Assembly (NCBI GenBank): GCA_904373265.1
Contig: CAJFEE010000005.1
Coordinates: 62,001-126,000, forward strand
DNA: 64,000 bases
Origin: Candidatus Harrysmithiimonas galli
Lineage (GTDB): Bacteria; Bacillota; Bacilli; CAJFEE01
Direction: 5' to 3'
Made by a program: the position numbers and the translations under genes
Part shown: positions 1 through 64,000 of the stretch, in pieces
Numbering within the stretch: the first letter of the stretch is position 1
Layout of the letters: each line of letters opens with the position of its first letter
Notes under the pieces: model-generated
What the model saw: the letters and a program-made list of their open reading frames with translations, nothing else
The model's database searches: none
Told to the model about the DNA's origin: nothing

Positions 1-709
1 CTGGTTCCAACCATTCATTCGAAGTGTTTTCTCCAGGTACTTCAACGGCCAGATGACTAAACCAGCAATTTGCCTTAGCCCCATGCCAATGCTTTACCCC
101 GGCAGGAATGGTAACTACATCACCTGGTGTTAAACTTTGCGCTTGTTTTCCTTCTTCTTGATACCATCCTTCACCGTCTACACAAAGAAGAATCTGTCCA
201 CCGCCCTTTGAAGCATGATGGATATGCCAATAATTGCGGCATCCTGGTTCAAACGTTACATTCGCAATCAATATGGTTTCCTTTGGATTCGTTAAAGGCT
301 TCAAATAGCTGTTCCCTACAAAATACTGTGAAAAATTCACATTCAACTCACCCTGACCAAAGAACCCTCCATGTTCTTCCCTGCTACATTCATCGATATA
401 AACTTCTTTTGCTATACGAAACGCTGCCCATGCATTCGGCCAGCCTGCATAAAACGCCAGATGAGTTAGAATTTCGGCCATTTCTGTTCGAGTAACACCA
501 TTTTTTTTGGCGGTTTCTAAATGATATTGCAAAGAATGGTCAACAATTCCCTTGCTGATCAGTGCTGTAATTGTCACAATGGATCTGGTCTTTAAAGATA
601 GCATATCTTCTCTTGACCAAACTTCACCAAATAATACATCATCATTCAATTCTGCAAATTTGGGTGCAAAATCGCATAAATTGTCTCTTCCGGCTGTCTG
701 TTTTCCCAT
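1..709 (-). CDS. Carboxymuconolactone decarboxylase-like / cupin fusion protein (C-terminus cut by window edge)
   Basis: The minus strand reads open from an ATG at 709, preceded by GGAGGTAGAG, to the window edge (236 codons seen). Residues about 20-110 are an AhpD/carboxymuconolactone decarboxylase-like helical domain with the family signature LTHLAFYAGWP (81-91). Residues about 145-230 are a cupin: WHIHH (161-165) in motif 1 and GDVVTIPAGVKHWH (196-209) in motif 2. The usual motif-1 glutamate appears to be glutamine, so metal binding may differ. Such fusions occur in Firmicutes and are usually annotated as possible quinone- or aldehyde-related oxidoreductases; the substrate is unknown. The family call rests on visible motifs; the function is inference. 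Confidence 0.85.
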   Translation of the reverse strand, partial: MGKQTAGRDNLCDFAPKFAELNDDVLFGEVWSREDMLSLKTRSIVTITALISKGIVDHSLQYHLETAKKNGVTRTEMAEILTHLAFYAGWPNAWAAFRIAKEVYIDECSREEHGGFFGQGELNVNFSQYFVGNSYLKPLTNPKETILIANVTFEPGCRNYWHIHHASKGGGQILLCVDGEGWYQEEGKQAQSLTPGDVVTIPAGVKHWHGAKANCWFSHLAVEVPGENTSNEWLEP

Positions 710-952
710 ATTTTCTCTACCTCCATAATTTTATTTGGGACGTGCTTTTTAGTATAAAGAAAAAACAACTTTGGTACAAGAAAAACCATTATTTTTTATG
801 CAATCACATACTTTATGAGATCCATTTCTAACATTCGTGTTTTATAAAAAATATTTATTTCGCTATCCCAAATTTATACATACAAAAAGCAATGGATAAA
901 TATCAAGTCACTTAAGCTATATTTTATAAATTCTTTTACTTTTAACAATAGG

Positions 953-2254
953 TTATTCATCGCTTGGTGTAAACATAATTTGTGTACGCTCTGTTAAATT
1001 TCCGTTTTGCACTTGGATTTTTCCAATCACTTCAAAACCGATTTTTGCCCGACCAATTTGAAAGGAAAATTCAGCAATCCCATCGCCATTGGTCTTTGTT
1101 GTATAAACTGTTTCTTTAGAAGCAAAAAATAAAGTCAAAGTAACATTTGCATTTGAGATGGGCTGTTTTTTTTCGTCAATTACTGTAACAGTAACCGTTT
1201 CATTTTCATTTTGCTTTGGTGATGAATTGCTGATTTTCGCATTGATGTATAACTGTGATGTTGCAGCACTTACATCCTCCGTTTTCATATCAGAATTTGA
1301 AGTTGCATCTTCAACTTTATGATCTGACTCATTTGATATATCTGAACTAAGCGATTGATCATCTGCACTGGCTATTTTTCCAGCTGTTTTCTGGTTCACT
1401 GTGTAAACACCTGTCTGGATATCTGTGCTTACTACAATATTGCCAAGCTCGTCATTGCGGTAAATTTCTGTTCCAGATTGCTCCAATCGCTTTAAGGTTC
1501 CCTCATGTGGATGACCATATGAATTATCCTTACCCGATTGAATGATGCCAATTTTTGGTGTAACTGCTTGCAGAAATTTGGTGCTGGATGTACCATCTGA
1601 ACCATGATGTGGTACAAGTAGTACATCAACATCCAGATTTTCATGACTGTCTAATAGAAGTTGCTCGGCTTCTCCTTCAATATCTCCAGTCAATAAAAAC
1701 GAAGCTTTTCCACAAGCTGTTTTTACAACAACACTCATTTCATTAGAATCTTTGCTCATTTGTATCGGTGCTAGCATTTCGATTTCACAAGATGAATCTA
1801 TATCCAACGTAACACCAGCTTTTGCAGATTGAACAACCAGCCCTTTCGCTTTGGATGAAGCGAGTACACTTTTAAATGTGTCGGTCGTTACAGAAATGGG
1901 CGGCATATAAAAACTTTTGACATCAAACGCATCAATAACCGCATCAATTCCGCCAATATGATCTGCATCTGGATGTGTACCAATTAGCACATCAATTTCT
2001 GTAACCCCTAAATTGGTTAAATAATCGACCATTCGTTGTTCATCATCATTGTTTCCACCATCAACCACCATCACCCGTCCGGCTGGTGTCAAAATAACCT
2101 GTGCTTGCCCCTGACCAACATCAACAAAATGAACTTCCATTTGTCCGGACAAATTCATTTGCTCAGAATTTAAGTTTTGTGTTTTGGTTGCTGAACAGCC
2201 CAATGCCATAAGCAGTATGATTCCAATCCCGATCATTCCGATTTTTTTTCTCAT
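953..2254 (-). CDS. Secreted ComEC/Rec2-like metallo-beta-lactamase-fold lipoprotein with C-terminal Ig-like domain
   Basis: A 433-aa protein with a lipoprotein signal: lipobox LALGC-like (LMALGC) with Cys20. Residues about 38-290 are a metallo-beta-lactamase fold with HPDADH (94-99) followed by GG, and a later VPHHGSDG, the pattern of the ComEC hydrolase domain and of free-standing ComEC-like hydrolases. A Ser/Asp-rich linker follows, then a beta-rich domain (about 335-433, with NGDGIAEFSFQ) resembling invasin/bacterial Ig-like modules. No ComEC membrane domain is present, so this is an extracytoplasmic hydrolase, perhaps a nuclease or phosphodiesterase. RBS AGAGGG lies upstream of the ATG. 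Probably a single-gene unit; the substrate is unknown. Confidence 0.85.
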   Translation of the reverse strand: MRKKIGMIGIGIILLMALGCSATKTQNLNSEQMNLSGQMEVHFVDVGQGQAQVILTPAGRVMVVDGGNNDDEQRMVDYLTNLGVTEIDVLIGTHPDADHIGGIDAVIDAFDVKSFYMPPISVTTDTFKSVLASSKAKGLVVQSAKAGVTLDIDSSCEIEMLAPIQMSKDSNEMSVVVKTACGKASFLLTGDIEGEAEQLLLDSHENLDVDVLLVPHHGSDGTSSTKFLQAVTPKIGIIQSGKDNSYGHPHEGTLKRLEQSGTEIYRNDELGNIVVSTDIQTGVYTVNQKTAGKIASADDQSLSSDISNESDHKVEDATSNSDMKTEDVSAATSQLYINAKISNSSPKQNENETVTVTVIDEKKQPISNANVTLTLFFASKETVYTTKTNGDGIAEFSFQIGRAKIGFEVIGKIQVQNGNLTERTQIMFTPSDE

Positions 2255-2338
2255 ATAAATCCCTCTTTTTCCCTAAAAATATTCTGTATATGTAAGAAAA
2301 AGACGAAAAACTGCCCATTCTTTTCGCCTTTCCAAAAT

Positions 2339-3775
2339 TTATTCACAATATGTTTGTTCCTCTTTCATTAAAATTCGTCTGGCAATCTGCACACCACATG
2401 CACTGGCCTGTGCCAAACCGCGTGTCACACCAGCCCCATCGCCACCAGCAAACAAATTTTGAATTTTGGTTTCAAAATATGAATCCAAAGCTGGTCGCGC
2501 AGAATAAAATTTTGCCTCCACCCCATAAAACAATGTATGTTCTGAAGCAATCCCAGGCGTAACATGATCCAGTGCCTCAGTCATTTCAATAATACTTTTC
2601 ATTGTGTTATAAGGTAGAACCAACCCTAAATCACCTGGAACCGCTTCTTTTAAAGTTGGTTCGATAAATCCTTCCTGAATTCTTCGTGGTGTAGATCTTC
2701 TTCCCTTTAAAATATCTCCATACTTTTGAACCAAAATAGACCCATCTGCAAGCTGATTGGCCAACCGAGAAATCTCAATCGCAAATTCATTTGGCTGCTC
2801 AAACGGCTCAGCAAATTGATGTGAAACAAGCAAAGCAAAATTGGTATTTGAGCTGCCAAGTTTTGGATCCTGATACGCATGGCCGTTTGCAAGCATCACA
2901 CCAGAATGATTTTCAATGACAACATGTCCAGAAGGGTTTGAGCAAAATGTTCGAACGGTCGTACCGACTGAAGTTCGATAAATAAATTTCCCTTCATATA
3001 AATGTCTGTTAATCTCATCCATTACAATATTGGAGCACTCTACACGTACACCAATATCCACTTGGTTATTATGCATTTTTAAATGTTTCGCTTCCAATAC
3101 CTTTCCAAGCCAAGTCGAACCATCACGTCCTGGTGCTGCTACAACATAATTGGTAAAAAATACCTCACCTTTTTTTGTTTGAATCCCAGTAACCCTTTTA
3201 TTTTCAACCAAAATATCCTCAATTTCTGTTGAAAAAAGCATTGTAACTTTATCTTTTAAATACTCATAAATACTTTTTAAAATTTCTAAATTATGTTCAG
3301 TTCCCAAGTGTCTGACCTTTGAACGAAGCAGCTTTAAACCACTTCCATAAGCACGACGCTCAATTTCAAAAACTTTTGGTGTCAATGGATCAGTAATATT
3401 TGTCGTTGCACCGTGCTGCAAATTGATTTTATCAACATATAAAATTAGATCCAATACAGCTTGCCCTGATAAATAATCGGTCATCCACCCACCAAATTCA
3501 GTTGTAATATTAAATTTTCCATCCGAATAGGCACCGGCACCACCAAAACCATTTGTAATGCTGCAAGCTGGTAAACAACCAGCATAATCTTTTCTTTTGG
3601 TTGGTGGCGGACACTTCTCAAGTTTTTTTTGCAAAATCGGACATTTACGTGTATAAATATCTCGTCCTTTATCGACAAGTAAAACTTTTAATTGATTATT
3701 TTTTTTGGTTAATTCATAGGCGGTAAAAATTCCAGCAGGTCCCGCACCGATAATAATAACATCAAATTTATTCAT
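2339..3775 (-). CDS. FAD-dependent oxidoreductase, COG2509 type
   Basis: 478 aa. The N-terminus carries a Rossmann dinucleotide motif IIGAGPAGIFTAYEL (8-22). A second family signature, NGFGGAGAYSDGKFN (about 75-89), and the C-terminal FAGGDGAGVTRGLAQA (about 440-455) match the uncharacterised FAD-dependent dehydrogenases of COG2509. Several cysteines (KCP, KCP, GCLPAC) lie just before the second signature, as in other members. Likely a cytosolic flavoprotein; its substrate is unknown. ATG with upstream AGGAGAG. It ends about 85 bases upstream of the MBL lipoprotein and could be co-transcribed with it. Confidence 0.85.
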   Translation of the reverse strand: MNKFDVIIIGAGPAGIFTAYELTKKNNQLKVLLVDKGRDIYTRKCPILQKKLEKCPPPTKRKDYAGCLPACSITNGFGGAGAYSDGKFNITTEFGGWMTDYLSGQAVLDLILYVDKINLQHGATTNITDPLTPKVFEIERRAYGSGLKLLRSKVRHLGTEHNLEILKSIYEYLKDKVTMLFSTEIEDILVENKRVTGIQTKKGEVFFTNYVVAAPGRDGSTWLGKVLEAKHLKMHNNQVDIGVRVECSNIVMDEINRHLYEGKFIYRTSVGTTVRTFCSNPSGHVVIENHSGVMLANGHAYQDPKLGSSNTNFALLVSHQFAEPFEQPNEFAIEISRLANQLADGSILVQKYGDILKGRRSTPRRIQEGFIEPTLKEAVPGDLGLVLPYNTMKSIIEMTEALDHVTPGIASEHTLFYGVEAKFYSARPALDSYFETKIQNLFAGGDGAGVTRGLAQASACGVQIARRILMKEEQTYCE

Positions 3776-4323
3776 TTCATCTCTCCTATATCCACTGGAT
3801 CATGAAGCCCGTTCATACTATAACAGAGGGCTCAAATACTGTCAATGAATGAAAAAAGGTATTTTATTCTATTTATAATTATACACTTTCATTTATGTAC
3901 CAACCATTTTTCCTTTTCAAACTCCAGAAACTACCCATGTATCAATCAAAGAACTTGGAGAAAAAAATGTGTAAAAAATTACTTGCCTGTTTTCGTTTAA
4001 TGCATAGTCAAAAAATAAGCTTTTATATTTTAAAAATACCATATGCAGTTGAGCACAAAATTTCTAAAAATTTTAGGCAAAAATCAAAAATGATTGCTTT
4101 CTTTAAAAAAATTTACATCTACTGCAAAAACCGGTAGATGCTGTGATCATATGAAAACTTCAAAAAAACCAGTTTTAATTAAGCTTTTTTGGTAAAACAC
4201 TGTTGTCATAATTTTTTGGAATCTGTGATAAAATAACCATTTTTGTCCTAAGAAAACAATTCATCAATGGGCTGCATCTTAAAAACTATAGACTCCAGCA
4301 AGAAACAACACCATATCATAAAC
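3776..4323. other. AT-rich intergenic region
   Basis: No convincing gene. A short inverted repeat (CATCTAC at 4116-4122, GTAGATG at 4134-4140) could form a 7-bp stem. Its relation to the neighbouring IS200 remnant is not clear. Small open frames here lack ribosome binding sites. Confidence 0.5.
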
Positions 4324-4565
4324 CTATCTTCCCTTAGAAACTAAACTATAGCAATTTTTAGGTGGAATCCTTATGCACATATAAATATGATTCTTACCTG
4401 TTCTAGCTTCAATACTTTTAAATCTTTTTTCGCATAGTGTACATAGAATCTCACTATATTTTTTATTTTTCCATAAATCATTTGTCTTCTATATTTTGGT
4501 GTAAATATAATAGGATACTTGCCATTGCATATTATATATAGTAAATCATTCTTATCTTTTGACAT
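4324..4565 (-). pseudogene. Broken IS200/IS605-family TnpA transposase remnant
   Basis: The frame starting at 4565 begins MSKDKNDLLYIICNGKYPI and continues IIFTPKYRRQMIYGKIK, which lines up with the conserved IS200 start (WNCKYHIVFAPKYRR...IYGK). It then stops at 4371. In another frame, from about 4395 leftwards, NHIYMC followed by IRIPPK matches the TnpA HUH-region block (PDHIHML...IPPK), so at least one frameshift and later stops have destroyed the gene. The catalytic tyrosine region is not recognisable. Terminal hairpins of the element cannot be placed with confidence. Confidence 0.75.
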
Positions 4566-4694
4566 TCAAAATTTATCGGATATTTAAAAATCGGATCATA
4601 AGCCATTATACTTAACATCTGGGAAAAATGGTTTTATTTATACCACTATAAGCTTTCTTTTACTCTAGATCTCGTCTAGGACTTTCTTTATCAT

Positions 4695-4727
4695 AATAAA
4701 AAGACCGACGTTCTCACGTCAGTCTTT
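4695..4727 (-). terminator. Rho-independent terminator after yjcZ-like gene
   Basis: AAAGACCGACG (4700-4710) pairs with CGTCAGTCTTT (4717-4727) with one mismatch; on the minus strand it is followed by a T-rich run. It ends the YjcZ-like gene just upstream. Confidence 0.8.
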
Positions 4728-4747
4728 GACTCCCCGTTTAGATACTT

Positions 4748-4927
4748 TTAGTACAGCCAAGCTGCACCAATGATAATCAATAAGATAAATAAAACAACAA
4801 TTAAGGCAAATCCGGCTCCAATGCCGCCAAATCTTCCGCCGCAATTTCCTCCGTAACCGCCAAATCCACTGCCGCAAGGTGCATAGCAAGGACTCGCACA
4901 ACCACCATAACCACCGTATCCGTACAT
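4748..4927 (-). CDS. YjcZ-like glycine-rich small membrane protein
   Basis: 59 aa from an ATG at 4927 with GGGAG about 9 bases upstream; a longer open frame to 4966 has no good ribosome binding site. The start MYGYGGYGG is followed by a Gly/Cys/Tyr-rich stretch and one C-terminal membrane helix ([20 protein letters not shown]). This is the layout of the YjcZ family of small proteins, many annotated as sporulation-linked in Bacilli. It lies about 100 bases downstream of the McrBC-like nuclease gene, on the same strand, and ends in its own terminator. The role is unknown. Confidence 0.8.
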
Positions 4928-5025
4928 ATTTTTACACTCCCTTTCAATAAACTTACAACATATCATATGTCTAAAACCAAATAGCGGCGTGTGTAAACGC
5001 CTATTTTTCTTGGATTTCTTCTACT

Positions 5026-6564
5026 TTACAGTAGATTGTTTGATGAAATGGAATATACTTGAATGGACTGATGAACCCATGTTTGAATCAAATTTCGAAC
5101 TTGTTTTTTTCCGACCCATTCAATCTTTGCTCCGTCTTCTTTTGGATAATTTTGAATATATAACGCTACAGGTGTATCCAATACGATCGGCAGCTTTTTA
5201 TTTCCCGGATAAAAACAAAGAACTTCATAGACTGGATTTCGATGATATGTAGCTCTTCCCTTATCATTGCAAGATACATAAATAATTGATCGGTATTTTT
5301 TCAATTGTTCCATAACTTTTGTTTTGGATTTTTTTTGGTAAATATTATAAATCGGACTATATTTTACCTCAATCATTAATGTTGAAAAAAATTTTTTCCT
5401 CTTTCCTTCCAAAAAAAACAAATCCAATCGAATATCTGGTTTTCTTTTTTCAATTAAACTAAATAACCCTTCTGTTTTTGGAAAATCTTCTTGTGTAAAT
5501 GTCGGAATCACTGCATTGTAAATCAATTCTATACGAATTTGCTTTTTTTCAAATCCAAGATTAGCCACCTCATTTTGCAGTGCTTCTGCAAATAAATGCC
5601 GATTTTCTTTTTCGTATGTTGAATCTGGCTGATACCCCAATTCAACAAGAATTTGTATTAGAAAAAAGTAGCAATAGTACTCATATAATAAGTAAGTCGG
5701 TTTAAAAATCTTTTTTTTATATGATGGGTAACATTCAGAAAAAAGTGGCAAATAAGCTTTGTTCATTTCTGTTTTTGTCAATGTTCTTGGTTCCATTTGA
5801 TTTATGAAAAAAAATTGATGTTGTAGCTGTAGCATTTTCCGCCTTAAATCGGTTTGGATTTCTTGCCAGTTTTGTTGATTGACTGCAAAGAGATACTGAT
5901 CCGCTTGTAAAAAAATATAAACAAGCCGTTCCAATTCTTTTTGCTCCAAAAAAACATAAGGATGGACTGTTTTCAAATAAAGTCGGTTCGCTTGTAAAGA
6001 AATTCGTATGCATAAATTACGATATGCTTCATAGACACTTTGTTTCTCTCTTTTTTCTTCCATATCTTCTCGAAAAAATTGAATATATGATAAATCAGCA
6101 ATTTCACCTTGGATCAATTCATGCATATAAAACAGTTGCCGCATCGTTAAATTTTTGGGTACAACCTGAAATGCCGCCCAATAAAAACGATTTTGATAAG
6201 TCACACGAAGCATATACAAGCCACAGCTCCATGGATATCCTTCCTCAGAATGATTTTGTTCATAAATACAAATATGATTCATCTCTTGTGTCAATAAATA
6301 TACACGTTCTGTATCATATGCGTCATTTTGAAAAACATCCCATGATAAATACAGCTTTTCTTCTGAATCAATTTTTAGATCTATATAAATTGCTCGAAAT
6401 TCCTCCAGTTCATAAATAAAATCAGCAAAATTCGATGCATCTTCTGCCAAATGGGAAATGCCAATTTTCTTTGCCTTTTCTCCTTGACCAACTGTTAACC
6501 ATAAAGAAAAAGGAAGGATTTTCCCACTCGCTGTTTGCGTGCCTTCAGTAAAAAAATCCTTCAT
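5026..6564 (-). CDS. McrC-like DUF2357/PD-(D/E)XK nuclease
   Basis: 512 aa from the ATG at 6564 (AAGGAG 8 bases upstream; an in-frame TTG at 6570 is too close to it). The N-terminal half is beta-rich then helical. The middle has KPTYLLYEYYCYFFLIQIL (about 288-306), resembling the LYE-W segment of DUF524/PDDEXK_7 proteins. The C-terminal domain carries KPDIRLDLFFLEG (about 375-387) and LMIEVKYS (about 396-403), a plausible D...ExK nuclease core, then MEQLKKYR. Proteins with DUF2357 plus this nuclease are McrC relatives paired with McrB-like GTPases/ATPases. The start overlaps the upstream McrB-like gene by 20 bases, so the two are translationally coupled. Nucleic-acid cleavage, perhaps of modified or invading DNA, is inferred. 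Confidence 0.75.
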   Translation of the reverse strand: MKDFFTEGTQTASGKILPFSLWLTVGQGEKAKKIGISHLAEDASNFADFIYELEEFRAIYIDLKIDSEEKLYLSWDVFQNDAYDTERVYLLTQEMNHICIYEQNHSEEGYPWSCGLYMLRVTYQNRFYWAAFQVVPKNLTMRQLFYMHELIQGEIADLSYIQFFREDMEEKREKQSVYEAYRNLCIRISLQANRLYLKTVHPYVFLEQKELERLVYIFLQADQYLFAVNQQNWQEIQTDLRRKMLQLQHQFFFINQMEPRTLTKTEMNKAYLPLFSECYPSYKKKIFKPTYLLYEYYCYFFLIQILVELGYQPDSTYEKENRHLFAEALQNEVANLGFEKKQIRIELIYNAVIPTFTQEDFPKTEGLFSLIEKRKPDIRLDLFFLEGKRKKFFSTLMIEVKYSPIYNIYQKKSKTKVMEQLKKYRSIIYVSCNDKGRATYHRNPVYEVLCFYPGNKKLPIVLDTPVALYIQNYPKEDGAKIEWVGKKQVRNLIQTWVHQSIQVYSISSNNLL

Positions 6565-8380
6565 CCTCAAAACTCCTTACTTTTTCTTTGATTTTGTCAA
6601 CACTCCATGAAAAATCAGAAATTTTCTGTCCATAATCACTTTCTAAAAGTTGAATCAATTCCCCCTTTATCCATTTTTGCCCTTGCATTGTACCAAGCAG
6701 TTTTTGAAATGATGGATGAACACCAGACAGTTTCTGAACGATGTGCATATACAAAATACGATCTAACCATTTTTCACGTGGCATTATCTCATGTGCAAGC
6801 TGAGAAAACATACCGTTTACCATAATTTCTGCCATTTGCATCAGCGTCTGGCTACTAATTTTATATTTTGTCAATCCATCGCAAAACAATAAATTAACAG
6901 AATCAAAAAATTGCAGCTCATTTTTGGTAAAAAAACTATAGGGATCAACCGTTTTTTTCCATTTATGATAACTCATGCGATGAACCAGTACCGATTCAAC
7001 TTCTGCCATATATTCGCTACTAATTTTCTCTTCAATTTGCACAAATGAATTTGGGCTGCTCAATTCTGCCACACGCATTTCATTGAAACAAGCAGAAGTC
7101 AGCGGATATCCAATCTCTGAATCAAGCAAAGTACCAATAAAAATAATATTATCTCCAATTGGCAAATCTTCTAAAAAAGTTCCAAATTGATGAAGGGGAT
7201 TTTTATAACGTAGAATTTTTTCAGATTTGTCCCGCTGTAAAATACTTAAAAATTGCTGTAAATAATATTCTGGTCGAGCCAAATTTAAGTTTTCAACCAC
7301 ACATAAAAACAGTTGATCCGAATGTTCATTTGCCCGAGCCAAAAATGTCATCAAATTCGGATACTGATAAAATACAAATTCATGTGCTGGAATTTGCTCC
7401 AACAACAAATCATACATATTGCCCCAACTGTTTTTTGGATACAAATAAAATAGATTTTCACTTGAATAAATTCCTAAAGCATGTGCGTATGCTGTACAAA
7501 GTTTCCGGTGAGTATAGCTGTCTCTTCCTTTCAGTAAAGTAAACGGACCACTTTTGACAGCTGCATGAAAATATAATAAATCAGCATCTGAAATATCAAT
7601 GGATTCCGCTTTCAAATCACTTTGTAATCGTTCAAAAAATAATGCCTCAGATTTCTGATCCTCTGTCTGATACAAAACAAGAGCATCCGGCTCCTTATGT
7701 ATGTTCTCCTTTTTTATGGTTTCATCAGATTCATATAATAAAAATCCAGCTTCAAATTGTATAACCGCAACTTGATCATTCTTAAATAAAATTTGCTGAA
7801 TCTGATCCTCAATTGGCAAATGAATAACAAAATCCTGTTGGACAGCATAAATTCGATTTCCTGCATAAAATACAGCTGGTACTCCAAAAATAGCTGGATA
7901 AGCTGGGAATACATATTCTTCTAAACGTTCAACAAATGGTGCAGTTTGTAAAGCTGAATTTAAATATTTACCAACCGGAAAAACGTAGGTATCTTCATGA
8001 AAATCAAAAGAAAGAATTTCAAGAATTTTTATTTCAAGAATATCTCGGACAAATTTAAATTGATACAACACAAATTGTTCATTCAATATGTCATATGCAT
8101 ATGTATTTCCTTTTTGATAGCCAGATAGTTTTTCGCTATTTTGCTGCTTTTTGACACCACAGGGAAAGATAGCGGAATTGGAAAAAATTTTTTGAAGAGA
8201 TTCAGGAAAAATAGTTGTATTCTGAATAAATAAAAATGGTATATTTTTTGTATAACCATAATTCGCCTTCCAATTATCATCATTAACTGTATTTTTATCT
8301 ATACACACAAATTTTCCTAAAAAAATCATTTGCTGCAAGGCCTTTTTTCCTTCTGCTGTAAAAAAATCTACAAGCTTCAT
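6545..8380 (-). CDS. McrB-like AAA+ protein with degenerate nucleotide-binding motifs
   Basis: 611 aa, ATG at 8380 with AAGGAAGG upstream. Residues about 270-445 follow the McrB AAA+ plan. The Walker A position reads GPFTLLKGRDSYTHRK, with no GxxGxGK[S/T]. The Walker B position reads FLCVVENLNLARPEYYLQQF, where McrB has DEMNLARVEYYF; the first acidic residue is Val. The sensor-1 stretch reads NIIFIGTLLDSE instead of GTVNxDE, and the LDRA arginine is missing (CFNEM). The N-terminal 270 residues are beta-rich and unrecognised; the C-terminal 150 are helical. It is therefore probably a scaffold or sensor partner of the adjacent nuclease, not an NTPase. No frameshift is seen and the frame is full length, so it does not look like a dying gene. 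Confidence 0.7.
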   Translation of the reverse strand: MKLVDFFTAEGKKALQQMIFLGKFVCIDKNTVNDDNWKANYGYTKNIPFLFIQNTTIFPESLQKIFSNSAIFPCGVKKQQNSEKLSGYQKGNTYAYDILNEQFVLYQFKFVRDILEIKILEILSFDFHEDTYVFPVGKYLNSALQTAPFVERLEEYVFPAYPAIFGVPAVFYAGNRIYAVQQDFVIHLPIEDQIQQILFKNDQVAVIQFEAGFLLYESDETIKKENIHKEPDALVLYQTEDQKSEALFFERLQSDLKAESIDISDADLLYFHAAVKSGPFTLLKGRDSYTHRKLCTAYAHALGIYSSENLFYLYPKNSWGNMYDLLLEQIPAHEFVFYQYPNLMTFLARANEHSDQLFLCVVENLNLARPEYYLQQFLSILQRDKSEKILRYKNPLHQFGTFLEDLPIGDNIIFIGTLLDSEIGYPLTSACFNEMRVAELSSPNSFVQIEEKISSEYMAEVESVLVHRMSYHKWKKTVDPYSFFTKNELQFFDSVNLLFCDGLTKYKISSQTLMQMAEIMVNGMFSQLAHEIMPREKWLDRILYMHIVQKLSGVHPSFQKLLGTMQGQKWIKGELIQLLESDYGQKISDFSWSVDKIKEKVRSFEDEGFFY

Positions 8381-8932
8381 ATATCAACGCCTTCCTTACA
8401 TATTTTAATTCATCCACTTATTTTATACTTATGTTTAACAGAAGGAAAATATCCATAATTAATATAAGAGCAAGCCTTGTTTTACAAGACATCTGATGAT
8501 TCCTAAAATTAAGAAGAATTTTTTATATTTATAAATGATATTTATATAAAATTATGTTTATTTATTAATGCGTAATTGTAAAAAATCATATTGTTTCTTT
8601 TTGGGGTCTCTTTTTCAGTAAATACTTGCCTATTTTTGCAGCACCTTTTGAGCATGTTTCTATTTCATTCGCATTTATTTTGACATATATAAAATACGTT
8701 CTTTATAAGCATAAACCACAAATCCACAATCTTTTTTCAAATAGGTAAAAGGAGATGTATCGCATTTTTATCAAAAATAAAAAAGTGAAGACTTCTGGAT
8801 GAAAACCGAATTCTAAAACCTTAAACAAACTGTATTTGTTTTAATTGATTGAATAAATATTATTTGAAATAAAAAGTGTCATATATCAAACAAAAATTGA
8901 CAATTTCTTACAATGTATTGAAATATAAAAAA
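8381..8932. other. AT-rich intergenic region upstream of the McrBC-like pair
   Basis: No gene recognised. It must hold the promoter of the McrB-like gene: a TATAAA-like -10 element lies near 8427 on the minus strand, but no matching -35 box is clear. Confidence 0.5.
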
Positions 8933-8976
8933 GACTATAGACAATTTCAAATTTCTTTGCATGGTTGTCTACAGTC
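8933..8976 (-). terminator. Terminator of the amino-acid ABC operon
   Basis: GACTATAGACAA (8933-8944) pairs with TTGTCTACAGTC (8965-8976), with one mismatch, across a 20-base loop. On the minus strand the stem is followed by TTTTTTA. It lies 35 bases after the ATPase stop codon. Confidence 0.75.
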
Positions 8977-9010
8977 TAAAATCAGACAGCTATCCGATTT
9001 TCTTTCGTCT

Positions 9011-9736
9011 TTATAACAATACTTTGCTCAAAAATGCTTTGGCACGTTCATTTTGTGGATGTTCAAAAAAAACATTGGGCACATTTTCTTCCATAATAAT
9101 ACCTTCATCCATAAAAATCACTCGATCTGCAACTTCTCTTGCAAATCCCATCTCATGTGTGACAATCATCATTGTCATACCCTCTTCAGCAAGATTTTTC
9201 ATAACAGCCAATACTTCACCAACCATTTCAGGATCTAGTGCCGAGGTTGGCTCATCAAACAACATAACCTTCGGTTCCATTGCAAGTGCACGCGCAATTG
9301 CTACACGTTGCTTTTGACCCCCAGACAGACTGCTTGGATATACATCTTTTTTCTCTGCCAATCCAACCTTTTCTAAAAGTGCAATCGCTTTGGATTCAGC
9401 TTCTTTTTTGGATTGTTTCAACACTTGAATTGGTGCCAATGTAATATTGTCAATAACTGTACGATGTGGAAACAGATGAAAATGCTGAAACACCATACCG
9501 ACTTTTTTTCGAAGTTCATTTAGCTCTTTACTTTTAGGTGAAACAGTAATTCCACATACCTCAATTTCACCTTGATGAAAATGCTCTAATGCATTAACAC
9601 AACGTAACAAGGTCGATTTACCAGATCCTGATGGTCCAATGACAACAACAACTTCTTGTGGATGAACATGTAGATTGATCCCTTTTAGCACTTCATTTTT
9701 TCCAAATTTCTTATGGATGTTTTTGATCTTAATCAT
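9011..9736 (-). CDS. Polar amino-acid ABC transporter, ATP-binding protein
   Basis: 241 aa. Walker [10 protein letters not shown] (about 34-42), signature [15 protein letters not shown], Walker [16 protein letters not shown] and a switch His in MIVTHEMGF are all intact. Its size and the [12 protein letters not shown]-loop region are typical of GlnQ/ArtP-type ATPases. It energises the importer formed with the permease upstream, whose stop codon overlaps this start by 8 bases. Last gene of a three-gene operon (binding protein, permease, ATPase). Confidence 0.95.
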
Positions 9737-10388
9737 CTATTTTCAACCTCTTTTCCACCTTATCCACAATTACCGTAAGCGTCATACAGATAACAAAATA
9801 GATAAATGCAGCAGAAAGTAAACCCTCCCAAGGTCTCGAATAATGCCCCATCGGTGCGCGACCATAATATAACAATTCGTGTGCAGCAATAACCGATGCT
9901 AAAGACGAATCTTTAATTAAGGTAATAAATTCATTTCCCAATGGTGGAATCATACGCTTAATAGCTTGTGGCAAAACAACAAAGCGCATAGCCTGAATTT
10001 GGTTCATCCCAAGAGACCGTGCCGCTTCTGTTTGTCCTCGATCAATGGATTGAATACCAGCACGGAAAATTTCTGCCATATAGGCACCAGAGTTTAAAGT
10101 TAGCGTCACAATCGCAGAAATTACCGCATTGGGTGTACTCATAATTAAAGGCATAACCCCAAAATGAATAAGCAACAATTGTACGAGCATTGGCGTACAT
10201 CGAAAAAAATTTACGTACAAAGAGAATGGGAAACGAAGCCAGCCATTTTTAATCATACGCCCGAAAGCTATAAGCAGTCCCCAAATTGATCCGAAAATTA
10301 CGCCAAGCAAGGAAATCAGCAATGTCAACTTCATTCCATCTATAAATAGCGGCAAATATTCTATAACAATATCCCAACGAAAATCCAT
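9729..10388 (-). CDS. Polar amino-acid ABC transporter, permease
   Basis: 219 aa with about five membrane helices of the HisM/GlnP family. The coupling EAA loop reads [20 protein letters not shown] (about 121-140), which contacts the ATPase. A single permease gene implies a homodimeric channel. It lies 42 bases after the binding-protein gene and overlaps the ATPase gene. The substrate cannot be told from the sequence; glutamine, arginine, cystine or similar are possible. Confidence 0.93.
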
Positions 10389-10430
10389 GTGTTGCCTCCT
10401 TTATAAGCCCTGGTGCTCATTATACGATTA

Positions 10431-11264
10431 TTATTCATTCATATAATCTAAATTTGGCTCTTCTCCAACCCATGCCTGATAAATTTCTGCATATTTTCCA
10501 TTATCAACAATGGTTTTTAAAGCATTGTTGATCATTTCTTGATGCGGACTGTTTTTTTGCAAACAAACCCCATAGTATTCTGCTTCAAAATTTGTTCTAT
10601 CCTCAACAACTTTTAAATTATCATTGGGATTGTTTTTAATATGGTAGTATGCAACCAATTCATCACAGATCACGACATCCACTTCATTATTTTTCAAACC
10701 TAAAATGGCCAACGGATTGTCCTCATAACGTTTGATATTTTTGGCATTTTCTCCGAAGATGGCTTCAGCAGCAAATTGGCTAGTTGAGCCAGATAACACA
10801 CCGATGTTCATATCCGCAGTTAAATCAGTAGCAGAAGTAATCGTAGAATCCTTCGGTACCAAAATGACAACATAGTTTTCAAAATATGGTTTTGAGAAAG
10901 TATAGCTTTCTTCACGCTTTGGTGTAATGGTTACAGAAGACATAACACCATCAACAGACTGATTGTCAAGCTCAATAAATTGTGCTTCCCAACCCATGTC
11001 TTTAATATTCACGTTAAATCCACCAGCTTCTGCCATTGCATTTAATAGATCTATTTCAAAACCAACAATTTCACCTTTGTCCAAATATTCAAAAGGTGCG
11101 TATCCAGGATTTGTATTGAAAGTAAGTGTAACCGTTTCCTTCTGGGAATCGTTACCCTCATTTCCGTTATTGCTTTGTACTGAGCCATCGTTTGAATTAC
11201 TACATCCAACAAAAATAAACAATGCGGCAAAAATGCTTAATAGCCCTATCATTTGCTTTTTCAT
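10431..11264 (-). CDS. Amino-acid ABC transporter substrate-binding lipoprotein
   Basis: 277 aa. A lipoprotein signal ends at FVGC with Cys21, followed by an Asn/Ser/Gly-rich tether. The mature part is a family 3 solute-binding domain: PGYAPFEYLDKGEIVGFEID near its start, then GVMSSVTITPKREESYTFS and GVLSGSTSQFAAEA. It delivers a polar amino acid to the permease downstream. First gene of the operon. Confidence 0.93.
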   Translation of the reverse strand: MKKQMIGLLSIFAALFIFVGCSNSNDGSVQSNNGNEGNDSQKETVTLTFNTNPGYAPFEYLDKGEIVGFEIDLLNAMAEAGGFNVNIKDMGWEAQFIELDNQSVDGVMSSVTITPKREESYTFSKPYFENYVVILVPKDSTITSATDLTADMNIGVLSGSTSQFAAEAIFGENAKNIKRYEDNPLAILGLKNNEVDVVICDELVAYYHIKNNPNDNLKVVEDRTNFEAEYYGVCLQKNSPHQEMINNALKTIVDNGKYAEIYQAWVGEEPNLDYMNE

Positions 11265-11303
11265 CTTTTTCTCTCCTATTCTAAAATAAAATGATACCTA
11301 GTG

Positions 11304-11332
11304 ATTATAATCCAATTTCTAGAAATCTACAA
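11304..11332 (-). promoter_or_regulatory. Probable promoter of the amino-acid ABC operon
   Basis: On the minus strand TTGTAG (11327-11332) and a perfect TATAAT (11304-11309) are separated by 17 bases, 40 bases upstream of the binding-protein start. Confidence 0.5.
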
Positions 11333-11811
11333 GTCTTATTCTTCACAAAAATGGATATTTATACATTTTTACAACTGAAAATCCATTAAAATGCATGTAG
11401 TTTCTATTGAAATAAAGATTTGTAATGTATATTTCTAAGTATAATTTTAAGGATGATGGAAATTGTATGGAAACCAAACCCTTTAAAAACGAAAAAACTA
11501 TGTTTTCATGTGCCACATTCCATTTTACAGTCTAAAAGAAAATTATCATCAATTTTAATAATTAATAAAATATTTAATTTATATTATTATGTTTTATTTT
11601 AGAACTTTATAGTTTAAAATGATATTTATATTTCATTATAATATAAAAACTAAGAAAAAACTATGTAATATTTCATACTTCTCTCTCCTATTATATTTTT
11701 ATTATCTACTCCATAAATTTACTTTAACACAAATTCAAATGTAAAGTAATCACCACACGGATTTTATCCTTATGAAATCACATGATCGTTAAAAAGAATA
11801 TGCATTTCCAA
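11333..11811. other. AT-rich intergenic region
   Basis: Between the radical SAM gene (end) and the ABC operon promoter. Very AT-rich; no gene, tRNA or clear terminator seen. Confidence 0.5.
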
Positions 11812-12924
11812 TTATGGCATCGTTCCAGTACACTTTGGAATATACTTACAAAAAGGCTCCTTCGCAAACAGATTGCCTTCAATTCCGTATGCACGAGCAT
11901 GACAACCAGAACATACATTCATATATTCACAAATACCACATTTGCCTTCCAAGTTTGTATGGTCACGCAATTTTAAAAACAAGTCAGATTCATACCAAAT
12001 TTTTTTCAGTGAGGTTTTAAGTACATTTCCAGCTACAACTGGTACATAGCCACATGGTTGAATATTTCCTTTATGTAAAATAAAATGAACACCGGTACCT
12101 ACCAAACATCCTTTGGTCATTGTGGTCATGCCATGCGTTTTAGGCGTGATGGTTTCACCATATTCCCGCGCTTTTTGACGCATAATGCGATAATAATGTG
12201 GCGCACAGGTTGCTCGAATTTCAAATTTTTCTTCACGTGAACGATCGTAAAACCATGCAAGCACTTCCTCATATTTATCCGCATTTAGCATATTGTTTTC
12301 TGCAATTTGAATGCCACATCCCACTGGAACAAGCATAAACAAGTGCAAAGCATCAACATTCATTCGCTTGCATAATGCAATCAATTCCTCAATATATGTT
12401 ACATTATGTATTGTAATGGTCATATTAAATTGTACTTCTAGTCCCTCTGCTTTTACACAGCGTGCACCATTTAAAGCTGCATCAAACGCGCCATTCAGTC
12501 CGCGGAATTGGTCATGAATATTCGCATTTGGACCATCAACACTGATGGCAACTCGACGAATTCCAACTTCCTTAATCCGCTTGGCACACTCCTCATTAAT
12601 TAAAGTTCCATTTGAAGCCATTGCTGTAATAATATCTTTGTCGTGTGCATATTGTGCAATTTCAAAGAAATTTGGGCGATACAAAGGCTCTCCACCTATC
12701 AAAATTAAAATCGGACTAACAAAATCCACAATTTGATCAATAACTTCAAAAGCTTGCTCTGTAGTTAATTCATCTGGACTTCTTTCAAGTTTTGCTGTAG
12801 TACGGCAATGGATACAGTTCAAATTACATCCTTGTGTCAATTCCCAGAACATAATGCGTGGTGTCCCATTTTTTCCCATCAAATTTCCTAGTGGCTGTCT
12901 TCTTGCTGCATATGTATGCATCAT
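11812..12924 (-). CDS. Radical SAM/SPASM protein, AhbD/NirJ-like
   Basis: 370 aa. The radical SAM cluster motif CNLNCIHC (Cys33, 37, 40) continues as RTTAKLERSPDELTT, like the HCRAxA...ELT stretch of AhbD/NirJ heme-pathway enzymes. LIGGEPLYRP follows. A C-terminal SPASM domain has CGICEYMNVCSGC plus further cysteines for a second [4Fe-4S] cluster, and RATCAPHYYRIMRQKA is another AhbD-like block. AhbD turns iron-coproporphyrin III into heme b by oxidative decarboxylation. That role would fit the cytochrome b subunit (HyaC) in this window but is inferred. No other heme genes are adjacent. A peptide-modifying SPASM enzyme remains possible. Two tandem ATGs (12924, 12921) could start translation. 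Confidence 0.8.
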   Translation of the reverse strand: MMHTYAARRQPLGNLMGKNGTPRIMFWELTQGCNLNCIHCRTTAKLERSPDELTTEQAFEVIDQIVDFVSPILILIGGEPLYRPNFFEIAQYAHDKDIITAMASNGTLINEECAKRIKEVGIRRVAISVDGPNANIHDQFRGLNGAFDAALNGARCVKAEGLEVQFNMTITIHNVTYIEELIALCKRMNVDALHLFMLVPVGCGIQIAENNMLNADKYEEVLAWFYDRSREEKFEIRATCAPHYYRIMRQKAREYGETITPKTHGMTTMTKGCLVGTGVHFILHKGNIQPCGYVPVVAGNVLKTSLKKIWYESDLFLKLRDHTNLEGKCGICEYMNVCSGCHARAYGIEGNLFAKEPFCKYIPKCTGTMP

Positions 12925-13121
12925 CCTTCATCCAAATCCAATACAAAACCAGCTCTTCACAAATTATATGGTAAATTTTATCTTTTTTTGATGATAACTT
13001 TTACATTCGCGTGAACAAATTTTGAACAATATAAAGGATTTTTGATTCTTTTTAAAGCCAAACAAAGCTTTTCATATTATAATAGAGAAGTAGGAAAAAG
13101 ATAAATGGAGAGGAACAATCT

Positions 13122-13907
13122 ATGAAGAAACTTCTACTAAAAGCAATTATACTTTCAGCAGTGACTTCATCTGTTGTTTTAACTGGCATCTATACCGTAA
13201 TAGACAAAAGTCCAATTTTACATATATTGGCTGATACGACAAATACAGGTGAGCAGGTTGCTTTTTCTGATTTATATCATAATTTTCGAAAAGCAAAGCA
13301 TACTGTTCAATTAGATGTCCCAACCATCAAACAATTTCCCGAGCTGCCACGTGGCTGTGAAGTGACAGCGTTGGCAATGCTATTAAATGCACAAGGATAT
13401 CAGACAACAAAAATGGAGCTCGCCAAAAAAATTCGGAAAGATCCAACTCCCTACCAAGAAAAAAACGGAAGCATTTATTTTGGAAATCCGCACAATGGTT
13501 TTGTTGGTAGCATTTATAACCGCAGCAAACCTGGGCTCGGTGTATATGTAGAGCCAATTATTGACTTGGCCTATGAATATGCCGGAACCAATGTAATCAA
13601 TTTAACTAAGCAAAAAGAGCTAGAGCTTATGTTTGCATTATCTGAAGGCACACCCGTTTGGATTATTACCAATACGACATACAAAAAGCTTCCAGCATCT
13701 GCCTTTGAAACTTGGGAAACACCGCAAGGAAAAATCAAAATTACATATAAAGAACATTCGGTTGTAATTACCGGCTATGATAACGACTATTATTATTTCA
13801 ACGATCCACTGGATGGAAAGCAAAAAAAAGCAGCGAAAGATTCTTTCATTGAGGCATGGGAACAGATGGGTGCTCAAGCCATTACCATCTTACCAAAAAA
13901 CTCATAG
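13122..13907 (+). CDS. Exported C39-like peptidase family protein
   Basis: 261 aa, one of the few plus-strand genes; ATG preceded by GGAGAGG. An N-terminal membrane/signal segment covers about residues 5-27. The domain then begins LDVPTIKQFPELPRGCEVTA, with the presumed nucleophile Cys79, His212 in EHSVVITGYD and Asp228 in FNDPL, the triad order of the C39_2/papain-like family. It is likely anchored or secreted and may act on peptides or the cell wall, but no substrate is known. It is divergently arranged to the radical SAM gene; a TATAAT (13078-13083) lies upstream without a good -35 box. Confidence 0.85.
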   Translation: MKKLLLKAIILSAVTSSVVLTGIYTVIDKSPILHILADTTNTGEQVAFSDLYHNFRKAKHTVQLDVPTIKQFPELPRGCEVTALAMLLNAQGYQTTKMELAKKIRKDPTPYQEKNGSIYFGNPHNGFVGSIYNRSKPGLGVYVEPIIDLAYEYAGTNVINLTKQKELELMFALSEGTPVWIITNTTYKKLPASAFETWETPQGKIKITYKEHSVVITGYDNDYYYFNDPLDGKQKKAAKDSFIEAWEQMGAQAITILPKNS

Positions 13908-14844
13908 TGAACATCAAAAGAGATAGAACAAAAACATAAAAAATAAAGAATGGGTTATTTCTTTACCGTTTATCCATCGGTTCCTCTACGACCACTGTCT
14001 TACTTTATAGGATACAAAGCTAAGAGCTCGAACATCCTAAAATATGTAATTTCAAACAAAATATGTTTACAATTATGTCGTTCAAGGTTCTTATAAAGAC
14101 AACCCATTTCTGCAATTATTTTTTAAAAATTATTTTATACAGTTCCTTGTGGTTTATTTCTTTTCATGAGTAGCAAATCAAATATAAAATGCTCATAAAC
14201 ACCATTACCCGTCCAAACCAGTAATTTCTCTGTAAACTTGTATATTATCGATTCAAACTTTAAAGGATTTCCAAAACCAATTCCTTTTTGTATCACTTTG
14301 CTTGCAGAATTCAAATGAAATAGGAAAAGTAAGAACAGAACCACCATCACAAAATCATCTATAAAATGTTTTACCTTGCTTTTAATAATCTCAACCTACA
14401 TTTAGAGCCATACCATTTCATCTGAGAGGCTTCCTTAAAGTATGGATGACACAAAATACCACAATATAGCGGTCTGAATCATGTTTTAAGACAAAAAAGG
14501 CGATATGTTTCCCTTCTTTTAGGGATTACATATCGCCTTTTTTGTAGAGGCTTCTAAAGGAGACAAGCCCCCATTTGGCACACGATTTTGTAAAGCAAAG
14601 TGTAGCATGTTATACACTTGTTGGCATTGCTATAAAAATGCCTTTACTGTAAAAGAGAAAAAAAGCTATGCTTGTAAAGAGCATAAAGCTGCAAGCATAG
14701 GACTGGTTCGTCAACATACAAGGATATGTATATGAAAATCCACGTTTAGCTCGTCCTTGTGGGCAAAATGGAGCTATTGACAAAAGTCTAACCTGAAAGC
14801 TTGCTGATATAATAAAATAAAAGAAAATACGAAGGGATGGGGCT
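13908..14844. other. Long intergenic stretch with remnant-like sequence
   Basis: No intact gene. A minus-strand frame (14135-14350) has no ribosome binding site and no recognised domain. A plus-strand stretch at about 14565-14735 reads Cys-rich (CxxxC...CxxC) without a start and may be a transposase fragment, but I cannot assign it. A strong hairpin lies at 14493-14543. Confidence 0.5.
14493..14543. terminator. Perfect long hairpin, bidirectional-terminator-like
   Basis: AAAAAAGGCGATATGT (14493-14508) is the exact complement of ACATATCGCCTTTTTT (14528-14543), 16 bp, and the loop holds a further CCCT/AGGG stem. Both arms end in A/T runs, so it can terminate in either direction. No intact gene ends close to it; the nearest plus-strand stop is about 590 bases upstream. 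Confidence 0.7.
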
Positions 14845-15084
14845 ATGATGGTACAAACTCAGCATAAAACGAATGAAATTCCATCTGATCACAGTTTAAG
14901 GAATGCATACCAGAAAACCATTTGTTTGGCAAAATAGATCAACTGATGATTTCTTTTTCATGTATCAGGAATTATCCGACTGCTACTGTCTAAATAACAG
15001 ACGTTCTTTTATTGACCCGAAATTGTATTGATAAAATACCTGCTGATCGAATTTCTCTATTCTATCACATTTTCAAGAGTGTAG
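14845..15084 (+). pseudogene. IS1182-family transposase remnant (5' part)
   Basis: An ATG at 14845/14848 follows GGGATGGGG. The conceptual product is broken by stops and frameshifts, yet pieces line up with the IS1182 N-terminus. These are HLFGKIDQ (family: HLVRKID), then in a second frame FFFMYQELSDCYCLNNRRSF followed by IDPKLY (family: F-Y-L-Y-NGRPSIDPV), then KYLLIEFLYSI (family: LFKxLLIQYLYGI). The rest of the element is missing or unrecognisable before asnB. Assignment by eye, not by search. Confidence 0.6.
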
Positions 15085-15213
15085 AAATAACCTGCTTTCC
15101 AACTGGATTTCTTATTTTTCAGATTACATACAAGCAAGCAAAAAAAGTCCACACTTAAAACAGTTCATCGATGGACAATCGCTTGAAAATTGCATGACCG
15201 TTAAATAACCTGC

Positions 15214-17112
15214 TTAACCAACCACAATTTCCTTCTTTTTTTTCTGTAAACTCTCAAGCGGATAAACATTTTCTATATAAATTTGATGCCATAGCATAAA
15301 TATTAGCACAGTCCAAATTTTGCGGCTGTTATCTGTTTTATTGGCAACATGATCTGCCAATAAATCCAGTACATAATGTTTATTGATTAAATAATCAACT
15401 TGACTTTCATGAATCAATTGTACAACCCAGTCATGTAGCTCATTTTTTAGCCAATGACGAATCGGAACCGGAAATCCAAGCTTTTTTCGATCCAGTACAT
15501 GATCTGGAACAATGCCGCGTACAGCTTCTCGTAAAATTGCTTTTGTTGTTCCGCCAGTAATTTTATATTGGGTTGGAATTTTTGTTGCCACACGAAAAAC
15601 TTCCTTATCCAAAAAAGGCACACGGAGCTCCAACGAATTTGCCATCGTCATTTTATCGGCTTTCACTAGGATATCACCACGTAGCCATGTGTACATATCA
15701 ATAAACTGCATTTTCGCCACATCATCATAATCTTTAATTTGCTCATATAAAGACTGTGTGATGCTTGTATATGGCCATTTATCATTATAAAGCTGAATAA
15801 ACTGCTGTTTTTCTTCCTCAGTAAAAATTTTTGCATTGCCATAATATCTTTGTTCAATTGGAGTTGCTACACGCTCCAAATAGCTTTTTCCTTTCACGCC
15901 TTGTGGAATCAATGTACTTGCACCTTTTAATACAGCCTTAAATGGTTTAGGCAAAAGGCTAAATGGTTGAAGTGAAAAAGGTTCATGATAAATATTATAG
16001 CCACCAAATAATTCATCAGCACCTTCACCAGAAAGGACAACGGTTACATATTGGGCAGCTTTTTGTGCAACAAAATATAATGGAATGGCTGCTGGATCTG
16101 CCATCGGATCATCCATATGCCAAATAATTTTGGGAAGTTCAGCAGCAAACTGCTCTGGTGTAACCCACACATCTATATTCTCAATACCTAGCTTTTCTGC
16201 TGTTTCCTTGGCTACATCTACCTCGCTGAATCCTTCCTGCTCGAATCCTACACTAAAAGTTTTGATTCCAGGATGATATTCCTTTGCAATAGATGCAATA
16301 ATGGATGAATCAATTCCACCAGACAAAAAAGAACCCACAGGCACATCACTTCGCATGTGAACTTTAACTGAATCATACAATACCTCACGAATTTCTTGAA
16401 TCAGCGCTTGTTTCTCTATATTTACTGGCTGAAACTTCGGTCTCCAATAAGTTTGGATTTGCATATCTTTACCATGCTCTTTTGTAAAATAATGACCTGG
16501 TTCCAATTTGAAAATATTTTGACTCATTGTTGCAGGTTCAGGTACATACTGATAAGTAAAATAATGCTGAATACTTTCTGAATCTACTTGTTCCTTTTCA
16601 AGTGCAAAAACAATACTTTTCTTTTCTGAAGCAAAATACAGACCTTCCTCGTTTGCACAGTAAAAAAACGGCTTGATACCAAAATAATCTCTTGCCCCAA
16701 AAACCTTTTTCGTTTCTTTATCCCAAATTACAAAGGAAAACATTCCACGTAAATCTTTTACAGCTTCTTCCTTTTTCTTAGCATATAGCGCAAGAATCAC
16801 CTCTGTATCTGACTCTGTTTGAAATGTCATACCTTCTGCAATTAACTCAGCACGTAATTCAACATAATTATAAATTTCCCCATTAAAAATAATAATATAA
16901 CGGTCTTTTTCATACATCAGTGGCTGATGACCAGATTCCAAATCGATAATACTTAAGCGACGAAAACCCATTTGAATCCATTCGTCTGCATAGAAACCTT
17001 CATCATCTGGACCACGATGAAAAATCAAATCATTCATATATTGAAACCGTGTATTTTCTTCTTCGGTTGGTATATGCTTTTCCTTATGCAAAAAGCCAAT
17101 AAATCCACACAT
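15214..17112 (-). CDS. asnB: Asparagine synthetase (glutamine-hydrolysing)
   Basis: 632 aa. After removal of Met1, Cys2 (MCGFIGF) is the N-terminal nucleophile of the glutaminase domain, which hydrolyses glutamine. The C-terminal synthetase domain carries the ATP pyrophosphatase loop SGGIDSS and makes asparagine from aspartate and ATP. Length matches the AsnB family. ATG with AAGGAG upstream. It stands alone, 300 bases upstream (in transcription) of no related gene. Because some AsnB homologues amidate cell-wall or peptide substrates instead, the exact acceptor is likely but not proven to be aspartate. Confidence 0.93.
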   Translation of the reverse strand: MCGFIGFLHKEKHIPTEEENTRFQYMNDLIFHRGPDDEGFYADEWIQMGFRRLSIIDLESGHQPLMYEKDRYIIIFNGEIYNYVELRAELIAEGMTFQTESDTEVILALYAKKKEEAVKDLRGMFSFVIWDKETKKVFGARDYFGIKPFFYCANEEGLYFASEKKSIVFALEKEQVDSESIQHYFTYQYVPEPATMSQNIFKLEPGHYFTKEHGKDMQIQTYWRPKFQPVNIEKQALIQEIREVLYDSVKVHMRSDVPVGSFLSGGIDSSIIASIAKEYHPGIKTFSVGFEQEGFSEVDVAKETAEKLGIENIDVWVTPEQFAAELPKIIWHMDDPMADPAAIPLYFVAQKAAQYVTVVLSGEGADELFGGYNIYHEPFSLQPFSLLPKPFKAVLKGASTLIPQGVKGKSYLERVATPIEQRYYGNAKIFTEEEKQQFIQLYNDKWPYTSITQSLYEQIKDYDDVAKMQFIDMYTWLRGDILVKADKMTMANSLELRVPFLDKEVFRVATKIPTQYKITGGTTKAILREAVRGIVPDHVLDRKKLGFPVPIRHWLKNELHDWVVQLIHESQVDYLINKHYVLDLLADHVANKTDNSRKIWTVLIFMLWHQIYIENVYPLESLQKKKKEIVVG

Positions 17113-17331
17113 AGTCTTTCTCCTTTATTTCTGATTTCCTCTGACAAATTTATATTTTACCATAAATCCAAAGTCGATGTACGAATGTTATTGAAAAATT
17201 CATCATGGGTCTAACTGATTGCAAAAGAATCAAATTCCTGTTCGTTTTTGATCATAGTCAGATAAAAAGCACATATAATCATCACACGAAAAATACAATC
17301 AAGTTGGAAATGTTTTTTTGTATAAAAAACA

Positions 17332-17376
17332 CAAAAAAGTGCTGGCAGAAAATGAGGATGATCCTCTCACCAACAC
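17332..17376 (-). terminator. Terminator of the hyp operon
   Basis: On the minus strand GTGTTGG (17370-17376) and CCAGCAC (17339-17345) form the base of a long stem, with one mismatch. An inner GAGGAT/ATCCTC stem lies within it, and the structure is followed by TTTTTTGTGTTTTTT. It lies about 45 bases after hypE. Confidence 0.7.
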
Positions 17377-17420
17377 GAAAAATTATAAAACCAAAAGACC
17401 CCGTTTTCATTCATTACACG

Positions 17421-18422
17421 CTAGCAAATTCGCGGCAGAAGCATCCCTGATAAACGACTCAAACGCCGCGAGCTTCCAAATACAGTTTTTAAAAGTAGCC
17501 TACCCTGCTCGGTATGAATGACTTCTCCGATTTTGCTTGCATGTTGTCCAAGTGGATGTGACTTCATAATTTCCAATGCTTTTTCGCATTGCTCTTGTGG
17601 GACAACAAAAATGCATTTTCCTTCATTAGCCAAATACATCGGTTCATAGCCTAAAAGCTCACAAGAACCATGTACACGATCATCAACCGGAATTTGCTCC
17701 TCGTCCAGTTCCATTGTAATCGAGAAATCTTCGCAAATTTCAACAAGTGTAGTTGCCAAACCGCCACGTGTTGCATCTCGCATTATTCGAATTGTAATTC
17801 CTGCTTCTTGTAATGTTTGAATGAAACCAAATAAAGAAGCACAATCACTTTGTACATCATTCATCAACCCCAGTTCACCACGTGCCGTTAAAATGGCAAT
17901 GCCATGATCACCGACATTTCCGTTGACAAGTACACAATCTCCAACTTGAAAATCATATTTCAATTCATTTTCTTTCTCAATTAAACCAATGCCTGTTGTA
18001 TTAATATATAAACCATCACATTTTCCACGCTCAACAACCTTTGTATCTCCAGCAACAATTTTCACTTGATTTTTCTGTGCTTCTTCAACCATTGATGTAA
18101 CAATTTTTTCCAAATCAGAAATTAAAAAACCTTCTTCTAAAATAAAACCACAAGTTAAATAAAGCGGCTTTGCCCCACTAACTGCAATGTCATTAACCGT
18201 TCCTGCAACTGCCAGCTTTCCGATATTACCTCCTGGAAAGAAAATAGGATTCACCACAAAACTGTCAGTAGACATCGCAATTTTCTCAGTTGGCAAGGTT
18301 AAAATCGCAGCATCCAAAGTTGCTTCTTTATGGTGTGCAAACTGCTCAACAAACAAATCCTGAATCAGTTGATGTGCTTGCTCACCGCCATCACCATGCG
18401 CCATGGTAATTCTCTTTGCCAT
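17421..18422 (-). CDS. hypE: Hydrogenase maturation protein HypE
   Basis: 333 aa from the ATG at 18422 (GGAGGT 8 bases upstream; the in-frame TTG at 18425 is less likely). It is a PurM/SelD-like fold protein ending in PRIC. The C-terminal cysteine receives a carbamoyl group from HypF and dehydrates it to thiocyanate, the source of the cyanide ligands of the NiFe site. It binds ATP (MAHGDGG near the start) and passes CN to the HypC-HypD complex. Last gene of hypABFCDE, four bases after hypD. Confidence 0.97.
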   Translation of the reverse strand: MAKRITMAHGDGGEQAHQLIQDLFVEQFAHHKEATLDAAILTLPTEKIAMSTDSFVVNPIFFPGGNIGKLAVAGTVNDIAVSGAKPLYLTCGFILEEGFLISDLEKIVTSMVEEAQKNQVKIVAGDTKVVERGKCDGLYINTTGIGLIEKENELKYDFQVGDCVLVNGNVGDHGIAILTARGELGLMNDVQSDCASLFGFIQTLQEAGITIRIMRDATRGGLATTLVEICEDFSITMELDEEQIPVDDRVHGSCELLGYEPMYLANEGKCIFVVPQEQCEKALEIMKSHPLGQHASKIGEVIHTEQGRLLLKTVFGSSRRLSRLSGMLLPRIC

Positions 18423-18426
18423 CAAA

Positions 18427-19539
18427 CTACACCTCCCTCATGTATTGATAATATGCTGCACAAGTTCCTTCCCCCGATACCATACAGGGTCCAATTGGAC
18501 GACTTGGAGTACAAGCTTGAGCATATAACGGACAATCCGGAGGAGATGCCACACCTTTTAAAATGTTTCCACAAATACATTTTGTTTTTCTGACTTCACC
18601 AATTTGAATATGAAATTTCTTCTTGGCGTTGAATGCATCAAATTCCGATTTAAAATCCAATCCAGATGCCAAGACAACCCCCATGCCACGCCATGCTTCA
18701 TCAACAGGCTCAAAATAATGATGCATCAAGTGTTTTGCAACCTCATTTCCCTTTTCACTGACAATACAAGTATGATCATTAATAATCATGGGTTGATCTT
18801 CTAAAAGCACCGTTAAAATTTTATACAGACCTCGAACCAACTCCACTGGTTCAAATCCACTGATTACACCAGATTTATGATATTCGGTCGGAATATATTT
18901 ATATTGCTCTGCACCCAATACAATTGAAACATGCCCTGGTAAAATAAAACCATCTAATTTCACTTCACCTTCATTCAGTAAAGCTCGAATAATTGGTTCA
19001 ACCAACTTGGTTGTTGTCCATAGACTAAAATTGCTTATCTTTTCTCTTTCTGCCATTTGTACTGCAGCTGCTAAAATCGGAATTGTCGTTTCAAAGCCAA
19101 TGCCCAGAAACACAACCTCTTTATCTGGATTGTCTTGTGCAATTTTCACCGCATCCATCGGCGAATATACAACGCGAACATCACGCCCTTCCGTTTTAGC
19201 CTCCATAAGACTCTGCTTACTTCCAGGAACTCGAATCATATCTCCGAAACTGCATACAATTCGATGATCATCTTCAGTTAGCGCAATCATCGCATCAATA
19301 TCCTTTTGATCCGTCACACAAACTGGACATCCTGGACCAGAAATCAACTGAATTTCATTCTCTAATGCATGTTTTAACCCAGTTCGTGCTAGCGCCATCG
19401 TATGTGAGCCACAAACTTCCATAAAAGCTGGCTTATGTCCATATTTATCATAAAACTGTTTAGCCAGTTTTTTGACCTCTGTTAAAATCTCAAGCGATAG
19501 CTTCTGATCATGAAGTTTTTTCAGCGTTTCTTGCATCAT
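18427..19539 (-). CDS. hypD: Hydrogenase maturation protein HypD
   Basis: About 370 aa; the ATG at 19539 is 7 bases after GGAGG and overlaps the end of hypC. HypD carries the Fe(CN)2CO unit with HypC. Family motifs are present: VCGSHTMAL with the iron-binding/redox Cys, GPGCPVCVT, and C-terminal cysteines (CICGNILKG, SPPDCPLY, CTPSRPIGPC) that include the [4Fe-4S] ligands. Translationally coupled to hypC. Confidence 0.97.
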   Translation of the reverse strand: MMQETLKKLHDQKLSLEILTEVKKLAKQFYDKYGHKPAFMEVCGSHTMALARTGLKHALENEIQLISGPGCPVCVTDQKDIDAMIALTEDDHRIVCSFGDMIRVPGSKQSLMEAKTEGRDVRVVYSPMDAVKIAQDNPDKEVVFLGIGFETTIPILAAAVQMAEREKISNFSLWTTTKLVEPIIRALLNEGEVKLDGFILPGHVSIVLGAEQYKYIPTEYHKSGVISGFEPVELVRGLYKILTVLLEDQPMIINDHTCIVSEKGNEVAKHLMHHYFEPVDEAWRGMGVVLASGLDFKSEFDAFNAKKKFHIQIGEVRKTKCICGNILKGVASPPDCPLYAQACTPSRPIGPCMVSGEGTCAAYYQYMREV

Positions 19540-19744
19540 CAAGCTTCCTCCATTCCTCCAAACTTAATAACGCAGAATCTTCATCAATAATGGACATCGC
19601 TTGTCCAGCATGTACAATCACATACTGTCCAACTTCAACTTCAGGAACAAAAATAATTCCAACTGTCATCTGTGAACCCATCACATCTACAATTGCTGAA
19701 TATTCTTCTTTTGTTAAAACCTTTGCTGGTACACCTACACACAT
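19508..19744 (-). CDS. hypC: Hydrogenase maturation chaperone HypC
   Basis: 78 aa. It begins MCVGVPAKVL; Cys2 is the essential residue that binds the iron unit and the hydrogenase large-subunit precursor. The beta-barrel OB-like pattern (VGIIFVPEVEVGQYVIVHAG) fits the HypC/HupF family. Strong RBS AAAGGAGG. The single copy suggests one chaperone serves HypD and the large subunit. Confidence 0.96.
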   Translation of the reverse strand: MCVGVPAKVLTKEEYSAIVDVMGSQMTVGIIFVPEVEVGQYVIVHAGQAMSIIDEDSALLSLEEWRKLDDARNAEKTS

Positions 19745-19848
19745 TTATGATTCCTCCTTTATAAACCAACCCAATTGATACAATAAAAAAAGTGACTAGA
19801 CTCTTTTAGACAGTATCCATAATTTTTCCTTGATCTATATAATATTTC

Positions 19849-22140
19849 TTAGCTAGATGTTAAATAACTTTGTCCAATTCGCAGTTGTCCCAAAGATAAA
19901 CCACCATCATTGGTCGGTACTTGCTGTTGAAAATATACTGAAAAGCCACACTGACTTAATTTTTCCTTGAGTCCAATGACAAGATATGGATTTTGAAAGC
20001 TTCCCCCCGAACAGAAAACTTGCCGACAGCTTTCTTTATTTTTTAACTGAATCATTATATCACAAATGGCATCAACAATTGTCTGATGAAATCTGGAAAC
20101 AATCATTTTTCGATTCTCCTTTTGTTGGATATCTACATAAATTTGCAAAAGCATTTCTGAGAAAGAAATTTCATAGTTGTTTGCAACAAGCTTTATGGTA
20201 TAAGCATATGGCTTGATTTGATTCACTTGCGTAATATCCGCATATTCCGACAATAAAATTGCTGCTTCTCCATCATAATTTTGCTTTTCACAAACTCCAA
20301 GCATAGCTGAAACCGCATCAAATAATCTGCCACATGTTCCAGCCAGCGGGCTGTTGATCTCTTTTTCTACCATTGTTTTTAATACGTGAATTTCCATTTT
20401 GCGATTGGGAAACAACACTTGCGCCATGACTCCTCCTTTTTCAGAACCGAATAAGGAAAGCAGCATCCCAACAGCATTTTTCCACGGCGTTAAAATACTT
20501 TTTTCTCCGCCGGGTAAAGCGGTATATACCAAATGTCCCTTTCTTTCAAAAAAAGCAGGTGAACCATATAAAATTTCAAAGCCCCAAATCTTTCCATCTG
20601 AGCCATACCCAGTTCCATCCAAAACAATCCCGTAAGCAGGTGCATCTGTCATACCATGCTCTGTCATACAAGAAACCATATGGGCATGATGGTGCTGTAC
20701 CTCATAAATCGGTACACCAAAATCTGATGCAAACGATCGTACCGAAAACAAAGGATGCTGATCTATAACAATCAGTTTTGGCTGTATATCTAGCCATTCT
20801 AGCAAATGCTTTAATACTTTTTGATCATGTTCAATCATTTCCAATGCATCTAAATCCCCAATATGTGGTCCGAGAAAAATCTGCTGGTTTCTGCCAAATG
20901 CAAAGGTGTTTTTTTGCTGGCTACCAAGCGCAACAATTCCATCCACATTTTGTTCTATCAACATCGGCTCAGGTGCAAAACCACGCGCCCGACGAATCAT
21001 CTGCATACCGATCTTTGGCAATAACTGCACAACCGAATCATCAACCGGATGAACAATTTCTCGATTATGTGTCAAAATCCCGTCTGCCAATCCGGATAAA
21101 AAATGCTGTGCGGATTCATCCTGATACAACATCGGGAGCTTAGATGGATTTGCACTGGTCATCACAAGAAAATCCAATTTTGTTTGCTTAAACAAAACAA
21201 CATGAATCGGTGCATACGGGAGCATAACACCAAGGGAATGTAATCCCGGTGCAAGCTGCTCTGGAAAAATAGTCGTTCGCTTTTTTTGACATAACACAAT
21301 TGGTGCTTCCACACTTTCTAACCACTTCTGTTCTGTAGCACTCAGATGGCATACCTGCTTTAAAACTTCCAAGTTCCTTGCCATAATAGCCAATGGCTTG
21401 CTTTGGCGTTTTTTTCTTTTTCGCAGCATTTGTATAGCCACTTCATTTTGCGCATCGCAAACCAAATGATAGCCACCAATTCCTTTGATCGCAATAATTT
21501 TTCCAGATTCCAAAGCATGAACAGCAGCAACAATCGAATCCGAAATGCTTATTTGACCAGAATCCAATGGATAAAAAGTATAAGTCGGTCCACATACCGG
21601 ACAAGCATTTGGCTGTGCATGATGTCTACGATTTTTCGGATGTTGGTATTCCTTCTGGCACATTTCACACATAGGAAACGAATTCATTGTGGTATGCACC
21701 CGATCATATGGTAATCCTGTAATAATCGTATAGCGCGGTCCACAATCTGTACAGTTGATAAACGGATATAAATATCTTCGATTTTCAGGATCTAAAAGCT
21801 CTGCTATACATTTCGAACAAACAGAAGCATCAACAGGTAAAACCAGATCAGATTTCCCTTGATGATTTGAAGTCAGAATCTCAAATTGATGGTATGCTTT
21901 AAACTCTGTATGCTGCACCTCAAGCGCATAAATTTTTGCCAAACGTGGTTTCTGCATTTGAACAGCTTGGATAAATGATATGATATTTTCTTCTGTTCCT
22001 TGTACCACAATATAAACACCATCCATATTGTTTTGAACAAATCCACATAGTTTATATTGCATTGCCAACGAAAAAACAAAAGGACGAAACCCAACACCTT
22101 GCACTCGCCCTTTTATTTTTATAACCTTTGTACTGCACAT
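19849..22140 (-). CDS. hypF: Carbamoyltransferase HypF
   Basis: 763 aa. Domains in order: acylphosphatase-like (KIKGRVQGVGFRPF, about 7-20); two CxxC...CxxC zinc fingers (CSKC...CTDC, CEMC...CPVC, about 107-185); YrdC-like ATP/carbamoyl-phosphate domain; and Kae1-like carbamoyltransferase domain with the HHHAHM metal site and VLDGTGYGSDG. It converts carbamoyl phosphate to a carbamoyl group placed on the HypE C-terminal Cys. It starts inside the end of hypB (22-base overlap). About 100 bases separate it from hypC. Confidence 0.97.
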   Translation of the reverse strand: MCSTKVIKIKGRVQGVGFRPFVFSLAMQYKLCGFVQNNMDGVYIVVQGTEENIISFIQAVQMQKPRLAKIYALEVQHTEFKAYHQFEILTSNHQGKSDLVLPVDASVCSKCIAELLDPENRRYLYPFINCTDCGPRYTIITGLPYDRVHTTMNSFPMCEMCQKEYQHPKNRRHHAQPNACPVCGPTYTFYPLDSGQISISDSIVAAVHALESGKIIAIKGIGGYHLVCDAQNEVAIQMLRKRKKRQSKPLAIMARNLEVLKQVCHLSATEQKWLESVEAPIVLCQKKRTTIFPEQLAPGLHSLGVMLPYAPIHVVLFKQTKLDFLVMTSANPSKLPMLYQDESAQHFLSGLADGILTHNREIVHPVDDSVVQLLPKIGMQMIRRARGFAPEPMLIEQNVDGIVALGSQQKNTFAFGRNQQIFLGPHIGDLDALEMIEHDQKVLKHLLEWLDIQPKLIVIDQHPLFSVRSFASDFGVPIYEVQHHHAHMVSCMTEHGMTDAPAYGIVLDGTGYGSDGKIWGFEILYGSPAFFERKGHLVYTALPGGEKSILTPWKNAVGMLLSLFGSEKGGVMAQVLFPNRKMEIHVLKTMVEKEINSPLAGTCGRLFDAVSAMLGVCEKQNYDGEAAILLSEYADITQVNQIKPYAYTIKLVANNYEISFSEMLLQIYVDIQQKENRKMIVSRFHQTIVDAICDIMIQLKNKESCRQVFCSGGSFQNPYLVIGLKEKLSQCGFSVYFQQQVPTNDGGLSLGQLRIGQSYLTSS

Positions 22141-22784
22141 TTTTGATACGCTTCCTCAATCCATTGAATCCATTCAGACATACCCTCTTCTGTTTTTGCA
22201 GAAAGAGAGATCAATCGTGAATTTGGATTCAAACCGTTTAAATCTTCCACTGCTTCCTCCACACTAAAATCAACCATTGGCAATAAATCAATCTTATTTA
22301 AAATCACCATTTCTGTTCGATTAAACATAGTTGGATATTTAGGGATTTTATCATTTCCCTCTGGTACACTTAATACTGCAATCTTATGGCTCTGTCCCAA
22401 ATCGTATCCAGATGGACAAACCAAATTACCAACATTTTCAATAAATAAAATATCAATTTGATTCAAATCAAAACTAGGTAACACTTTAGCAATCATACGC
22501 GCATCCAAATGACATCCCCCATGCGTATTAATTTGAACAGCTTTTGCACCTGTTGCACGAATTCGATCTGCATCTTTTTGGGTCGCTAAATCCCCTTCGA
22601 TGACTCCAATTCGATATTTTCCTTGAAGTGCTTTAACCGTTTTTTCCAAAAGAGTTGTTTTTCCAGCTCCTGGCGAACTCATTACATTAATTACCAATGT
22701 TTTTGTATTGGAAAACTGCTTTCGGTTATGCATAGCGGCAGCATTATTATCTGATAGAACATCTGTATTCAGTTTAATTTCCAT
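22119..22784 (-). CDS. hypB: Hydrogenase nickel-insertion GTPase HypB
   Basis: 221 aa. SIMIBI-class GTPase with P-loop SSPGAGKTTLLEK (about 36-48), switch region EGDLATQKDADRI, the metal-site block HGGCHLDA and G4 motif NKIDLLP. There is no N-terminal CxxCGC or His-rich nickel store, so it is the minimal form. With HypA it inserts nickel into the large subunit. It follows hypA by 2 bases and overlaps hypF. Confidence 0.96.
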   Translation of the reverse strand: MEIKLNTDVLSDNNAAAMHNRKQFSNTKTLVINVMSSPGAGKTTLLEKTVKALQGKYRIGVIEGDLATQKDADRIRATGAKAVQINTHGGCHLDARMIAKVLPSFDLNQIDILFIENVGNLVCPSGYDLGQSHKIAVLSVPEGNDKIPKYPTMFNRTEMVILNKIDLLPMVDFSVEEAVEDLNGLNPNSRLISLSAKTEEGMSEWIQWIEEAYQKCAVQRL

Positions 22785-22786
22785 AT

Positions 22787-23137
22787 CTAATCTCCTTCAT
22801 ATGAAATAATTTGAAATGTCTCTCCCTGAATTAATTTCCCACCAGGCATATTGCATTCCGGACAAAGTGCAATTTTTACATCCGGTACATAAAATGTATT
22901 ACAAAATATACATTGTGCCTTGGCAGATTCGTGTTCAATTTGTAATGTTGCGTCTGGATGGATCCAATCTTTCTGATCAACTTTATAAATATCAAATGCC
23001 ATACGCAACGCATCGGGCATTGCATTTGAAAGATCACCCACAAGAAGTGTAATTTTTTTCACCTGGTGAAGTGATTTTTCCTCCATATCCCGCACAACAA
23101 TATTTAATATATCACCCATTAAAGCGATTTCATGCAT
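22787..23137 (-). CDS. hypA: Nickel metallochaperone HypA
   Basis: 116 aa. The start is placed at the ATG at 23137, because HypA proteins begin MHE and His2 binds nickel; the open frame extends 19 codons further upstream but without homology. A zinc site is formed by CIFC (about 72-75) and CPEC. First gene of the hyp operon; the RBS (GGATGTG) is weak, so expression may be low or coupled to something upstream. Confidence 0.93.
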   Translation of the reverse strand: MHEIALMGDILNIVVRDMEEKSLHQVKKITLLVGDLSNAMPDALRMAFDIYKVDQKDWIHPDATLQIEHESAKAQCIFCNTFYVPDVKIALCPECNMPGGKLIQGETFQIISYEGD

Positions 23138-23273
23138 AGCTTCACATCCATTCAAATAGCACCTTAATTTCTCATTCATTTTAACCGATGTCACAATTTA
23201 TGTAAACCACACCAACCTCTTGAAAACTCCTACTTTCATTATTTTTTCTATATTTTGAAATAGTATGTATTGG

Positions 23274-23377
23274 TTCTACTTTTTAAAGTAGAAAGCAGAA
23301 CTGTAAAAATGGATTCCTAATAATGATCTTTAAGACAAAATGATAAAAAACGGATTTTTTACATCAAAATGATGTAA
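23274..23377. promoter_or_regulatory. Two operator-like inverted repeats upstream of hypA
   Basis: TTCTACTTT-TT-AAAGTAGAA (23274-23293) and TTACATC-N5-GATGTAA (23359-23377) are perfect dyads 137-240 bases upstream of the hypA start. No stem-plus-T-run follows, so they look more like protein-binding sites than terminators. The regulator is not known. Confidence 0.4.
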
Positions 23378-23589
23378 GAAAAATATTTTCTTAAGGTGGT
23401 TTGTCAAAAAATTTTTTAGACAGGCAAAGAAAGGATTTCACTGGTATTAAAATAGAGTTGTGCAACAAAAATAAAACAAACTTTTTTCAAGCAGCATACC
23501 TTAAGATCAGTTGACAAGGAACTACACATAAATGTGAAACAGACTACTGACAATAAATGAGGTTTGGACATAGCTGGTTTTAAATAACG

Positions 23590-23627
23590 AAAAAAGTGAA
23601 ATTGAGTGTGCTCAATTTCACTTTTTT
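23590..23627. terminator. Perfect hairpin separating hya and hyp operons
   Basis: AAAAAAGTGAAATTGAG (23590-23606) pairs exactly with CTCAATTTCACTTTTTT (23611-23627) around a TGTG loop. It is a strong Rho-independent terminator in both directions. It lies about 80 bases after the last hya gene and about 450 bases before hypA. Confidence 0.9.
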
Positions 23628-23708
23628 CTATCCATCATAAATAAAAAACATAGAATCAATGAATGGTATAGAATCTCATATTTTTATAAAATAAGTTTGT
23701 AACTCCAA

Positions 23709-24152
23709 TTACTTTTCCCTTTTCAACAACTCCAAAGGCAATCCTATCCATAAAAGATTGTTTTCTTCTTTTGTATGAAGAATATAAAGACGCTCCCTTG
23801 CCTGTTTTGAAGTCAAAGAAACAGAATAATCACAAGGCAAACATCTCATCTCTTTGGCATAAGAAATATAATGGATAAACGCCCCACAGCATTTACATTT
23901 TTTTAAAATGCAGAGGATTGCATCATTTGATTTCATGATCAATAACGGTTGTCTTGCAAGCGAAACATCATAAATTTTATGCTCAGAAAGCGGTAAAGCC
24001 AATTCCTTTACCGCCTTCCAATGTACACCTGTAATGTTCTCTACCGCCTGATCTACCTGTTCCAATTTTTCTTCAACAAACGGGCTTGAAATTTCTTTTA
24101 GAGTCTGAAAAAATCCTTGCTTCATTTCTGAAAGAAATTGCTTTCGATTCAT
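23709..24152 (-). CDS. Hydrogenase-operon accessory protein with CxxC...CxxC motif, function unknown
   Basis: 147 aa from the ATG at 24152, a few bases after the hyaD stop; a GTG at 24164 overlapping hyaD is an alternative. The N-terminal 75 residues are helical and charged. A metal-binding core follows: CKCC...CLPC (about 85-105), like a zinc ribbon or rubredoxin-type knuckle. It is the last gene of the hya operon, at the place where other hydrogenase operons carry small maturation proteins such as rubredoxin- or Rieske-like HupI/HupJ or HyaE/HyaF. I do not recognise it as any of these. Role in large- or small-subunit maturation is inferred from position only. Confidence 0.7.
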   Translation of the reverse strand: MNRKQFLSEMKQGFFQTLKEISSPFVEEKLEQVDQAVENITGVHWKAVKELALPLSEHKIYDVSLARQPLLIMKSNDAILCILKKCKCCGAFIHYISYAKEMRCLPCDYSVSLTSKQARERLYILHTKEENNLLWIGLPLELLKREK

Positions 24153-24156
24153 TTGG

Positions 24157-24639
24157 TTAAGCACGCCACCTTTTCACTTGTGCAACAATCATGTCAAGCA
24201 TTTTAGGTAATTTTTCTTTCATTCCTTTTGATAATTCAACACCCAGCTCTAAAGAATAAGGCTGTGCGCCAATCATAGCCATTTCCTTGGGAAGCTGTTC
24301 CAATAATCTTGCTGCAAATAATACCTCTTGAAACCCTACTTGATGAACAGACAATTTTGTACTGAAATACTTTGGGATTTCCTCTTCCGTTAAAGCAATA
24401 ATTTCTCCTGGGGCTTTACCTGCTTTAATTGCATCAACAACCAGTAAATAATCTGCACGATCAATTGGAGCAAGCAAACTCATAGAATCCGTAGATCCTT
24501 CATAAACCTCAACATCAGTTAAACCATTTTGCTTTAAAGCTTCTTTTACATAGGGCAAAATATGAATGCCTAGTCCTTCATCTGTATAAAGAGTGTTTCC
24601 GATTCCCATTACAATAATATGACCATAATTATTTTTCAT
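24157..24639 (-). CDS. hyaD: Hydrogenase maturation protease (HyaD/HybD family)
   Basis: 160 aa from the ATG at 24639, 9 bases after a GAGG and overlapping the hyaC stop; an upstream extension of the frame runs through hyaC. GIGNTLYTDEGLG near the start holds the acidic nickel-sensing residue; VVDAIKAG and SVHQVGF hold the other two ligands (Asp and His). The enzyme removes the C-terminal peptide of HyaB after nickel insertion. Its presence matches the uncleaved tail seen on HyaB. Confidence 0.95.
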   Translation of the reverse strand: MKNNYGHIIVMGIGNTLYTDEGLGIHILPYVKEALKQNGLTDVEVYEGSTDSMSLLAPIDRADYLLVVDAIKAGKAPGEIIALTEEEIPKYFSTKLSVHQVGFQEVLFAARLLEQLPKEMAMIGAQPYSLELGVELSKGMKEKLPKMLDMIVAQVKRWRA

Positions 24640-25411
24640 CGTTTTCAGCCTCAACCATTTCTTTGGATTCAAATTTGTATCCAGTAAAAATGGATGACAT
24701 TGTTCCATTTCTTTCCAACCAGTCTTCACGGAATGCCATATAAATATGAATCACTACAAATATGATAAAACCCCATGCTACAAGATGATGTAAAGAACGT
24801 ACTGCATAACTATTTCCACCAAGTAACCAAGGCACCCACTGAAACAATTGACCAAACCAAGATTCATGTTGCGGTTCAACATACATATAGATTCCAGTCA
24901 GAATCATAATGACTGAACCCACTCCAATAAACAATAAATAAGAAAATTGTGCCAGCGGATTATGTCCAACAAAATGCGGTTTTTTATGCTTCATTAAACC
25001 ATAGTATTTTATTGTTTGAAAAAGTTCCTTCCAAAAAGCCAATTGAAACGGCTTAGCTGTTGCAAATCGATTTCCTTTAAATACCCAATACCAACGGAAC
25101 AAAAGGTTGGCAATAAAAAGAAATGCAAAAAAGAAATGAATATAACGAGCCCAGCCCATAAACCATGAATAATAAGCTTCTTCCTGTACAAGTGCTGCAA
25201 CAAACGGTTTACCAATATAAATTCCTGTCACCATTAAAACAAAAATCGAAATGGCATTAATCCAGTGGAAAATACGAACTGGCAATTCCCAAATATAAAT
25301 TTTTACTTGATCGCCTTCTTGTACTTCATATTTTGGAAATTTACGTTTTTTATAATTAATCCCAGATTGAACACGCTCTACTTCATGATTCGATAATGTA
25401 GGGTTTGCCAT
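24629..25411 (-). CDS. hyaC: [NiFe]-hydrogenase b-type cytochrome subunit
   Basis: 260 aa. Four membrane helices of the HyaC/HupC family. Heme-ligand candidates are His49 (RIFHW), His92 (YIHFF), His208/209 (SLHHL) and His222 (VIHIY), which would hold two b hemes. It takes electrons from the small subunit and passes them to the quinone pool, so the enzyme is probably an uptake hydrogenase at the membrane. Directly after hyaB. Confidence 0.95.
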   Translation of the reverse strand: MANPTLSNHEVERVQSGINYKKRKFPKYEVQEGDQVKIYIWELPVRIFHWINAISIFVLMVTGIYIGKPFVAALVQEEAYYSWFMGWARYIHFFFAFLFIANLLFRWYWVFKGNRFATAKPFQLAFWKELFQTIKYYGLMKHKKPHFVGHNPLAQFSYLLFIGVGSVIMILTGIYMYVEPQHESWFGQLFQWVPWLLGGNSYAVRSLHHLVAWGFIIFVVIHIYMAFREDWLERNGTMSSIFTGYKFESKEMVEAENDEK

Positions 25412-25422
25412 AATGTCCCCTC

Positions 25423-27153
25423 CTATCCTAATCGAATATCGATTTGTTTATTGCTTTCTAAATCTGTTAAATGTACAGCACAAGCTAAACAAGGGTCAAA
25501 AGAGTGAATGACACGCAACAATTCTAACGGCTGCTCTTCATTTACCATTGGTGTTCCTACAAGTGAAGCTTCGTAAGCACCAATTACCCCGTTATTATCA
25601 CGCGGAGAAGCATTCCAAGTTGTTGGCACAACCGCTTGATAATTTTTCGTTTTTCCGTCTTCAATAACAATCCAATGTCCCAAGGCGCCACGTGGTGCTT
25701 CAACCCAACCAACACCTTTGGCTTCTCCGCTTGGCCATGAACTAGGCTCCCATTTTGTTCGATCAAATGTAATTTTATTTCCATTTTTGATGTTGTTTAA
25801 CAATTCATCCATATCCTCACGCATCCATTTTGCCGCCAATACTGCTTCTAGTGCACGTGCAGCTGTTCGACCCAAAGCAGAATGTAAAGCTGTAATTGGC
25901 AAATCCAATTTTTTTAATGTATCATCTACCAATTGTTTCACATCTGCATCACCTTTTGCATACGCAATCATAATTCGGGCGAGCGGTCCGACTTCCATCG
26001 GCTCATTTCTCAAACGTGGTGTTTTTAACCAGGAATATTTTTGCTCAACATCCAATTGTGTATATGCAGATTTTGGTCCTGTATAGTTAAACTCTGTGGA
26101 GCCTTCCCATGGATGACGTCCTTCACCAGAATCGGTATTCCCATACTTATACCATGATTTATCAATAAATTCTTGTACATCGGTGTGTAATGTCGGATCC
26201 ACATCTTGTACATCCTCAAGATTTCCATTAATAATCACGCCCCGAGGAACCCGGTATTGATCAACGTCACGAATATCACCTTTTGAAAAATCACCATAAG
26301 ACATGTAGTTGCTTAAACCGCCACCATATGTCGCATCTTTATAAAATCCTGCAATCGCAATAACATCTGGAACATACACCTTATTTACAAAATCAGTGGC
26401 CTCGTCAATTAAACGAGAAACATGCATTAAACGTTCAATATGAACCGCATTGTCACTGTTATTATCAAGCGGTGTAGCCATACCGCCTACCACATAGTGT
26501 GGATGCGGATTTTTTCCACCAAAAATGGCATGAATCTGGACAATTTCCTTTTGCCATTCCAACGCCTCTAAGTAATGAGCAACTGCCAATAAATTTACCT
26601 CAGGAGGAAGCTTATATGCCTCATGTCCCCAATAACCATTTGCAAAAATCCCTAATTGACCAGAATCAACAATTTTTTGTACTTTTTGCTGTACATTTGC
26701 AAAATATCCTGGTGATGAATTCGGCCAGTCGGAAATGGATTGGGCAATTTTAGATGTTTCTGCTGGATCAGCACTTAAACATGAAACAACATCTACCCAG
26801 TCCAATGCATGTAAATGGTAGAAATGAACGATATGATCATGAATCCATATTGTCGCATTCATAATATCTCGAATTAAATGTGCATTTCTTGGAATTTTAA
26901 TATCTAAAGCATATTCAACTGAACGAAGCGAGGCCAATGCATGTGTCGTTGTACAAACGCCGCAAATTCGTTGAACAAAAGCCCATACATCGCGTGGATC
27001 ACGATCTTGAACAATCAATTCAATTCCTCGAACACAAGTTCCTGAACTGTAAGCATTTTTAATTACATGATTTTCTAACTCTACTTCAACACGTAAGTGC
27101 CCTTCAATGCGAGTAACTGGATCTACTACAATACGTTCTGCCAATTTATTCAC
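25423..27153 (-). CDS. hyaB: [NiFe]-hydrogenase large subunit
   Basis: 576 aa, standard length for group 1 enzymes. N-terminal metal motif RICGVC (Cys64, Cys67) and C-terminal DPCLACAVH (Cys555, Cys558, His561) supply the four NiFe ligands. Fifteen residues follow His561; the HyaD protease should cut them off after His561. It oxidises H2. It lacks a signal peptide and would be carried through the Tat pathway with HyaA. RBS lies in the 39-base gap after hyaA. Confidence 0.97.
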   Translation of the reverse strand: MNKLAERIVVDPVTRIEGHLRVEVELENHVIKNAYSSGTCVRGIELIVQDRDPRDVWAFVQRICGVCTTTHALASLRSVEYALDIKIPRNAHLIRDIMNATIWIHDHIVHFYHLHALDWVDVVSCLSADPAETSKIAQSISDWPNSSPGYFANVQQKVQKIVDSGQLGIFANGYWGHEAYKLPPEVNLLAVAHYLEALEWQKEIVQIHAIFGGKNPHPHYVVGGMATPLDNNSDNAVHIERLMHVSRLIDEATDFVNKVYVPDVIAIAGFYKDATYGGGLSNYMSYGDFSKGDIRDVDQYRVPRGVIINGNLEDVQDVDPTLHTDVQEFIDKSWYKYGNTDSGEGRHPWEGSTEFNYTGPKSAYTQLDVEQKYSWLKTPRLRNEPMEVGPLARIMIAYAKGDADVKQLVDDTLKKLDLPITALHSALGRTAARALEAVLAAKWMREDMDELLNNIKNGNKITFDRTKWEPSSWPSGEAKGVGWVEAPRGALGHWIVIEDGKTKNYQAVVPTTWNASPRDNNGVIGAYEASLVGTPMVNEEQPLELLRVIHSFDPCLACAVHLTDLESNKQIDIRLG

Positions 27154-27192
27154 CTCAATATATTTTTCTTCTAATCATTATATTTCAAAAAA

Positions 27193-28269
27193 TCACTTTT
27201 TCTTTTCCTCTGATTTTTTCTTAATAGCAGTTGCTGTGGCATGTACAGCTACACCAGCTGCTGCGACACCAACAATTGTGGCACCAACTTTATCCGGATT
27301 AATCGTTGTTTGCGTTCCAGGAATTTTCGCCATACGTTCAAAAAATGGACCATTATCCCAAAAATCTTTTTCTGTACACCCAATACATGGATTTCCTGAA
27401 AGAATTGGAAAGCTTACACCACCGTTCCAGCGCATTTCAGCACAAGAGCTATAAGTTGTTGGTCCTTTACAGCCTACCTTATACAAACAATATCCTTGTT
27501 GTGCCCCCTCATCATCAAAATTCTCAACAAATAATCCAGCATCAAAATATGCACGGCGATTACATTTGTCATGAATGCGATGACGATAAAATGCTTTTGG
27601 TCTGCCCAAATTGTCCAACTCTGGTAGAGCTCCAAAGGTAATATAATGTGCAATCACACCGGTCATAACCTCGGCAATTGGCGGACAGCCAGGAACTTTC
27701 ACAATCGGAATAGATGAATCAATTTTCAAACCATCAATTGATTCCGCACCCGTCGGATTTGGGTGTGCTGCCTGAATGCCTCCATGACAAGCACATGTTC
27801 CATACGCAAATACAGCAAGTGCGCCACTACATGCATGTTCAATTACACTACGACCAGATCGACCTCCAACATATAAGAAATCATCTTCTCCTGGAACTGC
27901 ACCTTCTATCACAACAATATATTTTCCATTATAGTTTTTAATCACATTTTCCATTGCCATTTCCACAGCATGACCTGAAGCCGCACTTAACACTTCTGTG
28001 TACTCCAAAGAAATCATATCCAATAATACACTTTGGGCACTTGGTTGAAAGGAACGAATAAATGACTCAGAACAACCCGTACAGTCTTGTGCTTCTAGCC
28101 AGATTACAGGTACACGCTCTTTTGTCTCCATTGCATGAACCACTTCATTTGTTTTTGCATGACTTAAACCAAGTGTGGCTGCCAATGCTGTACACATTTT
28201 CATAAAATCGCGTCTTGAGAAGCCACGATCAAGCGCTTCTTGCAAAATCGTTTTTTGATTTTCTTTCAA
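27193..28269 (-). CDS. hyaA: [NiFe]-hydrogenase small subunit, Tat-exported
   Basis: 358 aa, TTG start with GGAG 10 bases upstream. The twin-arginine signal SRRDFMK (18-24) is followed by a hydrophobic stretch. Fe-S ligands include DCTGC (proximal cluster), GTCACHGG, PGCPP, HDKC (distal cluster) and the medial-cluster block NPCIGCTEKDFWD. The C-terminal helix (about 328-346, GATIVGVAAAGVAVHATATA) anchors it in the membrane next to HyaC. First gene of hyaABCD-orf. Confidence 0.97.
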   Translation of the reverse strand: MKENQKTILQEALDRGFSRRDFMKMCTALAATLGLSHAKTNEVVHAMETKERVPVIWLEAQDCTGCSESFIRSFQPSAQSVLLDMISLEYTEVLSAASGHAVEMAMENVIKNYNGKYIVVIEGAVPGEDDFLYVGGRSGRSVIEHACSGALAVFAYGTCACHGGIQAAHPNPTGAESIDGLKIDSSIPIVKVPGCPPIAEVMTGVIAHYITFGALPELDNLGRPKAFYRHRIHDKCNRRAYFDAGLFVENFDDEGAQQGYCLYKVGCKGPTTYSSCAEMRWNGGVSFPILSGNPCIGCTEKDFWDNGPFFERMAKIPGTQTTINPDKVGATIVGVAAAGVAVHATATAIKKKSEEKKK

Positions 28270-28312
28270 AATTACTCATCTCCTTACAAGATTTTTAATC
28301 TAACTGACTTCT

Positions 28313-28349
28313 ATAAAATGAAAACAAAATTACAATGACAACGTTTACA
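28313..28349 (-). promoter_or_regulatory. Probable hyaA promoter with overlapping cre-like site
   Basis: On the minus strand TTGTCA (28336-28341) and TTTTAT (28313-28318) are 17 bases apart. The -35 box lies inside TGTAAACGTTGTCA (28336-28349), which fits the CcpA consensus TGWAANCGNTNWCA at every fixed position. CcpA bound here would block RNA polymerase, giving repression on preferred sugars. This is a pattern match only. Confidence 0.5.
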
Positions 28350-29125
28350 TTACCATACATCTTTACAATTTTGTTATCTCTTCACAATTACGTAACAAAA
28401 AATACATATTTTAAGATGCTTGTAATTTTAAATGTATAAGATATTACATTTCTACTCATTTTTTACAAAAACATGTCAAATTTTATTCTAATTAATTGTG
28501 ACAATAACAAGTTATAAGAAAAGAGAGTGGATAACAACAATTGCTATCATTATATCGTGTCCAAAAATATAGGATGATGTAACAATAAACTTGTAAAAAA
28601 TATTAATCTTTTGAAGGAATTATATAAAATGAAAGAAAATGGATTTACGCCATGTTCTAGAAAAAGAAATATTTGTATATATAATTTTTTATTTGAGTCA
28701 CCTTTGCTCTTACACCCTTTCTCTTCTAAAACTTTTTAAATATGTAAGTTATATACAGATAAAAAAGTTGACATTTATTATGTTTTTACTTCTATAAAAA
28801 ATATGAAATTAAACCATAAGAATAGAGCACTTAAATGTCCAAATCATATGTAAACTAAACAACTGGGTTACCTTTAACGCCTACTTTTCACAATTCTTTT
28901 GCCATAGGTATATCCATTTCCATATGTCACATATCATTAAACTATAATTGAAAGTCATACCCCACTTAAAAATTCATTGATTCCATTTTTAATTTTTCTT
29001 TCAATATAGTAGTTTACAATTATAATATACCCTTTGTTGCTTTGAATATTAGGAAATTGGGACATAATCAAAAAAATTTGGCTTATAACTGATATAATTT
29101 TAAATTAGGAAATTTATAAAATTAA
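28350..29125. other. Long AT-rich region upstream of the hydrogenase operon
   Basis: No gene, tRNA or recognisable riboswitch. Its length would allow further regulator sites for hyaA, but I see no convincing FNR-type TGTGA-N6-TCACA palindrome. Confidence 0.5.
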
Positions 29126-29181
29126 AAAATCCGAACCCATGTGAAGCTCTACTTAAAATTTCACTTTATAGCTCGGATTTT
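29126..29181 (-). terminator. Terminator after DUF423 gene
   Basis: AAAATCCGA (29126-29134) pairs with TCGGATTTT (29173-29181). An inner GTGAA/TTCAC stem strengthens it, and a T-rich run follows on the minus strand. Confidence 0.7.
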
Positions 29182-29211
29182 ATTTTGGTTGAGTGCCGCT
29201 CTTGTCTCAGC

Positions 29212-29586
29212 CTATTTTTCATATTTTAATACAGATTGAATTACAAGTATCCATCCAACTAAAAAACTTATACCTCCAATTGGTGTAATTGCACCAAGCA
29301 TGCTGATTTTTGTTAACGCCAATATGTATAAACTTCCTGAAAATACAATGATTCCAAATAAGAAAGCATATCCTGTCCATTTTAATAACGATTGCATCCC
29401 ATATCTGCTTACCAATAAAGCAACAAATAATAATGCAAGTGCGTGTGACATTTGATAGGTTACTGCTTTTTGCCAAATGTCCATTCCATATTCAGATACA
29501 CGTCCTTCCAATATATGCGCACCAAATGCACCAAATGCAACAGACAAAAAACCATTTACTGCACCAAAAATAATAAATTTCTTCAT
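29212..29586 (-). CDS. DUF423 family small membrane protein
   Basis: 124 aa with four predicted membrane helices. The start MKKFIIFGAVNGFLSVAFGA continues FGAHILEGR, and QKAVTYQMSHALALL lies mid-protein; both are hallmarks of the DUF423 (YwdK/YgdD) family found across bacteria. Function is unknown. Monocistronic between two terminators. Confidence 0.92.
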   Translation of the reverse strand: MKKFIIFGAVNGFLSVAFGAFGAHILEGRVSEYGMDIWQKAVTYQMSHALALLFVALLVSRYGMQSLLKWTGYAFLFGIIVFSGSLYILALTKISMLGAITPIGGISFLVGWILVIQSVLKYEK

Positions 29587-30325
29587 ACTTTTCCCATCTT
29601 TCCTTATGTATTTCTATTTTCCTTTGGTTTATAGCAATGAAGTTCAATTGCTTTATTCTTTTAATTTTAACCAAATCTGCTCGAAATGGAAAGGAATTTA
29701 TAACTGGTTGACCATTCAAATTGGATAACAATAAGTAAAAAGCCATTTTCCATATAAATTGGATAATATTTTCTAACTTCTAAAAGGACGTGAAAGAAAA
29801 GGAAGAGAAGCATTCAAAATAACAAAAAAAGAGAATTCACAACGCTTTGCAATCCCTTGTTTTTTTACATATTGCTACCAAGGATGGAGCAACACTTTTA
29901 AGAATGCACACAATTTCGAGAAATCTTTTGGTAGATTTTTTTATAAAATTATAAGATAAAAAATAAATCATAGCAACGTTTTATGAAACTGAACCTCTTT
30001 TTCTTTCGTTTAAACCTTTATAAAAGAGAGTTATTTTGGAGATGGTAAAATAAATCCTTTCTGTACTATAATTTAGAAAACGTCTATCCTTGTTTCCTTA
30101 AAAAACTTACTTAAATATGCGTTGATTGCAAGTTTTAAAATGACATATTTTGCTCTGAAAAGATTTATAAACCAGCAATGTAAAATGTTTCTTTTTCTAC
30201 TTTATTTATAGTTGAAATATTGATTGGTATTTTAATGTAGAATCATCTAATTTGTTATTGAACAATAAAGAAAGCTCTCTTTTTATACAGCTATACCCAG
30301 CTACACTTATACTGTCTTAAAATGC
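29587..30325. other. AT-rich intergenic region
   Basis: About 740 bases without a supported gene. No tRNA or structured RNA recognised; the small open frames overlapping 29.6-29.75 kb look like chance. Confidence 0.5.
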
Positions 30326-30365
30326 AAAAAAACCCGTTTGCCTATATTTTGGCAAGCGGTTTTTC
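30326..30365 (-). terminator. Terminator after cueP
   Basis: AAAAACCCGTTTGCC and GGCAAGCGGTTTTT (right arm from 30351) form a stem with one mismatch and an 8-base loop, followed on the minus strand by TTTTTTTGC. It lies about 40 bases after the cueP stop. Confidence 0.85.
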
Positions 30366-30401
30366 TGAATCTAAAAAAGTTCCATATGTTTTTATCACTT
30401 A

Positions 30402-30944
30402 TCATCCCAATTGTAGCGTCGTAATACAAGTATTATCCCCTGTAAAGGTAGAGAAATCAAGTGTCGCTGTTTTCTCGTCCATCACAACCGTCATATGATA
30501 TTCCTCATTCTTAGGCAGCCAAAAATCAATGAAACCATTGGCCTGTGTTTTTGTTTTCTCATCAAAAACTACATTTCCGTTCTTATCTTCAATTCTAACA
30601 GTCATTTCTTCATCAACGAGTTCACCTTGACAACCTGTTAAACTATGGTTTGTACATGGATGGGTTTGATTGATATACGGTGCAAAAGAAACAAAAAACT
30701 CATCCTTTGGCAACTCATAGATTGTTTCGCTTGCATCTGCATGTGTGACAATCAACTGTTCAGAAGTAATCGAAGCGGTGTCATTTTTTAGCTTGCCGAT
30801 GCTGTAATCATGCACAAGCTGTTTGATATCTGTTGTATCATGCACTGTCAACCCTTCATTTGTTTGGTCTTCATCTGCCAAATCACCACAACCACCAATC
30901 AACATCAATGTAAGCAAACCTGCAATCTTCAATTTCTTTTTCAT
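30402..30944 (-). CDS. cueP: CueP-like copper-binding lipoprotein
   Basis: 180 aa. Lipoprotein signal with lipobox IGGC (Cys19). The mature part carries NQTHPCTNHSLTGCQGEL and a C-terminal DNTCIT, the cysteine/histidine pattern of CueP proteins, which bind copper outside the cytoplasm. NGFIDFWLP is another family block. It probably buffers copper at the cell surface. No copper ATPase or regulator is next to it. Sits downstream of tatC with a terminator on each side. Confidence 0.85.
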   Translation of the reverse strand: MKKKLKIAGLLTLMLIGGCGDLADEDQTNEGLTVHDTTDIKQLVHDYSIGKLKNDTASITSEQLIVTHADASETIYELPKDEFFVSFAPYINQTHPCTNHSLTGCQGELVDEEMTVRIEDKNGNVVFDEKTKTQANGFIDFWLPKNEEYHMTVVMDEKTATLDFSTFTGDNTCITTLQLG

Positions 30945-31113
30945 TTCATAACCACCCTACTATTTATTATATAAATATAGTATATACATTTTCAGCGGTA
31001 TGGACAAGAGACTTACAGAAAATAGCATTTGATATATTGATAAAAACAACATCAATAAAATAAACTGAAATGAGTGGATCTTTATATATCTAAAGGTAAA
31101 AATTTATGCAAAA

Positions 31114-31150
31114 AAAAGAAGCGGTTTATAAAATTTTTTCCGCCTCTTTT
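31114..31150 (-). terminator. Terminator overlapping the end of tatC
   Basis: AAAAGAAGCGG (31114-31124) pairs with CCGCCTCTTTT (31140-31150), one mismatch. On the minus strand the stem's first arm is coding sequence for the last residues of TatC and the stop codon sits in the loop, followed by TTTTTTT. Confidence 0.8.
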
Positions 31151-31863
31151 TTTTCTTTACGCAATTTTAAGCGATAAACAATTTTGGCAATGTTAACACT
31201 GATTTCAAATAGTAAAAGCAACGGTGCAGCAATCACAAGATCTGAAATAAAATCTGGTGGAGATAACGTAACCGCAATGACAATTAAAATAAAATAGGCA
31301 TATTTCCGCATTTTTCCCAACTGATAAGGGTTAATCATGCCAATTGAAGTTAAAAACATAATAATTAATGGCATTTCAAACAAGAAACCGAATGGAACAC
31401 TCATATTCAATACAAAAGAGAAATATTTCTCCGTTGTATACATCTCAATAAACATATTTTCTCCCAAATTGGATAAAAAGCGCATAATCAAAGGAAAAAT
31501 AACAAAAAAGCCAAATACTAGCCCACCTATAAAAAAAATAAAAAATCCAGGAATATAAGGGAGTGCTGCTTTTCTTTCATGTTCATATAAACCTGGCTTT
31601 ACAAACGCCCAAAATTCATAAGCAATGGTCGGTATCGTAAAAGCAATGCCAAACACAGTTGCAATTTTAAAATAAAATCCTAGAATTTCAGTTGGACTCA
31701 GAACAGATAAATTCTCATTTAAATCTTTAATTAAATATTGATAAATATCTTCTACAAAGATAAAACCGATAATCGTAAATATAACAAATACAATGAGTAC
31801 AACAATTAAGCGTCTACGAAATTCATCCAAATGATCAAGGATACCCATCGTTTTATCGTCCAT
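31126..31863 (-). CDS. tatC: Twin-arginine translocase subunit TatC
   Basis: 245 aa, six membrane helices. The start MDDKTMGILDHLDEFRRRLI carries the signal-peptide-binding region (the family HLxELRxR). FVKPGLYEHERKA is a second conserved block. TatC recognises RR signal peptides such as that of HyaA. RBS AAGGAG. It follows tatA by about 90 bases, with a small hairpin in between. Confidence 0.96.
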   Translation of the reverse strand: MDDKTMGILDHLDEFRRRLIVVLIVFVIFTIIGFIFVEDIYQYLIKDLNENLSVLSPTEILGFYFKIATVFGIAFTIPTIAYEFWAFVKPGLYEHERKAALPYIPGFFIFFIGGLVFGFFVIFPLIMRFLSNLGENMFIEMYTTEKYFSFVLNMSVPFGFLFEMPLIIMFLTSIGMINPYQLGKMRKYAYFILIVIAVTLSPPDFISDLVIAAPLLLLFEISVNIAKIVYRLKLRKEKKEAEKIL

Positions 31864-31914
31864 GATCGCTCTCCTTATTTCATTATTTCATCAAAAAGAC
31901 AAACACATAAAAGA

Positions 31915-31935
31915 AACCCAGCCTTGTACTGGGTT
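31915..31935 (-). terminator. Short hairpin between tatA and tatC
   Basis: AACCCAG (31915-31921) pairs with CTGGGTT (31929-31935). On the minus strand TCTTTTATG follows. The short stem suggests partial termination that lowers tatC relative to tatA. Confidence 0.5.
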
Positions 31936-31949
31936 CTATCATACATTTC

Positions 31950-32159
31950 TTACTTTTCAGTCGTTTCTTTTCTTGCTTCTACGTTGCTATTCTTTTTCAT
32001 TTCTGGCTCATCCTCTGTTAATTCACGCGCTGATTTTTTAAATTCTTTCAAGGTTTGACCAAATGAACGACCAATTTCCGGCAATTTTTTCGGTCCGAAA
32101 ATGACAAGTGCAATTATCAAAATTAAAATCAATCCAGATAAACCAATATTTTGAAACAT
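31950..32159 (-). CDS. tatA: Twin-arginine translocase subunit TatA
   Basis: 69 aa. One N-terminal membrane helix (about 5-21), the conserved [20 protein letters not shown] hinge and amphipathic helix, and a charged tail. Together with TatC it forms the minimal TatAC translocase typical of Gram-positives. No TatB is seen. Separated by about 100 bases from plsC and may have its own promoter. Confidence 0.96.
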
Positions 32160-32257
32160 TTTTCATTCCTCCTAGATGGTTAAACGACTATATTTATTAT
32201 AAATTCTTTTATACAAGATGTAAAAGCAAATAATATATTTCATATTTTAGACATATT

Positions 32258-32992
32258 TTATTCACATTTTCCCATTTTCATCAAGGCTTCTTGAATTTGA
32301 ATTTGAATTTCAGATGCCAATTGTCTGGTATCTTTTTTGGCAATCCATTCAGCCGAACATTTAGGCAAGACTTGTACTTTGGCATGCGTACGACCGAATC
32401 TTCCTTTTGCAGATTCCATCATTCGATGCGTGCCAGAAATTGCAATCGGGACAATACATACCTGCGCATCTTTTGCAAAGCGGAAACTCCCTTGTTTAAA
32501 CGGCAACATTTCATCTGTCCCACTGCGGGTCCCTTCAGGAAAAATCACAATAGAGCGACCTTCTTTTAAAATTTCGATCCCTTCCTTCATAGCAAGAACC
32601 CCTTGTCTTCGATTTTTTCGATCTACCAATACACAACGCATGAGACGCATCCATCTTGCAACAAATGGAAGCTTTGTTATTTCAACTTTGGAAACAAAGC
32701 CAATTGGATGTTTTAAATAACCAAGTAAAACCGGAATATCAAAATTACTTTGATGATTAGAAACAAACAAAATCCCTTCATCTTTTGGAATATTTTCAAG
32801 ACCTGAAATTTCAACAGTTGAACCAGTTGAACGAACCATTCCACGACCAAAGATTTCACCCTGCTTTTGCACAAGAAGAGCCATCTTAGCTTTATTTGAA
32901 TCTGGAAATTCTTTTTCCAACTTTCTGAGCATCGGATACATGCTTATCACTTTTAAAATCGTATAGCCAACTACACGGATCGAACGAATCAT
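32258..32992 (-). CDS. plsC: 1-acyl-sn-glycerol-3-phosphate acyltransferase
   Basis: 244 aa. The acyltransferase motifs NHQSNFD (HX4D) and FPEGTRS are present, with an N-terminal membrane segment. It makes phosphatidic acid at the inner membrane face. Its start overlaps the folA stop by four bases, so it belongs to the methyltransferase-thyA-folA-plsC operon. Confidence 0.93.
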   Translation of the reverse strand: MIRSIRVVGYTILKVISMYPMLRKLEKEFPDSNKAKMALLVQKQGEIFGRGMVRSTGSTVEISGLENIPKDEGILFVSNHQSNFDIPVLLGYLKHPIGFVSKVEITKLPFVARWMRLMRCVLVDRKNRRQGVLAMKEGIEILKEGRSIVIFPEGTRSGTDEMLPFKQGSFRFAKDAQVCIVPIAISGTHRMMESAKGRFGRTHAKVQVLPKCSAEWIAKKDTRQLASEIQIQIQEALMKMGKCE

Positions 32993-33492
32993 GTTCGTTC
33001 CTCCTTTATTTTACGCGTATAACGCCAATATGCATGTGGATATTGATTTTTCTCATCAACTTTTCCTTTTTGAATCAATTCCTTCTGCCAATCCTCTAAA
33101 GAAAAATCTGGAAAAAAAGTATCTCCTTTAAAAACATAATCAATTTTTGTAATCAGCATTTCATCTATAAACGGCAACGCCTGTTTGTATAAATTCGCAC
33201 CGCCAATAACATAAGCTGGTACATCAGATGGCAAGTATGTCAAAACATCTTGTATGGAAAAAAAAATTTCAACTGGTACATCTGGTTTCCAATTTTTATT
33301 TCTAGTCAGCACGATATTTCTTCGATTGGGAAGCGGTCTCCCGATCGATTCAAACGTTTTTCTTCCCATAATAACGATGTGTCCTATCGTTGTTTCTTTA
33401 AAAAACTGTAGATCTGCCGGTAGGTACCAAGGCAATGTGTTCTGATTCCCAATCAATCCTTGTTGGTCCATTGCTACAATCAACGATAACAA
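32989..33492 (-). CDS. folA: Dihydrofolate reductase
   Basis: 167 aa if read from the TTG at 33492, which is 8 bases after AGGAGG; the GTG at 33501 overlaps the ribosome binding site. Family motifs: VAMDQQGLIG, LPWYLPADLQFFK, VIMGRKTFESIG and YVIGGANLYKQ. It regenerates tetrahydrofolate for ThyA, the gene directly upstream. Confidence 0.95.
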   Translation of the reverse strand: MLSLIVAMDQQGLIGNQNTLPWYLPADLQFFKETTIGHIVIMGRKTFESIGRPLPNRRNIVLTRNKNWKPDVPVEIFFSIQDVLTYLPSDVPAYVIGGANLYKQALPFIDEMLITKIDYVFKGDTFFPDFSLEDWQKELIQKGKVDEKNQYPHAYWRYTRKIKEERT

Positions 33493-33510
33493 AACTGACA
33501 CCTCCTATAT

Positions 33511-34305
33511 TTATACGGAAACTGGAGCAGAAATTTTTTCATGATATCGATAATTCTCAAAAGAAAAATCTTCAAAACGATAGTCAAAAATGGTCTCAGG
33601 TTTTCTTGTGATTACAAGTTTTGGCAAATCATATGGCTCTCTTTGCAATTGTATTTTTACTTGCTTCAAATGGTTTTTATAAATATGCACATCACCGCCA
33701 GACCAAATAAATTCTCCAACCGACAAATCCAGTTGCTGCGCCATCATATGCGTAAGCAACGAATAACTAGCAATATTAAATGGCACACCTAAAAATACAT
33801 CACAGCTTCTTTGATTTAGCAGACAAGACAACTTTCCATTGGCAACATAGAACTGAAATGCATAGTGGCAAGGCGGAAGTGCCATTTCAGAAAGCTCACC
33901 AACATTCCATGCATTCACCAGTAGACGACGAGAATTGGGATTGGTACGAAGCTCATCCATCACAATCTGAATTTGATCAAATGTTTCACCATGATGGTTT
34001 GTCCAACACCTCCACTGCTTACCGTAAATCGGACCTAAATCTCCATTTTTATCTGCCCATTCATTCCAAATTCGCACTTTATTTTTCTGTAAATAACGAA
34101 TATTCGTATCACCATTTAAAAACCACAACAGTTCATAGACAATTGCCGGAATATGAAGTTTCTTAGTTGTCAAAAGCGGAAAACCTTTATTTAAATCAAA
34201 ACGCATTTGTCGGGCAAACACAGAGTATGTCCCAGTCTGAGTACGATCTTCTTTTTCTGTACCATTTTCTAAAATATCCTTTAATAAATCCAAATATTGC
34301 CGCAA
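33511..34305 (-). CDS. thyA: Thymidylate synthase
   Basis: 264 aa, TTG start with AGGAGG 7 bases upstream. The catalytic cysteine is in [12 protein letters not shown], with [24 protein letters not shown] and [10 protein letters not shown] also conserved. It makes dTMP from dUMP, consuming methylene-tetrahydrofolate. Length is standard for ThyA. Cotranscribed with folA. Confidence 0.97.
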
Positions 34306-34316
34306 AGGTATTCCTC

Positions 34317-35099
34317 CTAACTGTTGTTTTCAATCCATCCAAAATGAAATTGTGCTGTTTTTCGTTTGATAACATGAAAACCAAGTGTTGAAAAAAGGGC
34401 ACTTTGATAATGTGCTTTTAATACCACACGCTGGCTTGCAACACGCATGGCTTCTTTTACTGCTTTATCGGTTAAAATATCATAGCAAGCTTTTTCTCTT
34501 AATGCCTCGATTCCTTTTGATGACACAATTGGATTTTCAAACATTGGATCAAAATAAACAACATCATACGCATTGGTTGGCATTTCCTTCAGTTTTTCAT
34601 AATGATCACCAGAAAACACTTGAATTCGACGCATTGAAGTTTCAAAGGATGGATCTAAATCATATAGATAATTTTGAAACCCGTCTGCTACAATAAAAGA
34701 TAAAATCCGACTTTTCTCAATTCCGCTTACCTTTCCATTAGAACCAACACAATAGGCCGCAAGCAAAGCATCTGTTCCCATTCCAAGTGTACAATCCAAA
34801 AAACGCATTCCCCTTTTCAATTGTGTAGCTTCTAAAAAAGGATCATAGGCCCCTTTTTTCAATCGTTTCATACGAAACATTGCGGAGCCTGGATGAAACA
34901 ATAAAGGTTGCTCACTTGATTTTGTATATAAGATATATGCATCGTTGGATACAACCAAAACATCTTGACCATATTTGGAAATGATGGAAGCAATGGAACG
35001 TTTTTGTCTTGGAACAAATGTTGCTGCAAAATAATTTTGTGCTGTAATGCACCTTTTTTCCTGTTTTGCAGTAGGACGATAACATGTTGTAACAATCAT
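34317..35099 (-). CDS. Class I SAM-dependent methyltransferase, RsmJ/YpiP-like
   Basis: 260 aa from the ATG at 35099 (GGTGA upstream); a TTG at 35111 is less likely. The SAM-binding motif is [16 protein letters not shown] (about 98-113) and the catalytic motif is [11 protein letters not shown]. This DPM-type pattern is shared with RsmJ (16S rRNA m2G) and with YpiP-like proteins of Bacilli. The N-terminus (about 1-80) is a separate small domain. The substrate is unknown, probably RNA. First gene of the operon with thyA, folA and plsC. Confidence 0.8.
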
Positions 35100-35147
35100 T
35101 TTTGTCACCAAAATTCTTTATAATTATGCGTTTGGCATTTGCACTTC

Positions 35148-35176
35148 ATTATACAATTTGTCCTTAAAGCAGTAAA
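35148..35176 (-). promoter_or_regulatory. Probable promoter of the methyltransferase-thyA-folA-plsC operon
   Basis: On the minus strand TTTACT (35171-35176), 17 bases, then a perfect TATAAT (35148-35153), about 50 bases upstream of the first start codon. Confidence 0.6.
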
Positions 35177-35250
35177 GTAAAGAGAGAAAAATTTAAGGAT
35201 ACAAGAAAACGAATAGGAATTTTTATTGAATTTAAGGCATCTGTATACAA

Positions 35251-35291
35251 AAAAGCTCCCATGCCAGAGAATAACCTCCAAATCAGGGAGC
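35251..35291 (-). terminator. Orphan terminator-like hairpin
   Basis: GCTCCC (35255-35260) pairs with GGGAGC (35286-35291); on the minus strand it is followed by TTTTTTG. The nearest upstream minus-strand gene, ssb, ends over 500 bases away. Confidence 0.6.
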
Positions 35292-35807
35292 CTTTTACAC
35301 CTATCCGATTTAAATTTAGAAATGACCAGCCTATTTTCTACATCAAAGCATTACAGGAGATCTGTTTCTTTTCGTTTATAAAATTCATATTTTTAAATTT
35401 TTTAATTTAGAATTATAATTCCAAAAACGAATCAATATACTACCAACGACGACAGCATAAATGATTCAGGATTATCCCATCACCATCTGACTACAACTAT
35501 TGTTTATGAAACTCAATAAAATGCGCTTGGGTCAGCATACTCTAGACTTTCATTGTGAAAGGTATATCGCACAATTACCATAAAAAGCGTTTTAATAAAA
35601 TTAAGGTCGTTCATTCCTTATAATCTCAAAAATACTACACCATTTTGAATGTCATAATATGCGCTGATATTCAATACAAGTTGATCCTCTTCTTAAAAAT
35701 TCCTATCTGAAAAATAGTCGTATCTGATCCGCTTTCATCCCATCAGTAATCGTTGAACAATCCTTTTTCATTTTCCTCTAGACAGCTAGACATTTCCAAA
35801 CAAATAT
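35292..35807. other. Intergenic region between ssb and an orphan terminator
   Basis: No open frame with a ribosome binding site. It could be a long ssb 3' untranslated region or hold a small RNA ended by the hairpin at 35251-35291, but I see no clear promoter. Confidence 0.4.
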
Positions 35808-36194
35808 TTAGAATTTAACACTGGATTCCTCTGGCTTACAAAAAATCTCATCTATAAAAACAGATTCATTTCTATTCCTCTTTCGTCCTAAAAGTGTTAA
35901 AGCATCTGCGATCAATTCCGTCGTATAAACCTTCTCATTTTGATTGTTTATATAGATTCTTGTAGACAATCTACCAGAAACTCCAATTTGGTCACCCTTA
36001 CTGCAATAATTCCCAATAGTTTGCGCCATTCGGTCCCAAAAAACACAAGGAATAAAATCAGCTTCATATTTTCCTTCTTTTGATTTATATGGGCGCTGAA
36101 CAGCAATATTTAATCGAACAACTGCTTTTTTGTTTTCGGTATATTTTAACAGCGGATCTTTTGTCAAACGCCCAATAATTAAAATTTTGTTCAT
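35808..36194 (-). CDS. ssb: Single-stranded DNA-binding protein, tail-less paralogue
   Basis: 128 aa from the ATG at 36194, AAGGAG 9 bases upstream. An OB-fold domain fills about residues 1-105 (MNKILIIGRLTKDPLLKYTE, then DFIPCVFWDRMAQTI). The usual long Gly/Gln linker and the acidic DDDIPF-type tip that recruits repair proteins are missing; it ends KPEESSVKF. It is therefore probably not the main replication SSB, which should be elsewhere; SsbB-like or mobile-element SSBs have such short forms. Confidence 0.85.
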   Translation of the reverse strand: MNKILIIGRLTKDPLLKYTENKKAVVRLNIAVQRPYKSKEGKYEADFIPCVFWDRMAQTIGNYCSKGDQIGVSGRLSTRIYINNQNEKVYTTELIADALTLLGRKRNRNESVFIDEIFCKPEESSVKF

Positions 36195-36465
36195 TGTACA
36201 CAACTCCTTTGTTTTTCTTTATATCCTACAAAAAATTCAAAGAAGAGACAAATCAACAAAATTGAAAGATCCTTAACAAAAATTAAAAAACAAACTGTTT
36301 TTTTTCCCTCTTTTCTCAATTTCAATAAAGCTAGAACAAAAATCAAAAACGACTTCACATTGGCATATTTTTCTTAAAGAAAACAACAGACCTACCACAA
36401 ACCCAAATTGGATTGACTCTTTTTCTTATACATATCTATCAGACAAAAGAGTTTAGAAAAAATGG
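36195..36465. other. AT-rich intergenic region upstream of ssb
   Basis: Holds the ssb promoter somewhere and no gene that I can support. Confidence 0.4.
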
Positions 36466-36479
36466 GCTTGAAACCAAGC
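36466..36479 (-). terminator. Weak terminator after DEAD-box helicase
   Basis: GCTTG and CAAGC (36466-36470, 36475-36479) form a short stem; on the minus strand CCATTTTTTC follows. Confidence 0.45.
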
Positions 36480-36510
36480 TTTTACAATAAAAAATACTTC
36501 AATTCCAGGT

Positions 36511-37614
36511 TTATTTGGTTGATTCTCTTTTTTCATCAAAGAAAAATTTTTGATAGTTTCGAATGTTATTTTTTGCCATTAGTCTATGAAATTTTTCTTT
36601 TTCCGTTTTTGGTACAATAAAATAAATATTTCCTGCTTGCCCCATCCGCCCGACTCGACCATTTCTATGCTTCCATTGCTGAGCATTTTCTGGTAAGTCT
36701 ACATGAATTACATTTTCTAAATCAGGAATGTCCATACCACGTGCAGTTAAATCCGTTGACAATAAAAATTGAATATTTCCTGATCGAAACTTATGTATTC
36801 GATTGGCACGTGTCATTTTATCCATTTGCGAATGAAGCACTGAAATTTTCGCAGAACGTTTTTCCGCCTGTTCATGAAATATTTGTAACAAAAAACGGTC
36901 ATTAGAAAAAACCAATGTTTTTCCTGAAAGATGCACAAAGAATCGACGCAATGTGTCCTTTCGCTTATTCCAATCCACGACGATATAATAATATTGAAGC
37001 TTTTCTGTACCTTGAATTTCATCTTGTATGGATAATATTTGAAAATCCGATCGCAGCTTTGTCAATGTATTGGCTGCTTCCTTGCTAACGGTTGCGCTAA
37101 CTGCCAAAATAGCTGTTTGTCGCAATGCAGACAAAACAATAGCCGAAATTTTTTTCCATTGTTTCTGCCGGTACATTTCATCAAATTCATCCAGCACAAT
37201 GGTATCTATGGTATGAATCTTTAATCTTCGATTTTGAATCAGCTCATGTAAACGATCCGGTGTTCCAACAACAAAATTTGGTTTTGCCTTCAATGCTACC
37301 AGTTGTCTTTTCATATTGGCCCCACCGATTAATGGGACAACTGCCCCACCCAATTCCCGAATAACAGATACAATTTGCATAACCAATTCCCGGGTTGGTG
37401 CAACAATGACAGTCTGTAACACTTGATTATCTATTGTTTTTTCAAAAATCGGCAGCAAATATGCCAATGTTTTACCTGTACCAGTTGGTGCCTGCATAAT
37501 CAAATTTTTTCTGGCAAAAATGGGCTGAAAACACAAGGTTTGAATAGGTGTCATATTGTGAATGTTCATTTTTTTTAATGCTTGTTCCGTTTTCAATTCA
37601 TTAATTTTTATCAT
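36511..37614 (-). CDS. DEAD-box RNA helicase (DEFD variant)
   Basis: 367 aa from the ATG at 37614 (AAGGA upstream). Motifs in order: TPIQTLCFQPI (Q motif), APTGTGKT (I), PTRELV (Ia), VLDEFDEMY (II, DEFD where DEAD is usual), SAT (III), STDLTARGMDIPD (V) and HRNGRVGR (VI). Only the two RecA cores are present, without a C-terminal RNA-binding extension. It likely remodels RNA or ribosome precursors. It overlaps the end of the upstream unknown gene by 14 bases. Confidence 0.92.
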   Translation of the reverse strand: MIKINELKTEQALKKMNIHNMTPIQTLCFQPIFARKNLIMQAPTGTGKTLAYLLPIFEKTIDNQVLQTVIVAPTRELVMQIVSVIRELGGAVVPLIGGANMKRQLVALKAKPNFVVGTPDRLHELIQNRRLKIHTIDTIVLDEFDEMYRQKQWKKISAIVLSALRQTAILAVSATVSKEAANTLTKLRSDFQILSIQDEIQGTEKLQYYYIVVDWNKRKDTLRRFFVHLSGKTLVFSNDRFLLQIFHEQAEKRSAKISVLHSQMDKMTRANRIHKFRSGNIQFLLSTDLTARGMDIPDLENVIHVDLPENAQQWKHRNGRVGRMGQAGNIYFIVPKTEKEKFHRLMAKNNIRNYQKFFFDEKRESTK

Positions 37615-38119
37615 TTGCTTTTCCTTTCTTATCTTGCATTTGCTCACCAATATAAACAAAATGATCTATAATTTGAATCAAACGTTCATCATCCATTTCA
37701 CCGATTCCTTCCTTAAAAATCACATGCAGAACTTGACTGATATCGATATGATCTTTATAAAAGAATTTTTCCTCTATAAGCTGTACTTCCACGTTCCAAA
37801 TTTTTCTCTGAATGAAACGATGCCATTGCAAATATCCGATATCATATAAATATTTTGGGACGTGATATTTGAAATTCAATTCTGTTTGAATCGTTTCCTT
37901 TTCAAATATGATCTCATCAATCCACATTTGCTGCGAAAAATTGATTTCAATTTTCCCATAAATTCTACCGATTTGAACACCCATTTGAAAGGATCGGCTC
38001 AAATTTGCCAAATCCACCCAATCATTGCGCGAAACAATTTTTAATATACCTTGAATTTCAAAATCATAAATACAGCCTTCTAAAATTGTTTTTAAATTAT
38101 CATATGCGGTTGGATGCAT
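37601..38119 (-). CDS. Conserved-looking protein of unknown function upstream of DEAD-box helicase
   Basis: 172 aa, ATG with GGGGT 6 bases upstream. Alternating beta and helical segments, rich in Ile and aromatic residues, ending in a charged tail. No signal peptide or membrane helix. I do not recognise the family. Overlap with the helicase gene implies translational coupling and perhaps a shared role. Confidence 0.75.
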   Translation of the reverse strand: MHPTAYDNLKTILEGCIYDFEIQGILKIVSRNDWVDLANLSRSFQMGVQIGRIYGKIEINFSQQMWIDEIIFEKETIQTELNFKYHVPKYLYDIGYLQWHRFIQRKIWNVEVQLIEEKFFYKDHIDISQVLHVIFKEGIGEMDDERLIQIIDHFVYIGEQMQDKKGKANDKN

Positions 38120-38483
38120 GCTTTACCCCTATTCCAAAAATTTTCTTATCTCCACAGTATAATGAAAAAACAGAAGAAAAGTAAAGCAGATTTTCTTTTT
38201 TATCTATTGCTATGACTCCTTCAATCAAAATATTATGTAACTGAATGATTGGATGAATGTATATAAGGAGTATAGTTGATCTATCCATTTGATTCAGGCG
38301 TGTACTTCCAGTAAATGGCTTAAAATTTATAGGAAGTACTCTGCTCTATTCTAAAGAATATACAGAAGTTTAGTAACAAGTCTATTTTTAATTGGGTAAA
38401 TTAAGACTTTCCTTTATATTCTATTTTCATAAAAATGCTACATAGCTTGACTCTATCTTAGAAACCATTTATTACACCTCACT
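38120..38483. other. Intergenic region between the trp operon end and the helicase unit
   Basis: About 360 bases. No gene seen and no obvious trpA terminator hairpin; it should hold the promoter of the unknown/helicase pair. Confidence 0.4.
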
Positions 38484-39269
38484 TTAATTTTTCTCTATGG
38501 CAGATAAAGCCGTTTTCATTTCCTGCACATATTTTTGCAGATGTGTTTTGGCCTCTGTACCATATGTAGCAACCATGTTTACAATGGCACTGCCAACAAT
38601 AACACCATCTGCAATCTGCCCAATTTCTCTGACCTGCTTTGGTGTCGAAATACCAAATCCAACCGCTACAGGAATCTTAGCATACTGTTTAATCTGTCCA
38701 ACCAATTGATGCAAGTCTGTTTGAATATCGGAACGAATCCCTGTGACACCCATGGAAGAAATACAATAAATAAACCCTTCTGCTTCAGAGGCAATTTTTT
38801 CCATTCTCTTGTGAGAAGTGGGTGCGATCAAAGAAATAACTGGGATTTCATATTTTTTACTGAACAGGGAAAATTCATTTTTTTCTTCAAAGGGTAAGTC
38901 CGGACAGATGATTCCGTTGATACCAACAGTTTTACAATTTTGAAAAAAACGCTCTGCTCCGTATGTAAAAATCGGGTTTACATAAGTCATAAATACAAGT
39001 GGAACAGAGGTTTTTATACGGACATGTTGAACCATTTCAAAAATTTGATCGGTGGTCGTACCAGCACGTAATGCTCGTTCATTTGCTTCTTGAATAACTG
39101 GTCCTTCTGCAATTGGATCAGAAAATGGAATCCCAATTTCAATTAAATCGGCTCCTGCCTCTACCATTGCTAAAATATATTCTTCCGTTTTCTTTATATT
39201 TGGATCACCAGCCGTAATAAAGGCAATAAAAGCTTTTTGATCCAAAAATGCATCTTTAATTTTCGTCAT
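38484..39269 (-). CDS. trpA: Tryptophan synthase alpha chain
   Basis: 261 aa from the ATG at 39269 (GGGGGT 8 bases upstream), overlapping the trpB stop. Family signature [19 protein letters not shown] holds a catalytic Glu, and the loop [10 protein letters not shown] the catalytic Asp. It splits indole-3-glycerol phosphate to indole, channelled to TrpB. Last gene of trpEGDCFBA. Confidence 0.97.
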
Positions 39270-40446
39270 ATACATCTACCCCCATATATTTTGCAATTGC
39301 TGCAACATCTTTATCACCTCGACCAGATAAACAGACTACAACAATTTCATCTTTTGCCATAGTCGGAACAATTTTTTTGATATAAGCCAACGCATGCGCA
39401 CTTTCGATTGCTGGAATGATGCCTTCCATTTTCGCTGTATACTGAAATGCTTCAACTGCCTCATCATCTATAATCGGAACATACTCGGCACGCTTGATAT
39501 CATGCAAATATGCATGCTCTGGACCGATTCCTGGATAATCTAAACCTGCAGAAATGGAGTAAACGGGTGCAATTTGTCCATATATATCCTGACAAAAATA
39601 CGACTTCATACCATGAAAAATACCAACTGTTCCTTTTGTGATGGTCGCTGCATGTTGCTTGGTGTCAATCCCTTTTCCTGCGGCCTCACATCCAACTAAA
39701 CGAACTGAGGTCTCTGGAATAAAATCATAAAACATCCCCATCGCATTGCTTCCGCCTCCAACACACGCTACAATTAAATTTGGGAGTTTGCCTTCTTTTT
39801 CCAAAATTTGCTTTTTCGTTTCCTTACCAATAATGCTTTGGAAATCGCGAACCATTTGCGGGAATGGATGTGGTCCCATAACCGAGCCGAGTACATACAA
39901 AGTATCATTCACCCGTTTTGTCCACTCGCGCATGGTTTCGTTCACAGCATCTTTTAAAGTTTGTGTTCCGCTCGTTACCGCGTGAACTTTTGCACCTAAA
40001 AGCTCCATCCGAAACACATTCAATGCTTGACGCTCAGTATCTTCTTTTCCCATAAAAATTTCACATTCTAGTCCCATTAAAGCTGCCGCTGTCGCTGTTG
40101 CAACACCATGCTGCCCAGCTCCTGTTTCAGCAATGACACGTGTTTTTCCCATTTTTTTCGCAAGTAGAACTTGACCTAAAACATTGTTAATTTTATGTGA
40201 ACCAGTATGATTCAAATCTTCACGCTTGAAATAAATTTTTGCACCACCCAAATCTGCTGTCATATTTTTTGCTTCATATAATAATGACGGCCGTCCAGCA
40301 TAATTTATCCATAAATCCAAAAGCTCCTTTTGAAATTCTGAGTCACTTTTATAATAAGTATAGCTTTCCTCCAACTCTTGAATCGCCTGCATTAAGGTTT
40401 CTGGAATATATTGTCCGCCATGTATGCCATATCTACCTTTTTTCAT
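39256..40446 (-). CDS. trpB: Tryptophan synthase beta chain
   Basis: 396 aa. The PLP lysine lies in [26 protein letters not shown] and the phosphate loop GGGSNAMG are also conserved. It joins indole and serine to tryptophan, in complex with TrpA. A 76-base gap separates it from trpF. Confidence 0.98.
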
Positions 40447-40522
40447 TTGTTACACTCCTTATTTTCTTTCATTTATAATGCATCTTGTTTTTTGATCTAT
40501 CGCATACTCTATTTTTCACAAG

Positions 40523-41146
40523 TTATGCCAAGTCCGTTATATGCCTTACTTTTTTTACGATTTCAATCATCTTATCCGGATCCTTTACTCCATTGGTTTC
40601 AACACCACTGCTAATATCTACACAAAACGGCTTAACTTGTAAAATCGCTGCTTCAATATTTTTAACAGACAAGCCTCCAGCCAAAAAAAACAGCTGCTGA
40701 ATTTTGGGAATCATTTTCCAATCAAAGGTATGTCCAGTACCGCCATATCCATTTTTCACATATGTATCTAACAAAAAATAATCAACTGGTAAATGCAAAA
40801 CTTCCTCAAATGATGCCCGTTGCTGCATGCGAACAGCTTTAATAATTGGGCAAGTAATTTTTTCTCGCAATGCTTCAATATAAGCCTGATTTTCATCACC
40901 ATGTAGCTGCACCCCATCAATAATCTTTTGCTGAACCAAGTCTATAATCTCAGAAACTGTCGCGTTGACAAATACACCCACAGCCTGAATTTCTGGCAAA
41001 AGCTGTTCTTTTAGCATAGCTGCTTTACATCGTTCAACTCTTCTTTTGCTCGGTGCGAATACAAAACCGATATAGTCTGGTTTGGCAAGATTTGCAAAAT
41101 AAATATCTGTTGACCTTTTTAACCCACAAATTTTAATTTTTGTCAT
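40523..41146 (-). CDS. trpF: Phosphoribosylanthranilate isomerase
   Basis: 207 aa from the ATG at 41146. It begins TKIKICGLKR, the catalytic Cys block, with VQLHG, LLDTY and LAGGLSVKNI later (TIM barrel). It performs the Amadori rearrangement of phosphoribosylanthranilate. Its start lies a few bases after the trpC stop. Confidence 0.96.
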   Translation of the reverse strand: MTKIKICGLKRSTDIYFANLAKPDYIGFVFAPSKRRVERCKAAMLKEQLLPEIQAVGVFVNATVSEIIDLVQQKIIDGVQLHGDENQAYIEALREKITCPIIKAVRMQQRASFEEVLHLPVDYFLLDTYVKNGYGGTGHTFDWKMIPKIQQLFFLAGGLSVKNIEAAILQVKPFCVDISSGVETNGVKDPDKMIEIVKKVRHITDLA

Positions 41147-41152
41147 ACCCAA

Positions 41153-41929
41153 CTATCCTTTCAAATGCTGAAGCAATTGTTTTACATTGCTACTATGCAT
41201 TAAAGTTTCACCGATTAAAACAGCGTCTGTCCCGATTTTTTGCAAACGCTTCACGTCCATTGTGGATTTTATTCCACTTTCTGAAACGAACACAAGATTT
41301 TCAGGTACATATTTTCTTAGTTTTATACTGGTTTCAATATCCACCTCAAAAGTTTTTAAATTTCGATTGTTAATTCCAATGACTCTTGCTCCGGCGGAAA
41401 GTGCAGCCTCAATTTCTTCTTTAGTATGCGCTTCTACCAGACAAGATAAGCCGAGCATATCTGCAAGCTGGATCATGTTATGCATTTCCTCTACAGATAA
41501 AATGGCACAAATTAATAAAATCGCATCCGCTCCAATTACCTTCGCCTCATAAATTTGGTATGGGTCAATGGTAAAATCTTTTCTTAAAAGCGGTATAGAG
41601 ACCTCCGAACGAATTTCTTTTAAATATTGATTTGAACCTTGGAAAAATATGGGTTCGGTTAAAACACTGATTGCCGAAGCTCCCGCTGCTTCATAATTTT
41701 TTGCGATTTCAATATAAGGAAAGTATTCTGCAATAACTCCTTTAGATGGTGATGCTTTCTTCACCTCGCAAATGAAACTTAGCCCGTCATTTTGCAAGGC
41801 TTTTTCAAAATCAAATGCACGATTGTTATTCATTTGCTTTGCTTTATCCTTTATCATTTCAAGCGAAATCATTTCTTTTGCTTCCTTGAGTCGCTGTTTT
41901 GTGGTCTCCACAATTTGATCTAAAATCAT
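41153..41929 (-). CDS. trpC: Indole-3-glycerol-phosphate synthase
   Basis: 258 aa TIM barrel. FICEVKKASPSKG contains the catalytic Lys region, with LLRKDFTID, LVEAHTKEE and VIGINNRNLKTF. It closes the indole ring. Monofunctional, separate from trpF. One base after trpD. Confidence 0.97.
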   Translation of the reverse strand: MILDQIVETTKQRLKEAKEMISLEMIKDKAKQMNNNRAFDFEKALQNDGLSFICEVKKASPSKGVIAEYFPYIEIAKNYEAAGASAISVLTEPIFFQGSNQYLKEIRSEVSIPLLRKDFTIDPYQIYEAKVIGADAILLICAILSVEEMHNMIQLADMLGLSCLVEAHTKEEIEAALSAGARVIGINNRNLKTFEVDIETSIKLRKYVPENLVFVSESGIKSTMDVKRLQKIGTDAVLIGETLMHSSNVKQLLQHLKG

Positions 41930-41930
41930 T

Positions 41931-42959
41931 TCAACTTTCTCCTTCCTTCTCTATTTTATGTGACAAACGAATCAGTTTCTCTAACTTCTCCTTTGCTTTT
42001 TTACTATCAATTAACGATTCTGCCAACTTTACACAATCTCTTAATGTCATTTGATCGTGGCTCATATATAGACAAATGGCTGCATTCAACACAACGACAT
42101 CACGCTTTGGTCCTTTCACCCCATTTAAAATATCCATTGCAATTTGTGCATTTTCTTTTGGTGAGCCACCAACCAAATCCATCGGCTCACAACGCATCAG
42201 CCCAACCTGCTCTGGAGTTAAAAAGAAGCTATTTAACCGCCCCTGATTCACCTCACAAATCGTTGAAGTCGTGCATAGCGTAACCTCGTCCAAACCGTCA
42301 TGCCCATGTACAACCATAGCACGTTTCACACCTAAATTGGCAAGAACACGTGCCATAGGCTCAACCAAATTTTCATCATATACACCAAGTAGCTGCAAAT
42401 TTGCCCCGGCTGGATTGGCAAGCGGACCCAAAATATTAAAAATGGTTCGGATTTTTAAATCTTTTCGTACTGGAGCTGCGTATTTCATAGATGCATGGTA
42501 AACCGGTGCATAAATAAAACAAATGCCAATTTCTTCTAAAATTTTTTGCGATGCTTGGGCACTGAGTTCAATATTTACATTTAATGCTTCCAACACATCT
42601 GCACTGCCACATTTGCTTGATACAGATCGGTTTCCATGTTTAGCAACTGGGATTCCACCAGCAGCAACCACAAAAGATGAAATGGTCGAAATATTAAAGG
42701 TATTTGCTTCATCTCCACCAGTCCCAACAATATCCAATACATCCATATTCGGATGAATTTTTGTACACTTTTCTCTCATCACCGTTGCACAGGCTGTAAT
42801 TTCATCAATGGTTTCGCCCTTCATACGCATTGCTGCCAAAAAAGCGCCCATCTGTGCATGTGTTGCCTTTCCTTCCATCATCTCATTCATAACCGCACGC
42901 ATTGTTTCAAAACTTAAATCATTGGAATGGATGACTTCATAAATTGCCTCTTGAATCAT
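41931..42959 (-). CDS. trpD: Anthranilate phosphoribosyltransferase
   Basis: 342 aa. The PRPP-binding signature VGTGGDEANTFNISTI and AKHGNRSVSSKCGSADVLEA are diagnostic. It transfers phosphoribose to anthranilate. It follows trpG by 12 bases. Confidence 0.97.
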   Translation of the reverse strand: MIQEAIYEVIHSNDLSFETMRAVMNEMMEGKATHAQMGAFLAAMRMKGETIDEITACATVMREKCTKIHPNMDVLDIVGTGGDEANTFNISTISSFVVAAGGIPVAKHGNRSVSSKCGSADVLEALNVNIELSAQASQKILEEIGICFIYAPVYHASMKYAAPVRKDLKIRTIFNILGPLANPAGANLQLLGVYDENLVEPMARVLANLGVKRAMVVHGHDGLDEVTLCTTSTICEVNQGRLNSFFLTPEQVGLMRCEPMDLVGGSPKENAQIAMDILNGVKGPKRDVVVLNAAICLYMSHDQMTLRDCVKLAESLIDSKKAKEKLEKLIRLSHKIEKEGES

Positions 42960-42971
42960 TGTCGATCCCCC

Positions 42972-43550
42972 CTATGCTTCTTCACGAATTTGCAAAAAGT
43001 TAGCAATCATCTGCTGTCCATCCGGTGTTAAAATGGATTCCGGATGGAACTGCACACCATAGATTTCATAGTCTCGATGCTTAACCGCCATCACATCATT
43101 GCTTTCATTTTCAGCAATAATATAAAGCTCATCTGGTAAACTACTCCGCTTAGCAGTAAGAGAATGATAACGTCCGACTGAAATAATTGGTGCCAATCCT
43201 TTAAACAACGCGCTTCCGTTTGCAATATGAATCGGTCTAGCTTCTCCATGCACAATCTCACTGGCATGGACCACTTTTCCACCAAATGCTTCACAGATTA
43301 CTTGATGCCCCAAACATACACCTAAAATCGGGAGCTTCCCTTTACATGCAAGTACAATATCTGTACAAATTCCTGCTTCTTTCGGATGTCCTGGTCCTGG
43401 AGATAAAATGATATGCGTGGGATTCATCTGCAAAATCGTAGACACCGAATACATATCATTACGAATGACACGAACATCCTGATTTATTTCTCCAACAGCT
43501 TGATAAAGGTTATAAGAAAAACTATCATAATTATCAATTAGTAGTATCAT
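42972..43550 (-). CDS. trpG: Anthranilate synthase glutaminase component
   Basis: 192 aa class I amidotransferase. Starts MILLIDNYDSFSYNL; nucleophile Cys in GVCLGHQVI and His/Glu in VQFHPES. It supplies ammonia to TrpE, and could also serve folate synthesis (PabA) since no second copy is visible here. It overlaps the trpE stop by four bases. Confidence 0.96.
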   Translation of the reverse strand: MILLIDNYDSFSYNLYQAVGEINQDVRVIRNDMYSVSTILQMNPTHIILSPGPGHPKEAGICTDIVLACKGKLPILGVCLGHQVICEAFGGKVVHASEIVHGEARPIHIANGSALFKGLAPIISVGRYHSLTAKRSSLPDELYIIAENESNDVMAVKHRDYEIYGVQFHPESILTPDGQQMIANFLQIREEA

Positions 43551-45016
43551 TCATCAAACATCCCTTCCGATTGCTTTAATGCATCAATAATTGCACCAGC
43601 TTTATTATTACATTCCTCAAATTCCTTTTCTGGAACACTGTCTTTAACAATCCCTGCACCTGATTGAACATATACAACATCATCTTTTTTTACCGCCAAC
43701 CGAATCCCAATGCAAGTGTCAGTATTCCCAGTAAAATCAATATAACCAATTGCTCCACCATATACGCCGCGGCGTGTATTTTCTAATTCATCAATAATTT
43801 GACAAGCGCGGATTTTGGGCGCGCCAGATAAAGTTCCTGCTGGCAATGCTGCGCCAATGGCATCAAGCGGATCTAATGAATCCTTGATTTTTCCGGTTAC
43901 TGTTGTTGCCATATGAAGCACATGCGAAAATTTCAAAATCTCTCTCATTTTTTTTACTTCAATGGTTCCAAACCGGCAAATTTTCCCCAAATCATTTCGA
44001 GCCAAATCAACCAGCATATGATGCTCAGACAGTTCCTTTTCATCTTTTAACAATTGTTCGATCAATTGTTCATCTTCTTCAGACGTTTTTCCACGTGGGC
44101 GTGTTCCAGCAATTGGGAAAGTTGACAATTCCTGATTTTGCAGACGAATTAAGGTTTCTGGAGAGGAACAGGCAATTTCTACATCACTTGTTTTCATATA
44201 TACCATATAGGGTGAAGGATTCGTTGTACGCAGCACACGATACATGTTCAATAAACTGCCTGTTGCCTTTGCCTTCTGTTGATTGGCAAGAACTGCCTGA
44301 AAAATATCTCCCTCATGAATGTGATGTTGAATTTTCCGTACACCCTCTTCATAATCTTCTTTTGAAAATACTGATTTCAATTCCGTTTGTAAACGAAGTG
44401 GCGAAATTTCTGCCTGTTTTCCTTCGCGAATCATAGCAATGATTTCTTCCAACTGTTGACTTCCTTTAAGATAACTCTGTTCAAAATCCTCTGTAGAAAT
44501 ATTTACAATAACAATCAGTTTTTGCCGAAAATGATCAAAAGCAATCACTTTATGAAAAAGCATCAGTTCTACATCTTGAAAATCCCCCGATTCCTTACTA
44601 TTAAATTGAATCGCTGATTCATGATATTTCATATATTCATAAGCAAAATATCCAACAAACCCGCCAGTAAACGGAGGAAGATTTTTCAGCTTTGGACTTC
44701 GATATTCAGCTAAAATTTCACGAATGACTTTATTCGGATCTCCAGTTTTTTTCTCAATTGTATCTTCTCTTTTTATTTGAATTTGATTGTTTTTACAACG
44801 AAGCTCCAAAATCGGATCAAAGCCAAGAAATGAATATCTTGCCCAATTTTTTCCGCCCTCTACACTTTCCAATAAGTAATACTGTGAACTATAAGAAGCC
44901 AATGTTTGTAGTAAAGAAATTGGTGTTATCCGATCTGAAAAAATTTCACGATAAATTGGTACAATAGAATATTCAGTTTGGAACATTTGTAATGCTTCAA
45001 AAGTCGGTAAAGTCAT
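43547..45016 (-). CDS. trpE: Anthranilate synthase component I
   Basis: 489 aa from the ATG at 45016, 9 bases after AAGGAG; an earlier ATG at 45025 is inside the ribosome binding site. Chorismate-binding motifs: ELSEHHMLVDLARNDLG, PAGTLSGAPK and AGAGIVKDSVPEKE-type end (QSGAGIVKDS). The N-terminal part, LLESVEGG, resembles the tryptophan feedback site (LLES). First gene of the operon behind the T-box leader. Confidence 0.97.
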   Translation of the reverse strand: MTLPTFEALQMFQTEYSIVPIYREIFSDRITPISLLQTLASYSSQYYLLESVEGGKNWARYSFLGFDPILELRCKNNQIQIKREDTIEKKTGDPNKVIREILAEYRSPKLKNLPPFTGGFVGYFAYEYMKYHESAIQFNSKESGDFQDVELMLFHKVIAFDHFRQKLIVIVNISTEDFEQSYLKGSQQLEEIIAMIREGKQAEISPLRLQTELKSVFSKEDYEEGVRKIQHHIHEGDIFQAVLANQQKAKATGSLLNMYRVLRTTNPSPYMVYMKTSDVEIACSSPETLIRLQNQELSTFPIAGTRPRGKTSEEDEQLIEQLLKDEKELSEHHMLVDLARNDLGKICRFGTIEVKKMREILKFSHVLHMATTVTGKIKDSLDPLDAIGAALPAGTLSGAPKIRACQIIDELENTRRGVYGGAIGYIDFTGNTDTCIGIRLAVKKDDVVYVQSGAGIVKDSVPEKEFEECNNKAGAIIDALKQSEGMFDE

Positions 45017-45053
45017 TGATAACATCTCCTTTTCTCAAATCTTTCCAGAAAAT

Positions 45054-45345
45054 AAAAAAACGTCCTTGATGAAAAATCATCAAGGACGAGACTATACCCG
45101 TGGTGCCACCTAAATTCATGGTTTCATTTTAAAATAATGAACCACACACTCATAGAATACCAACATATTCCGCCCAACTAACGCATGGGAACACGTCATA
45201 GAATACTCCGAGTTTTCGTTTCACTATGCCCTCTGTGGTCCATTTGACTGACTGCGTTCGGCAAGGCTCTCACCATCCCTTACTCTCTGGACGTGCACAT
45301 CGGTCGTTATCTCCACATCAATGGTTTCATGTGATCTTTAATTTG
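45054..45345 (-). ncRNA. T-box leader (tryptophan-specific) of the trp operon
   Basis: The minus-strand leader has the stem I AGAGAG...GGTGAGAGCC elements. The specifier is TGG (Trp) at 45240-45242, in AATGGACC. The T-box AGGTGGCACCACGG is at about 45099-45112. A terminator pairs CGTCCTTGATG with CATCAAGGACG (45061-45071/45078-45088) and is followed by a T run. The T-box bulge is UGGC; its C pairs with a G discriminator base, as found in bacterial tRNA-Trp. Uncharged tRNA-Trp would favour the antiterminator and turn on trpEGDCFBA. Confidence 0.95.
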
Positions 45346-45351
45346 TTTAAA

Positions 45352-45380
45352 ATCATACGCCTGTTAGAAAAAATTGTCAA
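45352..45380 (-). promoter_or_regulatory. Promoter of the trp operon
   Basis: On the minus strand a perfect TTGACA (45375-45380), 17 bases, then TATGAT (45352-45357), placing the start of transcription just before the T-box leader. Confidence 0.85.
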
Positions 45381-45523
45381 CTGTTTTTTATAAAAATAAA
45401 AATGAATGGGATAAAAAGCCGGTAGAATAACCATATTCCATCTGTATCGCTTCCTACACAAAGTATATTTGATAACTTTTTATAAGTTATCCATCCTATA
45501 TGATTTTTGAAAAGAGGTGAAAT

Positions 45524-45782
45524 ATGTAAAACGCAAACTTCTAATTTGTTGTTGTCATGATTTGTCTGCTTATAAGTATTCGGTTATTCTATCGATCTTC
45601 CTGATTATTATGTTGTAAATGATATGGTTTCCAATAGTGAAAACACCCAAGATACAGAAATCAAAGTAACTGTTTATAAGGATTGGAATATTAAAAGAGT
45701 TATAAAAGATATTGAAAAAGAGCATAACAAGATTCATGAAACACCAACAAGTCTAGAAGTCATTTTTTATTTCTCACAGTAG
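45524..45782 (+). pseudogene. Decayed gene for a small exported or membrane-anchored protein
   Basis: A plus-strand AGAGGTG lies ahead of an ATG (45524) followed at once by TAA. Reading across three frames gives KRKLLI, VVVMICLLISI (a hydrophobic segment) and FGYSIDLPDYYVVNDMVSNS, ending EVIFYFSQ and a stop at 45780-45782. The last 60 codons have normal protein composition (DTEIKVTVYKDWN, IEKEHNKIHETPTSL). This suggests a once-real protein of about 85 aa with a signal segment, broken by small indels. Family unknown. Confidence 0.55.
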
Positions 45783-45842
45783 CATACCCAGCACGGTGTA
45801 AAGCCGTTTCAAAACAGTTATTTTTGAATATCAGAAAAAACA

Positions 45843-45867
45843 GCAGACATTGAATTTCACTGTCTGC
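45843..45867 (-). terminator. Terminator after arginase-family gene
   Basis: GCAGACA (45843-45849) pairs with TGTCTGC (45861-45867); on the minus strand TGTTTTTTC follows. Confidence 0.75.
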
Positions 45868-45889
45868 TAAATCGAAAGCTTAGGATTTA

Positions 45890-46741
45890 TCAATCGTTGA
45901 ACAATTTAATCTTTGAGAAAATATTATACAATTTGTATTCGTCAAATGGAAGGTATTCTGCTATTGTAAACCCTACAACATCTGTATGATTGGTTATAAA
46001 ACTTAATACATCAGAAAGTTTCTCCATTGTCATTTTCCCACTTCCACTGCCATCTCCGACCAGATCCTTATTTGCAAAATATGTAGAGTGAAATAAGGTT
46101 GCATCCAGTACATCAATATCAAGATGAATCAATATGTGTTCGAACCGGTCCATGAAATTTTTAATATCCCTATCAGAAACAAATTCTTCTACTTGCACTT
46201 TATAATCTATATTCATATCAGTTAAAAATTTTTCTTGATAATCATGCAGCTCTTGTAAGCCGACGTACATAATTTCGCTTGCTTTAAATTTCTCATTCTT
46301 CATAAGGTCAGAAAGAGAACTGTCTCCATATCCCATAAGTGAACCCAAAACCATCGCATGGGCATTGGGATAATTATCTTTCACAGTTGAAACATCAGGA
46401 TGGGCATCAATCCAAATCATTCCCAAATTTTCATAAACACCATGTAAATAATCGAACGGAGCCTGTGAAACCATACAATTACCGCCAATCGTTATGATTT
46501 TGTCAGGCTTCTCTTTTTCAATCACTTCCATAGCATGCTTAATCCCTGCAATCACTTCATTTTTTGCATAAATTCCATCTATCACATCATGTTTCTGTCC
46601 GTCTGGTGGTGGAATTTCTACCTTTATTAAAGGTTGATTTTTATTTTCTGGAAGAATATGCGCAAGTAAATTTGCTCCAAAATAATATGTTTCTAATCCA
46701 CCACTTAAATAATCTGGATACAATAATCTTATAGTTTTCAT
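45890..46741 (-). CDS. Arginase/agmatinase/formiminoglutamase family protein
   Basis: 283 aa, ATG after GGAGATAAG. Ureohydrolase fold motifs are present: WIDAHPD and HLDIDVLDA hold four of the metal ligands, and FTIAEYLPFDE the late Glu. The first motif reads GGNCMVSQAP where arginases have GGDHS, so the His ligand of the first manganese is absent or replaced by Cys. The activity may therefore differ from arginase or be lost. No arginine-pathway gene adjoins; it is monocistronic. Confidence 0.85.
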   Translation of the reverse strand: MKTIRLLYPDYLSGGLETYYFGANLLAHILPENKNQPLIKVEIPPPDGQKHDVIDGIYAKNEVIAGIKHAMEVIEKEKPDKIITIGGNCMVSQAPFDYLHGVYENLGMIWIDAHPDVSTVKDNYPNAHAMVLGSLMGYGDSSLSDLMKNEKFKASEIMYVGLQELHDYQEKFLTDMNIDYKVQVEEFVSDRDIKNFMDRFEHILIHLDIDVLDATLFHSTYFANKDLVGDGSGSGKMTMEKLSDVLSFITNHTDVVGFTIAEYLPFDEYKLYNIFSKIKLFND

Positions 46742-47092
46742 CTTATCTCCTCACATTTTAATTCCAATTTCATCGTATAACTATCCTTATTTTATCATAC
46801 TTCAATCAAAAATCTATATCTCCCATGATCTATGATGTAAGCAGTTTCAACCGCTTATGCCATTTTCTTTCACTTTTTACTCCTTTATTGCTCTATTTTA
46901 AAAGTCAATTATGATATTTTGCGATAAGCAATGGCACTTTTAAGTATACAAATAACCCTTGATATCTCCAATATTTATAGGATTTTCTACCATTCTCTCC
47001 CCAACTTCCGATTTGTCGTTACCATTTTCGTTTCTTCCATACAGAACAGGCGATTTTTCATTTTCAACAAACAAAATCTCAATACCAACCTT
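46742..47092. other. Intergenic region
   Basis: About 350 bases between the ABC exporter operon end and the arginase-family gene. No gene and no strong terminator hairpin seen. Confidence 0.4.
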
Positions 47093-48901
47093 TTAAATCG
47101 TCATTCCAGCATACTGTGTCATATAAAGCTGATAATACTTTCCCTTCTGTGCAAGCAATGCTTCATGATTGCCGCTCTCAACAATTTTTCCCTGATCCAT
47201 CACAACAATCATATCTGCATCCCGAATGGTAGATAAGCGATGTGCAATCACAATGCTGGTACGGTTTTTCATCACAAGCTGCATCGCATTCTGAATCATC
47301 TTTTCTGTTCGGGTATCTACATTGGAAGTTGCTTCGTCCAAAATCAAAATTTTCGGATCGGCAACAAAAGCTCGAGCAATCGCAAGAAGCTGACGTTGCC
47401 CTTGACTTATATTCTTTCCAGATCCAATGAGCACTGTATCATATCCTTTGGGAAACATTTCGATCAGTTCCTTACAATGGCTCATTATTACAGCTTCATC
47501 CAACTGTACCCGCGTTGCATTTTCGTTAGCATATTTTAAGTTATTTTCTATTGTATCGGAAAACAGCATTGTATCTTGTAAAACAATTGCTATATTCCGG
47601 CGTAAACTTTCTCTTGAAATCTTATGTAAATTTTGACCGTTGATAAAAATTTCTCCAGCGTCTATATCATAAAAACGTAGCAGTAAATTTACAATCGTTG
47701 TTTTTCCACTCCCAGTTGCACCAACAAGTGCAACTTTTTTCCCAGGAGGAACCGACAAAGTAAAATCAGAAATAACAGGACAACCTGAATGGTATGCAAA
47801 CTGCACATTTTTAAAAGTAATTTCTGCGTTCTCATTATCAGCAAATGGCTCACCAAAATGATCTTCATTTTTTTCATCTAAAACTGCGAAAACACGCTCT
47901 GCACCAGAAATTGCAATTTGAAGTTGACCATAAATTTGTGCAAGCTCATTGATTGGACGACTAAACTGCTTGGCATACACAATAAAGGCTGAAATGACAC
48001 CAACTGAAATCAAACCAGAAACAGCAAAATATCCACCAAAAACAGCGATTATAATAAACCCTATATTCCCAATAAAATTCATAATTGGTCCCATAACCCC
48101 ACTGAATATATCTGTACGAATACCTGCCTTGGTCAGTGCATCAGAGGTCTTATAGAAATTCTCTACATATGTGTCTTGTTGATTGTATGCCACAACTGTT
48201 CGATACCCAGAAATGGTTTCCTTTACAATACCGTTTGTTTCTCCTAAGAACATTTGCCGTCTGCGTGAAAATTTACGCACATTTTTTGCCAAAAATTTTG
48301 TTGCAAAAAAAGTAAAAATCACGCTGATACAACTGAGCAATGCCAACTGCCAGCAATACCCTATCATAATCGAAACTGTACCAATAACCGTCAATACACC
48401 AGAAAAAAAAGATGGCAAAGACTGCGAAACAGTTGCAGAAATATTTTCAATATCATTGGTCATTCGACTCATCACATCACCATGTGAATGTGTATCCAAA
48501 TAACGAATCGGTAAATGGAGTACTTTTTCAAACAACTCTTCTCGCATGCGTTTCACAATACGTTGACTGAGTTTGGCACTGAATAAGCCCTGTAAAAGCT
48601 GGCATCCACTATAAAATAAATACATCATCAGCATCCAAAAAAGCACCCAAAAAAATTTCCCTTCCACAGTTCCAGCAATGATATCAATGGCTTTACTTTG
48701 TAAAATCGGTGCATAAACACCGCAAAATGTGCCAAAAACAACAATTGCAAATATACCACCAACCATTCGCTTCTCATGGACAAAATAAATAGAAATTCGT
48801 TTTAAGGTGACGCCAATATTCTTGGCATATTCAATCTCCACAAATCGTTCATGCCGATTAAAACCTGGAATATTTCTATTTTCTAACTTCTGATTATGCA
48901 A
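47093..48901 (-). CDS. Heterodimeric ABC exporter subunit with intact ATPase site
   Basis: About 602 aa if read from a TTG at 48901, 8 bases after AGGTGG; the frame opens at 48943, within the partner gene. Six membrane helices precede the ATPase domain: GATGSGKTT (Walker A), ISQGQRQLLAIARAF (signature), ILILDEATSNVD (Walker B with Glu) and VIAHRLST (switch His). It pairs with the gene upstream as an MsbA/LmrA-type export pump, probably for drugs or lipids. Confidence 0.93.
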   Translation of the reverse strand: MHNQKLENRNIPGFNRHERFVEIEYAKNIGVTLKRISIYFVHEKRMVGGIFAIVVFGTFCGVYAPILQSKAIDIIAGTVEGKFFWVLFWMLMMYLFYSGCQLLQGLFSAKLSQRIVKRMREELFEKVLHLPIRYLDTHSHGDVMSRMTNDIENISATVSQSLPSFFSGVLTVIGTVSIMIGYCWQLALLSCISVIFTFFATKFLAKNVRKFSRRRQMFLGETNGIVKETISGYRTVVAYNQQDTYVENFYKTSDALTKAGIRTDIFSGVMGPIMNFIGNIGFIIIAVFGGYFAVSGLISVGVISAFIVYAKQFSRPINELAQIYGQLQIAISGAERVFAVLDEKNEDHFGEPFADNENAEITFKNVQFAYHSGCPVISDFTLSVPPGKKVALVGATGSGKTTIVNLLLRFYDIDAGEIFINGQNLHKISRESLRRNIAIVLQDTMLFSDTIENNLKYANENATRVQLDEAVIMSHCKELIEMFPKGYDTVLIGSGKNISQGQRQLLAIARAFVADPKILILDEATSNVDTRTEKMIQNAMQLVMKNRTSIVIAHRLSTIRDADMIVVMDQGKIVESGNHEALLAQKGKYYQLYMTQYAGMTI

Positions 48902-50696
48902 TGCTTTCACCACCTTCACCCATCTGTGAATCATAAATATCACGATAGATTTTGCTGGATTTCATTAAATCTGCATGCGTACCACAAGCAGAAATGCTGC
49001 CATTTTCCAAAACAACGATCCGATCTGCTTTTTGGACAGAGGCAATTCGCTGAGCAATGATAATTTTTGTACGATATGGGGTGATTTTTTGTAAAGCCGT
49101 GTACAAATCATCCTCTGTTTTCAAATCAAGTGCACTGGTCGCATCATCAAAAATTAGGATTTCTGCAGATTTCAAGATCGCTCTGGCAATCGCAATCCGC
49201 TGTTTTTGTCCACCAGATAAACTCACACCTTGCTCAGCTACATATGTATCATAGGCATCAGGCATCAGAGTAATAAAATCATCTGCTTGGGCAATTTGTG
49301 CCGCCTGACAAATTGCCTTGTCATCCGCTTCCCGATTTCCCCATGCGATATTTTCTCGAATTGAAGCATGAAACAATTCACTTTTTTGCAAAACTACGGA
49401 AATTTTATCTCGTAATATTTTTTTCTGATAGGCTCGTACATCGGTACCATCCACCAAAACCGCACCACTTGTAACATCATAAAAACGCAAAATCAAATTG
49501 ATTAGCGAAGTTTTTCCACTTCCAGTTGCACCCATAATAGCAAGGGTTTCACCAGGATAAATAGTGAGATGAATATGCTTTAGCGCAAGCCGGTTGCTAC
49601 CAGGATAAGCAAACGACACATTTCGAAACTCAATTTTCCCATGCTGTGGTAAAATATCTTGTATAGGTAAATCTTTATTACTTTCTAAGTATTTATTTTT
49701 TTCATGATTGAATGGTATATGTTTAAAGTTACCATCCTTCAATTCTGGTACACTTTTCAATATCTCTTTTACACGCTTCCAAGATGCAAAACCTCTGGAA
49801 ATATTTTGAAACAACATCACAAGCATTAAAACACCGTTTAAAAGCAGTGTTGCATATGTAATTGCCGCCATAATACGACCAGGAGAAGCAAAACCGTTAT
49901 CAATTTCAAAAGAACCAACCAACAAAATAAACACAACAATGATATACATAAAAGCATTTACAATTGGATTCATAAAAGCAAAAATGATTAAAATTTGAAG
50001 CTGTGTTTTTATCAATTCATCATTTGCTTTGCCGAATCTGACTTTCTCATAAACTTCTCGGACACAGGCTTTAATCGTACGAATACCGGATATATCTTCC
50101 TGCATAATATTATTAATTTGATCCAACCGATTTTGTAATTGTAAAAACAAAGGATTTGCCTTATAAAGACAAATCAATATGCAGCCAAGAATCAGGGGAA
50201 AGATACATAATACAATCCAACCAAAGCTTTCATTCACTTGAAACATAAAATAAATGCTGCCAAACATTAACATTGTTGTGCGAATCATACTACGAATAAA
50301 TAGAGATACAAAATTTTGTACTTGTGTAATATCATTTGTTACTCTTGTAATCAATGTACCTGTTCCAAACTTATCTATTTGCGAGAAAGAAAATGTCATA
50401 ATATTACAAAAACAATCTTTTCGAATATCATTACCAACATTTTGTCCTGTCATATGAACAAACACATTGTTTAATGCGCCAAAAAATGCCCCTAATGTTA
50501 CAAGTCCAAACATTATAAGTCCCAATCTCCATATGTACTGTAAATCAGTTACACCATGATTATGGGTACCTAACACACCTTCATCAATAATTTTGCTCAT
50601 CAATGCTGGCTGAAGCAAATCCATACAAACTTCTCCAACCATAAAAAGCACAGCCAAAATCGCAAAGAAAAGATACTTTTTAACATACTTCCACAC
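48894..50696 (-). CDS. Heterodimeric ABC exporter subunit with degenerate ATPase site
   Basis: 600 aa: six membrane helices, then the ATPase domain with GATGSGKTS and [16 protein letters not shown]. Walker B reads ILIFDDATSALD, with Asp in place of the catalytic Glu, and the switch reads IIAQRIAS, with Gln in place of His. This is the degenerate half of heterodimeric exporters such as TM287/288 or BmrC/BmrD. It starts just after the MarR gene, so it is probably controlled by it. Confidence 0.93.
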   Translation of the reverse strand: MWKYVKKYLFFAILAVLFMVGEVCMDLLQPALMSKIIDEGVLGTHNHGVTDLQYIWRLGLIMFGLVTLGAFFGALNNVFVHMTGQNVGNDIRKDCFCNIMTFSFSQIDKFGTGTLITRVTNDITQVQNFVSLFIRSMIRTTMLMFGSIYFMFQVNESFGWIVLCIFPLILGCILICLYKANPLFLQLQNRLDQINNIMQEDISGIRTIKACVREVYEKVRFGKANDELIKTQLQILIIFAFMNPIVNAFMYIIVVFILLVGSFEIDNGFASPGRIMAAITYATLLLNGVLMLVMLFQNISRGFASWKRVKEILKSVPELKDGNFKHIPFNHEKNKYLESNKDLPIQDILPQHGKIEFRNVSFAYPGSNRLALKHIHLTIYPGETLAIMGATGSGKTSLINLILRFYDVTSGAVLVDGTDVRAYQKKILRDKISVVLQKSELFHASIRENIAWGNREADDKAICQAAQIAQADDFITLMPDAYDTYVAEQGVSLSGGQKQRIAIARAILKSAEILIFDDATSALDLKTEDDLYTALQKITPYRTKIIIAQRIASVQKADRIVVLENGSISACGTHADLMKSSKIYRDIYDSQMGEGGESIA

Positions 50697-50697
50697 T

Positions 50698-51162
50698 TTA
50701 TTTGCTCCGCTGATGCTTTCGTTTATGATTTTTATGATAACGTTGCGCCCAATTCGACTGAACCTTTTCCAAAAGCGCCAATAGAGTCTCCTGCTCCGTC
50801 TCTGAAAGAACAGAAAACATTTCCTGATGCTGTTGATTATGCTGTTTTTCAGCTTCTATTGCTTGTATCTTTCCACGTTCACTCAACTGAAGAATCGTTG
50901 TTCTGTGATCGGCTGGATTTGAAGTACGGATCAATAAGCCAGCATTTTCCAACTTGCCAATCACTTCACTGGCAGATCCAGATTGTATACCAAGGTGCTC
51001 GGTTAAGTCAGACTGCGTAATCATACCCACTTTATTCAAAATGATCAGGATTCGCTTTTGACTCCCTCTTCCTTCGCTCATATAACGAATGGTATGCCCC
51101 ATATCGCGTAAATTCCAAATTAATTTGTTACTTATATCCATTGAATGATAAGACAGTGGCAT
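50698..51162 (-). CDS. MarR-family transcriptional regulator
   Basis: 154 aa from the ATG at 51162, 7 bases after AGGAGG; the frame is open to 51204 but those codons precede the ribosome binding site. Winged-helix core: MITQSDLTEHLGIQSGSASE then VIGKLENAGLLIRTSNPADH with RRT-like wing (DHRTTILQLS). It probably represses its own operon with the two ABC exporter genes and is released by a ligand that the pump exports. Confidence 0.93.
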   Translation of the reverse strand: MPLSYHSMDISNKLIWNLRDMGHTIRYMSEGRGSQKRILIILNKVGMITQSDLTEHLGIQSGSASEVIGKLENAGLLIRTSNPADHRTTILQLSERGKIQAIEAEKQHNQQHQEMFSVLSETEQETLLALLEKVQSNWAQRYHKNHKRKHQRSK

Positions 51163-51180
51163 TTTTATTCCTCCTAAAAT

Positions 51181-51232
51181 AAAGGTACCTTGACATTTTA
51201 ACACCCTCCTAGGATACTGTCAAGGTACCTTT
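51181..51232 (-). promoter_or_regulatory. marR-ABC operon promoter enclosed by a perfect 15-bp inverted repeat
   Basis: AAAGGTACCTTGACA (51181-51195) and TGTCAAGGTACCTTT (51218-51232) are exact complements. On the minus strand TTGACA (51218-51223), 17 bases, TAAAAT (51195-51200) form a near-consensus promoter whose -35 and -10 boxes lie in or at the edge of the arms. On the plus strand the other arm also gives TTGACA, 17 bases, GATACT. The repeat is a likely MarR operator; as RNA it could also end yclQ transcription. Confidence 0.75.
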
Positions 51233-51270
51233 ACTTCTATTCAAACACAACTAAGCTTTTATATGAATTT

Positions 51271-52290
51271 TTATTGGAGTTCATCCAAAATTTCCTGCAT
51301 TTTGGCCATTTCAATAGTAATTCCATTGCTTCCAAAATACCAGTTATTTCCATCTAAATAAACAATCTTTCCGTTTTTGTAAGCGTTCGTTTTCTTAATA
51401 ATATCATTCTCAATATCTGCTTTTAATACATCCAATTCAGAAGTTGTACGATCTACAATAAACAAGACTTCTGGATTTACAGTCAAGATTGATTCATAGC
51501 TGAAATCAGAACCATGTGAGCTTGATTCAATATTTTCTACAACAGGAACAAATCCGTATACATTATAAACATAATTAAAACGTGATTCACTGTTTGCGCC
51601 GAATCCTGAAATTTTCTTATCATTATACATTGCAACTAACGCATTGCTATATTGACCAGCTTTGGCTTTAACTTCTTCTCTTTTTGCTTCCAGTTCAGCT
51701 TTAAATTGGTTGGCTTCTTCCGTTTTATTAAAGATCTGACCAGCTTTATCTACAGAGGAGATGAAACTATCCCAATAATTCGCACCATCTGTTCCGATGT
51801 AAAGTACATTTGGTGTAATTTTCTTTAATTCTTCATAAAAAGGTGATTGGCGTCCAGAAATAAATACTACATCTGGCTCTAACGCAGCAACCTTTTCAAA
51901 ATCAATAGATTTTAATGTTCCTAAATCAGTAACATCATCAGAACCATATTTTTCAAATAAATATGCGGGTCCAGATGCTTCGCCGCCTCCCTTTGGTATA
52001 CCGACAATTCCAGTTACACCCAATGCATCTAATGTATCTAAAAATCCGTAATCCAAAACAACAATACGTTCTGGCATTTTTTCAAATGTAACATCAGCAA
52101 ATGTAATGGTTCCTGCTTCTTCACTTTCAGTTGATCCAATTGTTGGTGAGACAGTTATCGGATAAGCTGAATTATCTGTTACTTCAGTGCCTGTTTGCTG
52201 TGGTTGTTCTGATGTTTCTTTTGAATCGTTACATGCTGCCAACATAAGCAAAAATACAGCAAATACCGATAAAAGAATCCATTTTTTCAT
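51271..52290 (-). CDS. yclQ: Iron-siderophore ABC transporter substrate-binding lipoprotein
   Basis: 339 aa. Lipobox LAAC (Cys20). Mature domain of the FatB/YclQ family of class III binding proteins: RIVVLDYGFLDTLDALGVTG, EPDVVFISGRQSPFYEEL and a C-terminal NWYFGSNGI. In Bacillus subtilis the YclNOPQ system takes up petrobactin; the gene order here is the same. The ligand is inferred. It is separated from yclP by 145 bases with its own Fur box. Confidence 0.9.
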   Translation of the reverse strand: MKKWILLSVFAVFLLMLAACNDSKETSEQPQQTGTEVTDNSAYPITVSPTIGSTESEEAGTITFADVTFEKMPERIVVLDYGFLDTLDALGVTGIVGIPKGGGEASGPAYLFEKYGSDDVTDLGTLKSIDFEKVAALEPDVVFISGRQSPFYEELKKITPNVLYIGTDGANYWDSFISSVDKAGQIFNKTEEANQFKAELEAKREEVKAKAGQYSNALVAMYNDKKISGFGANSESRFNYVYNVYGFVPVVENIESSSHGSDFSYESILTVNPEVLFIVDRTTSELDVLKADIENDIIKKTNAYKNGKIVYLDGNNWYFGSNGITIEMAKMQEILDELQ

Positions 52291-52320
52291 ATAAATCTTT
52301 CCCCCTTAATTTTTATTAAT

Positions 52321-52341
52321 TGATAATGAGAATCAATATCA
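52321..52341 (-). promoter_or_regulatory. Fur box upstream of yclQ
   Basis: TGATAATGAGAATCA and TGAGAATCAATATCA overlap by six bases, two 7-1-7 Fur half-site pairs in 21 bases. They lie 31 bases before the yclQ start codon. Confidence 0.8.
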
Positions 52342-52435
52342 ATTAGCACAAGCTTATTATTGCATAAGTTTATAAAAATAGCAACATAAAATATTTTTCT
52401 ATTTTCATATAAATATGATATCAGGTAAACTTGAT

Positions 52436-53200
52436 TTAATGGGAATTGAAGTAGATACAAATTCTACAGCCATCTTGTTCCTGAACAGGAATGTGCATAT
52501 CATACACTTCACGAAGTGCATCAGAGTTGATGATTTCATGCGTATCTCCATCCTTAATCAGACGTCCATTCTTTAATGCAACAATGCGATCAGAATATAC
52601 AGAAGCGAAATTAATGTCATGAAGGACAATCACAACCGTTTTCCCAAGCTCATCTACAAGCTTCCGTAAAATCTTCATAATTTGAACAGAATGCTTCATA
52701 TCCAGATTATTGAGTGGTTCATCCAATAAAATATATTCGGTATCCTGTGCAATCACCATCGCAATAAATGCACGCTGCTTCTGCCCACCTGAAAGCTCAT
52801 CGAGAAATTTATCCTCCATTTCTTTTAAATCCATATATTCGATCGCCTGATCCACAAATTTTTTATCTTCTTCAGTCAAACTTCCCTTTGAATAAGGATA
52901 GCGACCAAATGAAACAAGCTCACGAACGGTTAAACGGACATTTAAGTGATTGGATTGTCTTAAAATGGATACACGCTTTGCAAAAACATTAGATTTAATG
53001 CCTTTTACATCATTTTTATCCAACAAAATTTCTCCCGTATCAGCATCCAATAAACGACTAACCATCGAGAGCAATGTGGATTTTCCTGCACCATTGGGTC
53101 CGATAAAAGATGTAATTTTCTTTGGATGAATTGTCACTGTCACATCATTCATCACTTTTTTCTTCCCAAAATTTTTGGTTAACTTTTTAATTTCAATCAT
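52436..53200 (-). CDS. yclP: Iron-siderophore ABC transporter ATP-binding protein
   Basis: 254 aa. GPNGAGKST (Walker A), [17 protein letters not shown] (signature), YILLDEPLNNLDMKH (Walker B) and VLHDINFAS (switch). FepC/YclP type, it drives the YclN-YclO permease. It overlaps yclO by four bases. Confidence 0.95.
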   Translation of the reverse strand: MIEIKKLTKNFGKKKVMNDVTVTIHPKKITSFIGPNGAGKSTLLSMVSRLLDADTGEILLDKNDVKGIKSNVFAKRVSILRQSNHLNVRLTVRELVSFGRYPYSKGSLTEEDKKFVDQAIEYMDLKEMEDKFLDELSGGQKQRAFIAMVIAQDTEYILLDEPLNNLDMKHSVQIMKILRKLVDELGKTVVIVLHDINFASVYSDRIVALKNGRLIKDGDTHEIINSDALREVYDMHIPVQEQDGCRICIYFNSH

Positions 53201-54153
53201 TTTGTCGCCCTACTTTCTTTTAAAATCAAATAAATAAAATACATACCGCCAATCAAATTGATTAAAACACTTATCGTTGTTTGTAATGCAAATACATGTT
53301 GGACCAAAAATTGTCCACCAACTAAGGCAATAATACTGAACAGTGCAGCACCCGTAATCAATATAGAATGCCGATACGTCTGAAAAAATTGATACGACAG
53401 GTTTGCCACAATCAACCCCAAAAAGGTAATCGGCCCTACCAATGCCGTTGAAGTTGCTAACAAAATAGAAGACAAAATCAACACATTTAAAACACGCTGA
53501 TCATAATTCACACCTAAATTGATGGCATTTGCTCTGCCTAAAGACATAACATCCAAATCTTTAAGAATAATAGAGCCATAAATAAAGGCAGCAATCAATA
53601 TCCCAGCAGAAAGATAAAGAAGCTCACTTTTCACATTGGTAAAGCTCGCAAACAAACGAACCTGCAAACTTTCATATTCCACAGGATCAATAATGACCTG
53701 TAAAAAATCCACCATACTCCCCAATAAGGTGCCTAAAATCATTCCTGCCAGCAGCAATAAAAAAATCGGATGCTTATCTGCTCGAAACAAAAAGCGAAAA
53801 AGAAGTAACGCAAATAAAATCATAAAAAGTAAAGAAATTCCAAAATTCAAGTATCGATTAACGACCAAAATAGACGCAGACCCAGCAAAAAAATAAATAA
53901 CCGTCTGAACCACCTCATACATGGAGTCCACACCAATCATTGATGGAGTTAAAATTCGGTTATGTGTAACTGTTTGAAACATCACTGTCGCATACGCAAT
54001 GGCAACACCTGTAATCACAATCGCTCCGATGTGTACCAATCTACGAGGAAAAGCATAGCTGAAGCTGCCTTGAATATTATAAAATGCATATAGAAGAATA
54101 CAACCCAGAGCAATTATGCCTAAAAAAATTAATTTTTTCCTATGATTTTGCAT
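53197..54153 (-). CDS. yclO: Iron-siderophore ABC transporter permease
   Basis: 318 aa, about nine membrane helices of the FecCD family. Typical segments are ILTPSMIGVDSMYEVVQT and LVGPITFLGLIVANL. It forms the heterodimeric channel with YclN. It overlaps yclN by 14 bases and yclP by four. Confidence 0.93.
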   Translation of the reverse strand: MQNHRKKLIFLGIIALGCILLYAFYNIQGSFSYAFPRRLVHIGAIVITGVAIAYATVMFQTVTHNRILTPSMIGVDSMYEVVQTVIYFFAGSASILVVNRYLNFGISLLFMILFALLLFRFLFRADKHPIFLLLLAGMILGTLLGSMVDFLQVIIDPVEYESLQVRLFASFTNVKSELLYLSAGILIAAFIYGSIILKDLDVMSLGRANAINLGVNYDQRVLNVLILSSILLATSTALVGPITFLGLIVANLSYQFFQTYRHSILITGAALFSIIALVGGQFLVQHVFALQTTISVLINLIGGMYFIYLILKESRATK

Positions 54154-55096
54154 ATGCTTTCCCCCTAAACAACATGATTAAGAAGATTGCACTGCCAATT
54201 ACAGCTACAATGGTATTAACTGGTATCTCATACGGATGTATCAGCAACCGACTGAGAATATCACAGCATAAAAGAAATACAACCCCCAAAGCAATGGTAT
54301 GCGGTATAGTTTTTCTTAAATGATCGCCTAAATACAATGAAACAATATTTGGAACAATTAATCCCAAAAATGGAATTACGCCTACAGTTAAAACAACGGT
54401 TGTAGTAATAACCGCAACAATAATTAAACCAATATTCAAAACAAAATGATAGCTAAGCCCCAAATTTTTTGCGAAATCCTCACCCATACCTGCTACTGTA
54501 AACTTATTTGCATACAAATATGCCAAAATGATGGCCGGAAGTGCTACATACAATAGTTCATATCTTCCAGATATAATCAAAGTAAATCGACCCATAAAAA
54601 AGTCTGAAACATTTTGTAAAACATTCGATTCATAGCCTAAAAAAGTCGTCATTGCAGATAAAATATTTCCATACATAATTCCAATAAGCGGAACAAAAAT
54701 TGCATCCTTAAATTTGATTTGCTTCAAAAGCTGCATAAACAGCATAGAGCCAATTAAAGCAAAGGAAAAGGCAAAAATAATTTGCTCCATATATGTAACA
54801 TTTGTAAAAAACAGCATGGAAATAACAATGCCAAGCTTTGCCGCATCCAAAGTCCCTGCCGTTGTTGGTGATACAAACTTATTGCGGCTTAGACTTTGCA
54901 TAATTAAACCAGCAATACTCATTCCTGCACCTGCTAAAATAATTGCCAGTAATCTTGGTACCCGACTAATTAAGAAAATCTGCCATTTATCCGAATCCCA
55001 ATTGAATAGATCTGTCGGCTTAATGTCAACTGCACCAACAAATAAAGAAATACAGGATAAAATCATTGCGGCTATGAGTAACATCCATAGTCTCAT
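54140..55096 (-). CDS. yclN: Iron-siderophore ABC transporter permease
   Basis: 318 aa from the ATG at 55096, five bases after GGAGG; the ATG at 55108 overlaps that ribosome binding site. FecCD-family helices with RVPRLLAIILAGAGMSIAGL followed by IMQSLSRNKFVSP, and VIPFLGLIVPNIVSLYLG near the end. First gene of the yclNOPQ unit, behind a Fur box. Confidence 0.93.
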   Translation of the reverse strand: MRLWMLLIAAMILSCISLFVGAVDIKPTDLFNWDSDKWQIFLISRVPRLLAIILAGAGMSIAGLIMQSLSRNKFVSPTTAGTLDAAKLGIVISMLFFTNVTYMEQIIFAFSFALIGSMLFMQLLKQIKFKDAIFVPLIGIMYGNILSAMTTFLGYESNVLQNVSDFFMGRFTLIISGRYELLYVALPAIILAYLYANKFTVAGMGEDFAKNLGLSYHFVLNIGLIIVAVITTTVVLTVGVIPFLGLIVPNIVSLYLGDHLRKTIPHTIALGVVFLLCCDILSRLLIHPYEIPVNTIVAVIGSAIFLIMLFRGKAYAKS

Positions 55097-55277
55097 TGCT
55101 TCCTCCATACATGATTTATTTTTATAATGTACTCATCTTCTCATAAATATCTCTTTTTAAATCATTTCAATTTGATTCAAAATAACTGAACTGCAATTTA
55201 TAGCAAAAGAAAAACAAACTCTAGTTTCAAAGATTTCTCTCTTACATCGAAAATAACTTAGTCACAGGTAACGAGAA

Positions 55278-55292
55278 TGAGAATTATTATCA
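55278..55292 (-). promoter_or_regulatory. Fur box upstream of yclN
   Basis: TGAGAAT-T-ATTATCA matches the 7-1-7 Fur core TGATAAT-N-ATTATCA at 13 of 14 positions, about 180 bases upstream of yclN. The remainder of the 55.1-55.65 kb gap shows no gene. Confidence 0.8.
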
Positions 55293-55540
55293 ATAAGTAC
55301 AAACCTAATTATAAACTAATCGATCAAAAAATAGCAAGTATGAATTAAACAGAAAGGTTAAATTCTAAGGAAAAAGCAACAAGAAGAAAAATATTTATCA
55401 TCGATCAACCCATACATATTTAACATAAGATAATCATTTTAATTTTTATATAATTGATTCTAAAATCTATTTATCTATATATAATTATAATTTTTTCATT
55501 CACAAAAAATTCCGTCTCAATATTTTCTTTTGCCAAAAAT

Positions 55541-55591
55541 AAAAATACATAAATTCCTTTGTTCTATCACTCAGAAAATTTATGTATTTTT
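55541..55591 (-). terminator. Terminator after fhs
   Basis: AAAAATACATAAATT (55541-55555) is complementary to AATTTATGTATTTTT (55577-55591) across a 21-base loop. On the minus strand the stem is followed by ATTTTTGG. Confidence 0.7.
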
Positions 55592-55647
55592 TATAATTTT
55601 AAATATCATTTAAGAAAAATATTTTAAAATAAAATATGCAAAATCAT

Positions 55648-57330
55648 TTAAAATAAACCAATGGCGCAATTGTTTTCATCAACATCCATCAATAAAGCAG
55701 ATGGCTTTTTCGATAAGCCTGGCATGGTCATAATGCTGCCAGCATAGGCAACAAGAAATCCTGCTCCGATAGATGGAGAAAATTCACGAATCGTTACAGT
55801 AAATCCGGTTGGGCGACCCAATAATTTGGCATTATCAGAAATGGAGTACTGTGTTTTGGCAATACAGATTGGCAACTGATCCCAGCCAAATTCTGCAAAT
55901 TTTATCATTTGTTTTCTCGCTTTTGGTAAAAATTCTACATCGTCTGCACCATAAACAACACGTGCAATTGTCCGAACTTTTTCTTCAATTGGAAGATCCA
56001 GGGCATAAATCGGATGGAACTGATTTCTATCTTTTGCAATCACTTCAACAACCTTTTGTGCCAAATCTTTTCCGCCTTCTCCACCCTTTTCCCAAACATT
56101 ACAAAGTGAAAATGGATATCCATTATCTTTTGCCCAATTTTTAAGAAGTGCAATTTCCTCATCAGTATCTGTAGTAAATTTATTTACAGCAATTACAAAT
56201 GGAATCCCATAGCTCTGTGCAGATTCCACATGCTTTTGTAAATTTTCTAAACCATTTTTCAATGCCTCAACAGACGGTGTTGTTAACTCATCCTTTTGCA
56301 TACCACCATGCATTTTCAGCGCCCGAATTGTTGCGACAATCACCAGCACTTCCGGATTTAAATGACCAATTCTTGATTTAATATCAAAAAATTTCTCTGC
56401 ACCTAAATCACAGCCAAATCCAGCTTCAGTTACAACATAATCCCCAAGCTTCAATGCCATGCGTGTAGCAATCAAAGAGTTACAGCCATGTGCAATGTTG
56501 GCAAAGGGTCCACCATGAACAATTGCTGGTGTATTCTCCAAAGTTTGTACCAAATTTGGTGCAAGCGCTTCTTTTAATAAAAGGGTAAGCGCACCTTCTG
56601 CACCCAAATCCCCAGCAGTTACGGGGTCTCCATCATAATTATAAGCAATTACAATGCGTTTTAAACGTGCTTTTAAATCTTGTAAATCAGATGCCAAACA
56701 GAAGATTGCCATAATTTCTGATGCAACAGTAATTTGGAAAGCATCCTCACGTGTAACGCCATTTACGGCTCCACCCAATCCAACAACAACACTTCTTAAT
56801 GCACGATCATTCATATCCAAGCATCGCTTCCAAATAATCTGATTTGGATCAATACGCAGCTCATTTCCTTGATGAATATGGTTATCAATTAAAGCAGATA
56901 GCGCATTATTTGCAGTAGTAATTGCATGGATATCACCAGTAAAATGCAAATTAATGTCCTCCATTGGAACAACCTGCGAATAACCGCCACCACACGCTCC
57001 ACCCTTTACACCCAAAGTTGGACCTAAAGATGGCTCCCGTAATGCAATGACTGCATTTTTTCCAATTTGATTTAATGCTTGTCCCAAACCAACGGTAACG
57101 GTTGATTTCCCTTCACCGGCGGCTGTCGGATTGATGGCACTGACCAAAATTAACTTTCCATCTTTTTGGTTTGCATATTGCTCCAAAACATTTAGCGAGA
57201 TTTTCGCCTTATATTTACCATAACAATCTAATGCATCTTCTGATAAACCGACTCTCTTTGCAATCTCTAAAATCGGTAACATTTTTGCTTCTTGTGCAAT
57301 CTCAATATCTTTTTTCATCTCTTTAGCCAA
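55648..57330 (-). CDS. fhs: Formate-tetrahydrofolate ligase
   Basis: About 560 aa from a TTG at 57330, 8 bases after AAAGGAGAG. The frame is open to an ATG at 57363, but a TATAAT at 57365-57370 would place the transcription start downstream of that ATG. Signatures: [20 protein letters not shown] (P-loop), [20 protein letters not shown] and a C-terminal [16 protein letters not shown]. It makes 10-formyl-tetrahydrofolate from formate and ATP for purine and one-carbon metabolism. Monocistronic. Confidence 0.95.
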
Positions 57331-57446
57331 TTCAATCTCTCCTTTTTTACGACTCTCCCTCATTATTATACAAAAGGAAGAAAAAGTTATCTATCCCATC
57401 ATTCATAAATTTTGGGAAATATTTACATAAATTTGCTCTTCTTATC

Positions 57447-57475
57447 TTGATTTATCTTTTGAAACTGTGTATATT
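57447..57475 (+). promoter_or_regulatory. Promoter of the cold-shock gene
   Basis: TTGATT (57447-57452), 17 bases, TATATT (57470-57475). It implies an untranslated leader of about 80 bases before the csp start, as expected for cold-shock mRNAs. Confidence 0.7.
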
Positions 57476-57563
57476 TAAATTGACAAGAGTTGCTTCACTT
57501 GGATGTGTTTCACTTTTGTACGTAAATGCACGCTGAACGTGTAAAGTTTTTAGGAGGATTATC

Positions 57564-57761
57564 ATGCAAGGTAAAGTAAAATGGTTTAACAACGAAAAAG
57601 GTTATGGTTTTATCGAAGTTGAAGGTGGAGAAGACGTATTCGTACATTTCTCAGCAATCCAAGCTGAAGGATTCAAGTCATTAGAAGAAGGTGCAGAAGT
57701 TTCTTTTGAGATCGTAGAAGGAAACCGTGGACCTCAAGCTGCAAATGTAGTGAAACTTTAA
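57564..57761 (+). CDS. cspA: Cold-shock protein, CspA family
   Basis: 65 aa. A single cold-shock domain: [19 protein letters not shown] with RNP1 (KGYGFI) and DVFVHFSAI with RNP2 (VFVHF). It binds single-stranded RNA or DNA as an RNA chaperone. Strong RBS TAGGAGG. The gene lies upstream of yhhQ, with a short terminator between them. Confidence 0.97.
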
Positions 57762-57792
57762 TCCGAAAGTATAGCATTATAAACATATAACC

Positions 57793-57820
57793 AAAGGGAG
57801 ATTGACTCTCTCTTTTTTTT
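57793..57820 (+). terminator. Short terminator after the cold-shock gene
   Basis: AAAGGGAG (57793-57800) pairs with CTCTCTTT (57808-57815), one G-U pair, then eight T residues to 57820. Confidence 0.6.
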
Positions 57821-57828
57821 GCTTTACA

Positions 57829-57880
57829 AGATGCCTTTTCCCCTTGCGTTACGCATCTATAAAAAATAAACAAAGGAGAC
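57829..57880 (+). promoter_or_regulatory. preQ1-riboswitch-like leader of the queuosine-precursor transporter gene
   Basis: AGATGC (57829-57834) and GCATCT (57853-57858) form a 6-bp stem. It is followed directly by the A-rich tail ATAAAAAATAAACAAAGGAG, close to the AUAAAAAACUAAGG tail of class I preQ1 riboswitches. CCTTTT and CCCCTT in the loop can pair with the AAAGG of the ribosome binding site, making an H-type pseudoknot that would hide it. The 18-base loop is longer than in known class I examples, so this is tentative. Confidence 0.45.
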
Positions 57881-57885
57881 GACTT

Positions 57886-58578
57886 ATGACAAACGAAATC
57901 TTATTTTTTGCCTCAGCAATCATCTACTTTTGTCTTATCCTCACAATTTACCGGTTCTTCGGTATTTTCGGTCTTTTCACATGGATTGGTTTTTCAACTG
58001 TTATTGCAAATATTGAAGTCATTAAGACTGTTGAATTGTTCGGAATGACAGCCACACTTGGAAATGTTATGTATGGAACCATTTTTTTATGCACAGATAT
58101 TATTCATGAACGATATGGGAAAACTGCTGCCAAAAAAGCGGTACATCTTGGATTTTTCACCTTGTTGTCCACACTCATAATTATGCAGATTGTACTATAT
58201 TTTACACCGCATGAAAGTGACTTTGCACAAGGTGCGCTAGAAACTGTCTTTGGCATTATGCCAGAAATTGTTCTTGGAAGTCTGACAGCCTATCTGGTTT
58301 CACAAAATTTGGATGTACGCTTGTATGGCTATTTGAAAAAAAGATGGCCTTCAGACAAATATTTATGGTTACGAAATGCAAGCACCGCGGTCAGCCAATT
58401 GGTGGATAGCTTTATTTTTACACTCATTGCATTTTATGGAACATTCGGTACAGAAGTTTGGATTGAGTTGTTTATTACAACATATCTATTTAAATTTATC
58501 GTTGCTGTATTGGACACACCTTTTTTATATTGGGCAAAAAAAATCCGTCCAAACGAAGTGAACATAACAAAAGAATAA
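57886..58578 (+). CDS. yhhQ: Queuosine precursor transporter, YhhQ/VUT family
   Basis: 230 aa from the ATG at 57886, behind AAAGGAG; the frame is open further upstream through the leader. About six membrane helices, with GTIFLCTDIIHERYGKTAAK and NASTAVSQLVDSFIFTLIAF, hallmarks of the YhhQ (COG1738) family. It imports queuosine precursors such as preQ0, preQ1 or queuine for tRNA modification. No queuosine synthesis genes are in the window. Confidence 0.92.
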   Translation: MTNEILFFASAIIYFCLILTIYRFFGIFGLFTWIGFSTVIANIEVIKTVELFGMTATLGNVMYGTIFLCTDIIHERYGKTAAKKAVHLGFFTLLSTLIIMQIVLYFTPHESDFAQGALETVFGIMPEIVLGSLTAYLVSQNLDVRLYGYLKKRWPSDKYLWLRNASTAVSQLVDSFIFTLIAFYGTFGTEVWIELFITTYLFKFIVAVLDTPFLYWAKKIRPNEVNITKE

Positions 58579-58612
58579 TTCCATTCCAAACAAAAGAATA
58601 ATTCCATTTCAA
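58567..58612 (+). repeat. 23-bp tandem duplication across the yhhQ stop codon
   Basis: ACAAAAGAATAATTCCATTC (58567-58586) plus CAA is repeated at 58590-58612 with one mismatch. The first copy contains the TAA stop of yhhQ. The remaining intergenic stretch to 59014 shows no gene. Confidence 0.9.
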
Positions 58613-58949
58613 GTGAAGACAGCCTTGGTGCTCAAATCAAAGACAGTCGCTTCAAGAAACTGTTTGAATAAAGGTTCTCTAACCATATTCAATTGAATCT
58701 TGGAGCTTTTTATTTGCTTGCAAAAATTCCCTTTTTACATCATACCTAATCAAACAGAATCATAAGAATATTTTTAGAACCGTTTATCGCCAACAGAAAT
58801 ATAATATTTGAATACAAATATCAAATTCCTTCATTTTTTTCGATCATGCAAATCCAAAAACTGTTTTTAAACATAATTCAATTCTCTTACGTGATTACTT
58901 AGCATATGCTAGATCATTCAATCGACTTCATTATCCATTTAGAATACAT

Positions 58950-58978
58950 TTCACACGCTTATCAATCGGCTGTATGAT
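58950..58978 (+). promoter_or_regulatory. Promoter of the MFS transporter gene
   Basis: TTCACA (58950-58955), 17 bases, TATGAT (58973-58978), about 37 bases upstream of the start codon. Confidence 0.7.
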
Positions 58979-59014
58979 ATACTAATAAAAAGCTGTAAAG
59001 GTGGGCTAACTTTC

Positions 59015-60226
59015 ATGAAAAAAGAAGTGCTCTGGACCAAAGATTTTCTTCTTCTAACGGTCACCAATTTTTTGGTATTTACCTCATTTTTTATCTATAT
59101 GTCAACGATTTCTACCTATACTGTACAGAGCCTTGGTGGAACAACAACAATCGGTGGAATTGCAGTCAGCATTTTTATTGTTGGTGTGCTGCTTGCCCGA
59201 ATATTTATCGGTGCATGGATTGAGCAAATTGGACGAAAACAAGTCCTGCTTGGTGGATTGCTTTTTTATGCAGGACTTTCTTTTTTATTTTTCTTTATAC
59301 ATCACTTGCTTCCTTTACTATTGCTACGATTCTTTCATGGAATTTTCTGTGGGATGACATTAACAGCGGCCAATACAATTACACCAAGCTTAGTTCCCAA
59401 AAAACGACGTGGTGAAGGAATTGGATACTATGGAATGAGCATTTCACTGGCAATTGCAGTCGGACCATTTCTTGGTATGAAACTAATTCATGCAGAACAG
59501 TTTACAGCTATGTTTATACTATGCAGCGGATTTTCTGTTACTGCTTTTCTGACTGCCTGTCTAATTCAAATCCCTGTTTTCTCATTGAATCAGACACAAA
59601 GAGCTGAGCTCAAACAATGGAAATGGAAAAATTTTATTGAAAAAAAATGTTTGCCATTGGCAAGTATTGGATTGTTGGTCGGATTTGCTTACTCTAGTGT
59701 CATGTCGTTTATTTCATTTTATGGGCAAACTTTACGACTTGAAACGTATACAACTTATTTTTTCTTAATCAATGCAATTTGTATCTTATTGACACGTCCA
59801 TATTTAGGAAAGTTATATGATCGAAAAGGTGTTCATTTTGTTTTGTATCCGGCATTGATTCTTCTATCTATTGGAATGGTTCTATACAGTCAAACCACTC
59901 ATGGACTTGGACTGCTTATTGCTGGTGCTTTGATGGGTATCGGATACGGTGCTTATCAGCTTGGCGGACAAACGCTTGCTTCCAGTCTGATTCCTCCATA
60001 CCGAATGGGTGTCAGCGTATCTACATTTTTTATTTTTCTAGATGCCGGGATGGGCATCGGACCAACATTTCATGGTTGGCTCAGCAAACAAATCGGATTC
60101 GATTCAATGTATACGATCAATGCAGCTTTATTCATAATTGCATTGATTATTTACACATTTTTTACCAAAAAAGGTTATATTTCTAAGACAGAACATTACG
60201 AAAAAACCGAAACAACAGGATTTTAA
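59015..60226 (+). CDS. Major facilitator superfamily exporter
   Basis: 403 aa with 12 membrane helices. The loop 2-3 motif A reads GAWIEQIGRKQVLLGG, and the repeat half has RPYLGKLYDRKGV. FFHGIFCGMTLTAANTI and AGALMGIGYGAYQLGGQT resemble drug- or sugar-efflux MFS members. Substrate unknown. Plus strand, with its own promoter and terminator, convergent with the helicase gene. Confidence 0.92.
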   Translation: MKKEVLWTKDFLLLTVTNFLVFTSFFIYMSTISTYTVQSLGGTTTIGGIAVSIFIVGVLLARIFIGAWIEQIGRKQVLLGGLLFYAGLSFLFFFIHHLLPLLLLRFFHGIFCGMTLTAANTITPSLVPKKRRGEGIGYYGMSISLAIAVGPFLGMKLIHAEQFTAMFILCSGFSVTAFLTACLIQIPVFSLNQTQRAELKQWKWKNFIEKKCLPLASIGLLVGFAYSSVMSFISFYGQTLRLETYTTYFFLINAICILLTRPYLGKLYDRKGVHFVLYPALILLSIGMVLYSQTTHGLGLLIAGALMGIGYGAYQLGGQTLASSLIPPYRMGVSVSTFFIFLDAGMGIGPTFHGWLSKQIGFDSMYTINAALFIIALIIYTFFTKKGYISKTEHYEKTETTGF

Positions 60227-60232
60227 TAGACC

Positions 60233-60264
60233 AAGAAGACAATGGGCTTTCTATCTTCTTTTTT
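60233..60264. terminator. Convergent terminator between MFS and helicase genes
   Basis: AAGAAGA (60233-60239) pairs with TCTTCTT (60254-60260) and is followed by T residues on the plus strand. Confidence 0.7.
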
Positions 60265-60318
60265 CCTATTGTTTCGGCTAATTTCCGAGTAAAAAGCTAT
60301 GATTTAACAATTACTAAT

Positions 60319-62247
60319 TTAAGACTGTATAGTTTCTACCTTTCTTGGAAGAACATCTTTAATATATTTTGCATAGTTGGTATAGCTATCTTTATCAAAG
60401 AAAATGACCACATCACCCTGGTCATCCGCTGTACGAATCAAACGACCGATACCCTGACGAATTCTTAGCAACATGTATGGCAAATCCACTTCAAGAAAAG
60501 CATCATCCGCTGCCCTTCGAAAAGAATCAAATACTGGATCATGTGGCGGAAATGGCAAATCCCAAATAATCACTTGAGATAAAGAGGAACCTGGCACATC
60601 CAGCCCTTCCCATAAATGCTCAGCACATAATACGCTGGATTCATGATTTTGAAAATAAGAAACTAGGCTGCTGATTTCTTGATCCCCTTCAAATAAGATT
60701 TCAAATTCATACTCTGATTTTTTGAATGACTGCTTAAAATGTTTTAACTGCTCGGTTGTGGGAAAAAGCAATAATGTTCTTCCTTTTGTCTTTTCCAAAT
60801 ACTCTTGCACTTTCCGGACTCTGCTTGCTTCATCTGAAATATGAAAAATTATACGCATTTTTTCTTCATAATCATAGGGTGAAGCAACGGAAAATTGAAG
60901 TGCTTCTTTCATACCAAGACTCTTTTTAAAATAAGTAAAATTCCCGTTATTGGACAAAGTTGCCGAAGAAAAAATATATGGTATATGCTGTGTCCAAACA
61001 TGCTTTTCCATAAAATCTTGTATAAAATGTGGCATCACAATAACTTGCATGTAGCCATCCTTTGTTTCCAGCCAATAAATCACATTTTGAGTCAGCAACA
61101 AATTCATAGCAAAAACGAGCTCGTCCAGATAACCATCAATAATATTTAATTCATAGATATCAACCGTAAACAATTCATGCTCAAACACAAGTAAGTCGCC
61201 CATATGCTCCAACTGCGACTTCAATTTCTCAATTTTTGTAAGCCAGTGGTCATCCTTTTGAATATACATACGTACACCTTCGGTAATCTCTGCTTCACCC
61301 AAGGTCGCATAAAGAGCATCAAACAGCTCTTCTACAGTTTCTAAAGCTCCTTCTATTAAATAAGCCAATTCCTCTTGAATTTCATTCGTTGCCAAACGCT
61401 TTAACATATGAACCATGCGATCCTCTTTCAATGCATAGGTCAAAGCCTTTTGTGCAGCATATTCAAGTAAGTGTCCTTCATCAAAAACAACTGAGCTGTA
61501 GGATGGTAAATAGGGTAGTTGCCCTTCTCGTTTCCGACTTTCTTCTGTCCATACATGCTTCATAAAGAAATCATGCGAGCAAACTATTAAATCTTTTGCT
61601 TTACGATAAGCATCACGGGATAATGTCAATCCACAGCGATGCCGATGGTCGCAACTGAGACAATCCTGAAATGGATCCCAGCTGATTTCCCTCCATTCTT
61701 CATCTGTAAAATTCATATAATCTTTTCGATCTCCATATGGATAAAAATCTATCGTTCCAAATTCATCAAATAAGAAGTCAGGTAATCCATCATAAACTTG
61801 GTTCCATGCATTGTTATCATCTGTTTCGGCAATCAAACGATACAATTTTTTGATACATAAATACTGATCCTCTGATTTTGCCAGGCGAACATCAATTTCC
61901 AATTTTAAAATGTCATTTAGCTTCTTTATGTCTCCTTCTTTTTTCACAAGCTGCTCAATTAAGGTTTCATCAGCGCAAGCAATAATTGCAGGCTTCCCTT
62001 TATAACGTGCGTAGCAAACCGCATACAATAAATAAACCAATGTTTTTCCAGTTCCAACGCCAGCTTCTGCCAAAATAATTTCATTTTTTTCAAAGGCCTT
62101 CTCCAATTGATAGGCCATATAAATCTGCTCGTCCCGAATTTCCAATCCATGATCTGGAAAGACCTCATAAAATTGGTCAGCAATCCAATCAGACATTTGA
62201 GCGGTAAATCCGCTATTTTTTTGTATCTGAAAAGGAAGATTTTTCAT
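60319..62247 (-). CDS. DinG/XPD-family ATP-dependent DNA helicase
   Basis: 642 aa. Walker A AEAGVGTGKT (about 60-69), DEAH-box variant FDEGH, and a C-terminal helicase half ending in RIRQGIGRLIRT. Cysteines in DCLSCDHRHRC plus an earlier CIKK fit the [4Fe-4S] cluster of the XPD/DinG group. No exonuclease domain is fused, so it resembles YoaA more than the long DinG of other Firmicutes. It probably unwinds damaged or structured DNA. Its start overlaps the methyltransferase gene by four bases. Confidence 0.92.
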   Translation of the reverse strand: MKNLPFQIQKNSGFTAQMSDWIADQFYEVFPDHGLEIRDEQIYMAYQLEKAFEKNEIILAEAGVGTGKTLVYLLYAVCYARYKGKPAIIACADETLIEQLVKKEGDIKKLNDILKLEIDVRLAKSEDQYLCIKKLYRLIAETDDNNAWNQVYDGLPDFLFDEFGTIDFYPYGDRKDYMNFTDEEWREISWDPFQDCLSCDHRHRCGLTLSRDAYRKAKDLIVCSHDFFMKHVWTEESRKREGQLPYLPSYSSVVFDEGHLLEYAAQKALTYALKEDRMVHMLKRLATNEIQEELAYLIEGALETVEELFDALYATLGEAEITEGVRMYIQKDDHWLTKIEKLKSQLEHMGDLLVFEHELFTVDIYELNIIDGYLDELVFAMNLLLTQNVIYWLETKDGYMQVIVMPHFIQDFMEKHVWTQHIPYIFSSATLSNNGNFTYFKKSLGMKEALQFSVASPYDYEEKMRIIFHISDEASRVRKVQEYLEKTKGRTLLLFPTTEQLKHFKQSFKKSEYEFEILFEGDQEISSLVSYFQNHESSVLCAEHLWEGLDVPGSSLSQVIIWDLPFPPHDPVFDSFRRAADDAFLEVDLPYMLLRIRQGIGRLIRTADDQGDVVIFFDKDSYTNYAKYIKDVLPRKVETIQS

Positions 62248-63410
62248 TCTGACATTTCTCCTTTTTGTTTTTTCGGCTTTGGACCATAGTATTGATACAA
62301 ATCTGTGCGAATAAACCCATTAAACAGCTTTCGTTTTTTGGTCGCCTTCTTGCCAAAACATACTTCAAAATTTTCATAAGATGTCAATAAATACAATGAC
62401 CATGTATTCAGTGCCTCTTGAGAAAAAACTTGTCCCAATACCTGATAAAGCTGTTTAACTTCTTGACGCTCACCTAAACGCTCTCCATATGGTGGATTCG
62501 TCACAGCCGTTCCATATCCTCTTTTCTCATAAAAATCCTCAACACGCATTTGTTTAAATGTAATCAGATCACTCAAGCCTGCCTCCAATGCATTTTGCTT
62601 AGCAATTTCAATCATACGACCATCACGATCGTATCCATACACTTGAATTTCCTTATCATATGTGGCCTTCTCATCTGCTTGAGCACGCACCTCATCCCAA
62701 ATTTTCTTTGGAATCCATGGCCATTCTTCACTGACAAACACTCGATTAAATCCTGGTGCAATATTTTGTGCAATCAATGCGGCCTCGATCGGAATCGTCC
62801 CACTGCCACAAAATGGATCAGCAAACGGCCAGTTTCCTCGCCAATTGGTAAGCAAAACCAATGCAGCAGCCAATGTTTCCTTTAATGGAGCTTCTCCCTG
62901 CCCGACACGATAACCACGTTTATGCAAACCAGCCCCACTCGTATCTAAAGTTAATGTCGCCATATCCTTTAACAAGGAAACTTCAATTTTATACAATGGA
63001 CCGTTTTCCTTCAGTTCACCTTGAATTCGATGCGTTTTACGTAGAGATTCCACTATAGCTTTTTTGACGATTGCTTGACAATCCGATACAGAAAAAAGTT
63101 TAGATTTTACCGACTTACCTTGAACAGGAAATTGTCCGTTCTCAGAAATATATTCCGACCAAGGAAGCTTTTTGGTGCGTTCAAATAGTTCATCAAAAGT
63201 ATAAGCCTTAAAACTCCCGATTTCAATTTTGATTCGATCAGCAGTACGTAACCATAAATTAAGTATCGCAATATCTTTGGCTGTTCCTTGCAACTTACAT
63301 CGACCATTTTCTACTATTACATTTGTATATCCGAGCGCCTTTAATTCTTTTGCAACAATTCCTTCAATTCCCATTGCTGCAGTTGCAATCACTGTATACG
63401 TCTTTGCCAT
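62244..63410 (-). CDS. THUMP-domain class I rRNA methyltransferase, RlmL/YpsC type
   Basis: 388 aa from the ATG at 63410, 8 bases after AAGGGA; an ATG at 63416 is too close to it. The N-terminal THUMP/ferredoxin-like part (about 1-155) precedes the methyltransferase domain with DPFCGSGTIPIEAAL and the catalytic TNPPYGERLGE. It likely makes m2G in 23S rRNA, as the RlmL N-terminal half does. Coupled to the helicase gene. Confidence 0.93.
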   Translation of the reverse strand: MAKTYTVIATAAMGIEGIVAKELKALGYTNVIVENGRCKLQGTAKDIAILNLWLRTADRIKIEIGSFKAYTFDELFERTKKLPWSEYISENGQFPVQGKSVKSKLFSVSDCQAIVKKAIVESLRKTHRIQGELKENGPLYKIEVSLLKDMATLTLDTSGAGLHKRGYRVGQGEAPLKETLAAALVLLTNWRGNWPFADPFCGSGTIPIEAALIAQNIAPGFNRVFVSEEWPWIPKKIWDEVRAQADEKATYDKEIQVYGYDRDGRMIEIAKQNALEAGLSDLITFKQMRVEDFYEKRGYGTAVTNPPYGERLGERQEVKQLYQVLGQVFSQEALNTWSLYLLTSYENFEVCFGKKATKKRKLFNGFIRTDLYQYYGPKPKKQKGEMSE

Positions 63411-63446
63411 CTGCATCGTCCCTTTTCATAATCTATCCTGAATGAA

Positions 63447-63472
63447 AAAAGAGAACCCACATAAAGGGTCCT
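63447..63472 (-). terminator. Terminator after the glycosyltransferase gene
   Basis: GAGAACCC (63451-63458) pairs with GGGTCCT (63466-63472), one mismatch; on the minus strand CTCTTTTTTC follows. Confidence 0.55.
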
Positions 63473-63593
63473 TGTTTTTCCTATTCATGTGACCTACTCT
63501 TTTATCACAGATAATGATTATACGGATTTATTTATAAAAAATCAAATAAAAAATCATTGATTCACAAATTTCTTGATATAAGACAAACGCCTT

Positions 63594-64000
63594 TCATAAA
63601 GATCTAACATGGCTCTTGCGATCAAGCTGCCTTTTATCTTTTTCAATTTTTGGCTTCATACCGCCACTTTCTTTGAAAAAATACAACGGACGATGCTTAC
63701 TTTCCATATAATTTTTGGCAACATATTGTCCGAGCAATCCAATAAAAAGCATCTGTAAGCCAAAACCAAGTAGAAGAATGCAAACCAAAGTTGTCCAACC
63801 ACTGACCGAATTGCCAAACAAAATTGTTTTTCCAGCAATATAAATTCCCATAATAAAGGAAAAAATGCAAAATAAAAGACCGCAATAGGAAGCCAACACA
63901 AGTGGAACGGCAGAAAAAGAGAAAATTCCATCCACTGCATACCGCAGCAAAGAAAGAAAAGACCATTTCGTTTGTCCTGCGACGCGCGGAACATTTTCAT
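63594..64000 (-). CDS. Family 2 glycosyltransferase, GtrB/DPM1-like (C-terminal part only)
   Basis: The frame runs in from the right edge; about 135 residues are seen. ENVPRVAGQTKWSFLSLLRY then AVDGIFSFS matches the conserved RxAGxTKWS...YAIDGI block of polyprenyl-phosphate glycosyltransferases. Two membrane helices (about GLLFCIFSFIMGIYIAG and TTLVCILLLGFGLQMLFIGL) follow, then a basic tail. The catalytic GT-A domain lies outside the window. It probably loads sugar onto undecaprenyl phosphate for cell-envelope decoration. Confidence 0.9.
   Translation of the reverse strand, partial: ENVPRVAGQTKWSFLSLLRYAVDGIFSFSAVPLVLASYCGLLFCIFSFIMGIYIAGKTILFGNSVSGWTTLVCILLLGFGLQMLFIGLLGQYVAKNYMESKHRPLYFFKESGGMKPKIEKDKRQLDRKSHVRSL

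Follow-up and report, generated by a model that had tools for sequence, protein, structure and literature searches.

Paired palindromic sites around a marR promoter ahead of two ABC exporter genes: a predicted auto-repression element

What is the role of a perfect inverted repeat that lies at the promoter of a MarR-family regulator, reads as a promoter on both strands and, as RNA, can fold into a hairpin behind the neighbouring gene yclQ? Such an element is found in a 64,000-nucleotide stretch (the window) of the genome of Candidatus Harrysmithiimonas galli, and the initial annotation proposed that it may be operator, promoter and terminator together, linking an export pump to an iron-uptake operon. 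Based on a comparison with related loci and with shuffled DNA, the element is very probably the operator/promoter of a MarR-ABC-ABC operon, at which the regulator would bind and repress its own transcription. A palindromic operator present twice is enough to produce a striking repeat that reads as a promoter on both strands, with no new device required.

The repeat is present and, with arms of 16 bp, is one pair longer than the 15 bp originally described. The marR-proximal arm, TAAAGGTACCTTGACA, occupies positions 51180 to 51195 and is matched perfectly over 16 bp by the yclQ-proximal arm at 51218 to 51233, with a loop of 22 bases between them; yclQ ends 37 bases from the repeat. Perfect repeats whose arms reach 15 bp or more, with loops of up to about 60 bases, occur at four places in the window, and the repeat can be taken as more than a chance feature since such repeats appeared in none of 20 dinucleotide shuffles. 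Within each arm lies the self-complementary sequence AAGGTACCTT, and because the copies are present in both arms, 40 bp apart, the element doubles as a direct repeat with a period of 40. On the minus strand, TTGACA (51218 to 51223) and TAAAAT (51195 to 51200), separated by 17 bases, form the marR -35 and -10, a match of 11/12 located inside the repeat just as had been claimed. The first predicted operator (operator 1, 51222 to 51231) overlaps the -35, its final TT beginning TTGACA, and the second (operator 2, 51182 to 51191) is situated just past the -10, over a transcription start that would fall near 51188; both are conserved in relatives. The perfect 16-bp repeat is therefore explained by two copies of one palindromic site that flank the -10. 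Three further places in the window, at 14491, 23589 and 55541, carry short-looped perfect inverted repeats with arms of 15 bp or more.

The gene behind this promoter encodes a MarR-family winged-helix regulator of 154 amino acids (50698 to 51162, minus strand). Its start is most likely the ATG at 51162, which stands behind a ribosome-binding site, AGGAGG, read from the sequence at 51170 to 51175 on the minus strand; the GTG at 51204, the mechanical start of the open reading frame, was rejected; that position falls within the promoter. The winged-helix domain scores above the curated cut-offs of two MarR families (PF12802, 43.6 bits against 27; PF01047, 41.3 against 24.6), and among solved structures the protein matches only general MarR relatives, the best with an E value of 1e-08. 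On the same strand, two open reading frames with domain matches encode ABC exporter subunits that each combine membrane and ATPase domains, the first at 48894 to 50696 and the second, whose start codon is provisional, at 47093 to 48943. Among 27 relatives, in most of which about 1.5 kb of downstream DNA was seen, 18 have an ABC exporter gene 3' of marR and in the same orientation, and nine have no ABC gene directly downstream of marR.

The arrangement of the two sites recurs well beyond the window. A -35-fused pair, i.e. AAGGTACCTTGACA followed by another palindrome immediately beyond the -10, was found upstream of 21 of 31 marR loci, the window included, in a scan that allowed 34 to 51 bp between palindromes, versus a mean of 0.39 and a maximum of 2 in shuffled upstream DNA of the same 31 loci. 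At a stricter cut, 17 of the 31 retain the fused pair (0.01 in shuffles), and without the fusion rule 24 have a pair of palindromes (4.64 in shuffles). L024, which is the same place as L013, was left out of the counts, and the placement of L044 and L046 follows the strand reported for them. Ten loci are without the -35-fused pair: L039, L045 and L049 have a palindrome pair without the TTGA fusion (weak in L049), L014, L033, L034 and L048 have one good site each (only about 300 bases upstream being covered in L014), and the upstream scan of L044, L047 and L050 gave no convincing palindromic site. Seven of these ten are more distant homologues, with about 41% identity or less. The likely recognition helix, QPGSxSEVxxKLE or close to it, is much alike in most aligned homologues; since L047 is among them and has no site, the helix alone is no predictor of the operator.

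When the 397 genomes of the family to which L013 belongs were searched blind to gene content, the pattern GGTACCTTGACA-N20-34-GGTACC was present in 15 of them and its reversed control in none. Fourteen of the 15 places, one of which is readable on both strands, precede marR; the remaining one (L051) is at a contig end, 55 bases short of where the contig stops. Thirteen places precede marR genes already detected by protein search, the matched part of marR starting several hundred bases further downstream in the case of G433, and the L054 place is followed, up to a contig end, by the beginning of a marR-like protein. The protein search itself matched 26 of the 397 genomes (E up to 1e-15), and the protein scan returned three named records, titled Lachnospiraceae bacterium, Robinsoniella and Candidatus Blautia. 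Within the class of the window's genome, that genome was the only one matched, i.e. 1 of 398 by protein (E 1e-15) and 1 of 396 by pattern; its genus, family and order, comprising 1, 2 and 2 genomes, are too small for comparison. Because the gene is rare in its own class and has its relatives in Lachnospiraceae, these data suggest that the window's genome may have acquired it by horizontal transfer. Plasmids searched by protein gave no match. Four stretches of viral contigs carry the pattern, two of them nearly identical, and no MarR-like protein was recognized by eye among the open reading frames listed for them.

The core promoter is conserved together with the palindromes. A promoter scan of 29 loci, omitting L044 and L046, yielded 21 with the pair, which together with the pattern-found L051 and L054 make 23; the set of 21 among 31 loci differs slightly, in that it includes L046 and lacks L045. 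Across these 23 loci, whose selection required operator 1 to end in a TTGAC-like sequence, the -35 is exactly TTGACA in 21, and the spacer is 17 in 22. Scores on the coding strand range from 9 to 12 of 12, with a mean of 11 versus 9.0 for shuffled spacers. It is this conservation that supports the marR promoter, since promoter matches alone are at chance level, whether at 11/12 or better (5 in the window, 3.1 in shuffles), at 10/12 or better (62 versus 58.5 +/- 6.9) or as promoter-like sites between 50600 and 52500 (seven found, 8.5 expected). That both palindromes flanking the core promoter are conserved likewise argues for the proposed role of the element as operator and promoter of marR, and the two copies of AAGGTACCTT, conserved in relatives, would give this MarR-family protein palindromic operators in its own promoter.

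In the proposed mechanism, one MarR dimer would bind each of the two AAGGTACCTT palindromes, one of which is fused to the -35 (CCTTGACA) and the other placed just past the -10 over the transcription start. Without inducer, the occupied sites would exclude RNA polymerase from the promoter, and a ligand, perhaps a substrate of the pump, may loosen MarR and so permit transcription of marR and both exporter genes. The palindromes are separated by anything between 38 and 48 bp in the 23 loci, whereas the -10 keeps its position relative to operator 1, and for this reason simple blocking is a better fit than strict helical phasing or looping.

Does the element also act on the neighbouring yclQ? On the plus strand, TTGACA (51190 to 51195) and GATACT (51213 to 51218) are indeed 17 bases apart, and this match, which spans 51190 to 51218 and scores 10/12, was proposed to be a second promoter reading antisense into yclQ. 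A working promoter of this sort, silenced by the same repressor, is improbable. In its favour, besides the score, the mean reverse-strand score in the 23 loci is 7.65 (range, 6 to 10) as compared with 6.98 when the whole spacer was shuffled, and none of 200 shuffles reached the observed value. However, when the shuffles kept the 4-bp flanks of the operators, the mean rose to 7.44 and 33 of 300 reached 7.65; the raised score therefore comes largely from the operator flank. Moreover, matches of this quality are at chance level, the window containing 62 as against 58.5 in shuffles, and the -35 on this strand recurs in just one of the 22 other loci: TTGACA is in both arms in the window and in L027, whose -10 matches at 3/6, and a reverse-strand score of 10 is seen only in the window and L051. 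Thus, neither in the 23 loci nor in the shuffles of the window did a second promoter prove conserved or above chance, and the match is read as a by-product of the symmetric operators. L052 (G419) has also been named as the sole other locus of the 22 with TTGACA in both arms; there, the pattern reads on both strands.

The claim that RNA from the repeat can form a long hairpin after yclQ is borne out by folding calculations, which give a stem of about 20 outer pairs at -31.1 kcal/mol (z -6.05), with none of 200 shuffles as stable. It is conceivable, though on balance doubtful, that in read-through RNA from yclQ this hairpin is an intrinsic terminator, such that one element ends the yclQ transcript and starts that of marR. 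The eight bases after the second GGTACC, TTTATTTT, include seven Ts and give the highest tail score (3.79) of the 23 loci, and no conventional terminator was found in a scan of 50600 to 52500. That scan, which allowed loops of 3 to 8, does not report the window's hairpin either, whose arms enclose a loop of 22. Among seven relatives in which a same-strand open stretch upstream (not a proven gene) comes to an end no more than 100 bases from operator 1, tails are fair in three (L015, 2.64; L027, 2.63; L051, 3.10) but low, from 0.05 to 1.10, in the other four (L028, L030, L032 and L035). Furthermore, the tail is not conserved, at least six Ts of eight being present in only 5 of the 23 loci, and the hairpin arises because two palindromic sites must fold so, regardless of any role in termination. 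It is possible that the hairpin serves yclQ locally as a terminator. An Rfam search of 50600 to 52500 gave no match up to an E value of 1.

A third suggestion, that MarR additionally controls the adjacent iron-uptake genes and so couples the pump to iron supply, is very hard to sustain. What speaks for such a link is adjacency only, given the 37 bases between yclQ and the repeat. Against it, a relative of the iron binding-protein gene is near marR in none of 27 relatives, for which mostly about 1.5 kb upstream was seen (less in L014 and L025), and the iron genes have sites of their own that resemble the Fur box. One such site (52322 to 52340, two mismatches) precedes the iron binding-protein gene and another (55273 to 55291, three mismatches) the first permease gene, where 0.03 matches were expected; these sites suggest that the iron genes are under separate control. 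Within the 2.7-Mb genome, AAGGTACCTT occurs at three places, two at this element and one inside a long coding gene, so that the auto-repression reading draws no support from a further non-coding site or from a regulon. The 10-mer alone is not rare, since its reversed control, also a palindrome, has six places; it is the pair that stands out. Similarly, AAGGTACCTTGACA with up to two mismatches has six forward and eight reverse matches elsewhere in the genome, whereas the reversed control has 8 forward and 16 reverse, and is thus not enriched, its exact matches being confined to this element.

Auto-repression by MarR proteins from two sites is of a known kind. In Escherichia coli, MarR represses its own promoter, which precedes a resistance operon and is flanked by two palindromic sites (marO). 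The window shares with that system two palindromic sites around the promoter of marR, but it differs in the palindrome and in the positions of the sites, operator 1 being fused to the -35, and its operon encodes ABC exporters. In Streptococcus mutans, the rcrRPQ operon has a MarR-type regulator, RcrR, before two ABC exporter genes, and the window's operon is alike in this order. RcrR has been footprinted on its own promoter at an AT-rich palindrome and is reported to activate operons for sugar uptake; the protected stretches considered here do not resemble AAGGTACCTT (PMC8407328). Among NCBIfam families, the window's MarR comes closest to BilQ (NF045593, E 5e-15), which is also MarR-type; membership was rejected, the score of 55.4 bits being below the cut-off of 125. 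Among the papers listed in literature searches on the motif and on MarR in related settings, none was seen to describe this operator, which does not prove it unpublished.

For a group of MarR proteins often found before ABC exporters in Lachnospiraceae, AAGGTACCTT fused to TTGACA offers a testable operator, and the targets of the group thereby become readable from genomes. More tentatively, and with slightly less than even confidence, we propose that a MarR subfamily, mainly of Lachnospiraceae, uses a compact promoter module in which an operator half-site supplies the -35 (CCTTGACA) and a second operator, less strictly positioned, would block the start, that promoter strength and repressor affinity would be unable to evolve apart, and that the module and its exporter were acquired horizontally by the window's genome.

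A separate feature of the MarR proteins, absent from that of the window, is an N-terminal cysteine motif resembling CPCCxxHC-x6-CxRG. It is present in 8 of 29 loci scanned (L013, L025, L026, L031, L035, L038, L041 and L043) and also in L054, and might possibly be involved in metal or redox sensing. In L026, the motif is covered by no Pfam match, and some of the proteins that carry it also have a linker rich in histidine and glycine.
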